DNA of 64,000 nt from Odobenus rosmarus divergens (Eukaryota > Chordata > Mammalia > Carnivora > Odobenidae). This document shows positions 1 through 64,000 of this stretch, piece by piece (the first letter of the stretch is position 1; each line of letters begins with the position of its first letter). Below the pieces are notes generated by a model. That model did not search any database and was not told where the DNA came from. It saw only the letters and a program-made list of their open reading frames with translations. A program made the translations under genes and the position numbers. The stretch spans positions 1,289,423 to 1,353,422 of the forward strand of contig NW_004450466.1 of assembly GCF_000321225.1 (NCBI RefSeq), written 5' to 3'.

Positions 1-57
1 TCTGCACTCGCCCTGCTTGTAATCGCTCTCTCTTTCAAATAAATAAATAAAATTAAA
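1..57 (+). mobile_element. Can-SINE, 3' tail only (cut by window edge)
   Basis: The window opens inside the CT-rich tail of a Can-SINE (ccctgcttgtaatcgctctc), followed by aaataaataaataaaatt and an A-rich end. The head lies outside the window. Confidence 0.85.
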
Positions 58-339
58 AAAAATAAACACCCTTTATTTAGAAATAACTAACTATCCTATT
101 GTCAAGCCCAGCCAAGATGGCAGCACCAGGCAGAATTGCCCATTTCCCCTAACTTCTGGGGATTGGCTCTCCCTCCCTAGCTGATGATAGAAGTCTCAGC
201 ACTATTCCAATTAGGAGGAAAAAAAAAAAGCTCTGTAAAGGGGAGTAATCATCTTTCCATATTTACCTCAGTGTTAGTAGCACCTAGAAGAGTGCCTCAT
301 GAATTAATTAGTTCTCTAAAGATTGTTAGAGCTGGTACT

Positions 340-389
340 NNNNNNNNNNNNNNNNNNNNNNNNNNNNNNNNNNNNNNNNNNNNNNNNNN
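340..389. other. Assembly gap of 50 N
   Basis: A run of exactly 50 N lies between two near-identical 47-bp sequences (291-337 and 390-436, one mismatch). The right copy runs into a poly-A tract at about 436-457. A gap with repeated flanks suggests that the two contig ends overlap or that a homopolymer region was not resolved. Confidence 0.97.
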
Positions 390-599
390 AGTGCCTCATG
401 AATTAATTAGTTCTCTAAAGATTGTTATAGCTGGTAAAAAAAAAAAAAAAAAAAAAAAGCCTAGAAAATTAGATTTTACACTTTATTTTTCTGGGTCAAT
501 GGACATCTGTAAACTTCCAGTTTGGACTAGCATATTGCTCTCCTTTTCCTGCCTTCAAAATGGTTGGTCCACACATGGGGTATACCCAGGAGGTGGGAG

Positions 600-2230
600 G
601 ATGAACTAAACAGAGGTTGATTAGAATTGTAACATTTGGGTCTTAAAAACCCTTGACAGATCCAGATTGTTAGAGTGTCTTGACTAGATATATTCCACTC
701 AGAGGCAATTGCTTCAACCTACAGGGTCAAATCAGTCACCAGCAGATCACCAGGATATCCCTCCTCCCCCTTCCTCACACAAAGCACAACTGATGGGTGT
801 AAGGTGTTCTTACCACAGCCTGGTATTTCATAAAGATGAACTGACTAATTGGTTAAAATGCAAAAAGTTTTCCTGGCAAAAATCTCTGAGTGCTAGAATT
901 GAAAGACACATGGTCACAGGACCGAGGCTATTATGGACCACATGGAAGCTGATGATATCTGAACAGCTACTGAGCAGTGACCAGGAATCAAACCAGAGTA
1001 CAGAAGAGAGAGGGAAGAAGAAAGAGCAGTGGGAGGGAGGGCAGGAGGGGCCAAGTGATAGAAAGAGAGGGGGAGAAGAAATAAGTAGAGATAGAGAAAA
1101 AAGATACAGATGAACAAATTGTCAGAGAAAAATAGAGAGGAATCAAAGGGCATAATAATTTCTGCCATTTTGGAGTTCTTATTTGCTTTTTCCTGGATTC
1201 CCTCAAGGGCTTTCTGTGTCCATGTAAAAATCCCTTTTCCATGGTCCAGTTTAAGTGTGAGGGGATTCTTTTTCTTCTCACCCAGAGGCATCCTTACAAA
1301 ATAGTCCCCATTGACCCAAGGGTTTGCTGTTTATAATCCAACGGCTCCCTCAAGATTTGCGGGATTCTGTTTGAATTCTATTTAATCCTCAGTTTGAAAC
1401 TAAGTACAAGGTCTTCTGTACCTTGGTCTATGGAACATCACAATGCCATCTCCAAGAGTCTGTCCTGATCTGAAATTTTAGGGTTTGTTGACTGGCAATC
1501 AATTCTTTTTGAGAACCCTAAGCTTAATGAATTCAGCCCAGATCTCTTTCCACAGACCCTTCCTCTCCTTATTACAAAACCCTCTGGAATTTTCTGGAAT
1601 GAAGCAGTGATAATGTATTCTACTGGCTGTTTTGTGTGGATGGGTAATGGCTCAATCTCACTAAGTGAAAAGCAGTATCGGTTATAGTGTCTCTCCATTG
1701 CCAGGCATATTCACAATGTAGACAACGATTAGTAAACAAATCTCTAATTCCATAAAGTGCAACTAAACTCCTTGCTTTCGACAGCTGTGGAACAATCTTC
1801 CTGATAAATGACTTCCTGATGCTACTACCATCGTTGTAAGCTAGCTCAGACAACTGAGGAAATACTCCCTTCCCACATAGCCCAGACGAGGCCTGTGCTA
1901 GTGATCTAGGCAATAAATCAAATCACTGGTTACATTCAGGCTGTCATTTTAAAATATTAATCTGCTGTGCTATGGAGCTATTTGTATTTAACTGCAGTAT
2001 TTAAAGAAGCTATCTCCTCCTCTAGAGCTTTGTGTATGCTTAATTCCTGCTCAGTCCTCAGCTGAGCGGCCCGTGGCAGCCATGGGCCTGAGGCACTGTG
2101 TGTACCACGCATGTGGTTAGCTGTGAATTCAACATGGCTGACATTCTTCCAAATGGCCAAGGCGATTATGCTTCTATAAACAACAGCTTTACGAGTTTCT
2201 GATGCTCAAATGTTAAGAGTTTGCATGTTC
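600..2230 (-). pseudogene. Possible decayed endogenous retrovirus fragment (envelope-like remnant)
   Basis: On the minus strand a 60-residue open frame at 1978-2160 has a heptad-like pattern and an Ala-Leu-Glu-Glu-Glu-Ile-Ala-Ser-Leu-Asn-Thr-Ala-Val string. This is reminiscent of the coiled-coil region of retroviral transmembrane envelope subunits. Downstream on the same strand (1438-1913) only stop-broken frames follow, and 914-1291 is a CT-rich stretch. No LTR pair, primer-binding site or intact gene was recognised. The fragment, if real, is non-functional. It could equally be another old repeat. Confidence 0.25.
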
Positions 2231-2565
2231 ATTGCCTCTTAACAAAAAATTTTATTGTGTCAAGGTGGGGAGTAATTTTTTTTTCCACACTGCCCACTGT
2301 GAGACAGATTCACAGGGTCTAATGGGTTTTCTGGAGGTCAAGAAGCATGTTAATCCAGAAAATTTCTGGAACTCAAGTTTATAAACTAGTAAGCCAGACA
2401 GCTTTTTGGTATAATGTGAAGTCACTCTTCAAGTCAGTACTTTCTATGGACCTTGTAAGTACAGAGATTTGCATAAAATGGGCACTCAGGAAATGTGGTT
2501 AGGATTTAATTGATACCCACTAAACAAGTGGAGATGATTGTCCAGTCAATCACATAAATAAGGTG

Positions 2566-2768
2566 TTTTTTTTTTTTTTTTAAGATTTTGTTTATTTATT
2601 TGACAGAGAGAGAGACAGCGATAGGGAACACAAGCAGGGGGAGTGGGAGAGGGAGAAGCAGGCCTCCCGCGGAGCAGGGAGCCAGATGCGGGGCTCAATC
2701 CCAGGACCCTAGGATTATGACCTGAGCTGAAGGCAGACGCTTAACCGTCTGAGCCACCCAGGCACCCA
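2566..2768 (-). mobile_element. Can-SINE (minus orientation)
   Basis: A T-run is followed by taagattttgtttatttatt, a GA-rich block, and the tRNA-derived head ending gagccacccaggcaccc. A target-site duplication close to taaggtgttt flanks both ends. Confidence 0.93.
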
Positions 2769-2894
2769 AGTAAGGTGTTTAAACACCACTGCTGTGCCTA
2801 TTCAATACCACCATAAATATTCCTACCATAGGAATTGTGTTGACTAGACTGTTATTAAAATAATTCTTTAATACAATTAAAAATATAACTAACA

Positions 2895-3600
2895 AAGGGA
2901 ACGATCTTGCACTGTTGGTGGGAATGCAAACTGGTGTGTCCACTCTGGAAAGTAGTATGGAGTTTCCTCAAAAGGTTAAAAATAGAATTACCCTATGATC
3001 CAGCAATTGCACTACTAGGTATTTACCAAAAGACTATAAAAACACTAATTCAAAGGGGTACATGTTCCCCAATGTTTATAACAGCATTATCTACAATCTC
3101 CAAATACACACACACACACACACACACATCGACTGGTGAATGGATAAAGAAGATGTATACATACACACACACACACACACACACATATACATACTGGAAT
3201 ATTATTAACCCATAAGAAAGAATGAAATCTTGCCATTTGCAATGATGTGGATTGAGCTCAAAAGTATTACACTAAGCAAAATAAGTCAGCCAGAGAAAGA
3301 CAAAAACTATATGATTTCACTCATAGGTAGAATTAAGAAACAAAACAAATGAACAAAGGGAAAGAGAGGGGTGGGGGCAATCCAAGAAACAGACTCTGGT
3401 TACCAGAGGGGAGGGTGTGGGGGGATGGGTGAAATAGGTGATGGAGATTAAGGAGGGCACTTGTGATGAGCACTAGGTGTCCTATGGAAGTGCTGAATCA
3501 CTATATTAAAAAAAAAAAACTAATATTATACTGTACGTTAACTAACTGGAATTTAAGTAAAAACAAAAAAAAATAAAAAATAGAAATAAAAAAATAATGC
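2895..3600 (+). mobile_element. L1 3' end, 5'-truncated
   Basis: This is ORF2 C-terminal sequence (cactgttggtgggaatgcaa, then ccctatgatccagcaattgc) followed by a GGGAGG-rich 3' UTR, ttaactaactggaatttaag and an A-rich tail. Two CA microsatellites have expanded within it. It is non-coding, broken by stops. Confidence 0.92.
3106..3128. repeat. (CA)n microsatellite within L1
   Basis: This is an uninterrupted CA dinucleotide run. A second similar run lies at about 3163-3185. Both interrupt the L1 ORF2 remnant. Confidence 0.9.
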
Positions 3601-5829
3601 ATGCCTGCTAGCTTCCCTCTAGGAAGGAATCAGCATGAAGTTTTATTTCATAAGTTAGCAAAAACAAACCACCAACTATCAACTATAGAGTCTTTTAGAA
3701 AGAACAGTAACTATGTAACATAAATGTAAGCTTTGTAACTCCAAAATTTCTTATTCAAATAGACAGACTATACTGCCATTTACTCTCTAAAACTCACTGG
3801 AAGAAACTTACTCCTTTTCCTCCGGAGGCAATGATTTATGATAAGCATAAAACATTTCATTAACTATAGCATAGGTAAATAAAATCAAATGTCATAATTA
3901 ATTATGAAATGACCAAATATACAACTTACTAGAATTAAAGAACAAAGATAACAAGCACCTTAGATTTATTTGATACCTTATCATTACAAAGCACTTTCAT
4001 ATACCTTATCTTAATACATACCCACATGATGCTTTAAAAATATTGTGTTTTTACAACCCCTCCTAACCCATATTTCTGCCAGAGCACAAATGGTCATGCC
4101 TCTGTTCTTACAAACACTCTCCAGAGTGCCTCATCCTTAAAATCACACATCTTGGTCTTTTGAAGATGAAAATTTCAAACTTCTTTTTTCAACTCATGGT
4201 AAGAGGCAAAATTAAAAGTGAAATGACTTAGCATTAATCTCTGGAGTGTATCAAACTGCCATTAATAGGGGGGATTACTAAACTTTCAAAAATTTTTTTA
4301 AAATTTCTTCATTTGCATTTTCATTTTACCAGCTTTGTGACTGCCTGCTTTGTTCTGGTCGAAGAACTTTTCCTAAGACAATAGTTTAGGTGTTGGAAAA
4401 ACCATTCTTCTTTATTTTTATTTGCATCTTCTTTGTGGCTTCAGAACAGGGGACTGCTTTGTAGTCTCAGCTCTACTATAACCTGAGATTCAAGTGTTTT
4501 GCCAATAAAATGAGGGAGTTGAATACAAGAATCTCTCAGATCCTGTGCCAGTTTCGGTTCTGTAATTCTTATTTCGGTAATACTTTCCTTTTATAGCACC
4601 TTGTTCATTAGTCTTTTCTCGGCCTCACTATTCAGATTAGAACTTTTTTTTTTTTTACATGCAAACATAAGTCCTGAATCTTACCACAAGAATGTCATGT
4701 TACTAACGCTAATAATGATAATAATTAATGATGATAATACTGCCATATTTAATGCTTACCAACTGCCATGAAATCTATATACAAAAAAAAAATATAACAA
4801 TCCTGTGAAGGATGCATTGTGATCCCAATTTTTCATATTGAAAAAAAACCTAAAGCTCAGAATTTAATTCCCCAAATGCAAGCTATAGTCATACTATTAA
4901 TAAGATATCTTATTTTCAAACTGTCAGAATACCATTTTACACTCCAACTCACAGGGCAGAATTGCCAAGGTAGTGGGAGGCATGGATGAGCTCATCTATG
5001 AAATGTACGTATTTTTCAAAATCTGCTCATAAATTCACTATGAACTCATTTTCTCCTGCCAAAAACAAACAAACAAACCCTTACAAAAGCAGAAAAATTT
5101 GCAATTCTCATGCCATTTCATGGTAAAATGAAAGCATGCACAGGTAGATCCAAAATAGTATTTCTGGAACCACCGATGTAGAACCTCAGTATTAAGAATT
5201 GAATCCTAGAGTTCTAGAAACTGGCAACAAAAAGAGTGACTGTTGAAAATTTAGGCATTTGTTTTTGGTATTCTAGACAGGAAAAAAAGAAAATATGTGT
5301 GAGTGTAACTTAACACTCACATATTTTGTCAATAAACTAAAAAAATATTGTGAAAAAATTATGCAAATTATATATATATTACATGAACAGCAGGGCACAA
5401 AGGTTTGAATTTGAATTTCTTCTTCCTTGAAAACAGTGTTGCTTAAAAAATAGATATATTGTTATTGCCATTGTAGATAATGCCTTCTCTCAAAAGAAAA
5501 AGAGAGGCATACAGTAAATTATAGGAAAACTGCCCCCAAATACAGATAATTCATATCTTAACCATCCATTCCGGTATACTCTTCTGTGTAATTGTCCCAT
5601 CAATTATGAGGCCTTCTATTTTGTTAGGTGGGAACAAACACTATTCCTGACCTAGATGAGCACTGGGCACTGTCATACCGAGATCTTTTGGTGGCCCTTA
5701 CCTAATTCCTGGGTAGTTTCCTCACATGCCTGCACTTATCATTATTCAGCTGATTTCTCAAGGGAACCCTCTGCAGGATTTTTTTTTTAGAGTAAGCATT
5801 CCCACTACTGTGTTCCTTTGGATGGATGC

Positions 5830-6031
5830 TTTTTTTTTTTTTTTTAAGATTTTATTTATTTATTTGACAGAGAGAGACACAGCGAGAGAGGGAATACAAG
5901 CAGGGGAAGTGGGAGAGGGAGAAGCAGGCTTCCCGCGGAGCAGGAAGCCCGATGCGGGGCTCGATCCCAGGACCCTGGGATCATGACCTGAGCCGAAGGT
6001 GGACTTAACAACTAAGCCACCCAGGCGCCCC
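5830..6031 (-). mobile_element. Can-SINE (minus orientation)
   Basis: A T-run is followed by aagattttatttatttattt, gacagagagagacacagcga and a head ending gccacccaggcgcccc. It is flanked by tggatgcttt and tggattcttt. Intact full-length form. Confidence 0.94.
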
Positions 6032-6999
6032 TGGATTCTTTATTTCACACATGTAACTGGCAACCTATAGATCAAATATCTCCAGAATTTAGACGTTGTT
6101 TGACATGCCTTGTGTTGGTTCTCATACTGTTTTATTTCATGTTGCTTACCAATTAAATGAGATTTTCAGACTTTCTAATTGTAATCAAGAGGGAATAATG
6201 GACTGGAAATACCCTTCCACATGAACAATCAAAAAGGGAACAAAGTATATGGTTTTCAATATACTGGAGATCTGTCAAGGAAGGACAGTGTCCCCAAGGA
6301 AACAAAAAACAAACAAGGTGAGCCTTGTGATTACTTCGGCTAACTGCCTGGATGTAGTTTTCAGGTCACTGCACAAGGAGAGGGAACTCAGGTGGAGTCT
6401 ATTAGACTCTTTGAATGGAAAAGACAGAGCTAAAAATCTGGGCAGACAAAGGTAGCTAAAGGTCATAGGCATAATGTCAAAAAGAAGAGAACTCAACAGA
6501 AAGAAAACTTTGACAATCTGCAGAGGGTTCCTCTTGAGCAATCAAGTGAGTCATGATAAGTGCACACATTGAAACTACCCAAGGCCTGGTTAAGACACAT
6601 CAAAAGGATTAGTTCGAACAGTGCACAGCACTCACCAAGACCAGAAATAGTGCTTGTTTCTACCTGGAAGCCTTGAAAAATTTATCATTCATGAGTCAGT
6701 AGGCAGAGTACACAGCAGAGTCTTGCTTCAGTATTGAGGAATAATTAGCCCAAAGATGAGCACTACTTCATTTCCACTTAACAAATTCTAAAAGCAACAT
6801 CCAAAAAACCAAACTGTTTCCATGTGACTTAACTATATCTCAGAGCAAAGTTCAGTAACATTTATAGGATGCCAATAATATCCACCAACCAGTGAGGTAA
6901 TATTTGTAATGTCTGGCATCCAGTATAAAATTACCAGGCATGTGAAGTAGGAGAAAAATGTGACACATAACGAAGAGAAAAACTGATCAGTCAAAATGG

Positions 7000-8177
7000 A
7001 CACAGATGTTAGAATTGGCCGTCAAGGACATCAAAAGAGTGATAAATTTTGCATGTGTTCAAAAAGTGAAGTAGAGAAAGACAGTGTCAAGGGAATAAGA
7101 AGAGAAGTCACAGACGGGGAGAAAATATTTTCAAAAGGCACAGGTGATAAAGGACTATTATCCAAAATAGTCAGAAGAGTTTTAAAACTCAAGATAAAAA
7201 AAAAAAACTTAAAAAGTCCTTCTTAAAAACATTGCCAAAGAAGATATGCAGATGGTGTAAGCATTTAAAAAGATGCTACAAGTCAGATGTCATCAGGGAA
7301 ATGCCAATTAAAACAACAATATACCACTACACACCTATTAGAATGGCCAAACACTGGAACACAGACAACACCAAATGTTAAAGAGGATCCACAGTGACAG
7401 GAACTCTCCTTCTTTGCTAGTGGGAATGCAAACTGGTACAGCCACTTCAAAAGTCAGTCTGACTTTTGACAAAACAAAATATACTCTTACCATACAATTC
7501 AGCAATTATGCTTCTTGGCATTTACCCAAAGAAATTGATAACTTATGTTCACACAAAAATTTGCATATGGATGTTTTATAGCAGCTTTGTTCTTAATTGC
7601 CAAAACTTGGAAGCAACCAAGATGTTCTTCGGTAGGTCAATGGATAAACAAACTGTGACACATCTAGACAATGGAATATTGTTCAGTGCTAAAATCAACT
7701 ATCAAGCCACATAAAAGACATGGAGTAAACTTAAATGCACTGTATGATTCCAACAGTATGACATTCTTCAAAAAAAAAAAAACTATGGAGATAGTAAAAA
7801 GATCAGTGGTTGTCAGGGATTCAGGGATAGGGGGTGATGAATAGGTGGAACACAGGATTTTTAAGGTAAAGTACTCTGTATGATACCATGATGACAGACA
7901 CACATCATTATATATTTGTCCAAGCCCATAAAGTATAAACCACCGGCCATGAACCATAATGTAAACATGGTCTTTGGGTGATAATGATGTGTCAGCGTAG
8001 GTTTATCAATTGTAAAAGAAAATATACCACTTTCAAGGACAATGGAGTGTTAGTAATAAGGGCAGGCTATGGATATGTGGGGGTAAAAGGTACATGGGAA
8101 ATCACTATACCCACCCCTCAATTCCTCTGTGAACTTAAAACTTCTCTAAGAAAATTAAGTCTTAATAAAAAAAAAAG
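7000..8177 (+). mobile_element. Old L1 3' portion
   Basis: ORF2-terminal motifs are recognisable though diverged (catcagggaaatgccaatta, then tatagcagctttgttcttaa). A 3' UTR and an A-run follow at 8167-8177. Stops and indels in every frame show long decay. The 5' boundary is uncertain. Confidence 0.7.
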
Positions 8178-8399
8178 TAAAGTACAGACATGGAAGATAC
8201 AAGGAACAAACTTGAACTTCCTGAGATGGAAACTGAAATATTTGGGATGAAAAATACAGTGGCTTGGATTAATAACAGATTAAATATGATTGAAGAAAAG
8301 GTGAGTGAATTTAAACACATCGCAATAGAAATAATCCAAAGTGAAACACAGAAAAAAAGGAAAGAGAGAGAGAAAGAGAAAAGATAAACATTCCATCAG

Positions 8400-10557
8400 T
8401 GGGTTATGGGACAACTTCAAAAGACCTAATATATTTATAAGGGGAATCTCCAAAAGGTAGAGACAGAAAGAATATTTAGAGAAATAGCCAAAATGTTTCC
8501 AAATTTGAAGAAAACTGCAGACTCACAGTCCCAATTGATTCAATAAACCCCACATACCAGAAACACAAAGAGAACCACACCATGGTACAACATTATCATA
8601 TTGTGCAACTGAGTAAAGAAAACATTGTCTTAATAGCAACTAGGGAGAAAAGAAGACATGCCCAGAGGAACAAAGATGAGGGCAACAATGGATTTCTCAC
8701 TGAGAACAAGAAGAGCATGTAAACACAAAGATGATGGAAAAATATCTTCCAAGTTTTTTTTTTAAATGGCATTCAGAATTATATGAGTATCTCAAAAATG
8801 CAGTAAAAGCATTAGACAAACTACAACATCTGTTTCTGATCAAAACTCTCCACATACTGGAAATAGAAGATGACTGTCTCAACTGGGTAAATGGCATCTA
8901 CAAAAAGCCTACAACTAATATAGTTAACAAAGAAAGCAATGTGTTCCATCTAAGACTGAGAATAAGGCCAGGATATGTGCTTTTGTCACTTCTACTTGGT
9001 ATCATATTGGAAATCTTAGCCAGAGCAATAAGGCAATCAAAATTGTATCAGGTTTCTTTTTGTGTGAAAAATGATAGTGGATTCTAAAATTCATTTTGAA
9101 ATAATTCAGAGGTTCTAAAATAGATAAGTAACTGAAAAAAAAAAGTTGGAGGACTAACAATGATTTTAAGACTGATTATAAAGTAAAACTGCAGTAATCC
9201 ATACTGTGTGGTATTGGCATACATATGGATGAATAGATAAATGGAACAGAACAATCTAGAAATAGATCAACACATATATGGAAAAAAAAATTTTATTAAA
9301 GGTGCAAAAGCAATTCAGTAAAGAAAGGATAGTGCTTTCAAAAAATGGTTCCAGGACCACTGGATATCAATATGCAAAATAATAAACTTAGGTCTGTAAC
9401 CACATGTGGTCTAGAAACCACATTAGAAAATTACCTCAAAAATGTATGATGGGCCTATATGTAAAATATAAAACTATAAAAACCTTACACAAATACAAAA
9501 TACAAAAACAGTAAAAATGGGCAAAATTAACACTTAACTAAAAAAGATACATGGACAGCAAATGACAGATGCTTGAAACCATCAGTCGTCAGAGAAATGC
9601 AAAATAAAACCACTATAAGATAACACTACACTACACATATATAAGAATTGCAAAAATCTAAAAGACTGGGCTTACAAAGTGTTAGAAGTGTGTAATGACC
9701 TGGAACTCCCATACATTGGTGATGGAAATTTAAAATGGTACAACCACTTGGAAAAATTATCTTAAAAATTAAATCTATTCATAATAGATGTTCCAGCTAT
9801 TTTACTCTTAGGTATTTATTCAAGAGAAATGTGTATAAATATTTGTATGGACATATGTTTACAAGTTTCCAAACGGCTTTATTTTTAGTAGCTAAAAACT
9901 AGAAACAAACCAATTGTCCCTCAAAAGGTGAATGCATAAACAAACTTTGATATTTTATTACAATGAAATGCTATGCAGCAATACAAAGAAATGATCTATT
10001 GCTGAATCCTACAACATGGATGGGTTTCAAAATAATTACACTGGGCGCCTGGGTGGCTCAGTTGGTTAAGCTACTGCCTTCGGCTCAGGTCATGATCCTG
10101 GAGTCCCAGGATCGAGTCCCACATCGGGCTCCCTGCTCAGCGGGAAGTCTGCTTCTCCCTCTGACCCTCCCCCGTCTCATGTGCTCTCTCTCTCATTCTC
10201 TCTCATTCTCTCTGTCTCAAATAATAAAATCTCAAAAAAAAAATAATTACACTGAGTCAATCAAACCACACAAAAGAAGAATGCATAGTGCATGCTCTAT
10301 TTATACAAAAATCTACAAAATGCCAAATTAAAAGTATTCTATAGCATCATAAAGGGGATCAGTGATTGCCCTGTCATGGAGGGAGTTAAGAGGGATGGCT
10401 TCACTGAGGCATGAATACAGGGTTAGGGATATGTTGGTTATATTGTCAGTGGTGATGGCTCCATAGAGGTATAACGCAGATCAAACTTAACAAATAGTAC
10501 ACTTTAAATATGTAAACTTACATTTTGTCAATTTTACTTCAATAAACCTGATTTTAA
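8400..10557 (+). mobile_element. Old L1 ORF2/3' UTR remnant, interrupted by a Can-SINE
   Basis: A plus-strand frame at 8731-9087 keeps recognisable reverse-transcriptase-like wording (Lys-Ala-Leu-Asp-Lys-Leu-Gln-His, then Ile-Tyr-Lys-Lys-Pro-Thr-Thr-Asn-Ile). Later ORF2 blocks follow at about 9225-9360 and 9560-10020, and a 3' UTR ends near caataaacctgattttaaat. It is broken by many stops and by the SINE at 10044-10241. Confidence 0.75.
10044..10241 (+). mobile_element. Can-SINE with 13-bp target-site duplication
   Basis: The head gcgcctgggtggctcagttg, a CT-rich region, aaataataaaatctc and an A-tail are present. The exact repeat aataattacactg flanks both ends. It is inserted in old L1 sequence. 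Confidence 0.96.
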
Positions 10558-10761
10558 ATTTTCAAACTTCCAGCTTCTCTTGAGAAACTGGGGGCTCCAG
10601 CTGCATTGCATCTGCATGATTATGTGGCCATGGAAGCTGTATTTTTCCAAGTCACTTGCTCTAAGTTTGCCATAGTCCTGTCTTTTTTTGTTGCCCTTAT
10701 CCTGTTTGATTCATTTATTTGACTGCTTTAGAGATCTGAATTTATGACTATCAATTGATTT

Positions 10762-10957
10762 TTTTTTAAAGATTTTATTTATTTATTTGACAGAGAGTGA
10801 CACAGCGAGAGAGAGAACACAAGCAGGGGGAGTGGGAGAGGGAGAAGCAGGCTCCCCGCTGAGCAGGGAGCCCGATACAGGGCTCGATCCCAGGACCCTG
10901 GGATCATGACCTGAGCCAAAGGCAGACGCTTAAATGACCGAGCCACCCAGGTGCCCC
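10762..10957 (-). mobile_element. Can-SINE (minus orientation)
   Basis: A T-run is followed by aaagattttatttatttatt, a GA-rich block and a head ending gccacccaggtgcccc. It is flanked by the exact 13-bp duplication tatcaattgattt. It lies about 0.5 kb from an oppositely oriented copy. Confidence 0.96.
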
Positions 10958-10983
10958 TATCAATTGATTTGTCTTCTGTTAAC

Positions 10984-11083
10984 AAAGGGATGCTAAAATA
11001 GATTCTTCCATCACCATAAAGGGAGGAACTATCCAAATTCATTCTATGGCATCCTGTTATTCGGTCCCAACTGATTTTCCAAA
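10984..11083. repeat. Local direct duplication, copy 1
   Basis: The segment starting aaagggatgctaaaatag and ending ctgattttccaaaactat recurs at 12088-12168 in the same orientation. Copy 1 has an extra 20 nt (attcttccatcaccataaag) after the first 18 bases. Confidence 0.9.
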
Positions 11084-11837
11084 ACTATTTCTGAACACTC
11101 TCTCCGCCAGCTCATACATACAAAAGCTCTCTATTTCTTACTCACTATTGCCTGCATTTCCAAACAAGCTGTATGTGTTGGGTTTGCTCACTTGGTATGT
11201 TAACAAGATCCCTGTTTACACCATCAGCATAGAAAGGAAGGAAGAATAAAAAAGGACTCAGGGTTCAGAATTTTCATTTCTATCAAATGCTAATTGGAAA
11301 GTCATCTTATGTCTCTAGAAAGAAAAGAACCTATGCCAGAAAAATAATTTCTTACCATTTGGTACAAAATATAAGAGGCTTAAAAATAAATGACCTCTCT
11401 GACAATGAGAGGTTGTAAAAGTTATCATCAACCATTTCATCATGGTGTAGGTGTGATGGGCCAAGTGATGCCCAAAATCTTTCTACTGTCCTTAGTCCTA
11501 AATCTTCAATGTCAGCATATTGCTGAATCAAGTCAGTAAATTCCAAATTATGTTGGGTCAACCGAAGTTAAAGATGATATTTTAATCTTTTTTTTCTCCT
11601 GTACAGTCACCCCAACCATGCCACCTTTTGTTTGAAATATTCTTTTTATTCACTTTCTTCCAAAGATAAAGAATAATAAATGTATTAAGTGACTTCATAA
11701 CATTAATTTCACTTTTGATAATTTCTGCTTAGATAGTATTAAATATGAGATAATTATTGTTTCTATATTTTGCATGCCTGCCTTAAATTTATCCCCACAT
11801 ATATCAATATTTATAATAGTTTCACATGATATACTTA

Positions 11838-13024
<1,187 letters not shown>

Positions 13025-13252
13025 CTGTAATGGTTATTTTTGCTGACCACTTAGATGTCCCATCCAGTACACTCTGCTTGGCTGCTTTTGTGTACTGCAC
13101 AAAATCTTCTTTAGAAATCTGAAACATTTCCTGAATTACTTCAAACACCTCCGGCCTGTTTTTCTCCCTAATCTTCATTCTTTCTTTCATAGCCGTAATA
13201 ATGGTCTGAGTCTTGTCTTCGGCACCATGCTTAGAACTCTTTTCTGCTGCTC
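13025..13252 (-). CDS. UNC13C: UNC13C exon, C1-C2B linker and first strand of C2B
   Basis: This 228-nt exon comprises two bases completing Arg, 75 codons ([18 protein letters not shown] onward to [11 protein letters not shown]) and one trailing base. The acceptor is ccattatag|GA and the donor ACAG|gtaaaa. It encodes the charged helical linker joining C1 to C2B, and its last codons form the first beta strand of C2B. The middle portion, [18 protein letters not shown], fits Munc13-3 rather than Munc13-1, supporting the paralogue call. In the family this linker positions C1 and C2B rigidly on the MUN domain so that both can engage the membrane. The intron to the next exon is only 1,044 nt. The frame is intact. 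Confidence 0.96.
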
Positions 13253-16200
13253 CTATAATGGAAAAATCAATGGTGACGTAAATGCACATAAAGTTACTTT
13301 TTGATGGCCCAAGAGAGGGAGAGAAAGAAGGAATAGGAGAATGAATAAGTGGTTTCATTCTGAGGAGTCAGGGTACCTTCTTCACAGAACATCAGGACAA
13401 TATAAATGCTGCTGGACAAAATATCTAGGCTGAGATTCAGAACCAGCCTTTGTGTTAATGGCAAGTAAATAGACTTCCATGATTCCCAGTTTTGCCACAG
13501 TTGTATTATTTGATTAAATCAGGGGCTGTGCAAATATGTGGTTTGAATTTTCAAAGAGCAAAAAAGAATGCACACAGTCAAATATGGCATATACCACCTG
13601 CAAAACAAAACTGAGAAACAGGATATATATGGCAAATGTCTCCCCAAATTCAGTATTTCAAATACTTGCATTCAAAGTGCTTAATTATTTTTAATGATGG
13701 AACTTACCATAATTAAGTGCTTAAATTCTTCTTGTAAAATAAATACCACCGTTCTCTCTTATATACTGAAATACAGGTTAAGATTTTACTTGGAATTAAA
13801 GTGATTCTGCTGTTTAAAAAGGATTTAGAAACCAGTGGGTAGATGACCTCTAAATACATGATGGATCACAGGCCTCAACTCTCACTTTGTGATATGGCCA
13901 TAGTTTTTAATAGGATACATTCTTTCTACTCAAAACCCTTTTTGATTTCCAGGATTTTTTTATTTTTTTATTTTTTATGATTGGTCTCAACTTTCTGGGC
14001 ATTTTTGTTTATAACACTAATCCTTCTGGCAATGAAGGATTTCCAAAGGTCCATTCTTGGATCCCTCACCTTCTCCAGCTACCACCAGATATTTTCAGTG
14101 CTCTGTGTGGCCTCTGGGTTGTGCAATATTATACAAGTTAACAATGAACCATGATCCCAACTCTCATGGCTCCTTACTGAGTTTTAAATGAGAAAGCAAA
14201 ACCCCATGGACCAGTGTTGCAGGAGCTGCCACTGCTGATACCAAATATTTTGGGGTGCCAAACAAAGGTGATGTAGTGAAAAGAATAAAAAACAAAACTC
14301 ATGTTCACAGCTAGTAACAGTTCCAATTTTCATCTACATGACTATATTACCCAACTTACAATTTTTTTGAAATATATTTCTGAAATAGGCATGTTAATAT
14401 CTGGTAGAATGTTTAGAGGTTAAATGAGATAATTTATCTGCATGATTCCTACCACAAGGGATAGCCTCACTAATGTTCTTTGAATCTAAGTCTTTAAGCA
14501 TTAAGCCCAAATGAAGCACAGAAGTTAAGACAAAGAGGAAAAGGTCAGCCGTTAGCTTTCCTTATAATAAATTCATATTCAACAGCAGTACTTTGGTGAA
14601 AATCTTGATTTATTTGAAAGTATGACATTTGTTTCCTAAAGTGCAAAAAACACATTCATAATAACCAAGGTATAATTAGACAAAGTTAAAGGGATGAATA
14701 TTCTAATGGTATAAAGAGCAGATTCCCTGTCTTTATCTTAAAACAGCAACAACAACACAAAAACAAGAAAAAAAAACTTTGAGGACTTCAATCACATTTA
14801 AAAAAAAGAATACTAAAAATGACTGCATTACATTTAAGGTAATTTGAAAGGACATTCTAAATGTCCTAGTCATCTGTTAAAACAGGCCATAGAAAAGCTA
14901 CGCATTTGTAAATTGCATATCCTTAAATAATTAAGCATGTTTGTAATTTATCAACAATGGTTTAACTGTGCATGCATAATTCTTATACAGTAAAACTAGC
15001 TTAGGCTACTTGAATACTCCCAGGTACCCAATAGGCATATTGTACTTCAAGTACGGAAATATTCATTAAGTAGAAAGAAAAGGCAGTGCTGCCTTGAAAA
15101 AATTACTGCAAGATTCAAAGTGCCCCAAAAGTTTGATATGTGACAGCCATCCTAAGAATGAATGTTCAACAGGTGAGAAATGCCATGAAATTTAACTCTC
15201 CCCCAAATTTCTAAGTAACTATTATTGTTTTCGCTCTCAGTGCTCCCAAAGGCTACAGAAAAAAAGTGTTAAAGTCCTTGAGAGTTAATATATTTTGGAT
15301 TATTTTTCTAAATTCAGGAAGAGCCAGCGGACGACCACCCATGTAATAACACTCATTTAAGTAATCACTACCAAATTCAAAGGTAGAAGAAATCAAATCT
15401 CTGTACTTAACAACCGCCTCCTGAATTTTTTTAAAAAGAGTTAATTAAGAAAGCGTGACGATTTGCTGTGAAATCTTTCACCAATGCTCTTGATGTTGGA
15501 GCAGAGAACTCTAATTTGTGGACAACAGACAAACCATCAACTGTGAAACCACTATTCTGGGGAGAGCAGTTTAAGAGAGGCTTGTGTTTAAACCTTTTAT
15601 CTGTTATTTCTATAAAAAGATATGTGGCATTTTAAAAGTTCTACTTTTACATGTTTTGATCTGAGGGAAATGATTCAACTTAAATCTATGTAGTTTGGAG
15701 ACAGAGACAAATCTGTCATTTTTGTCACCGATCTACAAGCACTTTCCACCACCTATTGTTTATCAAACCTGATTTTTCTAATGAAACTATTTCTGAGATA
15801 GCTGCAATTTGCCATGAATTTCCAACCCTTTGGGCTTATTATTTTCCTTCAGGCTTGGTCTGTTTATCTCAAAGTCATCAGAGATAAACTTAAATTTGCA
15901 TTTATATGACTCTTCCTTCAAAGTGTATGATAGGTGTAGTAGCTTCACTGAAATACAATGAGTAGTAATATGTCAACCAAGGATCAACAATAAATGAGAT
16001 CAAAAGAGATAATGTACAGTGAAAGCACTTTGTAAAATGTAATACATTATCCAAATGGAATGCATCATTGTTACTTTTAAAAATACTTAATTGACAGATC
16101 AGAGGATACAATTATGAACAACAAAATTCATCCTTGCAAGAGATATAAGAGAATTCATCCGTGAACAGAGGCCAACTTACCTAAAATGGTTCCTTTCTAC

Positions 16201-17209
16201 ATAATTTAATGGGAAAGCCACTTAATCAGAACCCTCACTTTTCTCTATAATTTTTATTACCCAAAACATATAAATTTCATGTGAAATTCATAATTTTACC
16301 AACTTTGCATGGCAATTTATGTACATCTAACAGCTGCAACAGTGTCTCTTGGTCTCAGTCTCTTCTCTTTCCTATTTTTCTCAAGAGTGATTCCAAAAAT
16401 TTCTATTTTCTTCAAGTCACTTACCTCACTCCATTAACCTCCACTCTCAGCATACGATCTTATCTCTTCCTTAACAGAAATAGAGGCTCCCTAACCCAGT
16501 GGTCCCATTTTCTCCCTCCCTTATGGAAAACAAACAAACAAACAAACAAAACAAATAGGAACTACAAGAAAACCACACCTGACCTGTAATATTAGCAGAT
16601 TTCTATGGTGTAAATATTCCTAACATGGCTTATTTCAAGCAACTGCCTCACGAAATTCTTAAACATTTATCAATCACCACTGGCTCAGCTGCCTGTATAT
16701 CCATTTAGCTTACATGCTAGCCTCTAAGGCCAACCTCAACTAAATGTGTGTTCCAAGTATCAGGCATGCTCTTTAGAAAATAGGATACATTTGACAAATA
16801 GAGAAGATAAAATATTTCTGGGGGGAACCTAAAATAAAATGATCGCCATATTTGAGTATTTAATCTGGCTCTGGGTTCAATTTTATGTCTTAGGAACTTT
16901 GTGTATGCTCTCACCCTAAGGCCATGATCCTGGAAAAAACAAAAATAAATTCAGTGTAAAATGATATACATGCTGTGGAGTCTTATGAAAAGACAAAATA
17001 CATTGGGCACTTGGCTTCAGGTTTAGAATTTTCAGAAAACAAAGGCTGTGCCCATCATTAGAAAGCAGAAAGTGGTTGGCCTCATGCACCTTATAGTCAG
17101 CATAAAACAAGGGCATAAGTCCAAATATAAAATGGAAGAAATATATCAATAAAATCACTTTTAGATAAGGCAAAGGAGCATAGCGGCTCATGATGCTTTG
17201 CATATACTA

Positions 17210-17405
17210 AAAGGTGACAGTCTGTGTGAATCCTGACTTGCCAATTATTAACCATCTGAAATTGCACTACTTTACCTCTGTAAACTTTAGTTTTTTCATC
17301 TGAAAAACAAAAGGAAATAATTGTAGCATCTTTCTTAACAGGGTCACTGTAAGGATTAAATGAGATAATGTATAAAAGTTTCAATACTAATAATTGAGCA
17401 AGTAT
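17210..17405 (+). mobile_element. MIR-like SINE, plus orientation
   Basis: It carries diverged MIR wording: tacctctgtaaactttagtt, a cctcatctgtaaaat-type core, then gtaaggattaaatgagataa. It is ancient and was called by eye. Confidence 0.65.
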
Positions 17406-17634
17406 AAGGTCTAGATGTCACAAGGTGAAGATACAAGCATTTATTAAAGAATTTTACATTAACATGGAATTTGGGGATTTTAGCTTTAAGATTACTTGAC
17501 CTGTAAAGCAACTCCTTGAAAGCTCTCCCCATGGACAGTGTCACACCCAATGTCTGCCATATGCTTAATGCTCTAGAAGAACTTGCTAGATGGGAGCCAA
17601 TGAAGTACTTGAAGATTTAAGAAAATAAAATTCA

Positions 17635-17811
17635 GGGGTGGCTGGGTGGCTCAGTTGGTTAAGCATCTACCTTCAGCCCAGGGTCACGGGATCGAGCCCC
17701 ACCCACATCAGGCTCCCTGCTCAGTGGGGAGCCTGCTTCTCCCTCTCCCTCTGCAGCTCCCCCTGCTTGTGTGCTCGCTCTCTCAAATAAATAACATCTT
17801 AAAAAAAAAAA
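17635..17811 (+). mobile_element. Can-SINE, slightly shortened
   Basis: The head ggtggctgggtggctcagtt, a CT-rich block, aaataaataacatctt and an A-tail are present. It is flanked by aaaattcag and aaagttcag. Confidence 0.93.
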
Positions 17812-19392
17812 GTTCAGAGAAACTAGAAGAAATTATAGTATTTTTATTTTTCATATCCATAAATTTTTACCTGCATTTGAGGCTGGTGAACCCAGAGTAA
17901 ATAGGTGGTTGATATGCACAGAAAGCATGCAGAAGGTCTGATACTGAGGCATTTCTCTCTCTAGGAGTCCCTAACCTATGAAACTTTATTGCTTTTCTTT
18001 CCTTTCCCCATAAAATCCTGTAGGTGGGCTTACTCTTGGTGCCTCTGTTTTTCTTTCTCATGAAATCATGTAGGTGGGCATGTAGCTGGCATTTTCTACC
18101 TTTTCCCTTTAGTTGCTTTACAGCCAAGATCATCTTAATCCTCCTTTTCTAACACGCCTTCAATCTTTCCAAGGAGCAAAACTACAACTCCCCCAGTCTT
18201 CAAATCACAGGTCTCCTTTGTCTTATACAATCAAAGTTACACACTCCACAGAATTTCTGGAACACAATAAAGAACTGACATTTAATAGAAGGATAATTGG
18301 AGGATCACAGACCTAGCAGAGCATCACCTCCCATTCTCATAGGTGTCCCCATCACTGACAGTAGGAGAATGTGGGCAGGGAGCCCCCTTTCAAGGAATTG
18401 CCACCTTCTATAAAGTAATTTTACTTTTGTTGTGCTTGGGTCCAAAACCAAAAATCAACCTTTCTTCGCTGCCCACCTCCACCATATTCAATCATCCTAT
18501 TATTGGTAAATGCAAACTTTGAGAACAAGTTCAGAAACATTTGCATATTAAAAGAAGACAATATCAGGTATGCACTCTCAAAATTGTCAGAGCTACTACA
18601 TTTCCTGAGCATTATTTAGATACTAACTTCCTTAAGATTTCTCGATTATTTCAGAGTCAAAAATTGTATAGATGAGGGGAAAAACTAATTTCAACAAAAG
18701 AAAAAAGTGCTCAATTTCAGAAGTATTTTTACTATGTAAGGAAAAAAGAAATCAACGGAGAGATGGAGAGAGGAAAGATCTTTCTTGTTCCTATCATTTT
18801 TCTCAACAGATTTTTTCCAAGTCTTTTTCAAAAAAAAAAAAATTTTTTTACAAAAGAAAACAAAGAAAATTTTAAACCCAAGATTTTTTTCTATTTCTCT
18901 TTTTTTAACTAGCCTCTGAATGGAAGTTGGCTGACACAACTAGTTCACAGTGTTTTTGGAAGCTGGCCTGGTACTCACATTCTTAGACCACGCTGTTTTC
19001 CTGTTGGACATGAGCAAACTCACAGGACACCACGTTCACATGGGCTGTGTGACCGTGACCATGCTGACGTGAGACAAACAAGGCTATCTCACAAGTTTAT
19101 CTAAGCGCAAATGAAAACAAACCACAAATAACAAACATCCCCTCTCCTAACTCATGAGTGACCACTGTTTCTTAGCTAGGTACAGTTATTTGCCTCACTC
19201 TCGTCTGTCCTCCTGGTAGGTAACATTTTTTTAACCTACACGATCATAAATTGTCCTTTCAGACAACACCTGATCCAGAGCAACCTCTGCTTTCTGAAAC
19301 CCTCTTACTGAGATGTCCCACGGTTTATCTTGCAGTATATTCTCCTTTGCAGCAATGGATAATAAACTGAACTTATAAAACTACAGATGTGT

Positions 19393-20180
19393 TACCTCAC
19401 ACCAGTCAGAATGCCTAAAATTAACAACACAGGAAACAACACTTGTTGGCAAGGATGCGGAGAAAGGGGAACCCTCTTACACTGCTGGTGGGAATGCAAG
19501 CTGGTGCAGCCACTCTGGAAAACAGTATGGAGGTTCCTCAAAAAGTTAAAAATAGAGCTAAAGTACAGTCCAGCAATTGCACTACTAGGTATTTACAAAA
19601 GATATGTATGTATGCACATGTATGTATCAAAAGATACAAACATAGTTATCTGAAGGGGCACATGCACCCCAATGTTTATAGCAGCAATGTCCACAATAGC
19701 CAAACTGTGGAAAGAGCCAAGATGTCCATTGATAGATGAATGGATAAAGATGTGGTGTGTATATATACAATGGAATATTATGCAGCCATCAAAAAAATGA
19801 AATCTTGCCATTTGCAACGATGTGGATGGAACTAGAGGGTATTATGCTAAGTGAAATTAAGTCAATCAGAGAAAGCCAATTATCATATGATTTCACCTAT
19901 ATGTGGAATTTAAGAAACAAAACAGAGGATCACAGGGGAAGGGAGGGAAAAATAAAATGAAATCAGAGAGGGAGACAAACCATAAGAGACCCTTAATCAT
20001 AGGGAACAAACTGAGGGTTGCTGGAGGTGAGGGTGGGGGGATGGGGTAACTGGGTGATGGGCATTAAGGAGGGCCTGTCATGTTATGAGCACTGGGTGTT
20101 ACATACAACTAATGAATCACTGACCTCTACCTCTGAAACTAATAATACACTATATGTTAATTAATTAAATTCAAAATAAT
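19393..20180 (+). mobile_element. Young L1 3' end, 5'-truncated
   Basis: ORF2 C-terminus (acctcacaccagtcagaatg, then tgcagccatcaaaaaaatga) and a single-module G-rich 3' UTR end in ttaattaattaaattcaaaa. The flanks aaactacagatgtgtt and aaactgcagatgtgtt form the target-site duplication. Open frames of up to about 98 codons are ORF2 leftovers. Confidence 0.94.
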
Positions 20181-20984
20181 ATAAACTGCAGATGTGTTTT
20201 GGTGTCTTCAGTTAAGTGGCATTAACAAGTATTATTAACCCTTTTTACATAATCATGCTCAGAGATGTTTTGAAAAATTCCAGTAGCAGCAGGATTAGAA
20301 ACAAGATCTTTCTCAAGTAACTGAGGACTATGTAATCTAGATATAGATATGGATGTAAAGATATCTGTTGCTTATTGATGTTGAATACCTATATAGCATC
20401 ATGTAAAGCATACTCACCATTTTTGTCCCCCTACAGCAGCCTACCCCAAACCTAACTATGCTCCACTATTAGTTTATTCCTTAAAGTTAAGAAAATGACC
20501 ATTGTATTATGGTAACTCAACTATTGATTCCACTTTTACCCAAATTAATTTATTAGATGATATTCTCTTTAGTGTTGTTGAAAAGTCTATGCAGTAGGTA
20601 TGTTGTAATAGGGATATACTCCAAGCTTGGTGGGTTGGCCACAGAGGACAGGCCTTGAGTCAGCATCATGATGTGAGGACAACATCTGGGCAGCATAATT
20701 TGCCTAAAAGCCAGGGGTACTACATGGGAGAGTAGAAAAGCACCATAAATAAAATTCATCAACTTACCATTTTTTCCCTTAAACAAACTCTGCATATTTC
20801 TTTATAAATTAGGACAGAACATTAGGCTGGGAGTTCAGAGACCTGGGTTCTAACCCTATGTGTAATATCTATTTGATTCTTTTTGACAAAAAAACTGTAT
20901 CATGTGACCTCAGTAAAATCGGTAGATTGGGTCCTCCAATCCACTGATCTCAAAGGCTCCCTTAAAAATCTATGATTCTACCTC

Positions 20985-21912
20985 ACACCAGTCAGAATGG
21001 CTAAAATTAACAAGTCAGGAAACAACAGATGTTGACGGGGATGCGGAGAAAGGGGAACCCTCCTACACTGTTGGTGGGAATGCAAGCTGGTGCAACCACT
21101 CTGGAAAACAGTATGGAGGTTCCTCAAAAAGTTGAAAATAGAGCTACCATACGATCCAGCAATTGCACTACTGGGTATTTACCCCAAAGATACAAATGTA
21201 GGGATCCCAAGGGGTACGTGCACCTCAATGTTTATAGCAGCAATGTCCACAATAGCCAAACTGTGGAAAGAGCCCAGATGTCCATCGACAGATGAATGGA
21301 TAAAGAAGATGTGGTATATATACACAATGGAATATTATGCAGCCATCAAAAGGAATGAGATCTTGCCATTTGCAACAACGTAGATGGAACTGGAGGGTGT
21401 TATGCTGAGTGAAATAAGTCAATCAGAGAAAGACATGTATCATATGACCTCACTGATATGAGGAATTTTAATCTCAGGAAACAAACTGAGGGTTGCTGGA
21501 GTGGTGGGGGGTGGGAGGGATGGGGTGGCTGGGTGATAGACATTGGGGAGGGTATGTGCTATGGTGAGTGCTGTGAATTGTGCAAGACTGTTGAATCACA
21601 GATCTGTACCTCTGAAACAAATAATGCAATATATGTTAAGAAAAAAAAAAGAAGAAGATAGCAGGAGGGGAAGAATGAAGGGGAGGAAATCGGAGGGGGA
21701 GACCAACCAAGAGAGACCATAGACTCTGAAAAACAAACTGAGGGTTCTAGAGGGGAGGGGAGTGGGGGGATGGGTTAGCCTGGTGATGGGTATTAAAGAG
21801 GGCACGTTCTGTGTGGAGCACTGGGTGTTATGCACAAACAATGAATCATGGAACACTACATCCAAAACTAATGATGTAATGTATGGTGATTAACATAACA
21901 ATAAAAAATTTA
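20985..21912 (+). mobile_element. Young L1 3' end with two-module 3' UTR
   Basis: This is ORF2 C-terminus followed by a first G-rich module (gagggttgctggagtggtgg) ending tatgttaagaaaaaa. A second homologous module (ctgagggttctagaggggag) follows, ending gtgattaacataacaataaa. It is flanked by near-identical aaaatctatgattctac and aaaatctataattctac. Confidence 0.94.
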
Positions 21913-23825
21913 AAAAAATCTATAATTCTACAAAAGAACAATCTTTAAACCATTGCATGCTACTTCTAACTGCAGTTCTCATGCCCTCATTTGTTGCTTT
22001 AACCAACCTTTATTAAGCATCTAACTATGATGCCACAATGTGTGCTAAATTCTGGAGAAATAAAGAGAACAAGTTTTGTTTTTATTCTGTGTGTTTGTGT
22101 GTGCATCTATATTGACAGACTGCAAAGTCTTCAGAAAAAGATTAGCAAAATAATAAGCGTTCTAAAAACCTGAAGACGACTCTTATTTGAAAAAAACAAG
22201 TATTTCAAAAACTGTCAAAGGATGTTCATTTATTAAATATTTTCTCCAGTGGTAAGATTAAAGGATAGAAGTTTAAAGATTAGAAGTTACCAGGAGGCAG
22301 GGCTTGGTTCAAGCTGTAATCTACACACTCCAATTTTCTAATGATGAATTAAGCTGCCTGCCAAGGTGTTAAATTTTTCCTAGCGGTATTCAAACAGAGA
22401 TTGATTATTCTGAGAAAGAAATCATAGAACCTCCTCATTTTCACAGGAAGCTGGCTGCATTAGGTAGACCTTCCCACTCTGATTTCCCACTGGTTTATCC
22501 TCTCCTTTTCTTCCATTGTAGGCATATGTGGAAGTCTTATACACAAGGGGTGTCCCCATTGCAAATTTCTTGCTTAAAGCAATGAAAAGAGAAATTTCTT
22601 AAGGAAGTGTCACTGATTCTGTAGGGTCAATTTCAAATTTTACTGGTAGTTTTTGTGGAAAGTGCTGAGGTTGAATTCATATACTTGCAAAGTCTCTTTC
22701 TGTTCAATGCAAGGGTGGATTTTAGGAAAACAGTAAGGAGGTATTACTAAAGAAAATACTCCCCTTCCTGGGGCACTCATACCCACCCTCATTTTTCTCA
22801 ACTATTTTTGATTTCTTTCAATTTACGTGTGCATTTTAATGAATAACCTCAAAGAAAAAGTTGCCTAATTTAGCCAGTATCCATCAATGTATCTTAAGAA
22901 ACAGAAATGTAATATAAAAATGTTTCCAAAGTCTAATGAATGTGTGACATCTTTTTTTTTTCAAACACTGAGAAAAGAATCAGCTCATTTCTGAAGTATA
23001 ATCTACATCATTTTTTTCCTTAATGGATTCAAGCCATTTGTTTCTAGATGGCAATGTTTTTCTGTTTTTTCAAATGTCACTGCCCTAATATGCTTATTTC
23101 TTAAAATGCCTGTTTATAATTCACTTTTTAAATAAGTAGACTGAATTCTAATTGGATGATGAGATTATGCAAGTTAGCTCAGTAGTACTGAGTCAATCCC
23201 CCTTCCTTTTAAGCAGTTATTCCTAAATATACTTTTTATTTTTCAAAGAGACAATACCTATTTTGAAAAAACAAAAACAAAAACAAAAAAACACATTCAT
23301 TACCATTAACAACCTCCATCTGATCTCATGGTGTAGGGAGAATACTAATGAAGTAAAGAATACTGTAGGATGTGTATGACTTACTAAAAATCAGCTGTGA
23401 CAGCATTTATGATTTAATCTTTATTTTGACATTTTCCTCTGATCCCCCTCAATTTTAGGCAACCCATGGATGTTACACATTCATTGTATTCATATAAACA
23501 ATAACAGAGGGGACAATGTTTACATGTGAAGAAAAGATTTGCAAATGAAAGTCCATGTTTAAATAAATTTCCTTGGCAAAGTTTTTGTTTGTGTTTTGTT
23601 TTTGTTCTTTTTTTAGTAATTTCAGTGTCACAGACACAACCAAATAAACGCAGCACTGAAAAGTCAGTAATACATATTTTAGACTGTGATGTTTTGGCAT
23701 TTCTGGGCCTAATCTAAAGTAGCAGTATAAAGAATTTTTTTTTGGAAATGGAAAATTTAAGGTAACTTGTCATAAAGGTCGAAGTGACATGTACCTTTTC
23801 AAAAGTGCAAAAGGATGGGGAAGCC

Positions 23826-24035
23826 ATTAATATTCATTGAGTATCTACTATGTGCCAGACTCTTAGCAGAGACTGTTTCATTTAGTCTTCCCTATAACCC
23901 TCTGAGGTAAATTTTATTATTCCTGTTCATTTGGTGGAGAAAAATGAAGCCCTGAGAAGTTAAAAAACTTGCCCAACGTCACATATCTGGTAAGTTATAT
24001 GTGTCTTCGATGTTCAAACACAAAACCTCCCAATT
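23826..24035 (-). mobile_element. MIR-like SINE, minus orientation
   Basis: The plus strand reads ttgagtatctactatgtgcc, accctctgaggtaaatttta and cttgcccaacgtcacatatc, the reverse complement of a MIR. It is ancient and lies about 0.4 kb from the C1 exon. Confidence 0.75.
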
Positions 24036-24285
24036 CCAAGAATATGACTCCTGGCAGACACCAAATAGGCTTGGGAAGGAATTCAGACTGCTGTAATCAC
24101 AAGGGTGTGCCTTAGTCCTTGGCTGAGGAACATGACTTTACACATTCCCACTTTCCACGCAGGGCTATCATGAGATGGAAGTGACCAAAGAGATCAGAAG
24201 TCGCTTTTAAGTTTTCTACTTGGTGAGCCTGCCATTGCTCTGAGGCACCTAAGTCCGTGCTCAGCACTATGGGAACACATCATCA

Positions 24286-24693
<408 letters not shown>

Positions 24694-25837
24694 TCAGTGG
24701 ATTCAGAGAATTTCAACATAAAACTATTTTATCACTTCTCCCTGAAAATAGTATTTTGAAAGAACCTCTTAATTATTGACAAGTCATGATAGTAAGCACA
24801 GTAATTCTGCTCACTTATTCTTCTCTCAGCATTCTAGGGCCCAGTTCAGTCATCTGAACACAGAGAACTCCCTAATCTCCCAGATTGGACTGGGCTCCAC
24901 TGTTGTGCAAGCTTCTTTCACAGCAGCAAGAAACTCTAATTACATGATAATGTCCACGTCCTGCTATACTGCAGACTCTATGAGGCCACGGATGATGATA
25001 TAGATCTCCTTGGTCTAAACTGGTTCTTGGTAAAAATTGTGAACTAGATGGGAAGCATTCTTAATGCTGATGCTAACCATCCAGAAACATCCCCACCCAT
25101 CTTTTGTATTCTACTAAGCCCTCTCTTTCCTAACTCTACTCTCCTGACATTCCAACCTTTTGCAGACCTGAAGTATGTTCATTCTACAATTCCTTCTGCA
25201 GGGGACTGCTTTCATTGCTTATCCTTTAGGAAGGAGCTCATCAACTAATTTATGAGACCACTAGTAGTAGGTAAAGGCTAAATGTGGCACTCTATCATGG
25301 TAATGGTAATATTTTAAAGGGAGATACCTTTTTATAACACATGGAAGGACTTTCAATGACAAGCCACTGGTGGGATAGAAAAATTCACTGCTTGAGTAGC
25401 CAGGAGACCTGAGTTCCCTAGCATAGGGCCAATCACATGACATTTAATATGGGTTTCTTCAGGCCATATTTACAGTCAATCTTCCATATTTCTCTTCTTA
25501 GCGTCTAACAGTGCCTACCATTGTCCCTGCCACATAGTAGGGGTACAACACATATTTTGTGGAGTGAATATTCTGCCACTTAGAAGTCTTATAATCCAGA
25601 GAGACTTAGGTCTCGAAGCCTTACTTTCTTCCCCTACATATCTACCTACCTGCTGTATTATCTTGAAGATCAAATTGTAGGATGGTAACCAACCAACTAG
25701 AAACTTCAAAATACTAAATAAATACTAAATGTTAGTACTCATAGTAGATTTTCCAGAAACCACCATAGGTTGATAGGAAAGAGACTGGTCTGGATGAGTC
25801 CTTCTCTGTGCTTTTCATATCTAATTAGGTGGGTGAC

Positions 25838-26048
25838 TTCTTTTTTCTTTTTTAAATATTTTATTTATTTATTTGAGAGAGAGAGAGAGCGTGCATGAGC
25901 TGGGGGAGGGGTAAAGGGAGAGGGAGAGTGTGAAAAGCAGATTCCCTGTTGAGGGCAGAACCCCACATGGGGTTCAATCCCAGGACCTTGAGATCATGAC
26001 TTGAGCCAAAGTCAGATGTTTAACCGACTGAGCGACCCAGGCGTGCCT
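25838..26048 (-). mobile_element. Can-SINE, older copy (minus orientation)
   Basis: A T-rich start leads into aaatattttatttatttatt, a GAGA block and a head ending gagcgacccaggcgtgcc. Greater divergence than the others suggests an older insertion. Confidence 0.88.
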
Positions 26049-27585
26049 GCCGATGAGTTCTTGAAAGAAAGACTATCACTCTCTGAAGTTACGTTTACAG
26101 GTAATTTCACACAACTGCCTGATGCATAATGAATGTTTACATAAATCCTGTAGGAGCCTAATTGTTAAATGAAACAATTATATTTTTCATTAATAACCCT
26201 TAAATCTCATTTCAGAATATCTTAAATTTCATTTCAGAGTATCTTCACAGTGTTGAAATGGCCAACTTCCCACAATTTTTCAATTCTACAGTATGGTAAC
26301 AGCATATTTCCCTTTATTAGTACATTCCCCTCACTGTGTGTTTTCCCAGAATATGTTTGGTAATGGTACTGGAAGATCCCCTGCAGGGAGTTAAGCTTCA
26401 CTAAAATTTTTTCTAACTTTTAAACAGCAAGATCCAGCCTTGCTATATTACATGAGTGCCTGGTCAAAGCTTTTAATACTTCACGTGAGTCTACAGAGCA
26501 GCAGTCTATGATCAAATACAGGAATTATTCAAGTGGGAGACCTCCATATTAAGGTTTATACAAACAAATGGATCCATCTTTTTCAATAAATATAGCCTAA
26601 GCCAAGTATATCTTTTGGCTTCATCTCATAATGAAGACGTCTTATCTTGCAAAAAAACTGTAAAGAGTTCTTTTAGCATTAACACTATGCATTATTCAAC
26701 TTTGCTTTCATTGTGCTGCTTAGCAGAGTGGGTATCTTCAATATCATTAAAGTGAACTGAACAATTCTTGGCCTAATAGATTTTCAATCAGCCATCCATA
26801 GACAGCTTCCTGTTCTAACTGAGCTGAGGGGTTTGTGTGTGTGTTATCTGTGTGTGTGTAATGTAGCATTTTTGGTTTAGATAAAAACTAAGTACGGAAT
26901 TTTGTTATATTTGCAATCACATCAGGTAATTTGTTGTAGAGAGTAGTAATTCTAACCCAATAGAACACTAGGTGGGAATAGTTTGCTAATGAACCCAAGA
27001 AAAGTAAAATATGTATGAACTAAGAAAGCAGGGTTGGGTAAAGGGTTGTTTTGAACATGAACTTATCTACATATTTCACAATTAAGTAAATGATTCATAC
27101 ATTTTCTCTAATTCCGTATGTGTATATTTTCTTTTTATTGAATTCAAGTGACATAGTTGGCCTCTAAATCCTTAGGTTATAGCAGGAGTAATAAATATAA
27201 GGAATACATTCTAAAAAATTAAACATGCTAGAGAAAAACAAAAGAGTGCTGAATAGACAGCTGAGAAGTTTTCATTGAAATGTTTTGTAAAAAAAAGATT
27301 AAAGAGGCATGATCCATTTCATAAAAAGAGAGTGAAGCTCATTTTAAAAAAAAGAAATATGGTAAATTTAATAGACAGCACATTGAAAATCAGTTGAATG
27401 GGGCATTAAAATAAATCTAACATTTAAAAGCTATAGAAGCTGGAGAAAACATTGGATAGCTCACTAGAGGGTATGTATCTCTAGTCTTCAGGAAATGATA
27501 ATATGCGTCTTTTCCATTTGTGATTTTTGGGATATGAGCATTGTCTATCAAAGCTGAAAATTACTCTAAAATAAATGCCATATGG

Positions 27586-27774
27586 AGGGACGTCTGGGTG
27601 GCTCAGTCAGTTAAGCGTCTGACTCTTGGTTATAGCTCAGGTCGTGATCTCATGGCTCATGAGATTGAGCCCAGCATTGGGCTCGGTGGGGGGACTCTGC
27701 TTGAAGATTCTCTCCCTATGCCCCTCCCCACACTTGGGCACGCTCTTTCTCAAATAAATCAGTCTTTTAAAAAA
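27586..27774 (+). mobile_element. Can-SINE
   Basis: The head gggacgtctgggtggctcag, a CT-rich block, caaataaatcagtctttt and an A-tail are present. It is flanked by atgccatatgg and atgacatatgg. Confidence 0.93.
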
Positions 27775-29372
27775 TGACATATGGCAACATTTCTTAATTG
27801 AAGCAAAGTATAAGATGCAAGGATGGTCAGTTTAGAAACTCAGTAAGTGAAGAGTCAGGAAAGCATGTAAAAATCTATCTCATAAGAGGGGATTCTTACT
27901 CTCAGGAGAATACTTTATCCTGGGAAAATGACGTACTTCCTTAGCAGCAAAATAAGACCAAATCAAACAAGATTATAATCAAGAACCAAGAGTGTGAGAG
28001 TTTTGTGGAATAAGTCAAAAAAGATAGGGTAAGGAGCACTGAATAAAACAAAGTGGAAGAAATCAAGAGGAAACTCCAAAATTAGCCATTTTTTTTAGAA
28101 AATGGGAATCTAACTCACCATTAGGAGTTGGATTGAAAGCAGAGATTTTTTTTGATGTAGTACTTTTTACTAGAAAGATAACTAGTTACAGTTAATAGGA
28201 TCCTAGCTGACATGCAAGGATGGGACTGGGTATGTTCTCCAGAGAGGGTCTCTGGCCTAGGTAAAGCAGAAGACAGATATGTAGAGAAGGTGGTCCCAAG
28301 AACAAGCAGAGCCTTCATCTACTGGGATTAGGACCCAAGGACATAATGAACTCAGCAATATGGAAGAATTACTGTTAATCTATTTTAAAGGTTTCTAAAA
28401 TTTCCCAATCTTCCACAATAAGCATATAGTACTTTCTAAAATGTATTTTCATTTCTTTTTTTAATATCCTTCCAGTAACTATAAATCAGGTTGCATTTTA
28501 CACTGTGTAGGAGCCTCCTGTTTCTAAATGATACTGGTATTTATAGATGTGTATATATGTTCTATCATTTTCCCCCCTCTTTTAAGAATCACAAAGATTT
28601 TGGAAATCATGCTCAACACTTCATGGAAGTGACCTGCAAAATGAAATAATTCTCATTGGCTAACAATAATCTTTTCTTTTCCCCAGTCAAAATGAAGACA
28701 AAACAAAACAAACAAACAAAAAATCTCATATGTCACTTTCCTCTCTAGTATGTATTTTCTAATTATAATAAAATGCATGCTCACTGTAAAAGTAATTTAT
28801 AAAACAAAAAAAGCACTAAAATTTTTATAAAGTTAATTTAATTTTTCAAAGTTCGTAAAGGTTCTTTCAGGATTTTTTTCTATTTATAGACAGAATATAA
28901 GACAACACAATTAGAAACAAAACTGATAAACATCAGTTTTACATTACTGAGGTGACTGCAGAAGAAAGAAGTCAATTTTTATTTTGTGGAGACACTGTTT
29001 TATCTGTAGAAATGAGGTTAAGGAATGCTTTGACTCTGATAAGCCTCTTTAGCAAAGTACAGCTTATAGATTACAAAAGGGAGGATGCTCATATCCTAAA
29101 CAATTATTTTGTTAAAAATTCCTCCTCTAAGAAACTGGAATCTAAGGTGAAATGCTCTAATATGTCACTTTTTGAACAATTAGGACACAGGAAAAAAATG
29201 AATTGCCTTTTTTATTCATAACTATATGAGAAAATTAAAATGCGCCTGAGAAATAAAGCAATCAGGCTTCCTGCCAAAGGTGATGACGAGTATTTTTAGA
29301 CCATCAATATTCCAATCAACCAACTGTTAATACAACAGGAACAAAGCATGTTTGCCTCCATTTTGCACACTA

Positions 29373-30490
29373 AAGGAAACCATCGACAAAATGAAAAGCC
29401 AACCTGCTGAATGGAAGAATATATCCGCAAATCATATATCTGGTAAGAGACTAATACCAAAAATATATCAAGAACTCCTACAACTCAATAGCTGGAAACA
29501 AAAAACCTGATTTAAAAATGGGCAGAGGATCTGCATAGACATTGTCCCAAAAAAGACATAGATATGGCTACAAGGCAGATGAAAAGATGTTCATAATCAT
29601 CAGAGAAATGCAAATCAAAATCAAATGATACCACCTCACATCTGTTAGAAAGGCTATCATCAAAACCATAAGCAATAATAAGTGTTGGCAAGGATTTGGA
29701 GAAAAGGGAACATTTCTGCAGTGTTGGTGGGAATCTAAATGGAAAACAATATGGAGTCACTTCAAAAAACTAAAAACCTAATTGCCATATGACCCAGAAA
29801 TTCCACTTCTGAGTATTTATCCGAAGAAAACAAAAGCATTAATTTGGAAAATGACATACACTTCCATGTTCACAGTAGCATTTGTGTGTGTGTGTGAGAC
29901 ACAGAAACAACCTAAGTGTTGTTGAATGGATAAAGAAAATGTGTGTGTGTGTGTGTGTGTGTGTATAACACAACATTATTCAGCTATAAAAGAGTACAAT
30001 CTTGCCATATGCAATAACAAGGATGGATCTTGAGGGCATTATGCTAAGTGAACTAAGTCAGAGGAAGACAAATATTATGTGATCTTACTTATATGGAGAA
30101 TCTAAAAAAAGAAAAACAAAAGCAAAAACAAAAAGTCAAGCTCATAGATCCAAAGAGCAGATTGGTGGTTAGAGGCAGGGGATGGTACATGAGCAAAATT
30201 TGTGAAGGGGGTCAAAAGGTACAAATTTGTAGTCATAAAACAAATAAGTTATGGGATTATAATGTACAGTATGGTCACTATAGTTAATAATACTTTACTA
30301 TACATTTGAAATCTGCTGATCATAAAACTTCTCATCACAAGAAAGAAAAAACACATAACCATGTATGGTGATGGATGTTAACTAGACTTACTATGATGAT
30401 TATGTCACCATATATACAAATATTGAATCTTTATATTGAACACCTGAAATTTAAATGTTATATGTCAATTATACCTCAGTAAAAAAAGGT
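29373..30490 (+). mobile_element. Old L1 3' portion
   Basis: ORF2 wording is present (gaaaccatcgacaaaatgaa, then ctgaatggaagaatatatcc). It is followed by GT microsatellites and a 3' UTR ending tgtcaattatacctcagtaa plus an A-run. No intact frame. Confidence 0.85.
29940..29965. repeat. (GT)n microsatellite within L1
   Basis: This is an uninterrupted GT run. A shorter run lies at about 29883-29897. Confidence 0.9.
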
Positions 30491-31317
30491 ATATATAAAT
30501 AACGGAAATAATAGGAAATGAGGAATTTATTAAATATAAGAGATCAAAAATAATATGAATTCTTTCACTGGAAGGAAACTTTTGTCATTTTAATGTGAAA
30601 AGTTTGTTTGTTTGTTTATTTTTAACACGGGGTCAAGTCAAGAGTTCTTACAAATCTGACAGAGGCCATGAAAGATTAGAAAGAAGAGTTAGGATATTGT
30701 AAATGTAAGAGAGGGAAGGGGGTGACTATCCCTCTTAAAGGGAATCTGTTTCACTGTTCTCTTGTGTAACCAAGCAAAGGCAGGCATGGAGCCATGGAAG
30801 GTTGCAGTAAATGAAGTTAATAATAAAAAACAATAACTAATATTTACTACGTAATTATGTGTCAAAAATGGTTGACGTGCTTTCCATTTGTTATCTCACT
30901 GATCCCCCCAAGAGCATTCTAGCAGTATTATTTATTTTACACATTGAAAAACTGATCTGGCAACATGGCAGACTAAGTTGATATAGCCTACTAGAGAAGT
31001 GTTGGAAAAAAATATTTTAATATGTAAAAGAGCCCAAAAGAAACAGATTCTCCAGGTGCTTGGGGGGAAGAAAGGAACTTACTGCCCAATTGTGAGAGCT
31101 GATTCAATGGAAACACAAAGGTTGTGTTTGGGATCCAGTTAAACTCCATGGGCTACGAACATGAGGTTTTCAGACCATTTTCAGACATGACATTTAGACT
31201 TGCCTTTTACCTAATGTGGGCATTGAGGGTAGTAATGAGAGGCTAAACATTTTTAGATCATGTGTTTATTTTTTTCAGGACAGAATTATTAACTTTAAAG
31301 TTTGAAGACAAAGATGC

Positions 31318-33825
31318 TACGAAAAAACATTGCAGGCCAGTATCTCCAATGAACATAGATGCAAATATCCTCAATAAAATCTTAGCAAACTGAATTCAAC
31401 AATAGATTTTTTAAAAATCATGCCCCATGGCCAAGTGGTCAAGTGTGATTTATTGCAGGGATGCAAGGGTGGTTTAATATTCACAAATCAATCAATGTGC
31501 TACATCACATTAACAAGAGGAATAATATAATAATAATAAAATATATACAATATATATAATCATCACGTATATTTTATATATATAATCATCTCAACAGATG
31601 CAGAAAAAGCATTTGACAAAATACAAAATCCATTCATGATAAAAACTCTCAACAAAGTGGGTTTAAAGGGAACATACCTCAACATAATAAAGGCCATATA
31701 TGAAAAACCCACAGCTAACATCATACTCAATGGTGGAAAACTGAAAACTTTTCCTCTAAGATCAGGAACAAGACAAGGATTCCATTCTCGCCAATTTTAT
31801 TCAACATAGTACTGGAAGTTCTAGCTGCAGTAATCAGACAAAAGAAAGAAAGAAATAAAAAGCATCCAGATTGGTAAGGAAGAAGTAAGACTGTCACTAC
31901 TTATAGATACCATGATACTACACATAGAAAACCCTAATGTCTCCACCAAAAAACTATTAACACTGACAATTTGGTAAAAGTTACAGGAAACAAAATTAAT
32001 AAACAGAAGTTTGTTGTGTTTCTATACACTAATAACAAAGTAGCAAAAAGAGAAATTAAGAAAACAACCCCATTTACAATTGCACCAAAAATAATAAAAT
32101 ATCTAAGAATAAATTTAACCAAGAAGGTGATTATACCCTGAAAACTGTAGGATGTTGTTGAAAGAAATTAAAGATGGCACAAGTGGAAAGGCGTATCATG
32201 CTCGTGTTAGAAGAATATTGTTAAAATGTCCACCCTACCCAAAGCATACTACAGATTCAATGTAATCTCTATCAAAATAGCAATAGCATTCTTCATAGAA
32301 CTAGAACAAATAATCCTAAAATTTGTATGAACTATAAAAGACCTCAAACAGCCAAAGCTATCCTGAGAAAGAAGAACAAAGTTGGAGGTATCACAATCCC
32401 AGATGTCAAGATATACTACAAAACTGTAGTAATCAAAAAGTATGGTACTGGCACAAAACTAGACACAGAGATCAAAAGAGTAGGGCAGAGAGCCCTAAAA
32501 TAAACCCACACGTATATAGTTAATTAATCTATGACACAGAGGTAAAAATATCTGACGGGAAAAGACAGTCTCTTCAGTAAGTGATGATGGGAAAACTGGA
32601 CGTCTACATGTAAAAGAATGAAACTGGACCACTTTCTTACACATACACACAAACTCAAAATGGATTAAAGACCTAAATGTTAGACTTGAAGCCATAAGCC
32701 TCTGGAAAGAAAACATAGGCATCAATTTTAACATGTTTATGGATATGACTCCAGAGACAAGGGAAAGAAAAGCAAAAATAAACCACTGGGACTACACCAA
32801 AATAAAAAACTTCTGCACAGCAAAGAAAACTTCCAACAAAACACAATAACAACCTACTGAATGGGAGAAGATAATTGCAAATGACATATCTGATAAGGGA
32901 TTAATGTCTAAAACATATAAAGAACTTATGTAATTCAACACCAAAAACAATCCAATTAAAAAATGAGCCAAGGATCTAAATAGACATTTTTCCAAAGAAG
33001 ACAAACAGATGGCCAACAGACACATGAAAAGATGTCCAACATCACAATCCATCAGGGAAATACTAATCTAAACCACAATGAGATATCACTTCACACCAGT
33101 CAGAATGGCTAGTATCAAAAACAAGAAATAACAAGTGTTGGTGAGGATATGGAGTAAGGGACTCGTCATGTACTGGTGGTAGGAAGGCAAACTGGTGTAG
33201 CCACTCTGGGAAACAGTATGGAGTTTACTCAAAATATTAAAAATAGAAGGACCATACAATCCAGTAATTCCACTACTGGGTATTTACCCAAAGAAAATGA
33301 AAACACTAATTTGAAAAAGATATATTCACCCTTATATTTATTGCAGCATTATTTAAATAGTCAAGATACGAAAGCAACCCATGTGTCCATCGATAGATGA
33401 ATAGACAAAGGAGTGGTATACACACACACACAATGGAAAATTACTTGTCTATAAAAAAGAATGAGATCTAGCCAATAGTGACAAAAGAATGGACTTAAAT
33501 GGCATTATGCTAAGTGAAATAAGTCAAAGAAAGACAAATAGCATATGATTTCACTTATATGTGGAATTTAAGATACTAAACAAAAAGCAAAGGAACAAAA
33601 AAAGAAAGAGAGGCAAACCAAGAAACAGACTCTTCACTACAGAGAACAAACTGACAGTTACCAGAGGGGAGGGGTGCAAAAGGAAGGATGAAACAGGTGA
33701 TGGGGATGAAGGAGGGCACTCGCTGTGATGAGCAGCGGGGGTTGTGAGGGTTGAATCACTATATTGTACACCTGAAACTAAAATTACTCTATGTTAACTA
33801 GAATTTACATAAAAACTTTACAAAA
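31318..33825 (+). mobile_element. L1 ORF2 and 3' UTR, 2.5 kb, 5'-truncated
   Basis: This is the longest L1 piece in the window. Conserved ORF2 blocks include gatgcaaatatcctcaataa, ttgacaaaatacaaaatccat-like RT sequence at about 31610-31790, later ORF2 segments at 32220-32920, and the C-terminal ggtgaggatatggagtaagg region. A 3' UTR ends near 33825. Frameshifts and stops make it dead, and the frames seen are short. Orientation is antisense to UNC13C. Confidence 0.9.
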
Positions 33826-33874
33826 AGAACAGCAATGAAAAACAAATGAACATACAAACAAACAAGACTCTTCA

Positions 33875-34160
33875 ACAAAGAGAATAAACTGGTGATTGCC
33901 AGAGTGGAAGTGAGTGGGGAGATGGATGAAGCAGATAAAGGGTATTAAGAAATACAAACTTCCAGTTATAAAATAAATAAATCAGAGATGAAAAATACAG
34001 CAGAGGGAATATAGTCAATAATATTGTAAGAACATTGCATGGAAACAGATGGTGACTACACTTACCATGGTAAGCACTGACTAATGTATAGAATTGTCAA
34101 ACCAATGTTATACACCTGAAACTAATATAACAATGTAAACTAATTATACTTCAATAAAAG
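33875..34160 (+). mobile_element. L1 3' UTR fragment of a second L1
   Basis: A second 3' UTR follows directly on the previous element: aataaactggtgattgccag, then cacctgaaactaatataaca. It ends at aattatacttcaataaaag, where a Can-SINE has inserted. Confidence 0.8.
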
Positions 34161-34374
34161 AGGGGCACCTGGGTGGCTCAGTCGTTAAGTGGCTGCCTTC
34201 GGCTCAGGTCATGATCCCAGGGTCCTGGGATCGAGCCCCACATCGGGCTCCCTGCTCAGCAGGAAGCCTGCTTCTCCCTCTCCCACTACCCCCTGCTTGT
34301 GTTCCCTCTCTCGCTGTCTCTCTCTCTCTCTGTCAAATAAATAAATAAAATCTTTAAAAAAATAAATAAATAAA
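34161..34374 (+). mobile_element. Can-SINE with perfect 16-bp target-site duplication
   Basis: A full-length head (ggggcacctgggtggctcag), a long TC run and aaataaataaataaaatctt are followed by an A-rich AAAT tail. Exact tatacttcaataaaag copies lie at 34145-34160 and 34375-34390, indicating a recent insertion. Confidence 0.97.
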
Positions 34375-34655
34375 TATACTTCAATAAAAGAAGTTGTATT
34401 TTCATTAAACATTTAGGAAACTCCACCACATTAAAATAAACAGTATAGATCATTTTAATCCATTTGTTGAAGAAGAGGGAAAATAAAACTCAATCTGCAC
34501 AAATGAACCTTGGAAAAGAAAGTAAAAAGGAGAGAAACAGTATATTTTTAAAAAGTAATAGAACTAAGCTCAAATACATTATGGGAAGTATATATTGATT
34601 GAATTCACCTGTAAAGGCAATTTCTCAGACTGAATTTAAAATTAAGCTATATGAG

Positions 34656-34792
34656 AGGGGCACCTGGGCGGTTCAGTCATTTAAGCCTCTGCCTTAGGCT
34701 CAGGTCATGATCCCAGGGTTCTGCTCAGCAGGGAGTCTGTTTCGCGCCCACTCTCTCTCTCAAATAAATAAAATCTTAAAAAATAAATAAAA
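34656..34792 (+). mobile_element. Can-SINE, internally deleted
   Basis: The head ggggcacctgggcggttcag is joined through a shortened body to a CT-run and aaataaataaaatcttaaaa. About 60 bp of the usual middle is missing. It is flanked by copies of aaattaagctatatgag. Confidence 0.93.
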
Positions 34793-34811
34793 TTAAGTTA
34801 TGTGAGATACA

Positions 34812-34999
34812 TGGGGTGCCTGGGTGGCTCAGCTGGTTAAGCGGCTGACTCTTGATTTTGGCTCAGGTCATGATCTCAGGGCTGTGATATCTAGCCCCGC
34901 ATTGGGCTCTGTACTGGGCATGGAGCCTGCTCGGAATGCTCTCTCCCTCTCCCTCTCCCCCTCTCACCTCCTTTCCCTCTCTGGGAAGAAAAAAAAAAA
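34812..34999 (+). mobile_element. Can-SINE inserted at the same target as its neighbour
   Basis: The head ggggtgcctgggtggctcag, a CT-rich body and an A-tail are flanked by ttatgtgagatacat and ctatgtgagatacac. The left flank is the right target-site duplication of the SINE at 34656-34792. Confidence 0.94.
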
Positions 35000-35050
35000 A
35001 GCTATGTGAGATACACATAAAACACATTAAGACTTAAAGAAGGGGCTAGA

Positions 35051-35639
35051 AGCCATCAAAAGGAATGAGATCTTGCCATTTGCAACGACGTGGATGGAAC
35101 TGGAGGGTGTTATGCTGAGTGAAATAAGTCAGTCAGAGAAAGACATGTATCATATGACCTCACTGATATGAGGAATTTTAATCTCAGGAAACAAACTGAG
35201 GGTTGCTGGAGTGGTGGGGGGTGGGAGGGATTGGGTGGCTGAGTGATAGACATCGGGGAGGGTATGTGCTATGGTGAGCACTGTGAATTGTACAAGACTG
35301 ATGAATCACGGATCTGTACTTCTGAAACAAATAATGCAATATATGTTAAGAAAAAAAGAAGAAGAAGAAGATAGCAGGAGGGGAAGAATGAAGGGGAGTA
35401 AGTCGGAGGGGGAGACGAACCATTAGAGACGATGGACTCTGAAAACCAAACTGAGGGTTCTAGAGGGGAGGGGGGGATGGGTTAGCCTGGTGATGGGTAT
35501 TAAAGAGGGCACGTTCTGCGTGGAGCACTGGGTGTTATGCACAAATAATGAATCATGGAACACTACATCAAAAACTAATGATGTAATGTATGGTGGTTAA
35601 CATAACAATAAAAAAATTATTTAAAAAATTATTAAAAAA
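35051..35639 (+). mobile_element. Young L1 3' end with two-module 3' UTR
   Basis: The element starts in the last ORF2 codons (agccatcaaaaggaatgaga) and has the same two-module tail as 20985-21912. The exact duplication aaagaaggggctaga flanks both ends. Confidence 0.95.
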
Positions 35640-36694
35640 AAGAAGGGGCTAGAGAAAGTTCTATCAAGGAAATACTGACCTTATCAATTTGGTAGAGCAG
35701 TATTAGTAGCATAGAGAAAATATTTTAAAGAAAAAGCTTTTAAGAAATTAATAAGATTATTAGCAAAAAAAAAAGAAACAATTTATCGGGAATATAAAAG
35801 TGCCAAAACTTATGTACCCAACAAAAAAAAAGTTCATATGGTTTATCTACAAAACTGATTATGAACTAAGCCATAAAATAGTTAATTAAATACTAATCAC
35901 TGAATATACTATGTGCTCTGAACACAATGTAGTAACAATAATAAAGTTCATATGGCTTGTCTTTGGGAGAATAAACACCCTAAATTGAGGAGTCAAAATA
36001 ATCATTGCATCATTTATTAAATATTTTTCTCTTTCTAAAGCTGTTATGGATACACAGGTATATGCATTGTTTGTTATGTTGTAAATATTCTTTTCTGTAT
36101 ATGCAATAATAATAAAAAATCAAAATTAGTAAACTATATATTCAACTCAGTATGTTAGAAAAGTAGCTTCAGGGTGAATACAAAGAGGGCAGAAGATGAA
36201 TCTAAACAGGAAAAATAAAATAGAAAACAAACAATATGGAGTCAACAAACACCAGGGAAATCTCTTGTAGTACTCATTTAAAAAAAGAGAGAGAAATACA
36301 AATAAGGTGAAAACAGCACAAACTTTTATAAATCATATAATTATATGAACAATTTGATGGAATTTGAAATTTCAGGGAGAAAAAGAACAATGTTCTGGAA
36401 AAATATAATATAAATGATCAAAACTGACTCAAGAACAAATGTTTAAAGAACATGAATGGATTATTACATTAAATTATTGAGGGCAGTCAAATAAATAACA
36501 AGACCGTTTTGGAGGCAAGTTTGCCCATCTTTCAAGGCAGAGCAACAACTTACACAAACCATTCCAGAGAAATGATAAGAAGGACAGCTTTCCACCTTAC
36601 TTTACAAAGCTAGTTGATTAATGCCAAAATTGCTCACAGACACTGGAAACCATAGGCCATCAATGCAAAAATCTTATATAATTCACAAACATGC

Positions 36695-36800
36695 AAGAAA
36701 ATCAAGGCCAAGAGAGTTTCAGTCACTTGCCCAAGTTCCCACAACTAGTCAATAGTGGAACTGGATCTATATGTACCTCAAGCCAAAGACTGTGCTCCTG
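36695..36800 (-). mobile_element. MIR-like fragment, minus orientation
   Basis: The plus strand reads tcacttgcccaagttcccac then actagtcaatagtggaactg, MIR-like in reverse complement. Confidence 0.5.
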
Positions 36801-36994
36801 AAGAAGGATAGAATTAGGACCAAGAAGAGTACTTGTAAACCAGAGAACAATATTTAAATGTGCAATTAGGTCGGTTCCCCTATCAGCACACCCTGGAACC
36901 TGACCCTCAGCTGCAAAGGTGGCAGGGAGGCACTGGATTCCACACGGACCTGGATACCTCACTGCGACTCCCTGACTACCACCTGCTCTGCCTG

Positions 36995-37150
36995 GCAAGA
37001 CACTTTTTAATTCTCACAAACTGTGAGGTAAGGATTATTACTTTCATTTTACAGATGAGATGAACAAGCCTCGGGTAGGCAGAAAGTGTTGAAAAGAAAT
37101 GAGTTCTCAAAGGTAATAAGAGGTAGAGCTGAAATTCAAATTCACGCCCT
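36995..37150 (-). mobile_element. MIR-like fragment, minus orientation
   Basis: The plus strand contains ttaattctcacaaactgtga, cattttacagatgagatgaa and aagaggtagagctgaaattc, MIR wording in reverse complement. Confidence 0.6.
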
Positions 37151-39051
37151 TATCACGTCCCCTCTGTTACTTGGTTTGACATAGTTCCTGTTCCTGAGGA
37201 GGAGTCCAGAGTACCTGCATACGGTGAGCCTGCAGCTTCCTGACTGAACCCCAGGCACCAGATAGGTGTTCTGACCTGCTTCCTGCTTCCAGGTCACCTT
37301 TCTAGGATTATGCTAGAAATAGGGCCCAGGTCTGATCTAATGATTCCCATCCATAGTTCTCATGAGTCCCTTTCATCGGGCCCGATCTTGATCTTGTTAT
37401 TGGAAAGAGGACCTCTACTCTCCTCGACAAACCAAACCTGACTGAATATTGACACTTCCTGGAAGCAAACCATTAGACCAGCCCCCTAGCCATAGTTAGA
37501 TATGAATTAACTAGATAGAATAAACGCTGCTCTAGAATCCCTTTCAGGCTTGGTGATTTGCGTTCCGCACTCTACTTGAGTTTCCCATAACCCTCATCTG
37601 ACACTGTCAGTTTAAACACACCCACCTGTTAGAAGCTTTCATTATGCCCTGTAACAATATGGCATGCAAAACACAGTATTTCAGCTCCCTCTCACTATGT
37701 TATAAGCCTCATGATGGCAGAATGGTCTCATTTCCAGAATCTGACACACTGCCTGACACATCGTAGACACTCAGTTAATATCTGATTTATTGAACGGTTA
37801 TACTCGGATTGCCCCCCTTTTGGGGCTACACCTAGGGAACTACCACTCTATGACAGCAAGCACAAAGCTGGGTAGCATAGTGTCAGGCAGAATACTGTTA
37901 GATGGATACTAGATTGTTACCCCTTTTTGGGTTATTAGGCCAGACAGAAATGTTCAGAAATTATGGTCCTGAAAGGCTTTTTAGACTGAGATTTCCAATC
38001 AGCCCCAACGGCCCTGTGGGTGAGGTGGCATTGGTGATGGCTGAGGGCACCTGGCGTGCTTCACCCACGGCTCACAGAGGGTCATTGGAGGCGGTGCCGG
38101 CTAGCCCACTGTCACCTTACGTCAGACTTTAGAGCCCTTCCCTGCTGGGGAAGAGCTGACTGAACTTTTTACCATACATCTCTTTAATTAAAACAGATGT
38201 GCTACCATTTGATATTTTCCACATGGCCAAGCCGTATTCCCTCATGTAAAGACACATATTTCATGCTTTCACATTGAGGGTGCCTAGGAAGACTTTCAGC
38301 ACGGAAAAGGGGAAATTATTTGCTCCAGCCTTTATGTTAGCTGCCCATGTAATAACTTAATGTGACAGCCTGTCAGGAGTGACATTTAATATGCTTGTTG
38401 TATAGAAGTCATCTTTCATTTACTTTTTGAGACATGGGCCCCAGGGAAATGGGCTTTATGAATTTTAGAGGGAGCTGATGGACTCCGTTCATCCACCCGA
38501 CACCCACACAGAGAAGTCTTTTACATAGGTCTTCTGAAACTAAAGAAATACAATGTATTTTTAAGTGGATGAAAAGTAGATCAATAACTAAATTAACCAT
38601 AAAGTGAGGGTATGCTCCCTGTTCAGGGCCTCAGAAAATGGAGTAGCGTTCTTCTTATTTCTATCTCTTTCCTATAAAAAAAACATAGGAATGAATATTT
38701 GTGGTTCAGACCAAATACCATATTTTAAAATTAAAAAAAAGGAATAGTATAGGAGTTTAATGATAAAAGCCTCAACCTTGATTACTCTCTCAAAAGCAAA
38801 AGACTGGATACTTCAAGATTCAGCAAGCAATATGGTGCTTTCTCATATACCATGTATATATGAAATATACATATAAATAATGGTGTTAAATGCCAAGCGT
38901 ATAGAAATTTAAAACAAGTATTATTACTGGCAAATTTTTATTCTACAGGAATGACAAAGTCACTAAAATTGGGAGAGGTAGAGTATATGAGTTCTCCTAA
39001 GGGAGGACACATAAATTGTCTCTAGTAAAATGGAGTGGCTGGGCAGGAAGG

Positions 39052-39255
39052 AGTTACCAGGGCACAAAATCCACTGCACATTAGAATTGCCTGATAGTTT
39101 AAAACAAAAAAACCCAAAAAACAAAAAACACCCTTATACTCAGACTACATCTGAAGCCAATTAAATCTGAATCACTGGGAGCCAGACCCAGGCATCTGCA
39201 TGGTTTAGAGAGCTCCCACAGGTGATTCTAATGAGCCAAATTTAAGAATCCCTGA
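39052..39255. mobile_element. MER5A-like hAT (Charlie) non-autonomous DNA transposon
   Basis: The near-palindromic ends cactgcacattagaattgcc and gtgattctaatgagccaaat bracket an internal aatctgaatcactgggagcc-like core. This is the layout of MER5A. An A-rich insertion interrupts the left half. Confidence 0.75.
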
Positions 39256-39519
39256 CCTAGATATTTGCAGCCTACTTGTATTTTCTAATCATATTGGTTC
39301 TTTCATTCAACAAGAATTTACAAAGTATCTACCTCATGCCACACCGTGTACTAGGTAGTAGGGATCAAAGTATTTAACAAGAACAACAAACAAGATACAG
39401 TGCTACCCTTAAGAATATCAGCCTCTAAAGGAAAGGTTTTTTTAAAATAATAAAATTAATTGCTTACAAAAATAATAAAACCAGCAGCTTGCATTTTTTT
39501 CTTTTACTATACTCTAAGC

Positions 39520-39665
39520 TATGCCAAGTGTTAAACACATTTCCCCTCCCTTCATAAATTCTTATTACCTCACTATACAGATGAGAGAAATCAGACTCAG
39601 AGAAGTTAGATAATTTGCCAGGTAGAACAATGCTAGTTTAGCACTACAGATGGGACTCGCCCCGA
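39520..39665 (-). mobile_element. MIR-like fragment, minus orientation
   Basis: The plus strand reads cactatacagatgagagaaa then agttagataatttgccaggt, MIR in reverse complement. Confidence 0.6.
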
Positions 39666-40099
39666 GCAACCTTCACTCATGCCATACTATGCTATGGAGG
39701 TCATGATTAAATGCTTGATTAAGAGCCCAGAGGAGGAAACTAAAAAGTCAGTCAGAAGAGGAGGAAAATATTTGGGACAGCCTCATAAAGGAGGCAAAAC
39801 TTGAACCATACAAAAACGTAGAGGGTTTTTTTTTTTTTTCAGGGGGAGAATTACAGATAAAATGTGTGAGGATGGAATAGCATTTGTAAAGATTGATAGG
39901 CACATGCATATTGGATCAGCAGAGGATCATCTGTATGAGAGTGAAGCTGAGGTCCTGAGGAAATTTGTTTAGGGTCAGACTCTCCCCATGTTCCCAGTTA
40001 TTTCTGGAATTTTGGAATCAACATTACGACTGAGTGGCTTGATCAGAATCACTCTCCCCTGGACTATGATCAATACGTAGTAACTGACTCTGCACCTAC

Positions 40100-40171
40100 C
40101 AGTTCCTCATTGTTTAGTGATGTCCTAATCACCATAGCCAGGGAGAGTCCAGATTTCCGGGCAGCCAGAGT
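40100..40171 (-). CDS. UNC13C: UNC13C internal exon, linker immediately before C1
   Basis: This is a phase 0-0 exon of 72 nt encoding 24 residues, [18 protein letters not shown] followed by LNNEEL. The acceptor is ttattttag|ACT and the donor is CTG|gtaggt. The Leu-Asn-Asn-Glu-Glu-Leu end joins directly to Lys-Ile-His-Val-Phe-Lys-Lys in the C1 exon at 24444-24663, as in the Munc13 family, where Asn-Asn-Glu-Glu-Leu-Lys precedes the zinc finger. The segment is amphipathic and basic and belongs to the regulatory linker between the N-terminal region and C1. The intron downstream is 15.4 kb. No stop or frameshift is present. Confidence 0.93.
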
Positions 40172-41949
40172 CTAAAATAAACAGAATTAGAAGTTACTGG
40201 CACATGAGGTGGCTGCCATGAACATACGGCTCAGCAGCACATGAAAATATAATAATACAGACTATCATTGTTCATGTTTTAGTCAATAGGATCTGACATT
40301 TTCAGTAGTCAGCGAGTTCATCCAGAATGTGGAATCATGAAACATCAAAGCTGAAAAAGTCCCCTTCTATTATCGAACTCAGCCCCTACATTTTGCAGAT
40401 GACAAAACTGAGGCCCAGCAAGGCAGGATGATGAGCCCTAGGTTTCCAGGCTAGCAAGAGCTTCTATAACTTTGCTTTTCCCCAAGGTGATCATGATCAC
40501 GATTACATTCCTTCATAAAACATGGCCACTGGTACAGAGCCAGATGATCTGTGTGACGGCCATGAAGCACAATTAAGGTTAGAGGATCCTTGAATTGTTC
40601 ACAGTTCCCCCAGAGTATTCTTTCATATCTAACCAGGATATTTTTTCTAAGTGTTCATTTTATCAACAGAAAACCATTATACCCAGATTGGTTTTCTTAA
40701 TGCAATGCTGCCAACTTCAGTGATTTTAATTAGAAGTCAAGTCCCTTTAGTTTCCCCACCGTAAAACAGAACCATTATATTGCTCTTCCTTGAAATGTGT
40801 GCGATATAGTGCACTCAGCAGTGCTGTCAAGAACTCTGGAAATCAATGTGGTATATATACACAATGGAATATTATGCAGCCATCAAAAGGAATGAGATCT
40901 TGCCATTTGCAATGACGTGGATGGAACTGAAGGGTGTTATGCTGAGTGAAATAAGTCAGTCAGAGAAAGACATGTATCATATGACCTCACTGATATGAGG
41001 AATTTTAATCTCAGGAAACAAACTGAGGGTTGCTGGAGTGGTGGGGGGTGGGAGGGATTGGGTGGCTGGGTGATAGACATCGGGGAGAGTATGTGCTATG
41101 GTGAGCACTGTGAATTGTACAAAAAAAATGAATCACAGATCTGTACTTCTGAAACAAATAATGCAATATATGTTAAGAAAAAAAAGAAGAAGAAGATAGC
41201 AGGAGGGGAAGAATGAAGGGGGGGAAATCGGAGGGGTAGATGAACCACAAGAGATGATGGACTCTGAAAACCAAACTGAGGGTTCTAGAGGGGAGGGGGT
41301 GGGGGGATGGGTTAGCCTGGTGATGGGTATTAAAGAGGGCACGTTCTGCGTGGAGCACTGGGTGTTATGCACAAACAATGAATCATGGAACACTGCATCA
41401 AATACTAATGATGTAATGTATGGTGGTTAACATAACAATAAAAAAAATTATTAAAAAAAAAAAGAACTCTGGAAATCAGAAGTTTTACATGGGAATTTTC
41501 AGTATGTCATCCCATTAGGAGCCAAGGGAAGTAAGTCATAGTGGAATTCTGTACCTGGTCTTAAATCTATCTCCTTGGAGCTACAAAGCGATAAACTCAG
41601 ATAAAAGTTCAGCACAATGCTGGGTGAGGAAGTCACTGTCCACCCATCTCCACCCCTACTGTATAAACCTATAGAGGGCTTACCTCTAAGGACTTACCCA
41701 AGATGATCTTCCAACTCTGACAACTATTATCCTTAAAATTATGTCTGTATCCTAGTTTAGTCTATATTGACACCTGTCATATATATAATTTGGTTTATCT
41801 TTCAGAATTGAACCAGAGGCTCTCTTGGAGAACCTAAATTTCTTATTCCTGTGTCTCTTTTTATTTCCCCATCTTGCCCTCTTTTATCTCAAGAATAAGT
41901 GCAGTGTATATGAAGAAGTATGGAAAATATTAAATTGAAAATCACTTAC
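40172..41949 (-). other. UNC13C: UNC13C intron, 1.8 kb, with young L1
   Basis: This intron lies between the 6-nt microexon and the 72-nt exon. About a third of it is an L1 3' end (40846-41461) inserted antisense to the gene. The remainder is unique sequence. Confidence 0.85.
40846..41461 (+). mobile_element. Young L1 3' end between UNC13C exons
   Basis: A 5'-truncated L1 (from atgtggtatatatacacaat) has the two-module 3' UTR. The target-site duplication aagaactctggaaatca is essentially exact at 40829-40845 and 41462-41478. It is inserted antisense to UNC13C, 0.5 kb from the microexon. Confidence 0.96.
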
Positions 41950-41955
41950 CATAGC
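41950..41955 (-). CDS. UNC13C: UNC13C 6-nt microexon (Ala-Met)
   Basis: On the minus strand the sequence reads ...cttggaatcttcag|GCTATG|gtaagtgatt: a pyrimidine-rich acceptor with a ctgac branch-point-like site about 24 nt upstream, six exonic bases, and a near-perfect donor. The upstream exon ends ...Arg-Asp-Val in phase 0 and the downstream exon starts Thr-Leu-Ala-Ala in phase 0. Inserting Ala-Met restores the D-V-A-M-T-L-A-A order I recall for Munc13-3; Munc13-1 has a similar Leu-Ala-Met at this place. Skipping it would delete two residues without a frameshift, so it could be alternatively spliced. No TGC (SRRM4-type) motif lies in the last 45 nt before the acceptor; the nearest is about 60 nt upstream. 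The call depends on splice-site strength and protein continuity, because six bases carry no homology by themselves. Confidence 0.8.
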
Positions 41956-43105
41956 CTGAAGATTCCAAGTGTCAGAGGAAACAAAGCGTAAATAATTATA
42001 AATAAGAAATGTGAGCAGAGAGTATAATGATGTTAAAATAAACTTAACACTTTAAAATAATGTCCACACTATAATGGCAGAAATATGAGCTGTACAGACA
42101 CGTCATGCTTTTCAGTGTAAGATCTTTCCAATCAAGGTTTTATCTTTCCTAATTTAAAGCCAAAGTGATGGTTTTCAGATGATGATTTTCATAGTAAAAT
42201 TAAAAATTGCTGATTATGAGAAATTGTGTACATTGTTGCAAAAAGGGAAATTTCTAAAAAAAATGGATAAAACATACTTTTAGGTCATAAACTACTAAGA
42301 CTATGCCTCCATAAAAAAAATGTGAAGACAATTGAGATAATAGAAAACATGCTGGTAGGCTATTTGTTTTTAGAATCTAATGCATGCCATTATCAATTCT
42401 TTGCATCTTCAGGTGGTCCCCAGCATATTTTGTTATAAGAGAGTTTGAGTTATTGAAAGTTATGTTCTGGCTTCATAAAGGTTTTAATAACTTGGGAGCC
42501 ATAGATTTCCTTAGATAGTGGAATCACTTATTAATGTGACTAGATCTTAATAAAGAATTGGTTAATATTATCTGCTGCTTTTTAAAGTAGAAAAAGTTTG
42601 GGTTAAGGGGAGGAAGTTCGAATCAAGACTCAAAGTGTGCTTTAAACTTGTGGTCATTTGAGACATTGTACATATCAAAGCCCAGTTGCAGCAGCTCACT
42701 TGGCATGCTGTGTGACTTTTGCTCAATTATAGTGCCATTTTAACTCAGTTTGTAATTTCAACCAATATAAAAATCTGTCAGGTGGTGTCTGTCTGGCTCC
42801 GTAGGTACAGCATGCAACTCTTGATCTTGGGGTCATAAGTTCAAGCCCCACACTGGGGGTGGGGGCGCGGCGGGGAGAGAAGCAAAGCTTAAAAAAAAAA
42901 AAAAAGCTGTCAAAAGTTTCGAGTTATTTCATTCACCTAAAAGATTTTAAAGAAATGATAAATGCAATACTTGGTAGAATCCAGCACCTTATATATTTTA
43001 TTCTATGAAATACAGGCAAGGCACTTAATGAGAAGGCCAAAACGACAGCTAATGAAGAAAACAGGGACACATTTTTTTAAAGAGAATGCAACAGGAGTGG
43101 CTTAC
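41956..43105 (-). other. UNC13C: UNC13C intron, 1.15 kb, with old tRNA-type SINE
   Basis: This intron lies between the 68-nt exon and the microexon. It carries a diverged tRNA-derived SINE at 42780-42906. The remainder is unique AT-rich sequence. Confidence 0.85.
42780..42906 (+). mobile_element. Diverged tRNA-derived carnivore SINE, older type
   Basis: The head is tRNA-like (ctgtctggctccgtaggtac, then catgcaactcttgatcttgg and gttcaagccccacac) with a G-rich stretch and an A-tail. It lacks the long CT block of the younger copies. Confidence 0.8.
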
Positions 43106-43173
43106 CACATCTCGTACAATAGGCAAAGTTTTTTTCCTGCGCAGATCTGGCATACTGTCAATGCCATAAAGTC
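43106..43173 (-). CDS. UNC13C: UNC13C internal exon, basic linker upstream of C1
   Basis: Read on the minus strand, this 68-nt exon gives two bases completing a Gly codon and then 22 codons, [22 protein letters not shown]. This resembles the Ser-Met-Pro-Asp-Leu-basic segment that precedes the C1 domain in brain Munc13 proteins. Munc13s prime synaptic vesicles at the presynaptic active zone by opening syntaxin-1. The donor is GATGTG|gtaagc. The acceptor is a T-rich tract ending in cgag, an unusual G at -3. The exon ends in phase 0, and the next coding bases (Ala-Met) lie in the microexon at 41950-41955. A plus-strand open frame that overlaps it is a shadow. The UNC13C paralogue call rests on my memory of family sequences and on the agreement of all six exons. 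The preceding exon was not found in the window. Confidence 0.9.
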
Positions 43174-46100
43174 CTCGAAAAAAAATGAAAGGAAAAACAG
43201 GAATGATTTCAATGGGAACCGGACTTCCTTTAAGAAAAAAAATCCCCGTTCATGGTAAAAAGGCTGTGAAAAAAGATGAAATGTATACCATGCTTTTCAA
43301 CTGGTTCACAAAATAAGAACGATCCAAGCCTCTAAGACTTCACCCAGGGAGAAGGAGAAAGACTCTAGCTACCAAAGTGATCACTTGTATTTTTGGATAG
43401 TTCTATATACATTGAAACTTTAAAAAAAAAATGGCTTGATTTGACACACACTTTTTCTGTCAATATCACAGAGAAGATTAAAAAAAAATTGTTAGTTATA
43501 TGAAACTTTGTATCTCCAGGAAGAAATAGAATCAAACCATGGTTAGTGTAAGGTGTAAGTTTGGTCCTCAATGGTAAAATAATTACCTGTGTTTGTAAAA
43601 CTATCATTCTTTTTTAATGTGTTACATCTTTACAGATTAAACCCCAAAGTGGTATCTCAAAGAGCCATAGCTGCATTTAAAATATTTGTGATAACCCTTA
43701 TACCAGAATTTTCACTTACCTGAATTTATCCCATGGAAAAATGCCAACAAGAGATTAATTTGTTGTACAAGAATATTCACTGTGACATTTCTTTTTGTAA
43801 TAGCAATAAAAGTTGGGTAACCTAAGTATTTATTGAAAGAATTATATTATTCAATGGGAAGAACATAATAAAGTGAATGAGTTAAATATATATGTGTATA
43901 AATGGAAAATATTCACAGTATGTTAAGTGAAAAAAGCAAGTCTGCATATTAGTAAGTTTAATATTATACCATGTTTTTGTGTTTATACATGTACAGAAAA
44001 TATCTAGAAAGATATTCATTAAATTGATAACCAGAGATACCTTTGCCGAGTGATACTGTGTGGAAGAAAAAGGGAAGATTCTCATTATGTTATAAATTTG
44101 GTAATAGTCAATGTTTTTCTACTAAGCATTGCCATTTTTGCAATTTAAAATAATCTTAAAACATAGTCATTTTTGTTTATTAAAATGAGTTTAATACATT
44201 GAATTTGATTTTTGTTGCATCTAAGCTAGTAATTTTATACAACCAAAAATGTGCTTGAGTCACTGATGACAGCTTTGCCTATGCTCACTTGACCTACAGA
44301 ACTCCTGCTTAACTCTAGCTTAAAGTCAACTTTTTTCACCAGGAACACACAATTGAAAGGTCGGGGTATTAGGTAGGCACCTCTGCTACTGGAACAGGCC
44401 ACAACAGCCGAGAATATGTTATCAGCATCTCACAGTCCAGTTTTTCTCTGACACAGAGATGGCCCCTTTGCTCCTGCTGCTTAGCTTAATAAAGGGAAAG
44501 TTTTGCCTTATTGAATTTTTCTTAGTAGCCATGGTCTTAACTCTAATACTTCTAGTTGCATTAATCACTAGCTTGATGATTTTGAATTCACTGAATTATC
44601 ATACAACTCATGTGAAATAAGAGAAGTAAAATATTAATAAGGATAGAATGATAATAAACAGTAACATTATAACTTGTATGTTTGAAAGTAAAGATCAAAT
44701 CCAGTAATAAATGTGAAATATTAAAACCACAGCACATGAGTAAGAAGGATGTCAATGTTGAACGAATTATACTTAAGTTCATGAATTTCAACAAAAAGTT
44801 ATCTTTAGGTTAGATCATAGAACACAGGAAAAGAGTAACAGTGGGGCAGGAATCAAGACAGATGAGAGAAAGAAGAGCAAAAGGAGAAACAACAGGAGGG
44901 AAGATAGTATGGGTGGCAACATGTGTGGGTGGATGACACTTGAGATCCTGTCCACCACTGACTCTACAAGAGTTCATACAGTTTCCATCATTGCCCAGAA
45001 TAATGCCAACTGACATTCTCTAGACCAATGACTGTGGTAGTCACAATGACAGTCAAATATCAAGACTGAGATCACAAAAAACAATCATTAGCAGTACTCT
45101 CTTATGAACTGCAAGAAATGGCAACATCAAGTGGGGAAAAGGGTAAAGAACTCTTCTTTTCAACACCCATCTTCAGAAAGTGAACCAACTACTCCAACAG
45201 TGTAACTTCTTGCTTCCCTCCTATTCCCTTTCCATGTTCTTCCATTCTCCCTACCAGTTCATGCTTGCCTCTGCCAAATCCCAAACATCACATTCATGGG
45301 AAAAGGGTTATGGAAGTGGGTTTCTAGAAGGATCTTTTGAGTTACATTTGCTTCAATATAAGGCTCTGGTTCAAAGTGGTTTTTATTTTCTACCCCTTGT
45401 GAAGAGACTTAATGACATAAAGTGTAATTAATAAATGTCTTTCCACCACATTACATGGCAATCATACTAACTAGCTGCCTTCAAGTGTTTTTGAAATGTT
45501 CTGATTATTAAATAATGTGACTTTAATAACTAGGTAAAGAAACACATCCAATTGTTATAATGGTTGATAAAGTGATTTATAAACTACAAAATGTAACATA
45601 TAGATGGGTGCTGTGTTTTCTTTCTCTCACTAATGACTTCTTTGTTTTCCTTCTGACAGAACTTAATTCAAATTCTTAAGAACACCTAAAATTTTGAGCA
45701 TATACACACAAATTCAGGAATCAGTTACACACACATATTTTCTTAGGTGTTACACTTTACTCCTTTGCTTGTCTCATCAGAACAGAGAAGGCCAAGGACC
45801 CAGGCCAAACCTGAGCATTATAGAATAATGAGCCCAAGTTAGAAGACATGGATCCAAAATTTATCTGTCCCGAGTTTGTCATTAATTTCATCAAACCCAT
45901 ATTTTGTCATTTGTAAAACTGCAATGCAATAAAAATGTTCGCTTAATCTTTACAGCCTTAAAAATGCTCAAAATCACATTGTGTTTCCTTATACTTTTAG
46001 CTTTCCATTATTACTATGTATAAACATGTCCTTTCATTTGCTTATTCAACAAGTAATAGCAAAACTTTTATTGCAAATCTGAGTCTTAAAAAAGAAAAGA

Positions 46101-46251
46101 AAGGTTTCCCTAATGGCCTCACCTCAAGAGTGGAGAAGCGCTTGGTAAATACTATAAAGCTCTCTAACAAATGAAAAAGTTTTTGTAATATTTATTGAAA
46201 GTGTTCCTAACCAAGAGACATCTGGGAGAGATTAAATTAAAAATGGTGAAG

Positions 46252-46450
46252 GGGTGCCTGGGTGGCTCAGCTGGTTAAGCCACTGCCTTCAGCTCAGGTC
46301 ATGGTCCCCGGGTCCTGGGATCGAGTCCCGCGTCAGGCTCCCTGCTCGGCAGGAAGTATGCTTCTCCCTCTGACCCTCCCCATTCTCATGCTCTCTCTTC
46401 TCACTTTCTCTCTCTCAAATAATAAAATCTTTAAAAAAATAAAAAAATAA
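46252..46450 (+). mobile_element. Can-SINE
   Basis: The head gggtgcctgggtggctcagc, a CT-rich body, aaataataaaatctttaaaa and an A-rich tail are flanked by aaaatggtgaag on both sides. Confidence 0.95.
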
Positions 46451-46957
46451 AAAATGGTGAAGACCAGAGGTATCAATATATAAATAAATCATTGACTTTC
46501 TAGGCAAGATCAAGTTCAGGGAGATCAGTTAAAATCTAGAAGAAACTAGCTAGGCTCAATGATGAAGAGCTCAGGAAGAGTCATCAAGACAGGCAATAGC
46601 AGACAAGAAACTCCTTTTTTTCATGTTCCTTATACATGTATATACACACACACACATACATACATTTTTCCTTTTTTTAGGAAGATATAAAATATCTATC
46701 CCAGTTGGTCTAGAGTTGTTACCATTATTTGGAAATGCTTTCACTCTATTCCAAGACAGTATTATCTTCATGTCAGAAACGCTGTATCACTGGATAAAAT
46801 AGTCCCAATCCTCCCCAAACAGCCCCTCTTCAACTATTCAAGAGTTCTCCCTAGGAAAAAGGAATCTTTTATACTGCAGGCATTACAAATGGGATGAAAA
46901 TATCAGATCTATGGAAATATCTGGGAAGTCAATCATCACATAAAATTGACAAAATGG

Positions 46958-47109
46958 GGGCGCCTCAGCGGCTCAGTCAGTTAAGCATCTGACTCTTGAT
47001 CTCAGCTCAGGTCTTGATCTCAGGGCTGTGAGTTCAAGTCCCATGTTTGGCTCCATGCTGGGCATGGAACCTATTTAAAATAAATAAATAAACAATAAAA
47101 TTTTAAAAA
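46958..47109 (+). mobile_element. Can-SINE, older short form
   Basis: The head ggcgcctcagcggctcagtc and body gttcaagtcccatgtttggc are followed by an AAAT-rich tail. It is flanked by tgacaaaatgg. The CT run is absent. Confidence 0.9.
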
Positions 47110-48372
47110 TGACAAAATGGATAAAATTTCATAAACTGTGATGTCTTCTAATTCATTATGTTTTATATTACATAGTTCATATTTTTCAGTTTTATTTCTT
47201 AGTTATTTGCATAATTAAAAGGAGTTTACTGAGTTTAGTAAAATTGGAGATATGAGAGTATATTGCTGTATACTTTGACTCAGATTCAGTTGACCATCTT
47301 GTTACAGAACACAATACACATTATCTAAAAGATATATATTCTGTAATTGTTAAAGAATCTGATGTCTAAGGTAGAAGGGGTAAGAGCTGATTTTAATATA
47401 TATTAATAATTATCTGATAATATACTGAATATATATTGATTGGAAAAGAACTCTGAGAAGGCACCAAGAGTATCATGTAGAAACTATCAAACAGATTTTC
47501 CAAAAGTAGTACTTTCCGATTATGGGATAAAGGTATGCTGTTTCCATACGTGGGCGGTTGATGGTTAATTGGCAATATTCACAGACTACCTAATATCCAT
47601 TAGAAATCAGAAAATTAGTAGACTCTGTTTATAGGCAAAGGAGTTGTTAAATTAATTGAAGACTATAAGCCTAAAAAAAAACAGATCACAGTGCTTCTGT
47701 TTATTTCTGTGTTTCCAAGACAATTATTGAGCAGGGCTATGTAATTAATCTTTTTTAGCATTATGGAACACTAAGGCAATGTAAAAGATTAATAATGAAT
47801 CATTCTAAGTCCCTCTCCTGTAATACAGCTGTCTTCTTTCAGACTTTTAAAAAACAATTCTTTGTATTTAGTTACTTAATGGTAAACATACAGTAATTTA
47901 TTTTGTTTTTGCTTAATGTCATATATTTTACATAACATTTTAACAATTTTCCTGATGATCATTATAAACTTTAATTATTCACCTGCACCTTATGAGGATA
48001 TGTTATTCAGAATATTCTTTTTTCACCTTTTTATTTTTATTATTGTCAACACTGAATGAGCTATTTGTGTCTGTGTAATTGGATAATTCACTCCCCATAT
48101 CCAATTAATCACCAATTCCTAAAGATTTTTTGATTCCATATTCCATCACAATTAACACACCATCTGTCATAAGATATAGCATTATGTATTTATATGTTAG
48201 GGGGAAAATCAAATTAATCTCTGACACTGTGCTTTCTTAGCAAGTAGAATTTAAATTGTGTATTTATTCAAAAGCCCCCTCTTAAACTGACTTCATCTAC
48301 AGAATAGATGTGTCATATTTTCAATCGTTTTTCTATACATGAAAATAAAAATATCAACAAAATAGTTATTCC

Positions 48373-48640
48373 TTAAGTTTCTCGTTCAGAGTCCAGCTTT
48401 TTAGAATTACTCTTCAACAAAAAATTGTCAATGTCTCGGTCTTTGTCCAAATTATGGTCTTTTAAGTCATCAAGAGCAATGGTAATGTAGCATTTTATAA
48501 AATAGCACTTCGTTATCGTTCCTTTTATTCCAAGAAGTGGGCAGCTCTGCTGCAGATACTGATGTTGGTAGGCTCTCAATCTCACCGAAAGCTTCAAAGG
48601 AGATAAACAGGTCTCTTAAACTTCCTCAAATCATCCTAAT
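48373..48640 (-). pseudogene. Unidentified coding-like patch (possible processed pseudogene)
   Basis: On the minus strand one frame reads through about 45 codons with protein-like composition (SFEAFGEIESLPTS), then stops. A second frame continues with LDDLKDHNLDKDRDIDNF and ends at a stop shortly after. That would fit one ancestral frame broken by an indel. I do not recognise the protein. It does not match the UNC13C exons expected here. No poly-A tail or target-site duplication was seen. It may be chance. Confidence 0.25.
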
Positions 48641-49511
48641 TTTTCTCTGGACTAAAACATTAAGAAAATGCAATTATCCAGCCCATACCATCAGCAATAA
48701 CAACAAAATTACAACACTTTTCCAGGACACTTTTAGCTAAGTTTATAAATATACAGACAATGGAACTCTTGTAATTGCTGCTCGGTTACCAATGTTTTTA
48801 AGACACCATCGATTGGATGCATCTTGATATTTTATAATGCATAAAAATGGATGTTGTAGAATTGATAAAATATAGTACTTTTGGCATCTCCCTCCTGAAA
48901 CCCCACACAAATACTGCTCTTTTTTTTGCCTTACTATTTTAGCTCATCTCTTAGATTTTTTTTTTTTGCCAGCTCATTTTTTTTAATTGCCAACAGTTCT
49001 TTTCCAGAATACAAATCTAAACATATTTTTTTTTCATATTCAACATCCCTTATTGCTTCCAAGATAGAGAACAAATCCCTTTCCATCCCAGCAAGATACG
49101 ACTGCCCCTCCCATCTCCTCTCCTCTGAGTTCTCCCTCTACTTTTTTGTTCCAGCTGTCCCGAATGCCTTTGTATATCCCCAGAGACCTCAGACTATTCC
49201 CTCCCTTGTCTGTTTTCACTCCACTATTTTCTCTACTGGTACTGGCCTCCTTGGTGGCACAGGCTCACACTTACCTCTCTTAAATAAAATTTGAATGTAA
49301 CTTTTAAGGTACCTCCTCCCCATCTCAATTAACTGCACCTCTCTATGAGCTCACCCTCAGGGATTCACAGTGGGAGGGGCTGGGTAATGAGCAGAGGAGG
49401 GGAGGGGAAATCACGACTCCTGGCCTCTTAGATGGGCTTAGCAGCAGCTGTGTGGAGTCAAAGCAAATATTTGTTACTAACAGAGGATAGCACACTTTTT
49501 AGTTGAACTGG

Positions 49512-50035
49512 AGCAGAAATGCTTTTATTTAAAATTTTAATTCCAGTGTAGTTAATGTACAGTGTTATATTAGTTTCAGGTGTACAATACAGTAATTCAA
49601 GTTCCATACATTATTCAGTGCTTATTATGATAAATGCACTCTTAATTACCTTCACCTATTTCACCCATCCTCCCAGCCACCTCCTCTCTGGTAACCACAG
49701 TTTGTTCTCTATAACTAGGACTCCAGTTGTTTTTGGCTTGTCTCCCCCCGCCCCTTTTATTTTTCCTTTGTTTGTTTAGTTTCTTAAATTCCACCTATTA
49801 GTGAGATCATACGGTATCTGTCTTTGGCTGATTTCACTTATTGTACTCTCTAGCTCGACCCACGTTGTTGCAAATGGTGAGATTTCATGCTTTTTTAGGC
49901 CTAGATGATATTCTATTTTGTGTGGGTGTGTATATATACCACATCTTTATCCATTCATCTATCGATGGACACTTTGGCTGCTTCCATAATTTGGCTATTG
50001 TAGATAATGCTACTGTAAACATAGGGGTGAAGCAG
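49512..50035 (-). mobile_element. L1 3' end, minus orientation
   Basis: The plus strand begins with 3' UTR complement (agtgttatattagtttcagg) and runs into ORF2 complement (catctttatccattcatcta, ttggctattgtagataatgc). It is the only L1 found in the same orientation as UNC13C. agcagaaa lies at both ends. Confidence 0.9.
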
Positions 50036-50293
50036 AAAAACTTCTGAGAACAATTGTTCTAAGGCTTCTGTTATAACCTCTGTAAAACTACCTTCTGTTT
50101 GTTTACGTGGATGTCCCCACTAGAATTTATGTTTCAAAAAAATGACAAATCTTACTCATTTCTAACTCCCTAGGGCCAACTCTGGCATGTGGCAGGGAGA
50201 AATAAAAGGTTGAGGTTCAAGTGAATAGGCCTTGACACCAGAGAGATTATCCATTAAATAAACCATTGTCTTGACTTAAAAATTAAGAGTCTT

Positions 50294-50500
50294 GGGGTGC
50301 CTGAGTGGCTCAGTCGTTAAGCGTCTGCCTTCGGCTCAGGTCATAATCCCAGGGTCCTGGGATCGAGCCCCGCATCAGGCTCCCTGCTCCGGGGGAAGTC
50401 TGCTTCTCCCTCTTCCACTCCCCCTGCTTGTGTTCCCTCTCTCACTGTCTCTCTCTGTCAAATAAATAAAATCTTTAAAAAAAAAAAATTAAAAAAAAAA
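50294..50500 (+). mobile_element. Can-SINE
   Basis: The head ggggtgcctgagtggctcag, a CT-rich body, aaataaataaaatctttaaa and an A-tail are flanked by aaaattaagagtctt and aaaattaagattctt. Confidence 0.95.
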
Positions 50501-50639
50501 TTAAGATTCTTATCTTTGAAAGAGTACCTGGAAAGAGCAAGACCAAAGCCTGAGGACCAGGGAGAAAGTCAATGACCTCACACTGAAGTGAGTTAGCAGG
50601 CAAGGGCTTTGTCACCGGAAGATAAGAGCCTTGTTACTA

Positions 50640-50755
50640 GACCAGTAAATACTTTTTAACCTTTATGAATCTCAGTTATCTTATATGGAAAATTGAATGA
50701 CTGTCTCTGTAACATTTTTGGGAGCTTTGAGATAATATATTTAGGTAGGTTATAT
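50640..50755 (+). mobile_element. MIR-like fragment, plus orientation
   Basis: It reads tgaatctcagttatcttata then gctttgagataatatattta, a diverged MIR core and 3' part. Confidence 0.45.
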
Positions 50756-53700
50756 ATTATTGGTAGTAATTAATTTATTGTAGACTTGTGTAGGAAGGGA
50801 CATTATTGAAGTTGATCAAATATATCCTGCCTAACTGCTGCCCTGGGGCTATTTATATTCCTCCAAACTAAAGAATAGATTTGTAGCACAGTTTCTGTAG
50901 ACAGGAAATTATAGGTAGCTATCTACTTGAAGAATTAAAGGAAAAGAAGGGCAGGAAGCCAAAGTTGTGATTATACTCTATGCTTTACTCTGAGCTCTAT
51001 TAACTTTCTCTTTGGACTCAGTTTTGGTCTAGACTTCTTTCCTCTGCCAATCTCGTTTTGCTTAGCACCTCAGCTCTGATGATGATGCATGTTGGCTGAG
51101 ATTATTCCTTGTTTCACGCTTATCTACAATCCTTTTTTTAGCTATTTAGCTTCCTGTCAGACAAGGGTCTCACAGATGCCCCAAGTTCGTTTTTTTCCTG
51201 TTAATTCTAATCTTTGAAAAACATTGCTTTTATCTTCTCAATTTTATAAGCCTTGCCTCAGAATGGAAATAAAACTCAAAGCATAAAGCTCCTCCTCAGT
51301 ACTAATCATTCCAGACTCCTCCATCTTCTCTTCATTATCTCCTGGATTCTCTTAACTGTGGCCATAAAGTAGAATGTTTGTCTTTATTGGAAATCACAGA
51401 GTCCTCTAAACTACCCTTGATGGACTCTTTGACAGAAACTATGTTAGACACCAACATGCTCTCTCTCCATAAAACCACTGCAGCCGTATTTCCTCTTGCC
51501 TTGGAGTGATCACTAATTCTTTGGTTGAGCAAGAGAGGAAATAACTGGCTTGAGCTTAGAGGACATGGTTGTATGACAAATATATACAATTTTGTACCCT
51601 GGGACAATACTGTTAACATCTGAGAAGAGGAAAATGAGACTTAAACAGGGTACAGAATATTCATATCTTCCATCTCTCGCCCTCTCTGGCATGTATTAAT
51701 AAAACAGTGAACTGGCATGTTGAATTGCCCGTCATTTTTAAGTGCTTTTTCTTTCACTGGCTTGCTCTTTCTCTAATTCAGGCAGTAAATTTGTATACAA
51801 AGTGATTCCACTGAAGTAGGCAAGAGGCATGTTTATTCTACTGAGTGCCTGGAACACAGTGGGTATCAATAAATAGTTTTTAAATGTTCTCGAATATTTC
51901 CACAAACCTGTCAGCATTTTTAAGCCAAGACATCCATTTTAGGAACAATTATTTTCTCTGCAAAAATTTTTTTGATGTCTCTTTCTGATTTCACTGTTTT
52001 TAATACTATCATTTGGCCAGTCACAGAGGTTTAAAATCCTAAATAACAGCTAATCCAAGTTGTAAGATTCAAGCGACCTAAGAAATGACATGTTCCCACA
52101 TTCTTGTATTTTAGGGATATTGAAACTGAGCTGCAAAGAATGTAAATGCTTGTATGAGATACCCAGCTGACTGGCAGCAAGCCAGAAATACTCGGGGCTC
52201 CAGATCATCACTGCAATCCTTCCTTCTCTGCTTCTAATATCCAAGAGGCATCAAGATTTGTCCATCTTCTTTCTCATTTCTGTTTCTCTCTCTTCTGTCA
52301 TCCTCACATCCTCTTCTCAATTGTACCTTCCTTTATATTTGGATCACCACAATTTGGTCATAAGTCTTATTGTTAGGCCAGGAATTCTTCTCACGGGCTT
52401 TGTGATGACCAATCTCCCCATCTCCATTCTTTCCCACCTTCCATTCATCTCGAACAAAACTGCTGCTTCCACCTTCCTGTAGTTCGTGCCCATGAGACTA
52501 ATTTGACCAAAGGATGCTGGAAGAAGACCAGTCAGGCAGTGCTGCTCATGATGGATTAGAGACGGGTAAAGGAGACAGATGGTCTAAAAAGTTTGTTGAA
52601 GTAACCCTAGGTTCTTTAATGGGTTTCTTAACGAGGGTCTTGACTGAAGTGGTTTCAACCCCTTCATTCCGCTTTATGAACTCTGGTAGAATTCCCAATT
52701 CAAACCACTACAATATTTTAAACTGCAAATTGCCACATTATCAAGGACAGCCTTTGTAGTCCACTAAATTACTTTCTCCTTTCCTAGGCATTTGACCTCT
52801 TAATGCTCCATAATGCTTTTTAACACTTTAAGCAGGCTCTTTCTTTCAAACCCTTGTTCCTTTGAAACAAGGTTTCAGAAGTGCTGACTACCTCATTATT
52901 TATCTTTACATTTTTTTAAGCGAATGCCATTTTTAACTTTTTAAAGAGATAAAGGGGATGTGAAGGGTTTACTATCCTGGTGTGACATTTTGTACTTCCA
53001 GTGATTAAAAATATTTTTTTCATAGCAAAAACAACCAAATGGTCCTAGGTTTTATTACAATGACTTGCAGAAGTGAAAATGTAAAATGCAGCCCTTAAAA
53101 CATTCCCCTGAAGGTTTTCTCAATGTTAGGATTAAGGGAACAATGTCAGGTGTTGGGGACTAACCTCTAACAACTCAATTACAGTGTGTACCTTCTAGGG
53201 CTCATTTCCTTAACAGATTGTTTATCAAGTGGACAATATAGCCCTTCCTGGGGCTTGCAATTCCCTGTAACAAAAACCTTTCTTCTTCCATAACGTTGTC
53301 TGCAGCTAAATTAACCTCAGACGTTATGACAGGCTACAGGACAGAAAATACAAAATTCAGCCCCAAACTTTCTCATAGTTCAGCACCCATTATTGTTGGA
53401 AAAAATTTTCCATTTAATTAAAATTCATGCTACTAAGGGTCTCAATTTAGAGTGTTAGTTTTTAAACTCCTAAATCATGCTTCTGTGGCTCAAAGCTGTT
53501 GCAAATATGACATCATGTGTATTAATGCTCCTTGTTTTGAAGCTAATTTTCTTAGTAATCTCTCTCTGTAAATTCTCTGCATCCATTTATACATAGTTTC
53601 TAAGCTAGTGATTCATAAGTTAATGAAAGACCAGCTTCTTAATATGCTTGACTTAAATGCCATTACATAGAATCAAATATCCAATAGCAAATAAGTTAAC

Positions 53701-55337
53701 ATTTATCAAAGCTGAAATCTTAGATTCCTTTTAATTATACTGTTCTTTATACATAGGCTGCATAGTTAATCCCCTGAAATGTTTCACAATCCTTCTCCTA
53801 TCACTAATGAAAATTAGTAGTCCTTGATGACAGAGACTAATGTTATTTGGTGTTTGTCCCTCATAGCCCAGACCCCTCTTATTAGACAATATTTTCTGTG
53901 TATTTTTTTTTTTTTTTTACCGTTTCCCTCTACAATGCTAACAGAAACACAAAGCATGACCCAGACTTTAGCTGAGAATAAAGACACATTCAACCCAGGG
54001 GTCGAGCTTTGATAGGTAGTACCAAGAAACGCCTTGAAACCCCACTCACCTCAAAGGATAAAGAATGAAGGAGAAAGAAGAAAACTCATGCTATGTGCAT
54101 CTCGGGAAGTACCCCAGTCACAGATAGAACAACTGAGTCAAACCCTGGTTGTATGTTATCCCATGGTTGTCCTGTTATTTTCAGGAATTTGCAGAATTCT
54201 TAAAGTAGAATTAAAATCTAATTTTAGAAAAACAATAAATATGTACCAGGTATTGTTTTGATGAATCGCCAACTAAGGGGGTAAGAGTTGAAGGGATTTT
54301 TTTTGAATCAAACAAGCAGGGATAGAATATAATAATATTGGAATAGCAATTATATTTTTTTATGGAAATGTTTCTCTGACCACTGATTCCTAGTCCATTA
54401 CTTCTTTCACTCAGCAATCCCGTCTGTGCTCTGATTCCCTGGATGTATGAACTCAAGTCCTATGACAGGCACAGACTTCTGGTACCATTGAACTAGAGAA
54501 CATTTTCATACCTCTGAAAATTTTAAGCACAACTACCAGTTATGCTGGGCAAGTTAAGAAGTGGCTTCTCTTATCTGTCCATCTGCTGCAAATCATTTCT
54601 CTGCAACCCATGAGGATACTCAGAGGAGTGACTGCCCAGGGTTGTGCAAGTGATCAGAAGCTTACAAAGTTTTTAACTCAACTTCATGATCTTAAATAAC
54701 TTTATTGAATAGCCTAGGACCAACCTGACCATGCTACCATCACACTCAATTTATTTTATTTATAATGCACATTATAATTACTTGCCCATCTATCTGACTT
54801 TCCCCTAGATTATGGAATTCTCAAAGTAGGAACTATATACAATTTATTTTTAATCTCCAGTATTTAGTGTAGGACTTGACATTTATTAGTATTGGTAAAC
54901 ATATTGCTTAGTAAATAAAAGGAAAATTAATGATTGGAAGAACTCCTTTCAGTTATTTTTTAGGCACTCCTTGCAAAGGCAAATAAACATACACAATTAG
55001 AATTTTGAGTAATTAGGAATTTTAAAATTGTTCTAGATTTATCATCTGCCTCAGGATTTGGAACAAAGATGATCATTCTAACAGGTATGCGTCTCTGAAA
55101 ATTGAAGAACAAATCAATTCATCATTTGTGTAATCCAAAATGTTGTTCTTACTGTTCTTAACATTGGAACATTTTGCCAACTCAATGCAATCAGGGGTTA
55201 AACAGAGAATAAGTATTGTTTGTTCCTAATGAACATGCCTTGCAATTTCAGGTACAGTTACTGGCATTGAAATGGAGCTTGAAAAACACACACACCCAAC
55301 CAAAAGGTAATTACAGTTGTTTAGACAAAGACAAACA

Positions 55338-55508
55338 AACTGAGGGTTCTAAGGGGGAGGGGGGTGGGGGATGGGTTAGCCTGGTGATGGGTATTAAAGA
55401 TGGCACGTACTGCATGGAGCACTGGGTGTTATACGCAAACAATGAATCAAAAAAAAAAACATCAAAAACTAATGATGTAATGGATGGTGATTAGCATAAC
55501 ATAATTAA
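55338..55508 (+). mobile_element. L1 3' tail, second 3' module only
   Basis: The sequence begins at aactgagggttctaaggggg and ends gtgattagcataacataatt plus A-run, matching only the second module of the other young L1 tails. aaagacaaa lies on both sides. Confidence 0.88.
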
Positions 55509-58124
55509 AAAAAAAGACAAATCCATCTATGTTTAGCTTAATGTGTAATCAACTCTGCTAGCAGACTGTCAAACCAGTTTTCTAGAAACATTTTTTTTTA
55601 AACACAGTATTTAAAATAAACAAACATAAATCTAATTAGAATGGAAGGGAGAGGAGAGGAACCAAACTAGGCAGATTTTGGGGATTTGACTGTGCTGACT
55701 GGGAGGCAGAAAGAGGAAAGACCTTGCATATTCTGCTCGACTGCTATGAGGAGCACCTTATGTGGATAATCAGCAGTCTCTCAATGCATGGTGATATTAG
55801 AACTGGCTTTTGATGACTGCATGACTCTCGGGATTTGGGCAAGAATCTTCTGGCCATTGGTGTATAAGTATAGTTACTTGAAAAGGGGCATGTTTCTGAT
55901 ATGGTCATTAATACAAAAATGATACAAAGATCTACCTGAATTTTTCCTTTGGGTGCATGCCTGCCAGGCATTTGTCCACCATGTGGAGCTCTCCTCTGCT
56001 GTTTGGCACAGTGATAGCTTAGCTACTTACCTGACTGTGATTATTTCATCATGGGAAATGAGGAAAAGAGAATACATGTCAAGTTTGTTTATAAAATGCA
56101 AGCCATATGATAACAGAACAAAGGTAGCAACCTTCTACCAGTTACCAACTGCTAGTCACAGAATATATTAGTTCCTATTATCCTAAGTTGGTCATTTTGG
56201 CTTCCTATGCAAGCTAAAGCATTTAAGCCAATGACATTTAGGACCCCATGTAAAATAAATGGGTCATAAGAGTAAGCCAGTGAGAAGTAATCAACTGGCT
56301 CTTAACTTATAACCTGGGGGTAATGTATGAGGGAAGAACAGAATTTTGCCACTGTTCATAACAGTGTTATAGGGGATGGGAGCTAAGGCTGCATCTGGAC
56401 CTGAGTCCTGCTTGCTTAAAGGCTAGGCAGCTGTCATGCAAACTCATTCCCTTTTATTTTCTCTAGTAAAAGCATCTAAGACTAGTTATGTCAAATATGG
56501 CATATCCCAAGAAGTCTCACTATCATTGCACTTATTACCCTCTCTCTCTACTAAATAGTAGAGAGAAAACTAATACAAACAGTGGAAGTTGGAGAAATGG
56601 GCATTTGGTACTATTACTTCCATTTTGTCCAATGTAAGTAGTGGTGCACCGGAGATAGTCTCATGATTCTGGAGAGCAGATTGTGCACATCTTTCCTGAA
56701 TTCCACATTCAGAGATGTCACATTCATAGCTTGAAATTGGCCATGAGAGAGTAACTTAGACCAGGAAAAAAGGCAAACACTACAAATTAGTTTTAGGGTT
56801 TTTTGTTATTTTTAATGGTGAGTCAGTTATAAGACATTTACTAATATATAACTAATCACAACTCTTGCTAATAGTCCCAGTAAGAAACTCCTATAATTTG
56901 TCACTTCACTACCTGAACTCCTTTGTTCCCATTCATCTCTATATTTGGTTGATATGGACCCTTAGTATTTTTCTTTATCATCTTTGTACAAATGATTCAG
57001 TTCTTAATATCTTCCTCAGAAACTCAATTGAACAGGAAGTCAGTATAGAATACACATAAATAGTCATGTAATTTACAGCAATGGCTTCATGATTCTCTAG
57101 CCAAATTAATTCACTTTAACACTTATTGAGCTCCTAATATATATCTAGACTACTAACCGCCATGCAGTGTTGAGAGACAATTCTTCATGGGTCTCTTGCT
57201 TTTCTGTACACCTTGTGAGTGGAGGTACTAACTTTTGTTCTAGACTAACTCTTCACAGATGTACACAGAATGCACACAGAGATAGTGTCCTCCTCCGGAA
57301 TAAAGGACAGATCCATGTGCTGGCCAGTAAAGTAAATGTAATGTCTCCCTCTGGGGCAAAATTTGAGTTGGTTTGCTTTTTAGAGATTGGGGTTTCCTGA
57401 GCTCAAAAACTGATGCAAATCCACTGTGTACCTTGCATCTTCCTAGGTCCACCTTTACATCGTCCACCTGGGGCCTAACAGACAAGGGAAACGGATGCAG
57501 ACATAAAGCTCAAACTACCTGCTGTGCTTGAGTAATAGCATCCTGTCTGTGACCTAGTGTGGTCTCAAGTCTTCTGCCAGCATCTATGAAAATGTGGTAG
57601 GCCATCTTGTCAGCTAGTAAGTAGGGTAAAATATTAGACACTTCACAGTTTCTAAAATGGAGGACATATAATAAGTTTATTCTTGGCCTTAAAGATACAT
57701 AAAAACTTGAGATATGTGATGATGTATGAACACATGTAATTATAAAGCACTGAACTGCATATAGCCAAAATATATAAAGCTATATCAAGTAGTTTAAAAA
57801 GGAAAAGATTTGTCCCATAGATGTTTGAATTTCTCATCATGAAGAAATTTATGATATAGCATTGCTTTTCATTATAAAAACATAAGTATTTTATGCCACA
57901 CAATCCTTATTCATGATCATATTGTTAGATAAGAACATTAATCATCTAATTAGTGACAAAACTAATTTAAAGAACCAAGATATAAATGACTTTCAAATCA
58001 CTGATTTGAAAAATTAACACTTATTCTGCTAGATGAAAAAGAAATAGTTTAGTTTTTCTTGCTTAATAAAATAAACGATATTAAATATTTTATCATATTA
58101 AATAAATAAATGATATTAAATATT

Positions 58125-58310
58125 CAATTTGTTGAATATCAACTATATGTCAGGTAGTACACTAGACTCTTTGTAAGTATTCTTTATAATACAATAACTT
58201 GTCAAGTAGAAATTACTCTTTCTATTTTATAGAAGAGGAAATTGTGGTTTAGAGAAGTTAAATAATTTATTCAAAATAAATACAGCTACTAAATAGCAGG
58301 ATATTGCTTC
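58125..58310 (-). mobile_element. MIR-like SINE, minus orientation
   Basis: The plus strand reads atcaactatatgtcaggtag, ttttatagaagaggaaattg and agaagttaaataatttattc. Confidence 0.6.
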
Positions 58311-59271
58311 ATATATTAGTCAAGTAGTTAGGAAACACGATGTCTTATACCTACTTTTAATAAAACATATTAACATATGCCAGACTCTACACTCTCTCTC
58401 TCTCTAGAGCATTTAGGATAGTTTATAATTGAAGCATAGAATTGGGGCTCCCAGTTGTTTCTGGGATATTTGCCCCACTATACCTCCAATTCAACCCTGA
58501 AGCCAATTCCTTCTCAGGCACTTATTTCTCCATACATCTAACATTCAGAATGGAATGGAACAAGGCAGAGGGGCTGAGGAAAAAGGTTGGAGACCAGTGT
58601 CCAGCATCCCAGGGACACTTGGTTTCAGCACGGGAGTCCTGAGGAAGACAAGGGCAAGGTGTTCAAGGTCCAGGGACTTGCCTAATTAATCATGGATTCA
58701 CCTTGTATAAAGAATCTCCTTCTCTCTTAGAGACCTTGAATCACACAAAGAGTTCTTGCTCTATTTTGGGTTGACAGTGTAGACAAACACCGGTAAGCAT
58801 AAAAAAAAAAAGGTCAAAAGTAATACACAAGAATCAAGAAGTGATTTTACTTTTTCTTTGAAAAAAAATATACCAGAATTCAAAAATAGTATACTTTAGA
58901 ACCATTATATATAATTTTTTAAGTATCATCTTCTCAATGAGACTTACTTAACCTTACCACTCTACTGCACTAATGCAGACTGAAACCTACATACTGCCCC
59001 TACTCTCCCCCCAAACCTCACCCCCACTTCAGAACTCCCAATCTCCTTCATCCTGCTCTACTTTATTCTATTTTCATAGTTCTTACGACCATCTTATGCA
59101 TTATATAGTTTAGTTGTGTTTATTATTATCTGTCATTCCTACTAGAACTCAAACTCCACAAAGAGAACAAATCTTTCTTTTGTTTCCATGTGGTTTGAAT
59201 GATGCTTGGTACATAATTGCTCAATATATATTATGGGACTAAATTAGTAAACAACCATTAACTGTTCAAGG

Positions 59272-59485
59272 TTATCTTTTGAGCTCTCGCTACGTGCCAG
59301 ACACTGTTATAGCTGCTTTCCACACATTAACTCATTTAATCCATACAATAAATCTGTGAGATGCAACTCCTATTATTCTTTTTTAGAAGTCAGCATACTG
59401 AAATACAGGGATGTTAAGGATCCTGCTTCAAAAGCATACCACTAACAATCACAGAGCTGCGTTTAAACCCAGAGAGTCTAGTTTC
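59272..59485 (-). mobile_element. MIR-like SINE, minus orientation
   Basis: The plus strand reads ctacgtgccagacactgtta, cacattaactcatttaatcc and acagagctgcgtttaaaccc, a clear reverse-complement MIR layout. Confidence 0.7.
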
Positions 59486-60540
59486 AAAGCCAATCTTCCA
59501 ACGACCACATCAGGGATTGATACTCATTATAACGACCTGAGCCATTTCAAGAAAAGACAAATATGTTCTGAATGTTTTAAGAAGGCAGAAATGTATGTAT
59601 TACTTTGTAGAAAGAAACTTAATCAAAATTATTGTAATAAAATATTACTTAAGTATCTTTAATGGGCACTTCAGTTATCTAGATAATTAATTTAATGGGA
59701 TACCATTCCCCCAAATATTTGGTTAATTATAGAATTCCAGTGGGGCATATTTCTGTTTCCATAATTTCTTCCCCTCTCTCCTTCCCCTAATCCTTTTCTC
59801 TTTCCTGCTCCACTCCTGCCCTTCATCTTCTCTCATACTTGATCATCATCATCACCATCATCATCACCCCCAAGGTGTCACTGCTATCATAAATTGGCTC
59901 ACCGCATTGTATGAGAATGCTTCCTCTGAGATTGTGCAATGCAGAATTTTAGTCAAAACTTTCACTGAAGGCCCGTGTTATTCTTGCTACTTCAGAGACC
60001 TTAATTTTATTTCCCACTGGAAGTGGGTTGTATTTTAACAACCCCAGCACAATGCTTTATATATTGGGAGTTATAAACATAACTGGAGGTCACCACATTC
60101 TAGACTTCTGACATTTGTGAACTGTGTTCTTGCCAGAGCAATTTCATAAGCCAACAGCCCTTGCCCTGCAGTTTCACTTTGTTGTAATTTTCTAGATTGT
60201 GATCGTTTGACCACACTAAGAGTTGACTCCTTATATTCACTTCATCTATTAAAAGCGCCATGAGGTTCCCATTTTTACATTACACTTGCTGAAAAGTGCC
60301 ACAAATACCTTTAACAATTTACTGTCTGATCTAGACAGACTTGTATCTGACAGGCACTTCCTTCACTTGCTCCTCATTTCTGCCCAACTGTGAAGACGAT
60401 CCGCTTTACCTTAGGAAGAAGCAACAAAGTGATACAGTCCTTAAATATTGTGGGCATTGATTCATGGCCCATACTTTAATAGCTGTCAACCATTTAAATG
60501 TCTAAACAGAGGCAATATTCTCATTTATTAACCATTTTCT

Positions 60541-60717
60541 GTTAGGACTGCTGATGGAGGGAGGTGGGTAGGGAATGGGCTAAATGGGTGATGGGCATTA
60601 AGGAGGGCACCTATTGTGATAAGCACTGGGTGGTATATGAAAGTGATGAATCACTAAATTCTACACCTAAAACCAATTTTACCATCTACATTAATTAACT
60701 AGAATTAAAAAAAAAAC
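60541..60717 (+). mobile_element. L1 3' tail, 5'-truncated
   Basis: The sequence gggtgatgggcattaaggag, then gataagcactgggtggtata and an ending ttaattaactagaattaaaa plus A-run are typical of the carnivore L1 3' UTR. Confidence 0.85.
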
Positions 60718-62334
60718 TTGGGGGGGAGGAATGCTAGGCTGCACTGAACTGTTTAAAGAAGATAAAGCTGAGTTCAGAATAATTTTTTCCAATGAAAAAA
60801 CTCTTTTTTGCTCTTATGAAACTAACTTCTATTCATGTAAATGAGCATTTAAGTTGTTAAGAGGATGAGGGGTAGGGACCTTATGAAGACTGATTTAGGC
60901 AGGGCAAGTAGGTGGTAAATGAATGGTGCAAAGAGAAGGAGAGATACTATTACAGGACCAAGACAAAAAACAAAACAAACAGACAAAAAAAAAAAAAAAA
61001 ACAGAAAAATCACCATCTATAAATATTTTTAGAAAGGTGATTTTTTAAAATTTTGTGAAGAGTATATCAGGAATAATGGTACTCTTAAAAATTGATCATT
61101 TACTACAAATCCAATTTGTTATGCATTACTACTTCAGTATCCTTGATTTTATATTTTGTTATCTTAGATGATAGTAAATTCTTGATCTAAAATTAAATTA
61201 TACCATAATTCATCAAAGTAAGAACTTAATAGTTCTGCTAGAGAAGTGTATCCTTAGATATGCATAGTTTAATCCTACACCAGTCATAAATTCTCAGAAG
61301 CACAGCTGTTAATTTCAACTGATTTAATTACTTCCTTGTCTCCTCACTGGTGACCCATTTTGGGGATACTGCATTATACTGTCTCCCTGTGTTGCTGCAC
61401 CCCACAACATACTCTGAGGAGTGTGCACAGAAAGGTGAAGGGTATGTATGCCAGATCATGGCTGCAAGTCAGGAGCTTGACTTCTGATTAGAAACCTGTG
61501 TGTGATTTCTTAGGCTTGACTGTAAGCGATTATGAAGGCTCTACATGGCAGGGCCTCATGGAGGTAAATCAGCTGCCCTCCTCGACCAGATTTGGTGTGT
61601 AGCTCTGGAGGGAGGTGCAGTCACAGACTGCACAGACCCACCTGGCTGGACATGTTCTTTCACGTATTTTCATTCCTGGCTCTGCTGCCTTCATTCCTAG
61701 GCCTCTTTATTTGAGACCTTGGGCAGAGGTCTTTAGGTGACTCTTTAGGTCTCCCTATAGGGGCTGGAGAGGCAACCCTGGAAGACATCTCTCCCCACTC
61801 TGACCCAGTACTTTTCCACTCCTAATCCCTCCCTCTTGCCTCCCCACCAAAAACACCCACCTCAGGGTCAATAAAACTGCTGGAGCCCTTTGTTCTGGGT
61901 TCCCTAAACAGTGAGAAGGACTCACATGTCTGCACTGATCCTCCTGGCCCTCTATCCCCGATCCATGGGGAAAATGGATTGATTAGGAGTTGGCGCTTCC
62001 TCTGGGTTTAGACTCTTGCTTATACCCTAACAGTAGGTGCTTAAAGGCTTAACTCTTCCATTTTTGGCTTGCTATTGTAATCAGCTGTTCTGAGCACCTG
62101 ACAGCTGGGCTCTCCCAGCTCAGCTGAGTTTCTGACAGTAAGAACTACAGATAATTTGCAAAGCATAGAGAAAATTCAAAGGTGACATGACAAGACATTT
62201 TAAATGTTTAAAGAACAAGTTCCATGGCAGAAAAAAGGGGACTTGGTTTTCAGTTACTGTAGAAATCAGAACTAGGACAAATTGGTGGAAATAACAGGCA
62301 ATTAGAAAGTGAATCATCACCAATAACTATAACT

Positions 62335-62455
62335 ACAATAAACATGGAAAAAGCCAATATTTACAGAGCCTTCACTGTATGCAAGGTATGAAGCACGATG
62401 GTAAGAGCTATACAAAAGGCATCTCACTGCTTTCTCATTAATGCTGTTGAAAAAC
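62335..62455 (-). mobile_element. MIR-like fragment, minus orientation
   Basis: The plus strand reads tatttacagagccttcactg then gagctatacaaaaggcatct. It is short and diverged. Confidence 0.45.
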
Positions 62456-62756
62456 AAGGACCTAATGTTCTTGGAAGAATTGCTTTAATGAGTTCAAAAA
62501 AAATGGAAATATACAAGCTGAGACATTCTGACTGTCTAGTATGATAGCATAGAAAAAAATCTTACTTTGGCGGGAGAGGAGGAATGAGAAAACTAATAGT
62601 TCTCTCAAATGGCTGATCATCATCATAATCTACAGAGTTTAAAAGAAAAATGGGAGTAGGTGTTTGTTTTTTAAAAGACTATTACACTACCAATCATCAC
62701 CCCTTTTATCATATTCTCCTGACCCAAGATCTGATTTAGCAAGGTTGTGATTAAAG

Positions 62757-62832
62757 AGAGAGAGAGAGAGAGAGAGAAATAAACTGAATGCCTTTGTAAC
62801 AAAAGAGAGTGACAGAGAGAGAGAGAGAGAGA
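62757..62832. repeat. Paired (GA)n microsatellites
   Basis: Two GA runs of about 22 bp and 20 bp are separated by roughly 40 bp of unique sequence with its own GA flanks. Confidence 0.9.
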
Positions 62833-63770
62833 GATCTACAGAGAACAATGACATCTACGTTTTAAAAAATTCTTCAGTACTCTGATGAATCAGAATTAGG
62901 AAACATCACTTCTAATATCTCCCAGGTCTAAGATTTAAGAAGTCTGAGAGAAAATAGTAAAATAAGGTCTATTTTAGGATTAAAATTATTTTAATGTGTC
63001 ACTTAAGCTGTTTTAGGATGAAATAATTTATCAAAAAAAAAATGTAAGTGACATATATGATATAAACACTCATATTTATTACTCAGTTCAAAAAAAAAAT
63101 TTCCAGTATTATTCAACTCTCCTCAGTTTTATTCTACTTCTCCAGAGGCAACTATCCTGAATTTTTAGAAATTAATTCCCTTGCTCTCCTCAACACTACT
63201 GTTTTAATTGCTAGAGTTTAAAAATAAGTTACTTATCTGATAGGGTAAGTGCCTCTGCCTTGTTTATTTTCTTAAAGAATTGCATTAGCGATTATTCCCT
63301 TTGTCTTCCATAAATGTTTTAGATCACCTTTTCAACTAAATTTAAAAACCTATTGAGATTTTAAATATGTTGAACCTATAGATCAGTTTACTAAGAGTTC
63401 ATTATCTTTACATTGGGCCATCCTATTCATAAATGTGGTATATCTCAAGTTTTGTGTTTTTCCAAAACTGGCACAAATATCCACTGGAGTGTTCCTATAA
63501 TACTTACACTCTTATTAACATGGTGAATTCTTCCTAAATTGTATTTCTAACTCTTTGTTGCCAATATAGAGAAATGCAATTTTGTATACTAAGCTTATCC
63601 ACTATTCTCTCTAAACAGGCTTATTAAAACTAATAATTTGTTTAAAATTTTAGTTTTCTATTTAGACCACTGTATAATCTTCAAATAATGAAAGTTTGGT
63701 TTTCTATGTCCAAACGTTATAACTTTTATTTCTTTTGCTTTTCTCATGGTGCTGTTTAAAATCTCCAAAA

Positions 63771-63792
63771 CTTTTTTTTTTTTTTTTTTTTT
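63771..63792. repeat. Poly-T run
   Basis: About 22 T lie here and a similar run at about 63830-63849. They could be tails of decayed minus-strand retroelements or simple homopolymer growth. Confidence 0.85.
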
Positions 63793-64000
63793 GAACAGAT
63801 GTTTTCTCATTCCTGGTCTTAAAGTGAATTTTTTTTTTTTTTTTTTTTTACTATAGCATGACATTTCCTATAGGCTTTTGTTATATAAATTCCTCAGGTT
63901 AAGACATTTTTCTTCCTAATTCACTAGGATTTTTTTTTTCAAAAACCACTAATGGGTTTTCAATCTTACTGAATGATTTTTTACAATGTGCTGAAATGGT

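What the first reader, a model, noticed from the sequence alone, without database searches (positions are those of the whole stretch)
41950..41955. Six-nucleotide in-frame microexon in UNC13C
The exons on either side (43106-43173 and 40100-40171) end and begin in phase 0 but lack the Ala-Met that Munc13 proteins carry at this point. Exactly GCTATG, flanked by a pyrimidine-rich cag acceptor and a gtaagtg donor, sits between them. A 6-nt exon is easily missed by annotation pipelines, and skipping it would only remove two residues just before the C1 domain, so it is a candidate for neuron-specific splicing.
Basis: partly seen in the sequence, partly recalled or inferred. Interest (0 to 1): 0.75.

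Follow-up and report, generated by a model that had tools for sequence, protein, structure and literature searches.

The report
Six-base microexon in UNC13C, known
A six-base exon in a synapse gene adds two amino acids just before a lipid-sensing domain; it is real and was already described in mouse and human, though the same optional pair of amino acids also turns up in proteins of the two sister genes.

Summary
GCTATG at 41950-41955 (minus strand) is a genuine, in-frame 6-nt UNC13C microexon coding Ala-Met, between the 68-nt and 72-nt exons that precede the C1-domain exon. Of the 120 proteins listed by the UNC13C search, 44 carry Ala-Met at exactly this junction, 65 lack it and 11 are odd. 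Six UNC13C entries with it have an exact twin without it, and a beluga model splices it straight to the C1 exon, so it is a separate cassette. It scores best of 203 possible 3-30-nt AG...GT exons in its intron. It is not new: PMC12287369 (EMBO Rep 2025) states that mammalian Unc13c has a 6-nt microexon at the position of the worm unc-13 9-nt microexon. What I add: the same optional Ala-Met is in 42 of 120 listed UNC13A-search and 25 of 120 UNC13B-search proteins, so it may predate the paralogues, although that paper calls the known Unc13b 6-nt exon apparently 'evolutionarily unrelated'. Gene models often drop the exon or seem to misplace its six bases. Neuron-specific use in UNC13C is plausible from worm data but untested; no RNA was examined.

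The parts
41950..41955 (-). 6-nt microexon GCTATG (Ala-Met)
   Evidence: Ala-Met at this junction in 44 of 120 listed proteins
41944..41949 (-). 5' splice site GTAAGT of the microexon, best-scoring donor of the six exons compared
   Evidence: 10.5 against 5.5-8.2; approximate matrix
41956..41975 (-). 3' splice site region of the microexon (CTGACACTTGGAATCTTCAG), weakest acceptor of the six compared
   Evidence: 4.5 against 8.9-10.5; T 0.31
41974..41986 (-). pyrimidine stretch CTTTGTTTCCTCT (-31 to -19), set back from the acceptor; branch-point-like TTTAC (A at -34) and CTGAC (A at -17) are two of several matches
   Evidence: consensus matches only
43106..43173 (-). upstream UNC13C exon, 68 nt, ends in phase 0 (...PIVRDV)
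40100..40171 (-). downstream UNC13C exon, 72 nt ([24 protein letters not shown])
24444..24663 (-). UNC13C exon carrying the C1 domain, 220 nt
   Evidence: Pfam C1_1 PF00130 E 2.7e-14 in the joined peptide
13025..13252 (-). UNC13C exon, 228 nt, after the C1 exon
11839..11980 (-). UNC13C exon, 142 nt, start of the C2B region (domain name recalled)

Best explanation
GCTATG at 41950-41955 is a real, evolutionarily old cassette microexon of UNC13C (Munc13-3). When included it puts Ala-Met into the linker before the C1 domain; when skipped the frame is kept and the linker is two residues shorter. Shown here: sequence, phase, splice sites, presence or absence of Ala-Met in orthologous gene models, independence from both neighbouring exons. 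Inferred: in this animal it is included in some UNC13C transcripts and skipped in others; its weak acceptor with a set-back pyrimidine stretch and strong donor mean that it needs helper splicing factors; and the change in linker tunes vesicle priming, as the worm counterpart is reported to do.
For: Sequence and phase. UNC13C search: of 120 listed of 3,572 matches, 44 have Ala-Met, 65 do not, 11 other, birds included (Apteryx rowi P0096 with, P0095 without). Thirteen AM- or VM-carrying records over the three searches have an exact twin without it, six of them UNC13C (one or two pairs are of sister taxa). Beluga P0063 reads RDV-AM-KIHVFKK: Ala-Met without the 72-nt exon. Panda and badger models carry it and differ from the window's included reading at 1 of 244 residues. 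Neighbour extension cannot give Ala-Met here. Best of 203 candidate pairs in the intron. T content 0.31 at -20..-5 and 0.51 at -90..-21, the direction that Li et al. 2015 report for alternative against constitutive micro-exons (PMC4317164, section 7 read). PMC12287369 states a 6-nt microexon in mammalian Unc13c at the identical position to the worm one (passages).
Against: No RNA was examined. The proteins are mostly predictions; 65 of 120 lack Ala-Met, and I cannot tell real skipping from annotation misses. The strong donor would also suit constitutive inclusion. No regulator stands out: nearest upstream TGC at -62; no GCATG, YGCY or TTTNTTT in 200 nt downstream, though YGCY (-124, -62, -33), TTTNTTT (-87, -30) and GCATG (-153) match upstream (motifs recalled).
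Confidence: 0.95

Rival explanations
1. The microexon is real but essentially constitutive in UNC13C; proteins without Ala-Met are gene models in which the pipeline could not place a 6-nt exon.
For: Only 2 of 24 UniRef-only rows of the UNC13C list carry Ala-Met, against 42 of the other 96. Some models hold other residues at the spot (VSR, VSY, VK, FQ in UNC13C; VS, VG, PQ in UNC13A), as if six bases had been forced into flanking introns; Val-Ser is what GTAAGC after the upstream exon reads in this window.
Against: NCBI isoform-X models of one species give both forms (beluga X1 and X2, Phocoena X1 and X2, Alexandromys X2 and X1, Apteryx rowi X2 and X1). The acceptor is weak. PMC12287369 marks the family's microexons as alternatively spliced (Fig. 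7A legend).
Confidence: 0.3
2. The Ala-Met codons come from an alternative splice site of a neighbouring exon, not from a separate exon.
For: In principle an alternative 5' or 3' splice site gives the same two-residue difference in proteins.
Against: 6-nt extensions here read Val-Ser (upstream) and Phe-stop (downstream); beluga P0063 has Ala-Met without the downstream exon.
Confidence: 0.01
3. Chance match: an intronic GCTATG that happens to have splice-like flanks.
For: 113 of 500 shuffles contain some 3n-length pair with an equal summed score.
Against: 1 of 500 shuffles has an equally good 6-nt pair and 3 of 500 a 6-nt GCNATG with donor score of at least 0; Ala-Met is independently present at this junction in 44 of 120 listed proteins.
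Confidence: 0.01

Closest known systems
Mammalian Unc13c 6-nt microexon noted in EMBO Rep 2025 (PMC12287369; passages and section 14 read)
   Same: Same gene, same length, same place, which the paper gives as between the calmodulin-binding and C1 domains.
   Different: Here seen with its splice sites in the genomic DNA of another mammal; the passages I read give no sequence for the mouse or human exon.
C. elegans and Drosophila unc-13 9-nt microexon (VLK in the worm), same paper
   Same: Position in the protein as stated there; tiny in-frame cassette.
   Different: 9 nt and three residues, against 6 nt and Ala-Met; the neuron-type regulation that I read about is from the worm.
Unc13b 6-nt SRRM4-dependent microexon (Quesnel-Vallieres et al. 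2015; not held; known here through PMC5247714 and PMC12287369 passages)
   Same: 6 nt, paralogous gene; UNC13B proteins carry an optional Ala-Met at the homologous junction (25 of 120 listed).
   Different: PMC12287369 says that it appears evolutionarily unrelated to the worm exon; I could not read which residues the 2015 exon codes, so whether it is this Ala-Met is open. No TGC close to the acceptor here.
APBB1/2/3 6-nt micro-exons (Li et al. 2015, PMC4317164; passages and section 7 read)
   Same: A 6-nt alternative microexon at the paralogous position in three sister genes.
   Different: Unrelated gene family.

Membership tests
UNC13 (Munc13) gene, UNC13C paralogue | C1 domain and flanking sequence closest to UNC13C orthologues | tested here: met
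   C1-exon region 100% identical to several listed UNC13C entries; included reading differs from panda and badger UNC13C at 1 of 244 residues
Mammalian Unc13c microexon | 6 nt, in frame, just before the C1 domain | tested here: met
Mammalian Unc13c microexon | Lies after the calmodulin-binding segment | not tested
   position taken from PMC12287369; I did not look for that segment in the window
Mammalian Unc13c microexon | Its residues are present in orthologous proteins | tested here: met
   44 of 120 listed have Ala-Met, 65 lack it, 11 other
Alternatively spliced neuronal microexon | Both isoforms exist in transcripts | tested here: inconclusive
   exact twin gene models; no reads examined
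Alternatively spliced neuronal microexon | Inclusion differs between neuron types or between neurons and other cells | not testable with these tools
   needs RNA data
SRRM4-dependent microexon | UGC close upstream of the 3' splice site | tested here: not met
   nearest TGC starts at -62; feature seen in the abstract passage of PMC5247714
Homologue of the worm and fly unc-13 9-nt microexon | Same intron position in the protein | tested here: inconclusive
   stated in PMC12287369; no worm or fly sequence compared here. One snail record (P0002) lacks the insert, and one of its two copies starts at SLAAKRN, the same junction

The most novel reading that the evidence does not exclude
The optional Ala-Met is one ancestral microexon kept in all three neuronal vertebrate UNC13 paralogues (A, B and C) at the position of the invertebrate 9-nt exon. 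The SRRM4-controlled Unc13b exon would then be its sister rather than unrelated as printed, and Munc13-1, -2 and -3 would share one two-residue switch next to C1. PMC12287369 already says that Unc13a, Unc13b and Unc13c all encode microexons; the new part is the same residues at the same junction.
Probability: 0.7. Interest if true: 0.4.

Novelty: already known. Interest (0 to 1): 0.3.

Why it matters
Worm UNC-13 uses a three-residue microexon at this place as a neuron-type switch. If the same Ala-Met choice exists in all three vertebrate paralogues, Munc13 isoforms that differ only by it would test directly whether that switch tunes release in mammals. It also warns that many database UNC13 sequences omit the exon or seem to hold wrong residues there.

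Tried and rejected
Solved structures did not help: Munc13-1 chains in the PDB matched only from shortly before C1, so included and skipped queries scored alike. Pfam found C1 only; the open stretch at 15256-15444 matched nothing. A motif scan for SRRM4, RBFOX, MBNL, ELAV, NOVA, QKI and PTB sites gave scattered matches and no clear regulator (motifs recalled). The stricter pattern (40 with, 41 without, 39 unclear, of 120) missed birds and variants and was replaced (44, 65, 11); the 65 include P0002, a snail protein. In one search no record held either joined reading exactly, and the P0009 rows are void (the slice ran off the start of the protein). Paper searches: one paper holds both 'Unc13c' and 'microexon'. 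Of the 13 papers I read passages of six and only the listing of the other seven; the UNC13A and UNC13B passages outside PMC12287369 concerned a cryptic exon, exon 38, the SRRM4 exon of UNC13B, or an unspecified retinal exon. PMC7821500 passages did not name Unc13.

Full report
What is there. The minus strand of the window carries part of UNC13C. Between the 68-nt exon (43106-43173, ending PIVRDV) and the 72-nt exon (40100-40171, starting TLAARK) lies a 2,934-nt stretch holding CAG|GCTATG|GTAAGTG, with the 6-nt exon at 41950-41955. The two introns, 1,150 and 1,778 nt, are phase 0. The joined reading of six exons (68, 6, 72, 220, 228 and 142 nt) is open, and leaving out the 6 nt keeps the frame. 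The next exon (24444-24663) encodes the C1 domain (Pfam C1_1).

Is it more than chance. GCNATG with AG before and GT after occurs once in the intron. Of 500 dinucleotide shuffles, 1 had a 6-nt pair as good on both sites, 3 had a 6-nt GCNATG with a donor score of at least 0, and 113 had some 3n-length pair with an equal sum. The splice scores alone would therefore not be decisive; the protein evidence is.

Orthologues. A protein search scored on the C1 exon found 3,572 matches and listed the best 120, so the counts are of a capped list. At the junction 44 of 120 carry Ala-Met, 65 have no insert and 11 are other (one of the 65 is a snail protein). Thirteen AM- or VM-carrying records over the three searches have an exact twin lacking just those two residues: six UNC13C, three UNC13A, four UNC13B; in at least two of the UNC13B pairs the twins bear different taxon names (horse and Przewalski's horse; cattle). 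Beluga isoform X3 (P0063) runs RDV-AM-KIHVFKK, Ala-Met without the 72-nt exon, so it is separable from that exon. In this window an extension of the upstream exon would add Val-Ser and of the downstream exon Phe-stop. Panda, badger, horse (P0024) and a Myotis bat (P0020) models carry Ala-Met and differ from the window's included reading at 1 of 244 residues; the ferret entry lacks it and differs from the skipped reading at 1 of 242; no record holds either reading exactly. The protein thus does not fix the species. A carnivore is my guess from the look of the repeats, which is recall, not a search.

Paralogues. UNC13A search (120 listed of 2,586): 42 read SDL-AM-SL, 72 have no insert, 6 other. 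UNC13B search (120 listed of 3,078): 25 with Ala-Met, 87 without, 8 other, of which 2 (Chelonia mydas) read Val-Met. UNC13B entries with Ala-Met include gar, Xenopus and a human entry (P0357, P0359, P0352, P0266). That the insert is a separate microexon in A and B is inferred from the twins; I saw no genomic DNA for them. PMC12287369 says that mammalian Unc13a, Unc13b and Unc13c all encode microexons, gives the identical position for Unc13c, and says that the Unc13b 6-nt exon of 2015 appears evolutionarily unrelated. The protein data suggest a closer relation, but the 2015 paper could not be read.

Annotation. Of 24 UniRef-only rows of the UNC13C list, 2 carry Ala-Met, 18 lack it and 4 are other; of the remaining 96, 42, 47 and 7 (the 24 picked by eye). 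Some models have other residues here: VSR (3), VSY (2), VK (2) and FQ (1) in UNC13C; VS (2), VG (1) and PQ (1) in UNC13A. Val-Ser is what the six bases after the upstream exon read in this window. My inference is that pipelines met six extra bases in transcripts and pushed them into a flanking intron.

How it may work. The donor is the best of the six exons compared (10.5 against 5.5-8.2) and the acceptor the weakest (4.5 against 8.9-10.5). T content is the lowest of six at -20..-5 (0.31) and the highest of six at -90..-21 (0.51), and the previous AG lies 87 nt upstream. Li et al. 2015 report lower T close by and higher T beyond 20 nt upstream for alternative micro-exons (PMC4317164 section 7); they also report stronger donors and acceptors for constitutive micro-exons, so the strong donor here points the other way. 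In the worm, inclusion of the unc-13 microexon depends on PRP-40, EXC-7 and MBL-1 and differs between motor and olfactory neurons; forced skipping impairs synaptic transmission and forced inclusion impairs olfactory behaviour (PMC12287369 passages). A mammalian equivalent for UNC13C is inference: in mouse data that paper found only Cadps covered well enough.

Verdict. A correct and well-reasoned observation of an exon already in print for mammals. The added value is the Ala-Met option in proteins of all three paralogues and the annotation trouble around it.

Noticed in passing
P0089, P0092, P0022, P0026, P0030, P0014, P0018, P0091 (UNC13C); P0176, P0183, P0182, P0138 (UNC13A): Database UNC13 models hold wrong-looking residues (VS, VG, VK, FQ, PQ) where Ala-Met belongs, apparently six bases misplaced into a flanking intron.
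   Followed up: partly
40100-40171: The 72-nt exon itself contains GGCTATGGT, repeating nine bases of the microexon with its flanks; probably chance.
   Followed up: no
P0063; P0242, P0269: The 72-nt exon is itself skipped in some models: beluga UNC13C with Ala-Met kept, and two UNC13B entries without Ala-Met.
   Followed up: no
P0002: A snail unc-13 record holds the C1 region twice; one copy begins exactly at the exon junction (SLAAKRN), the other reads SDL-SLAAKRN without the insert.
   Followed up: partly
15256-15444: A 63-codon open stretch on the minus strand with a protein-like look matched no Pfam family.
   Followed up: partly
42800-42900 and 40870-41480: The introns around the microexon appear to hold a carnivore-type tRNA-derived SINE and L1-like pieces (labels recalled, not searched).
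   Followed up: no
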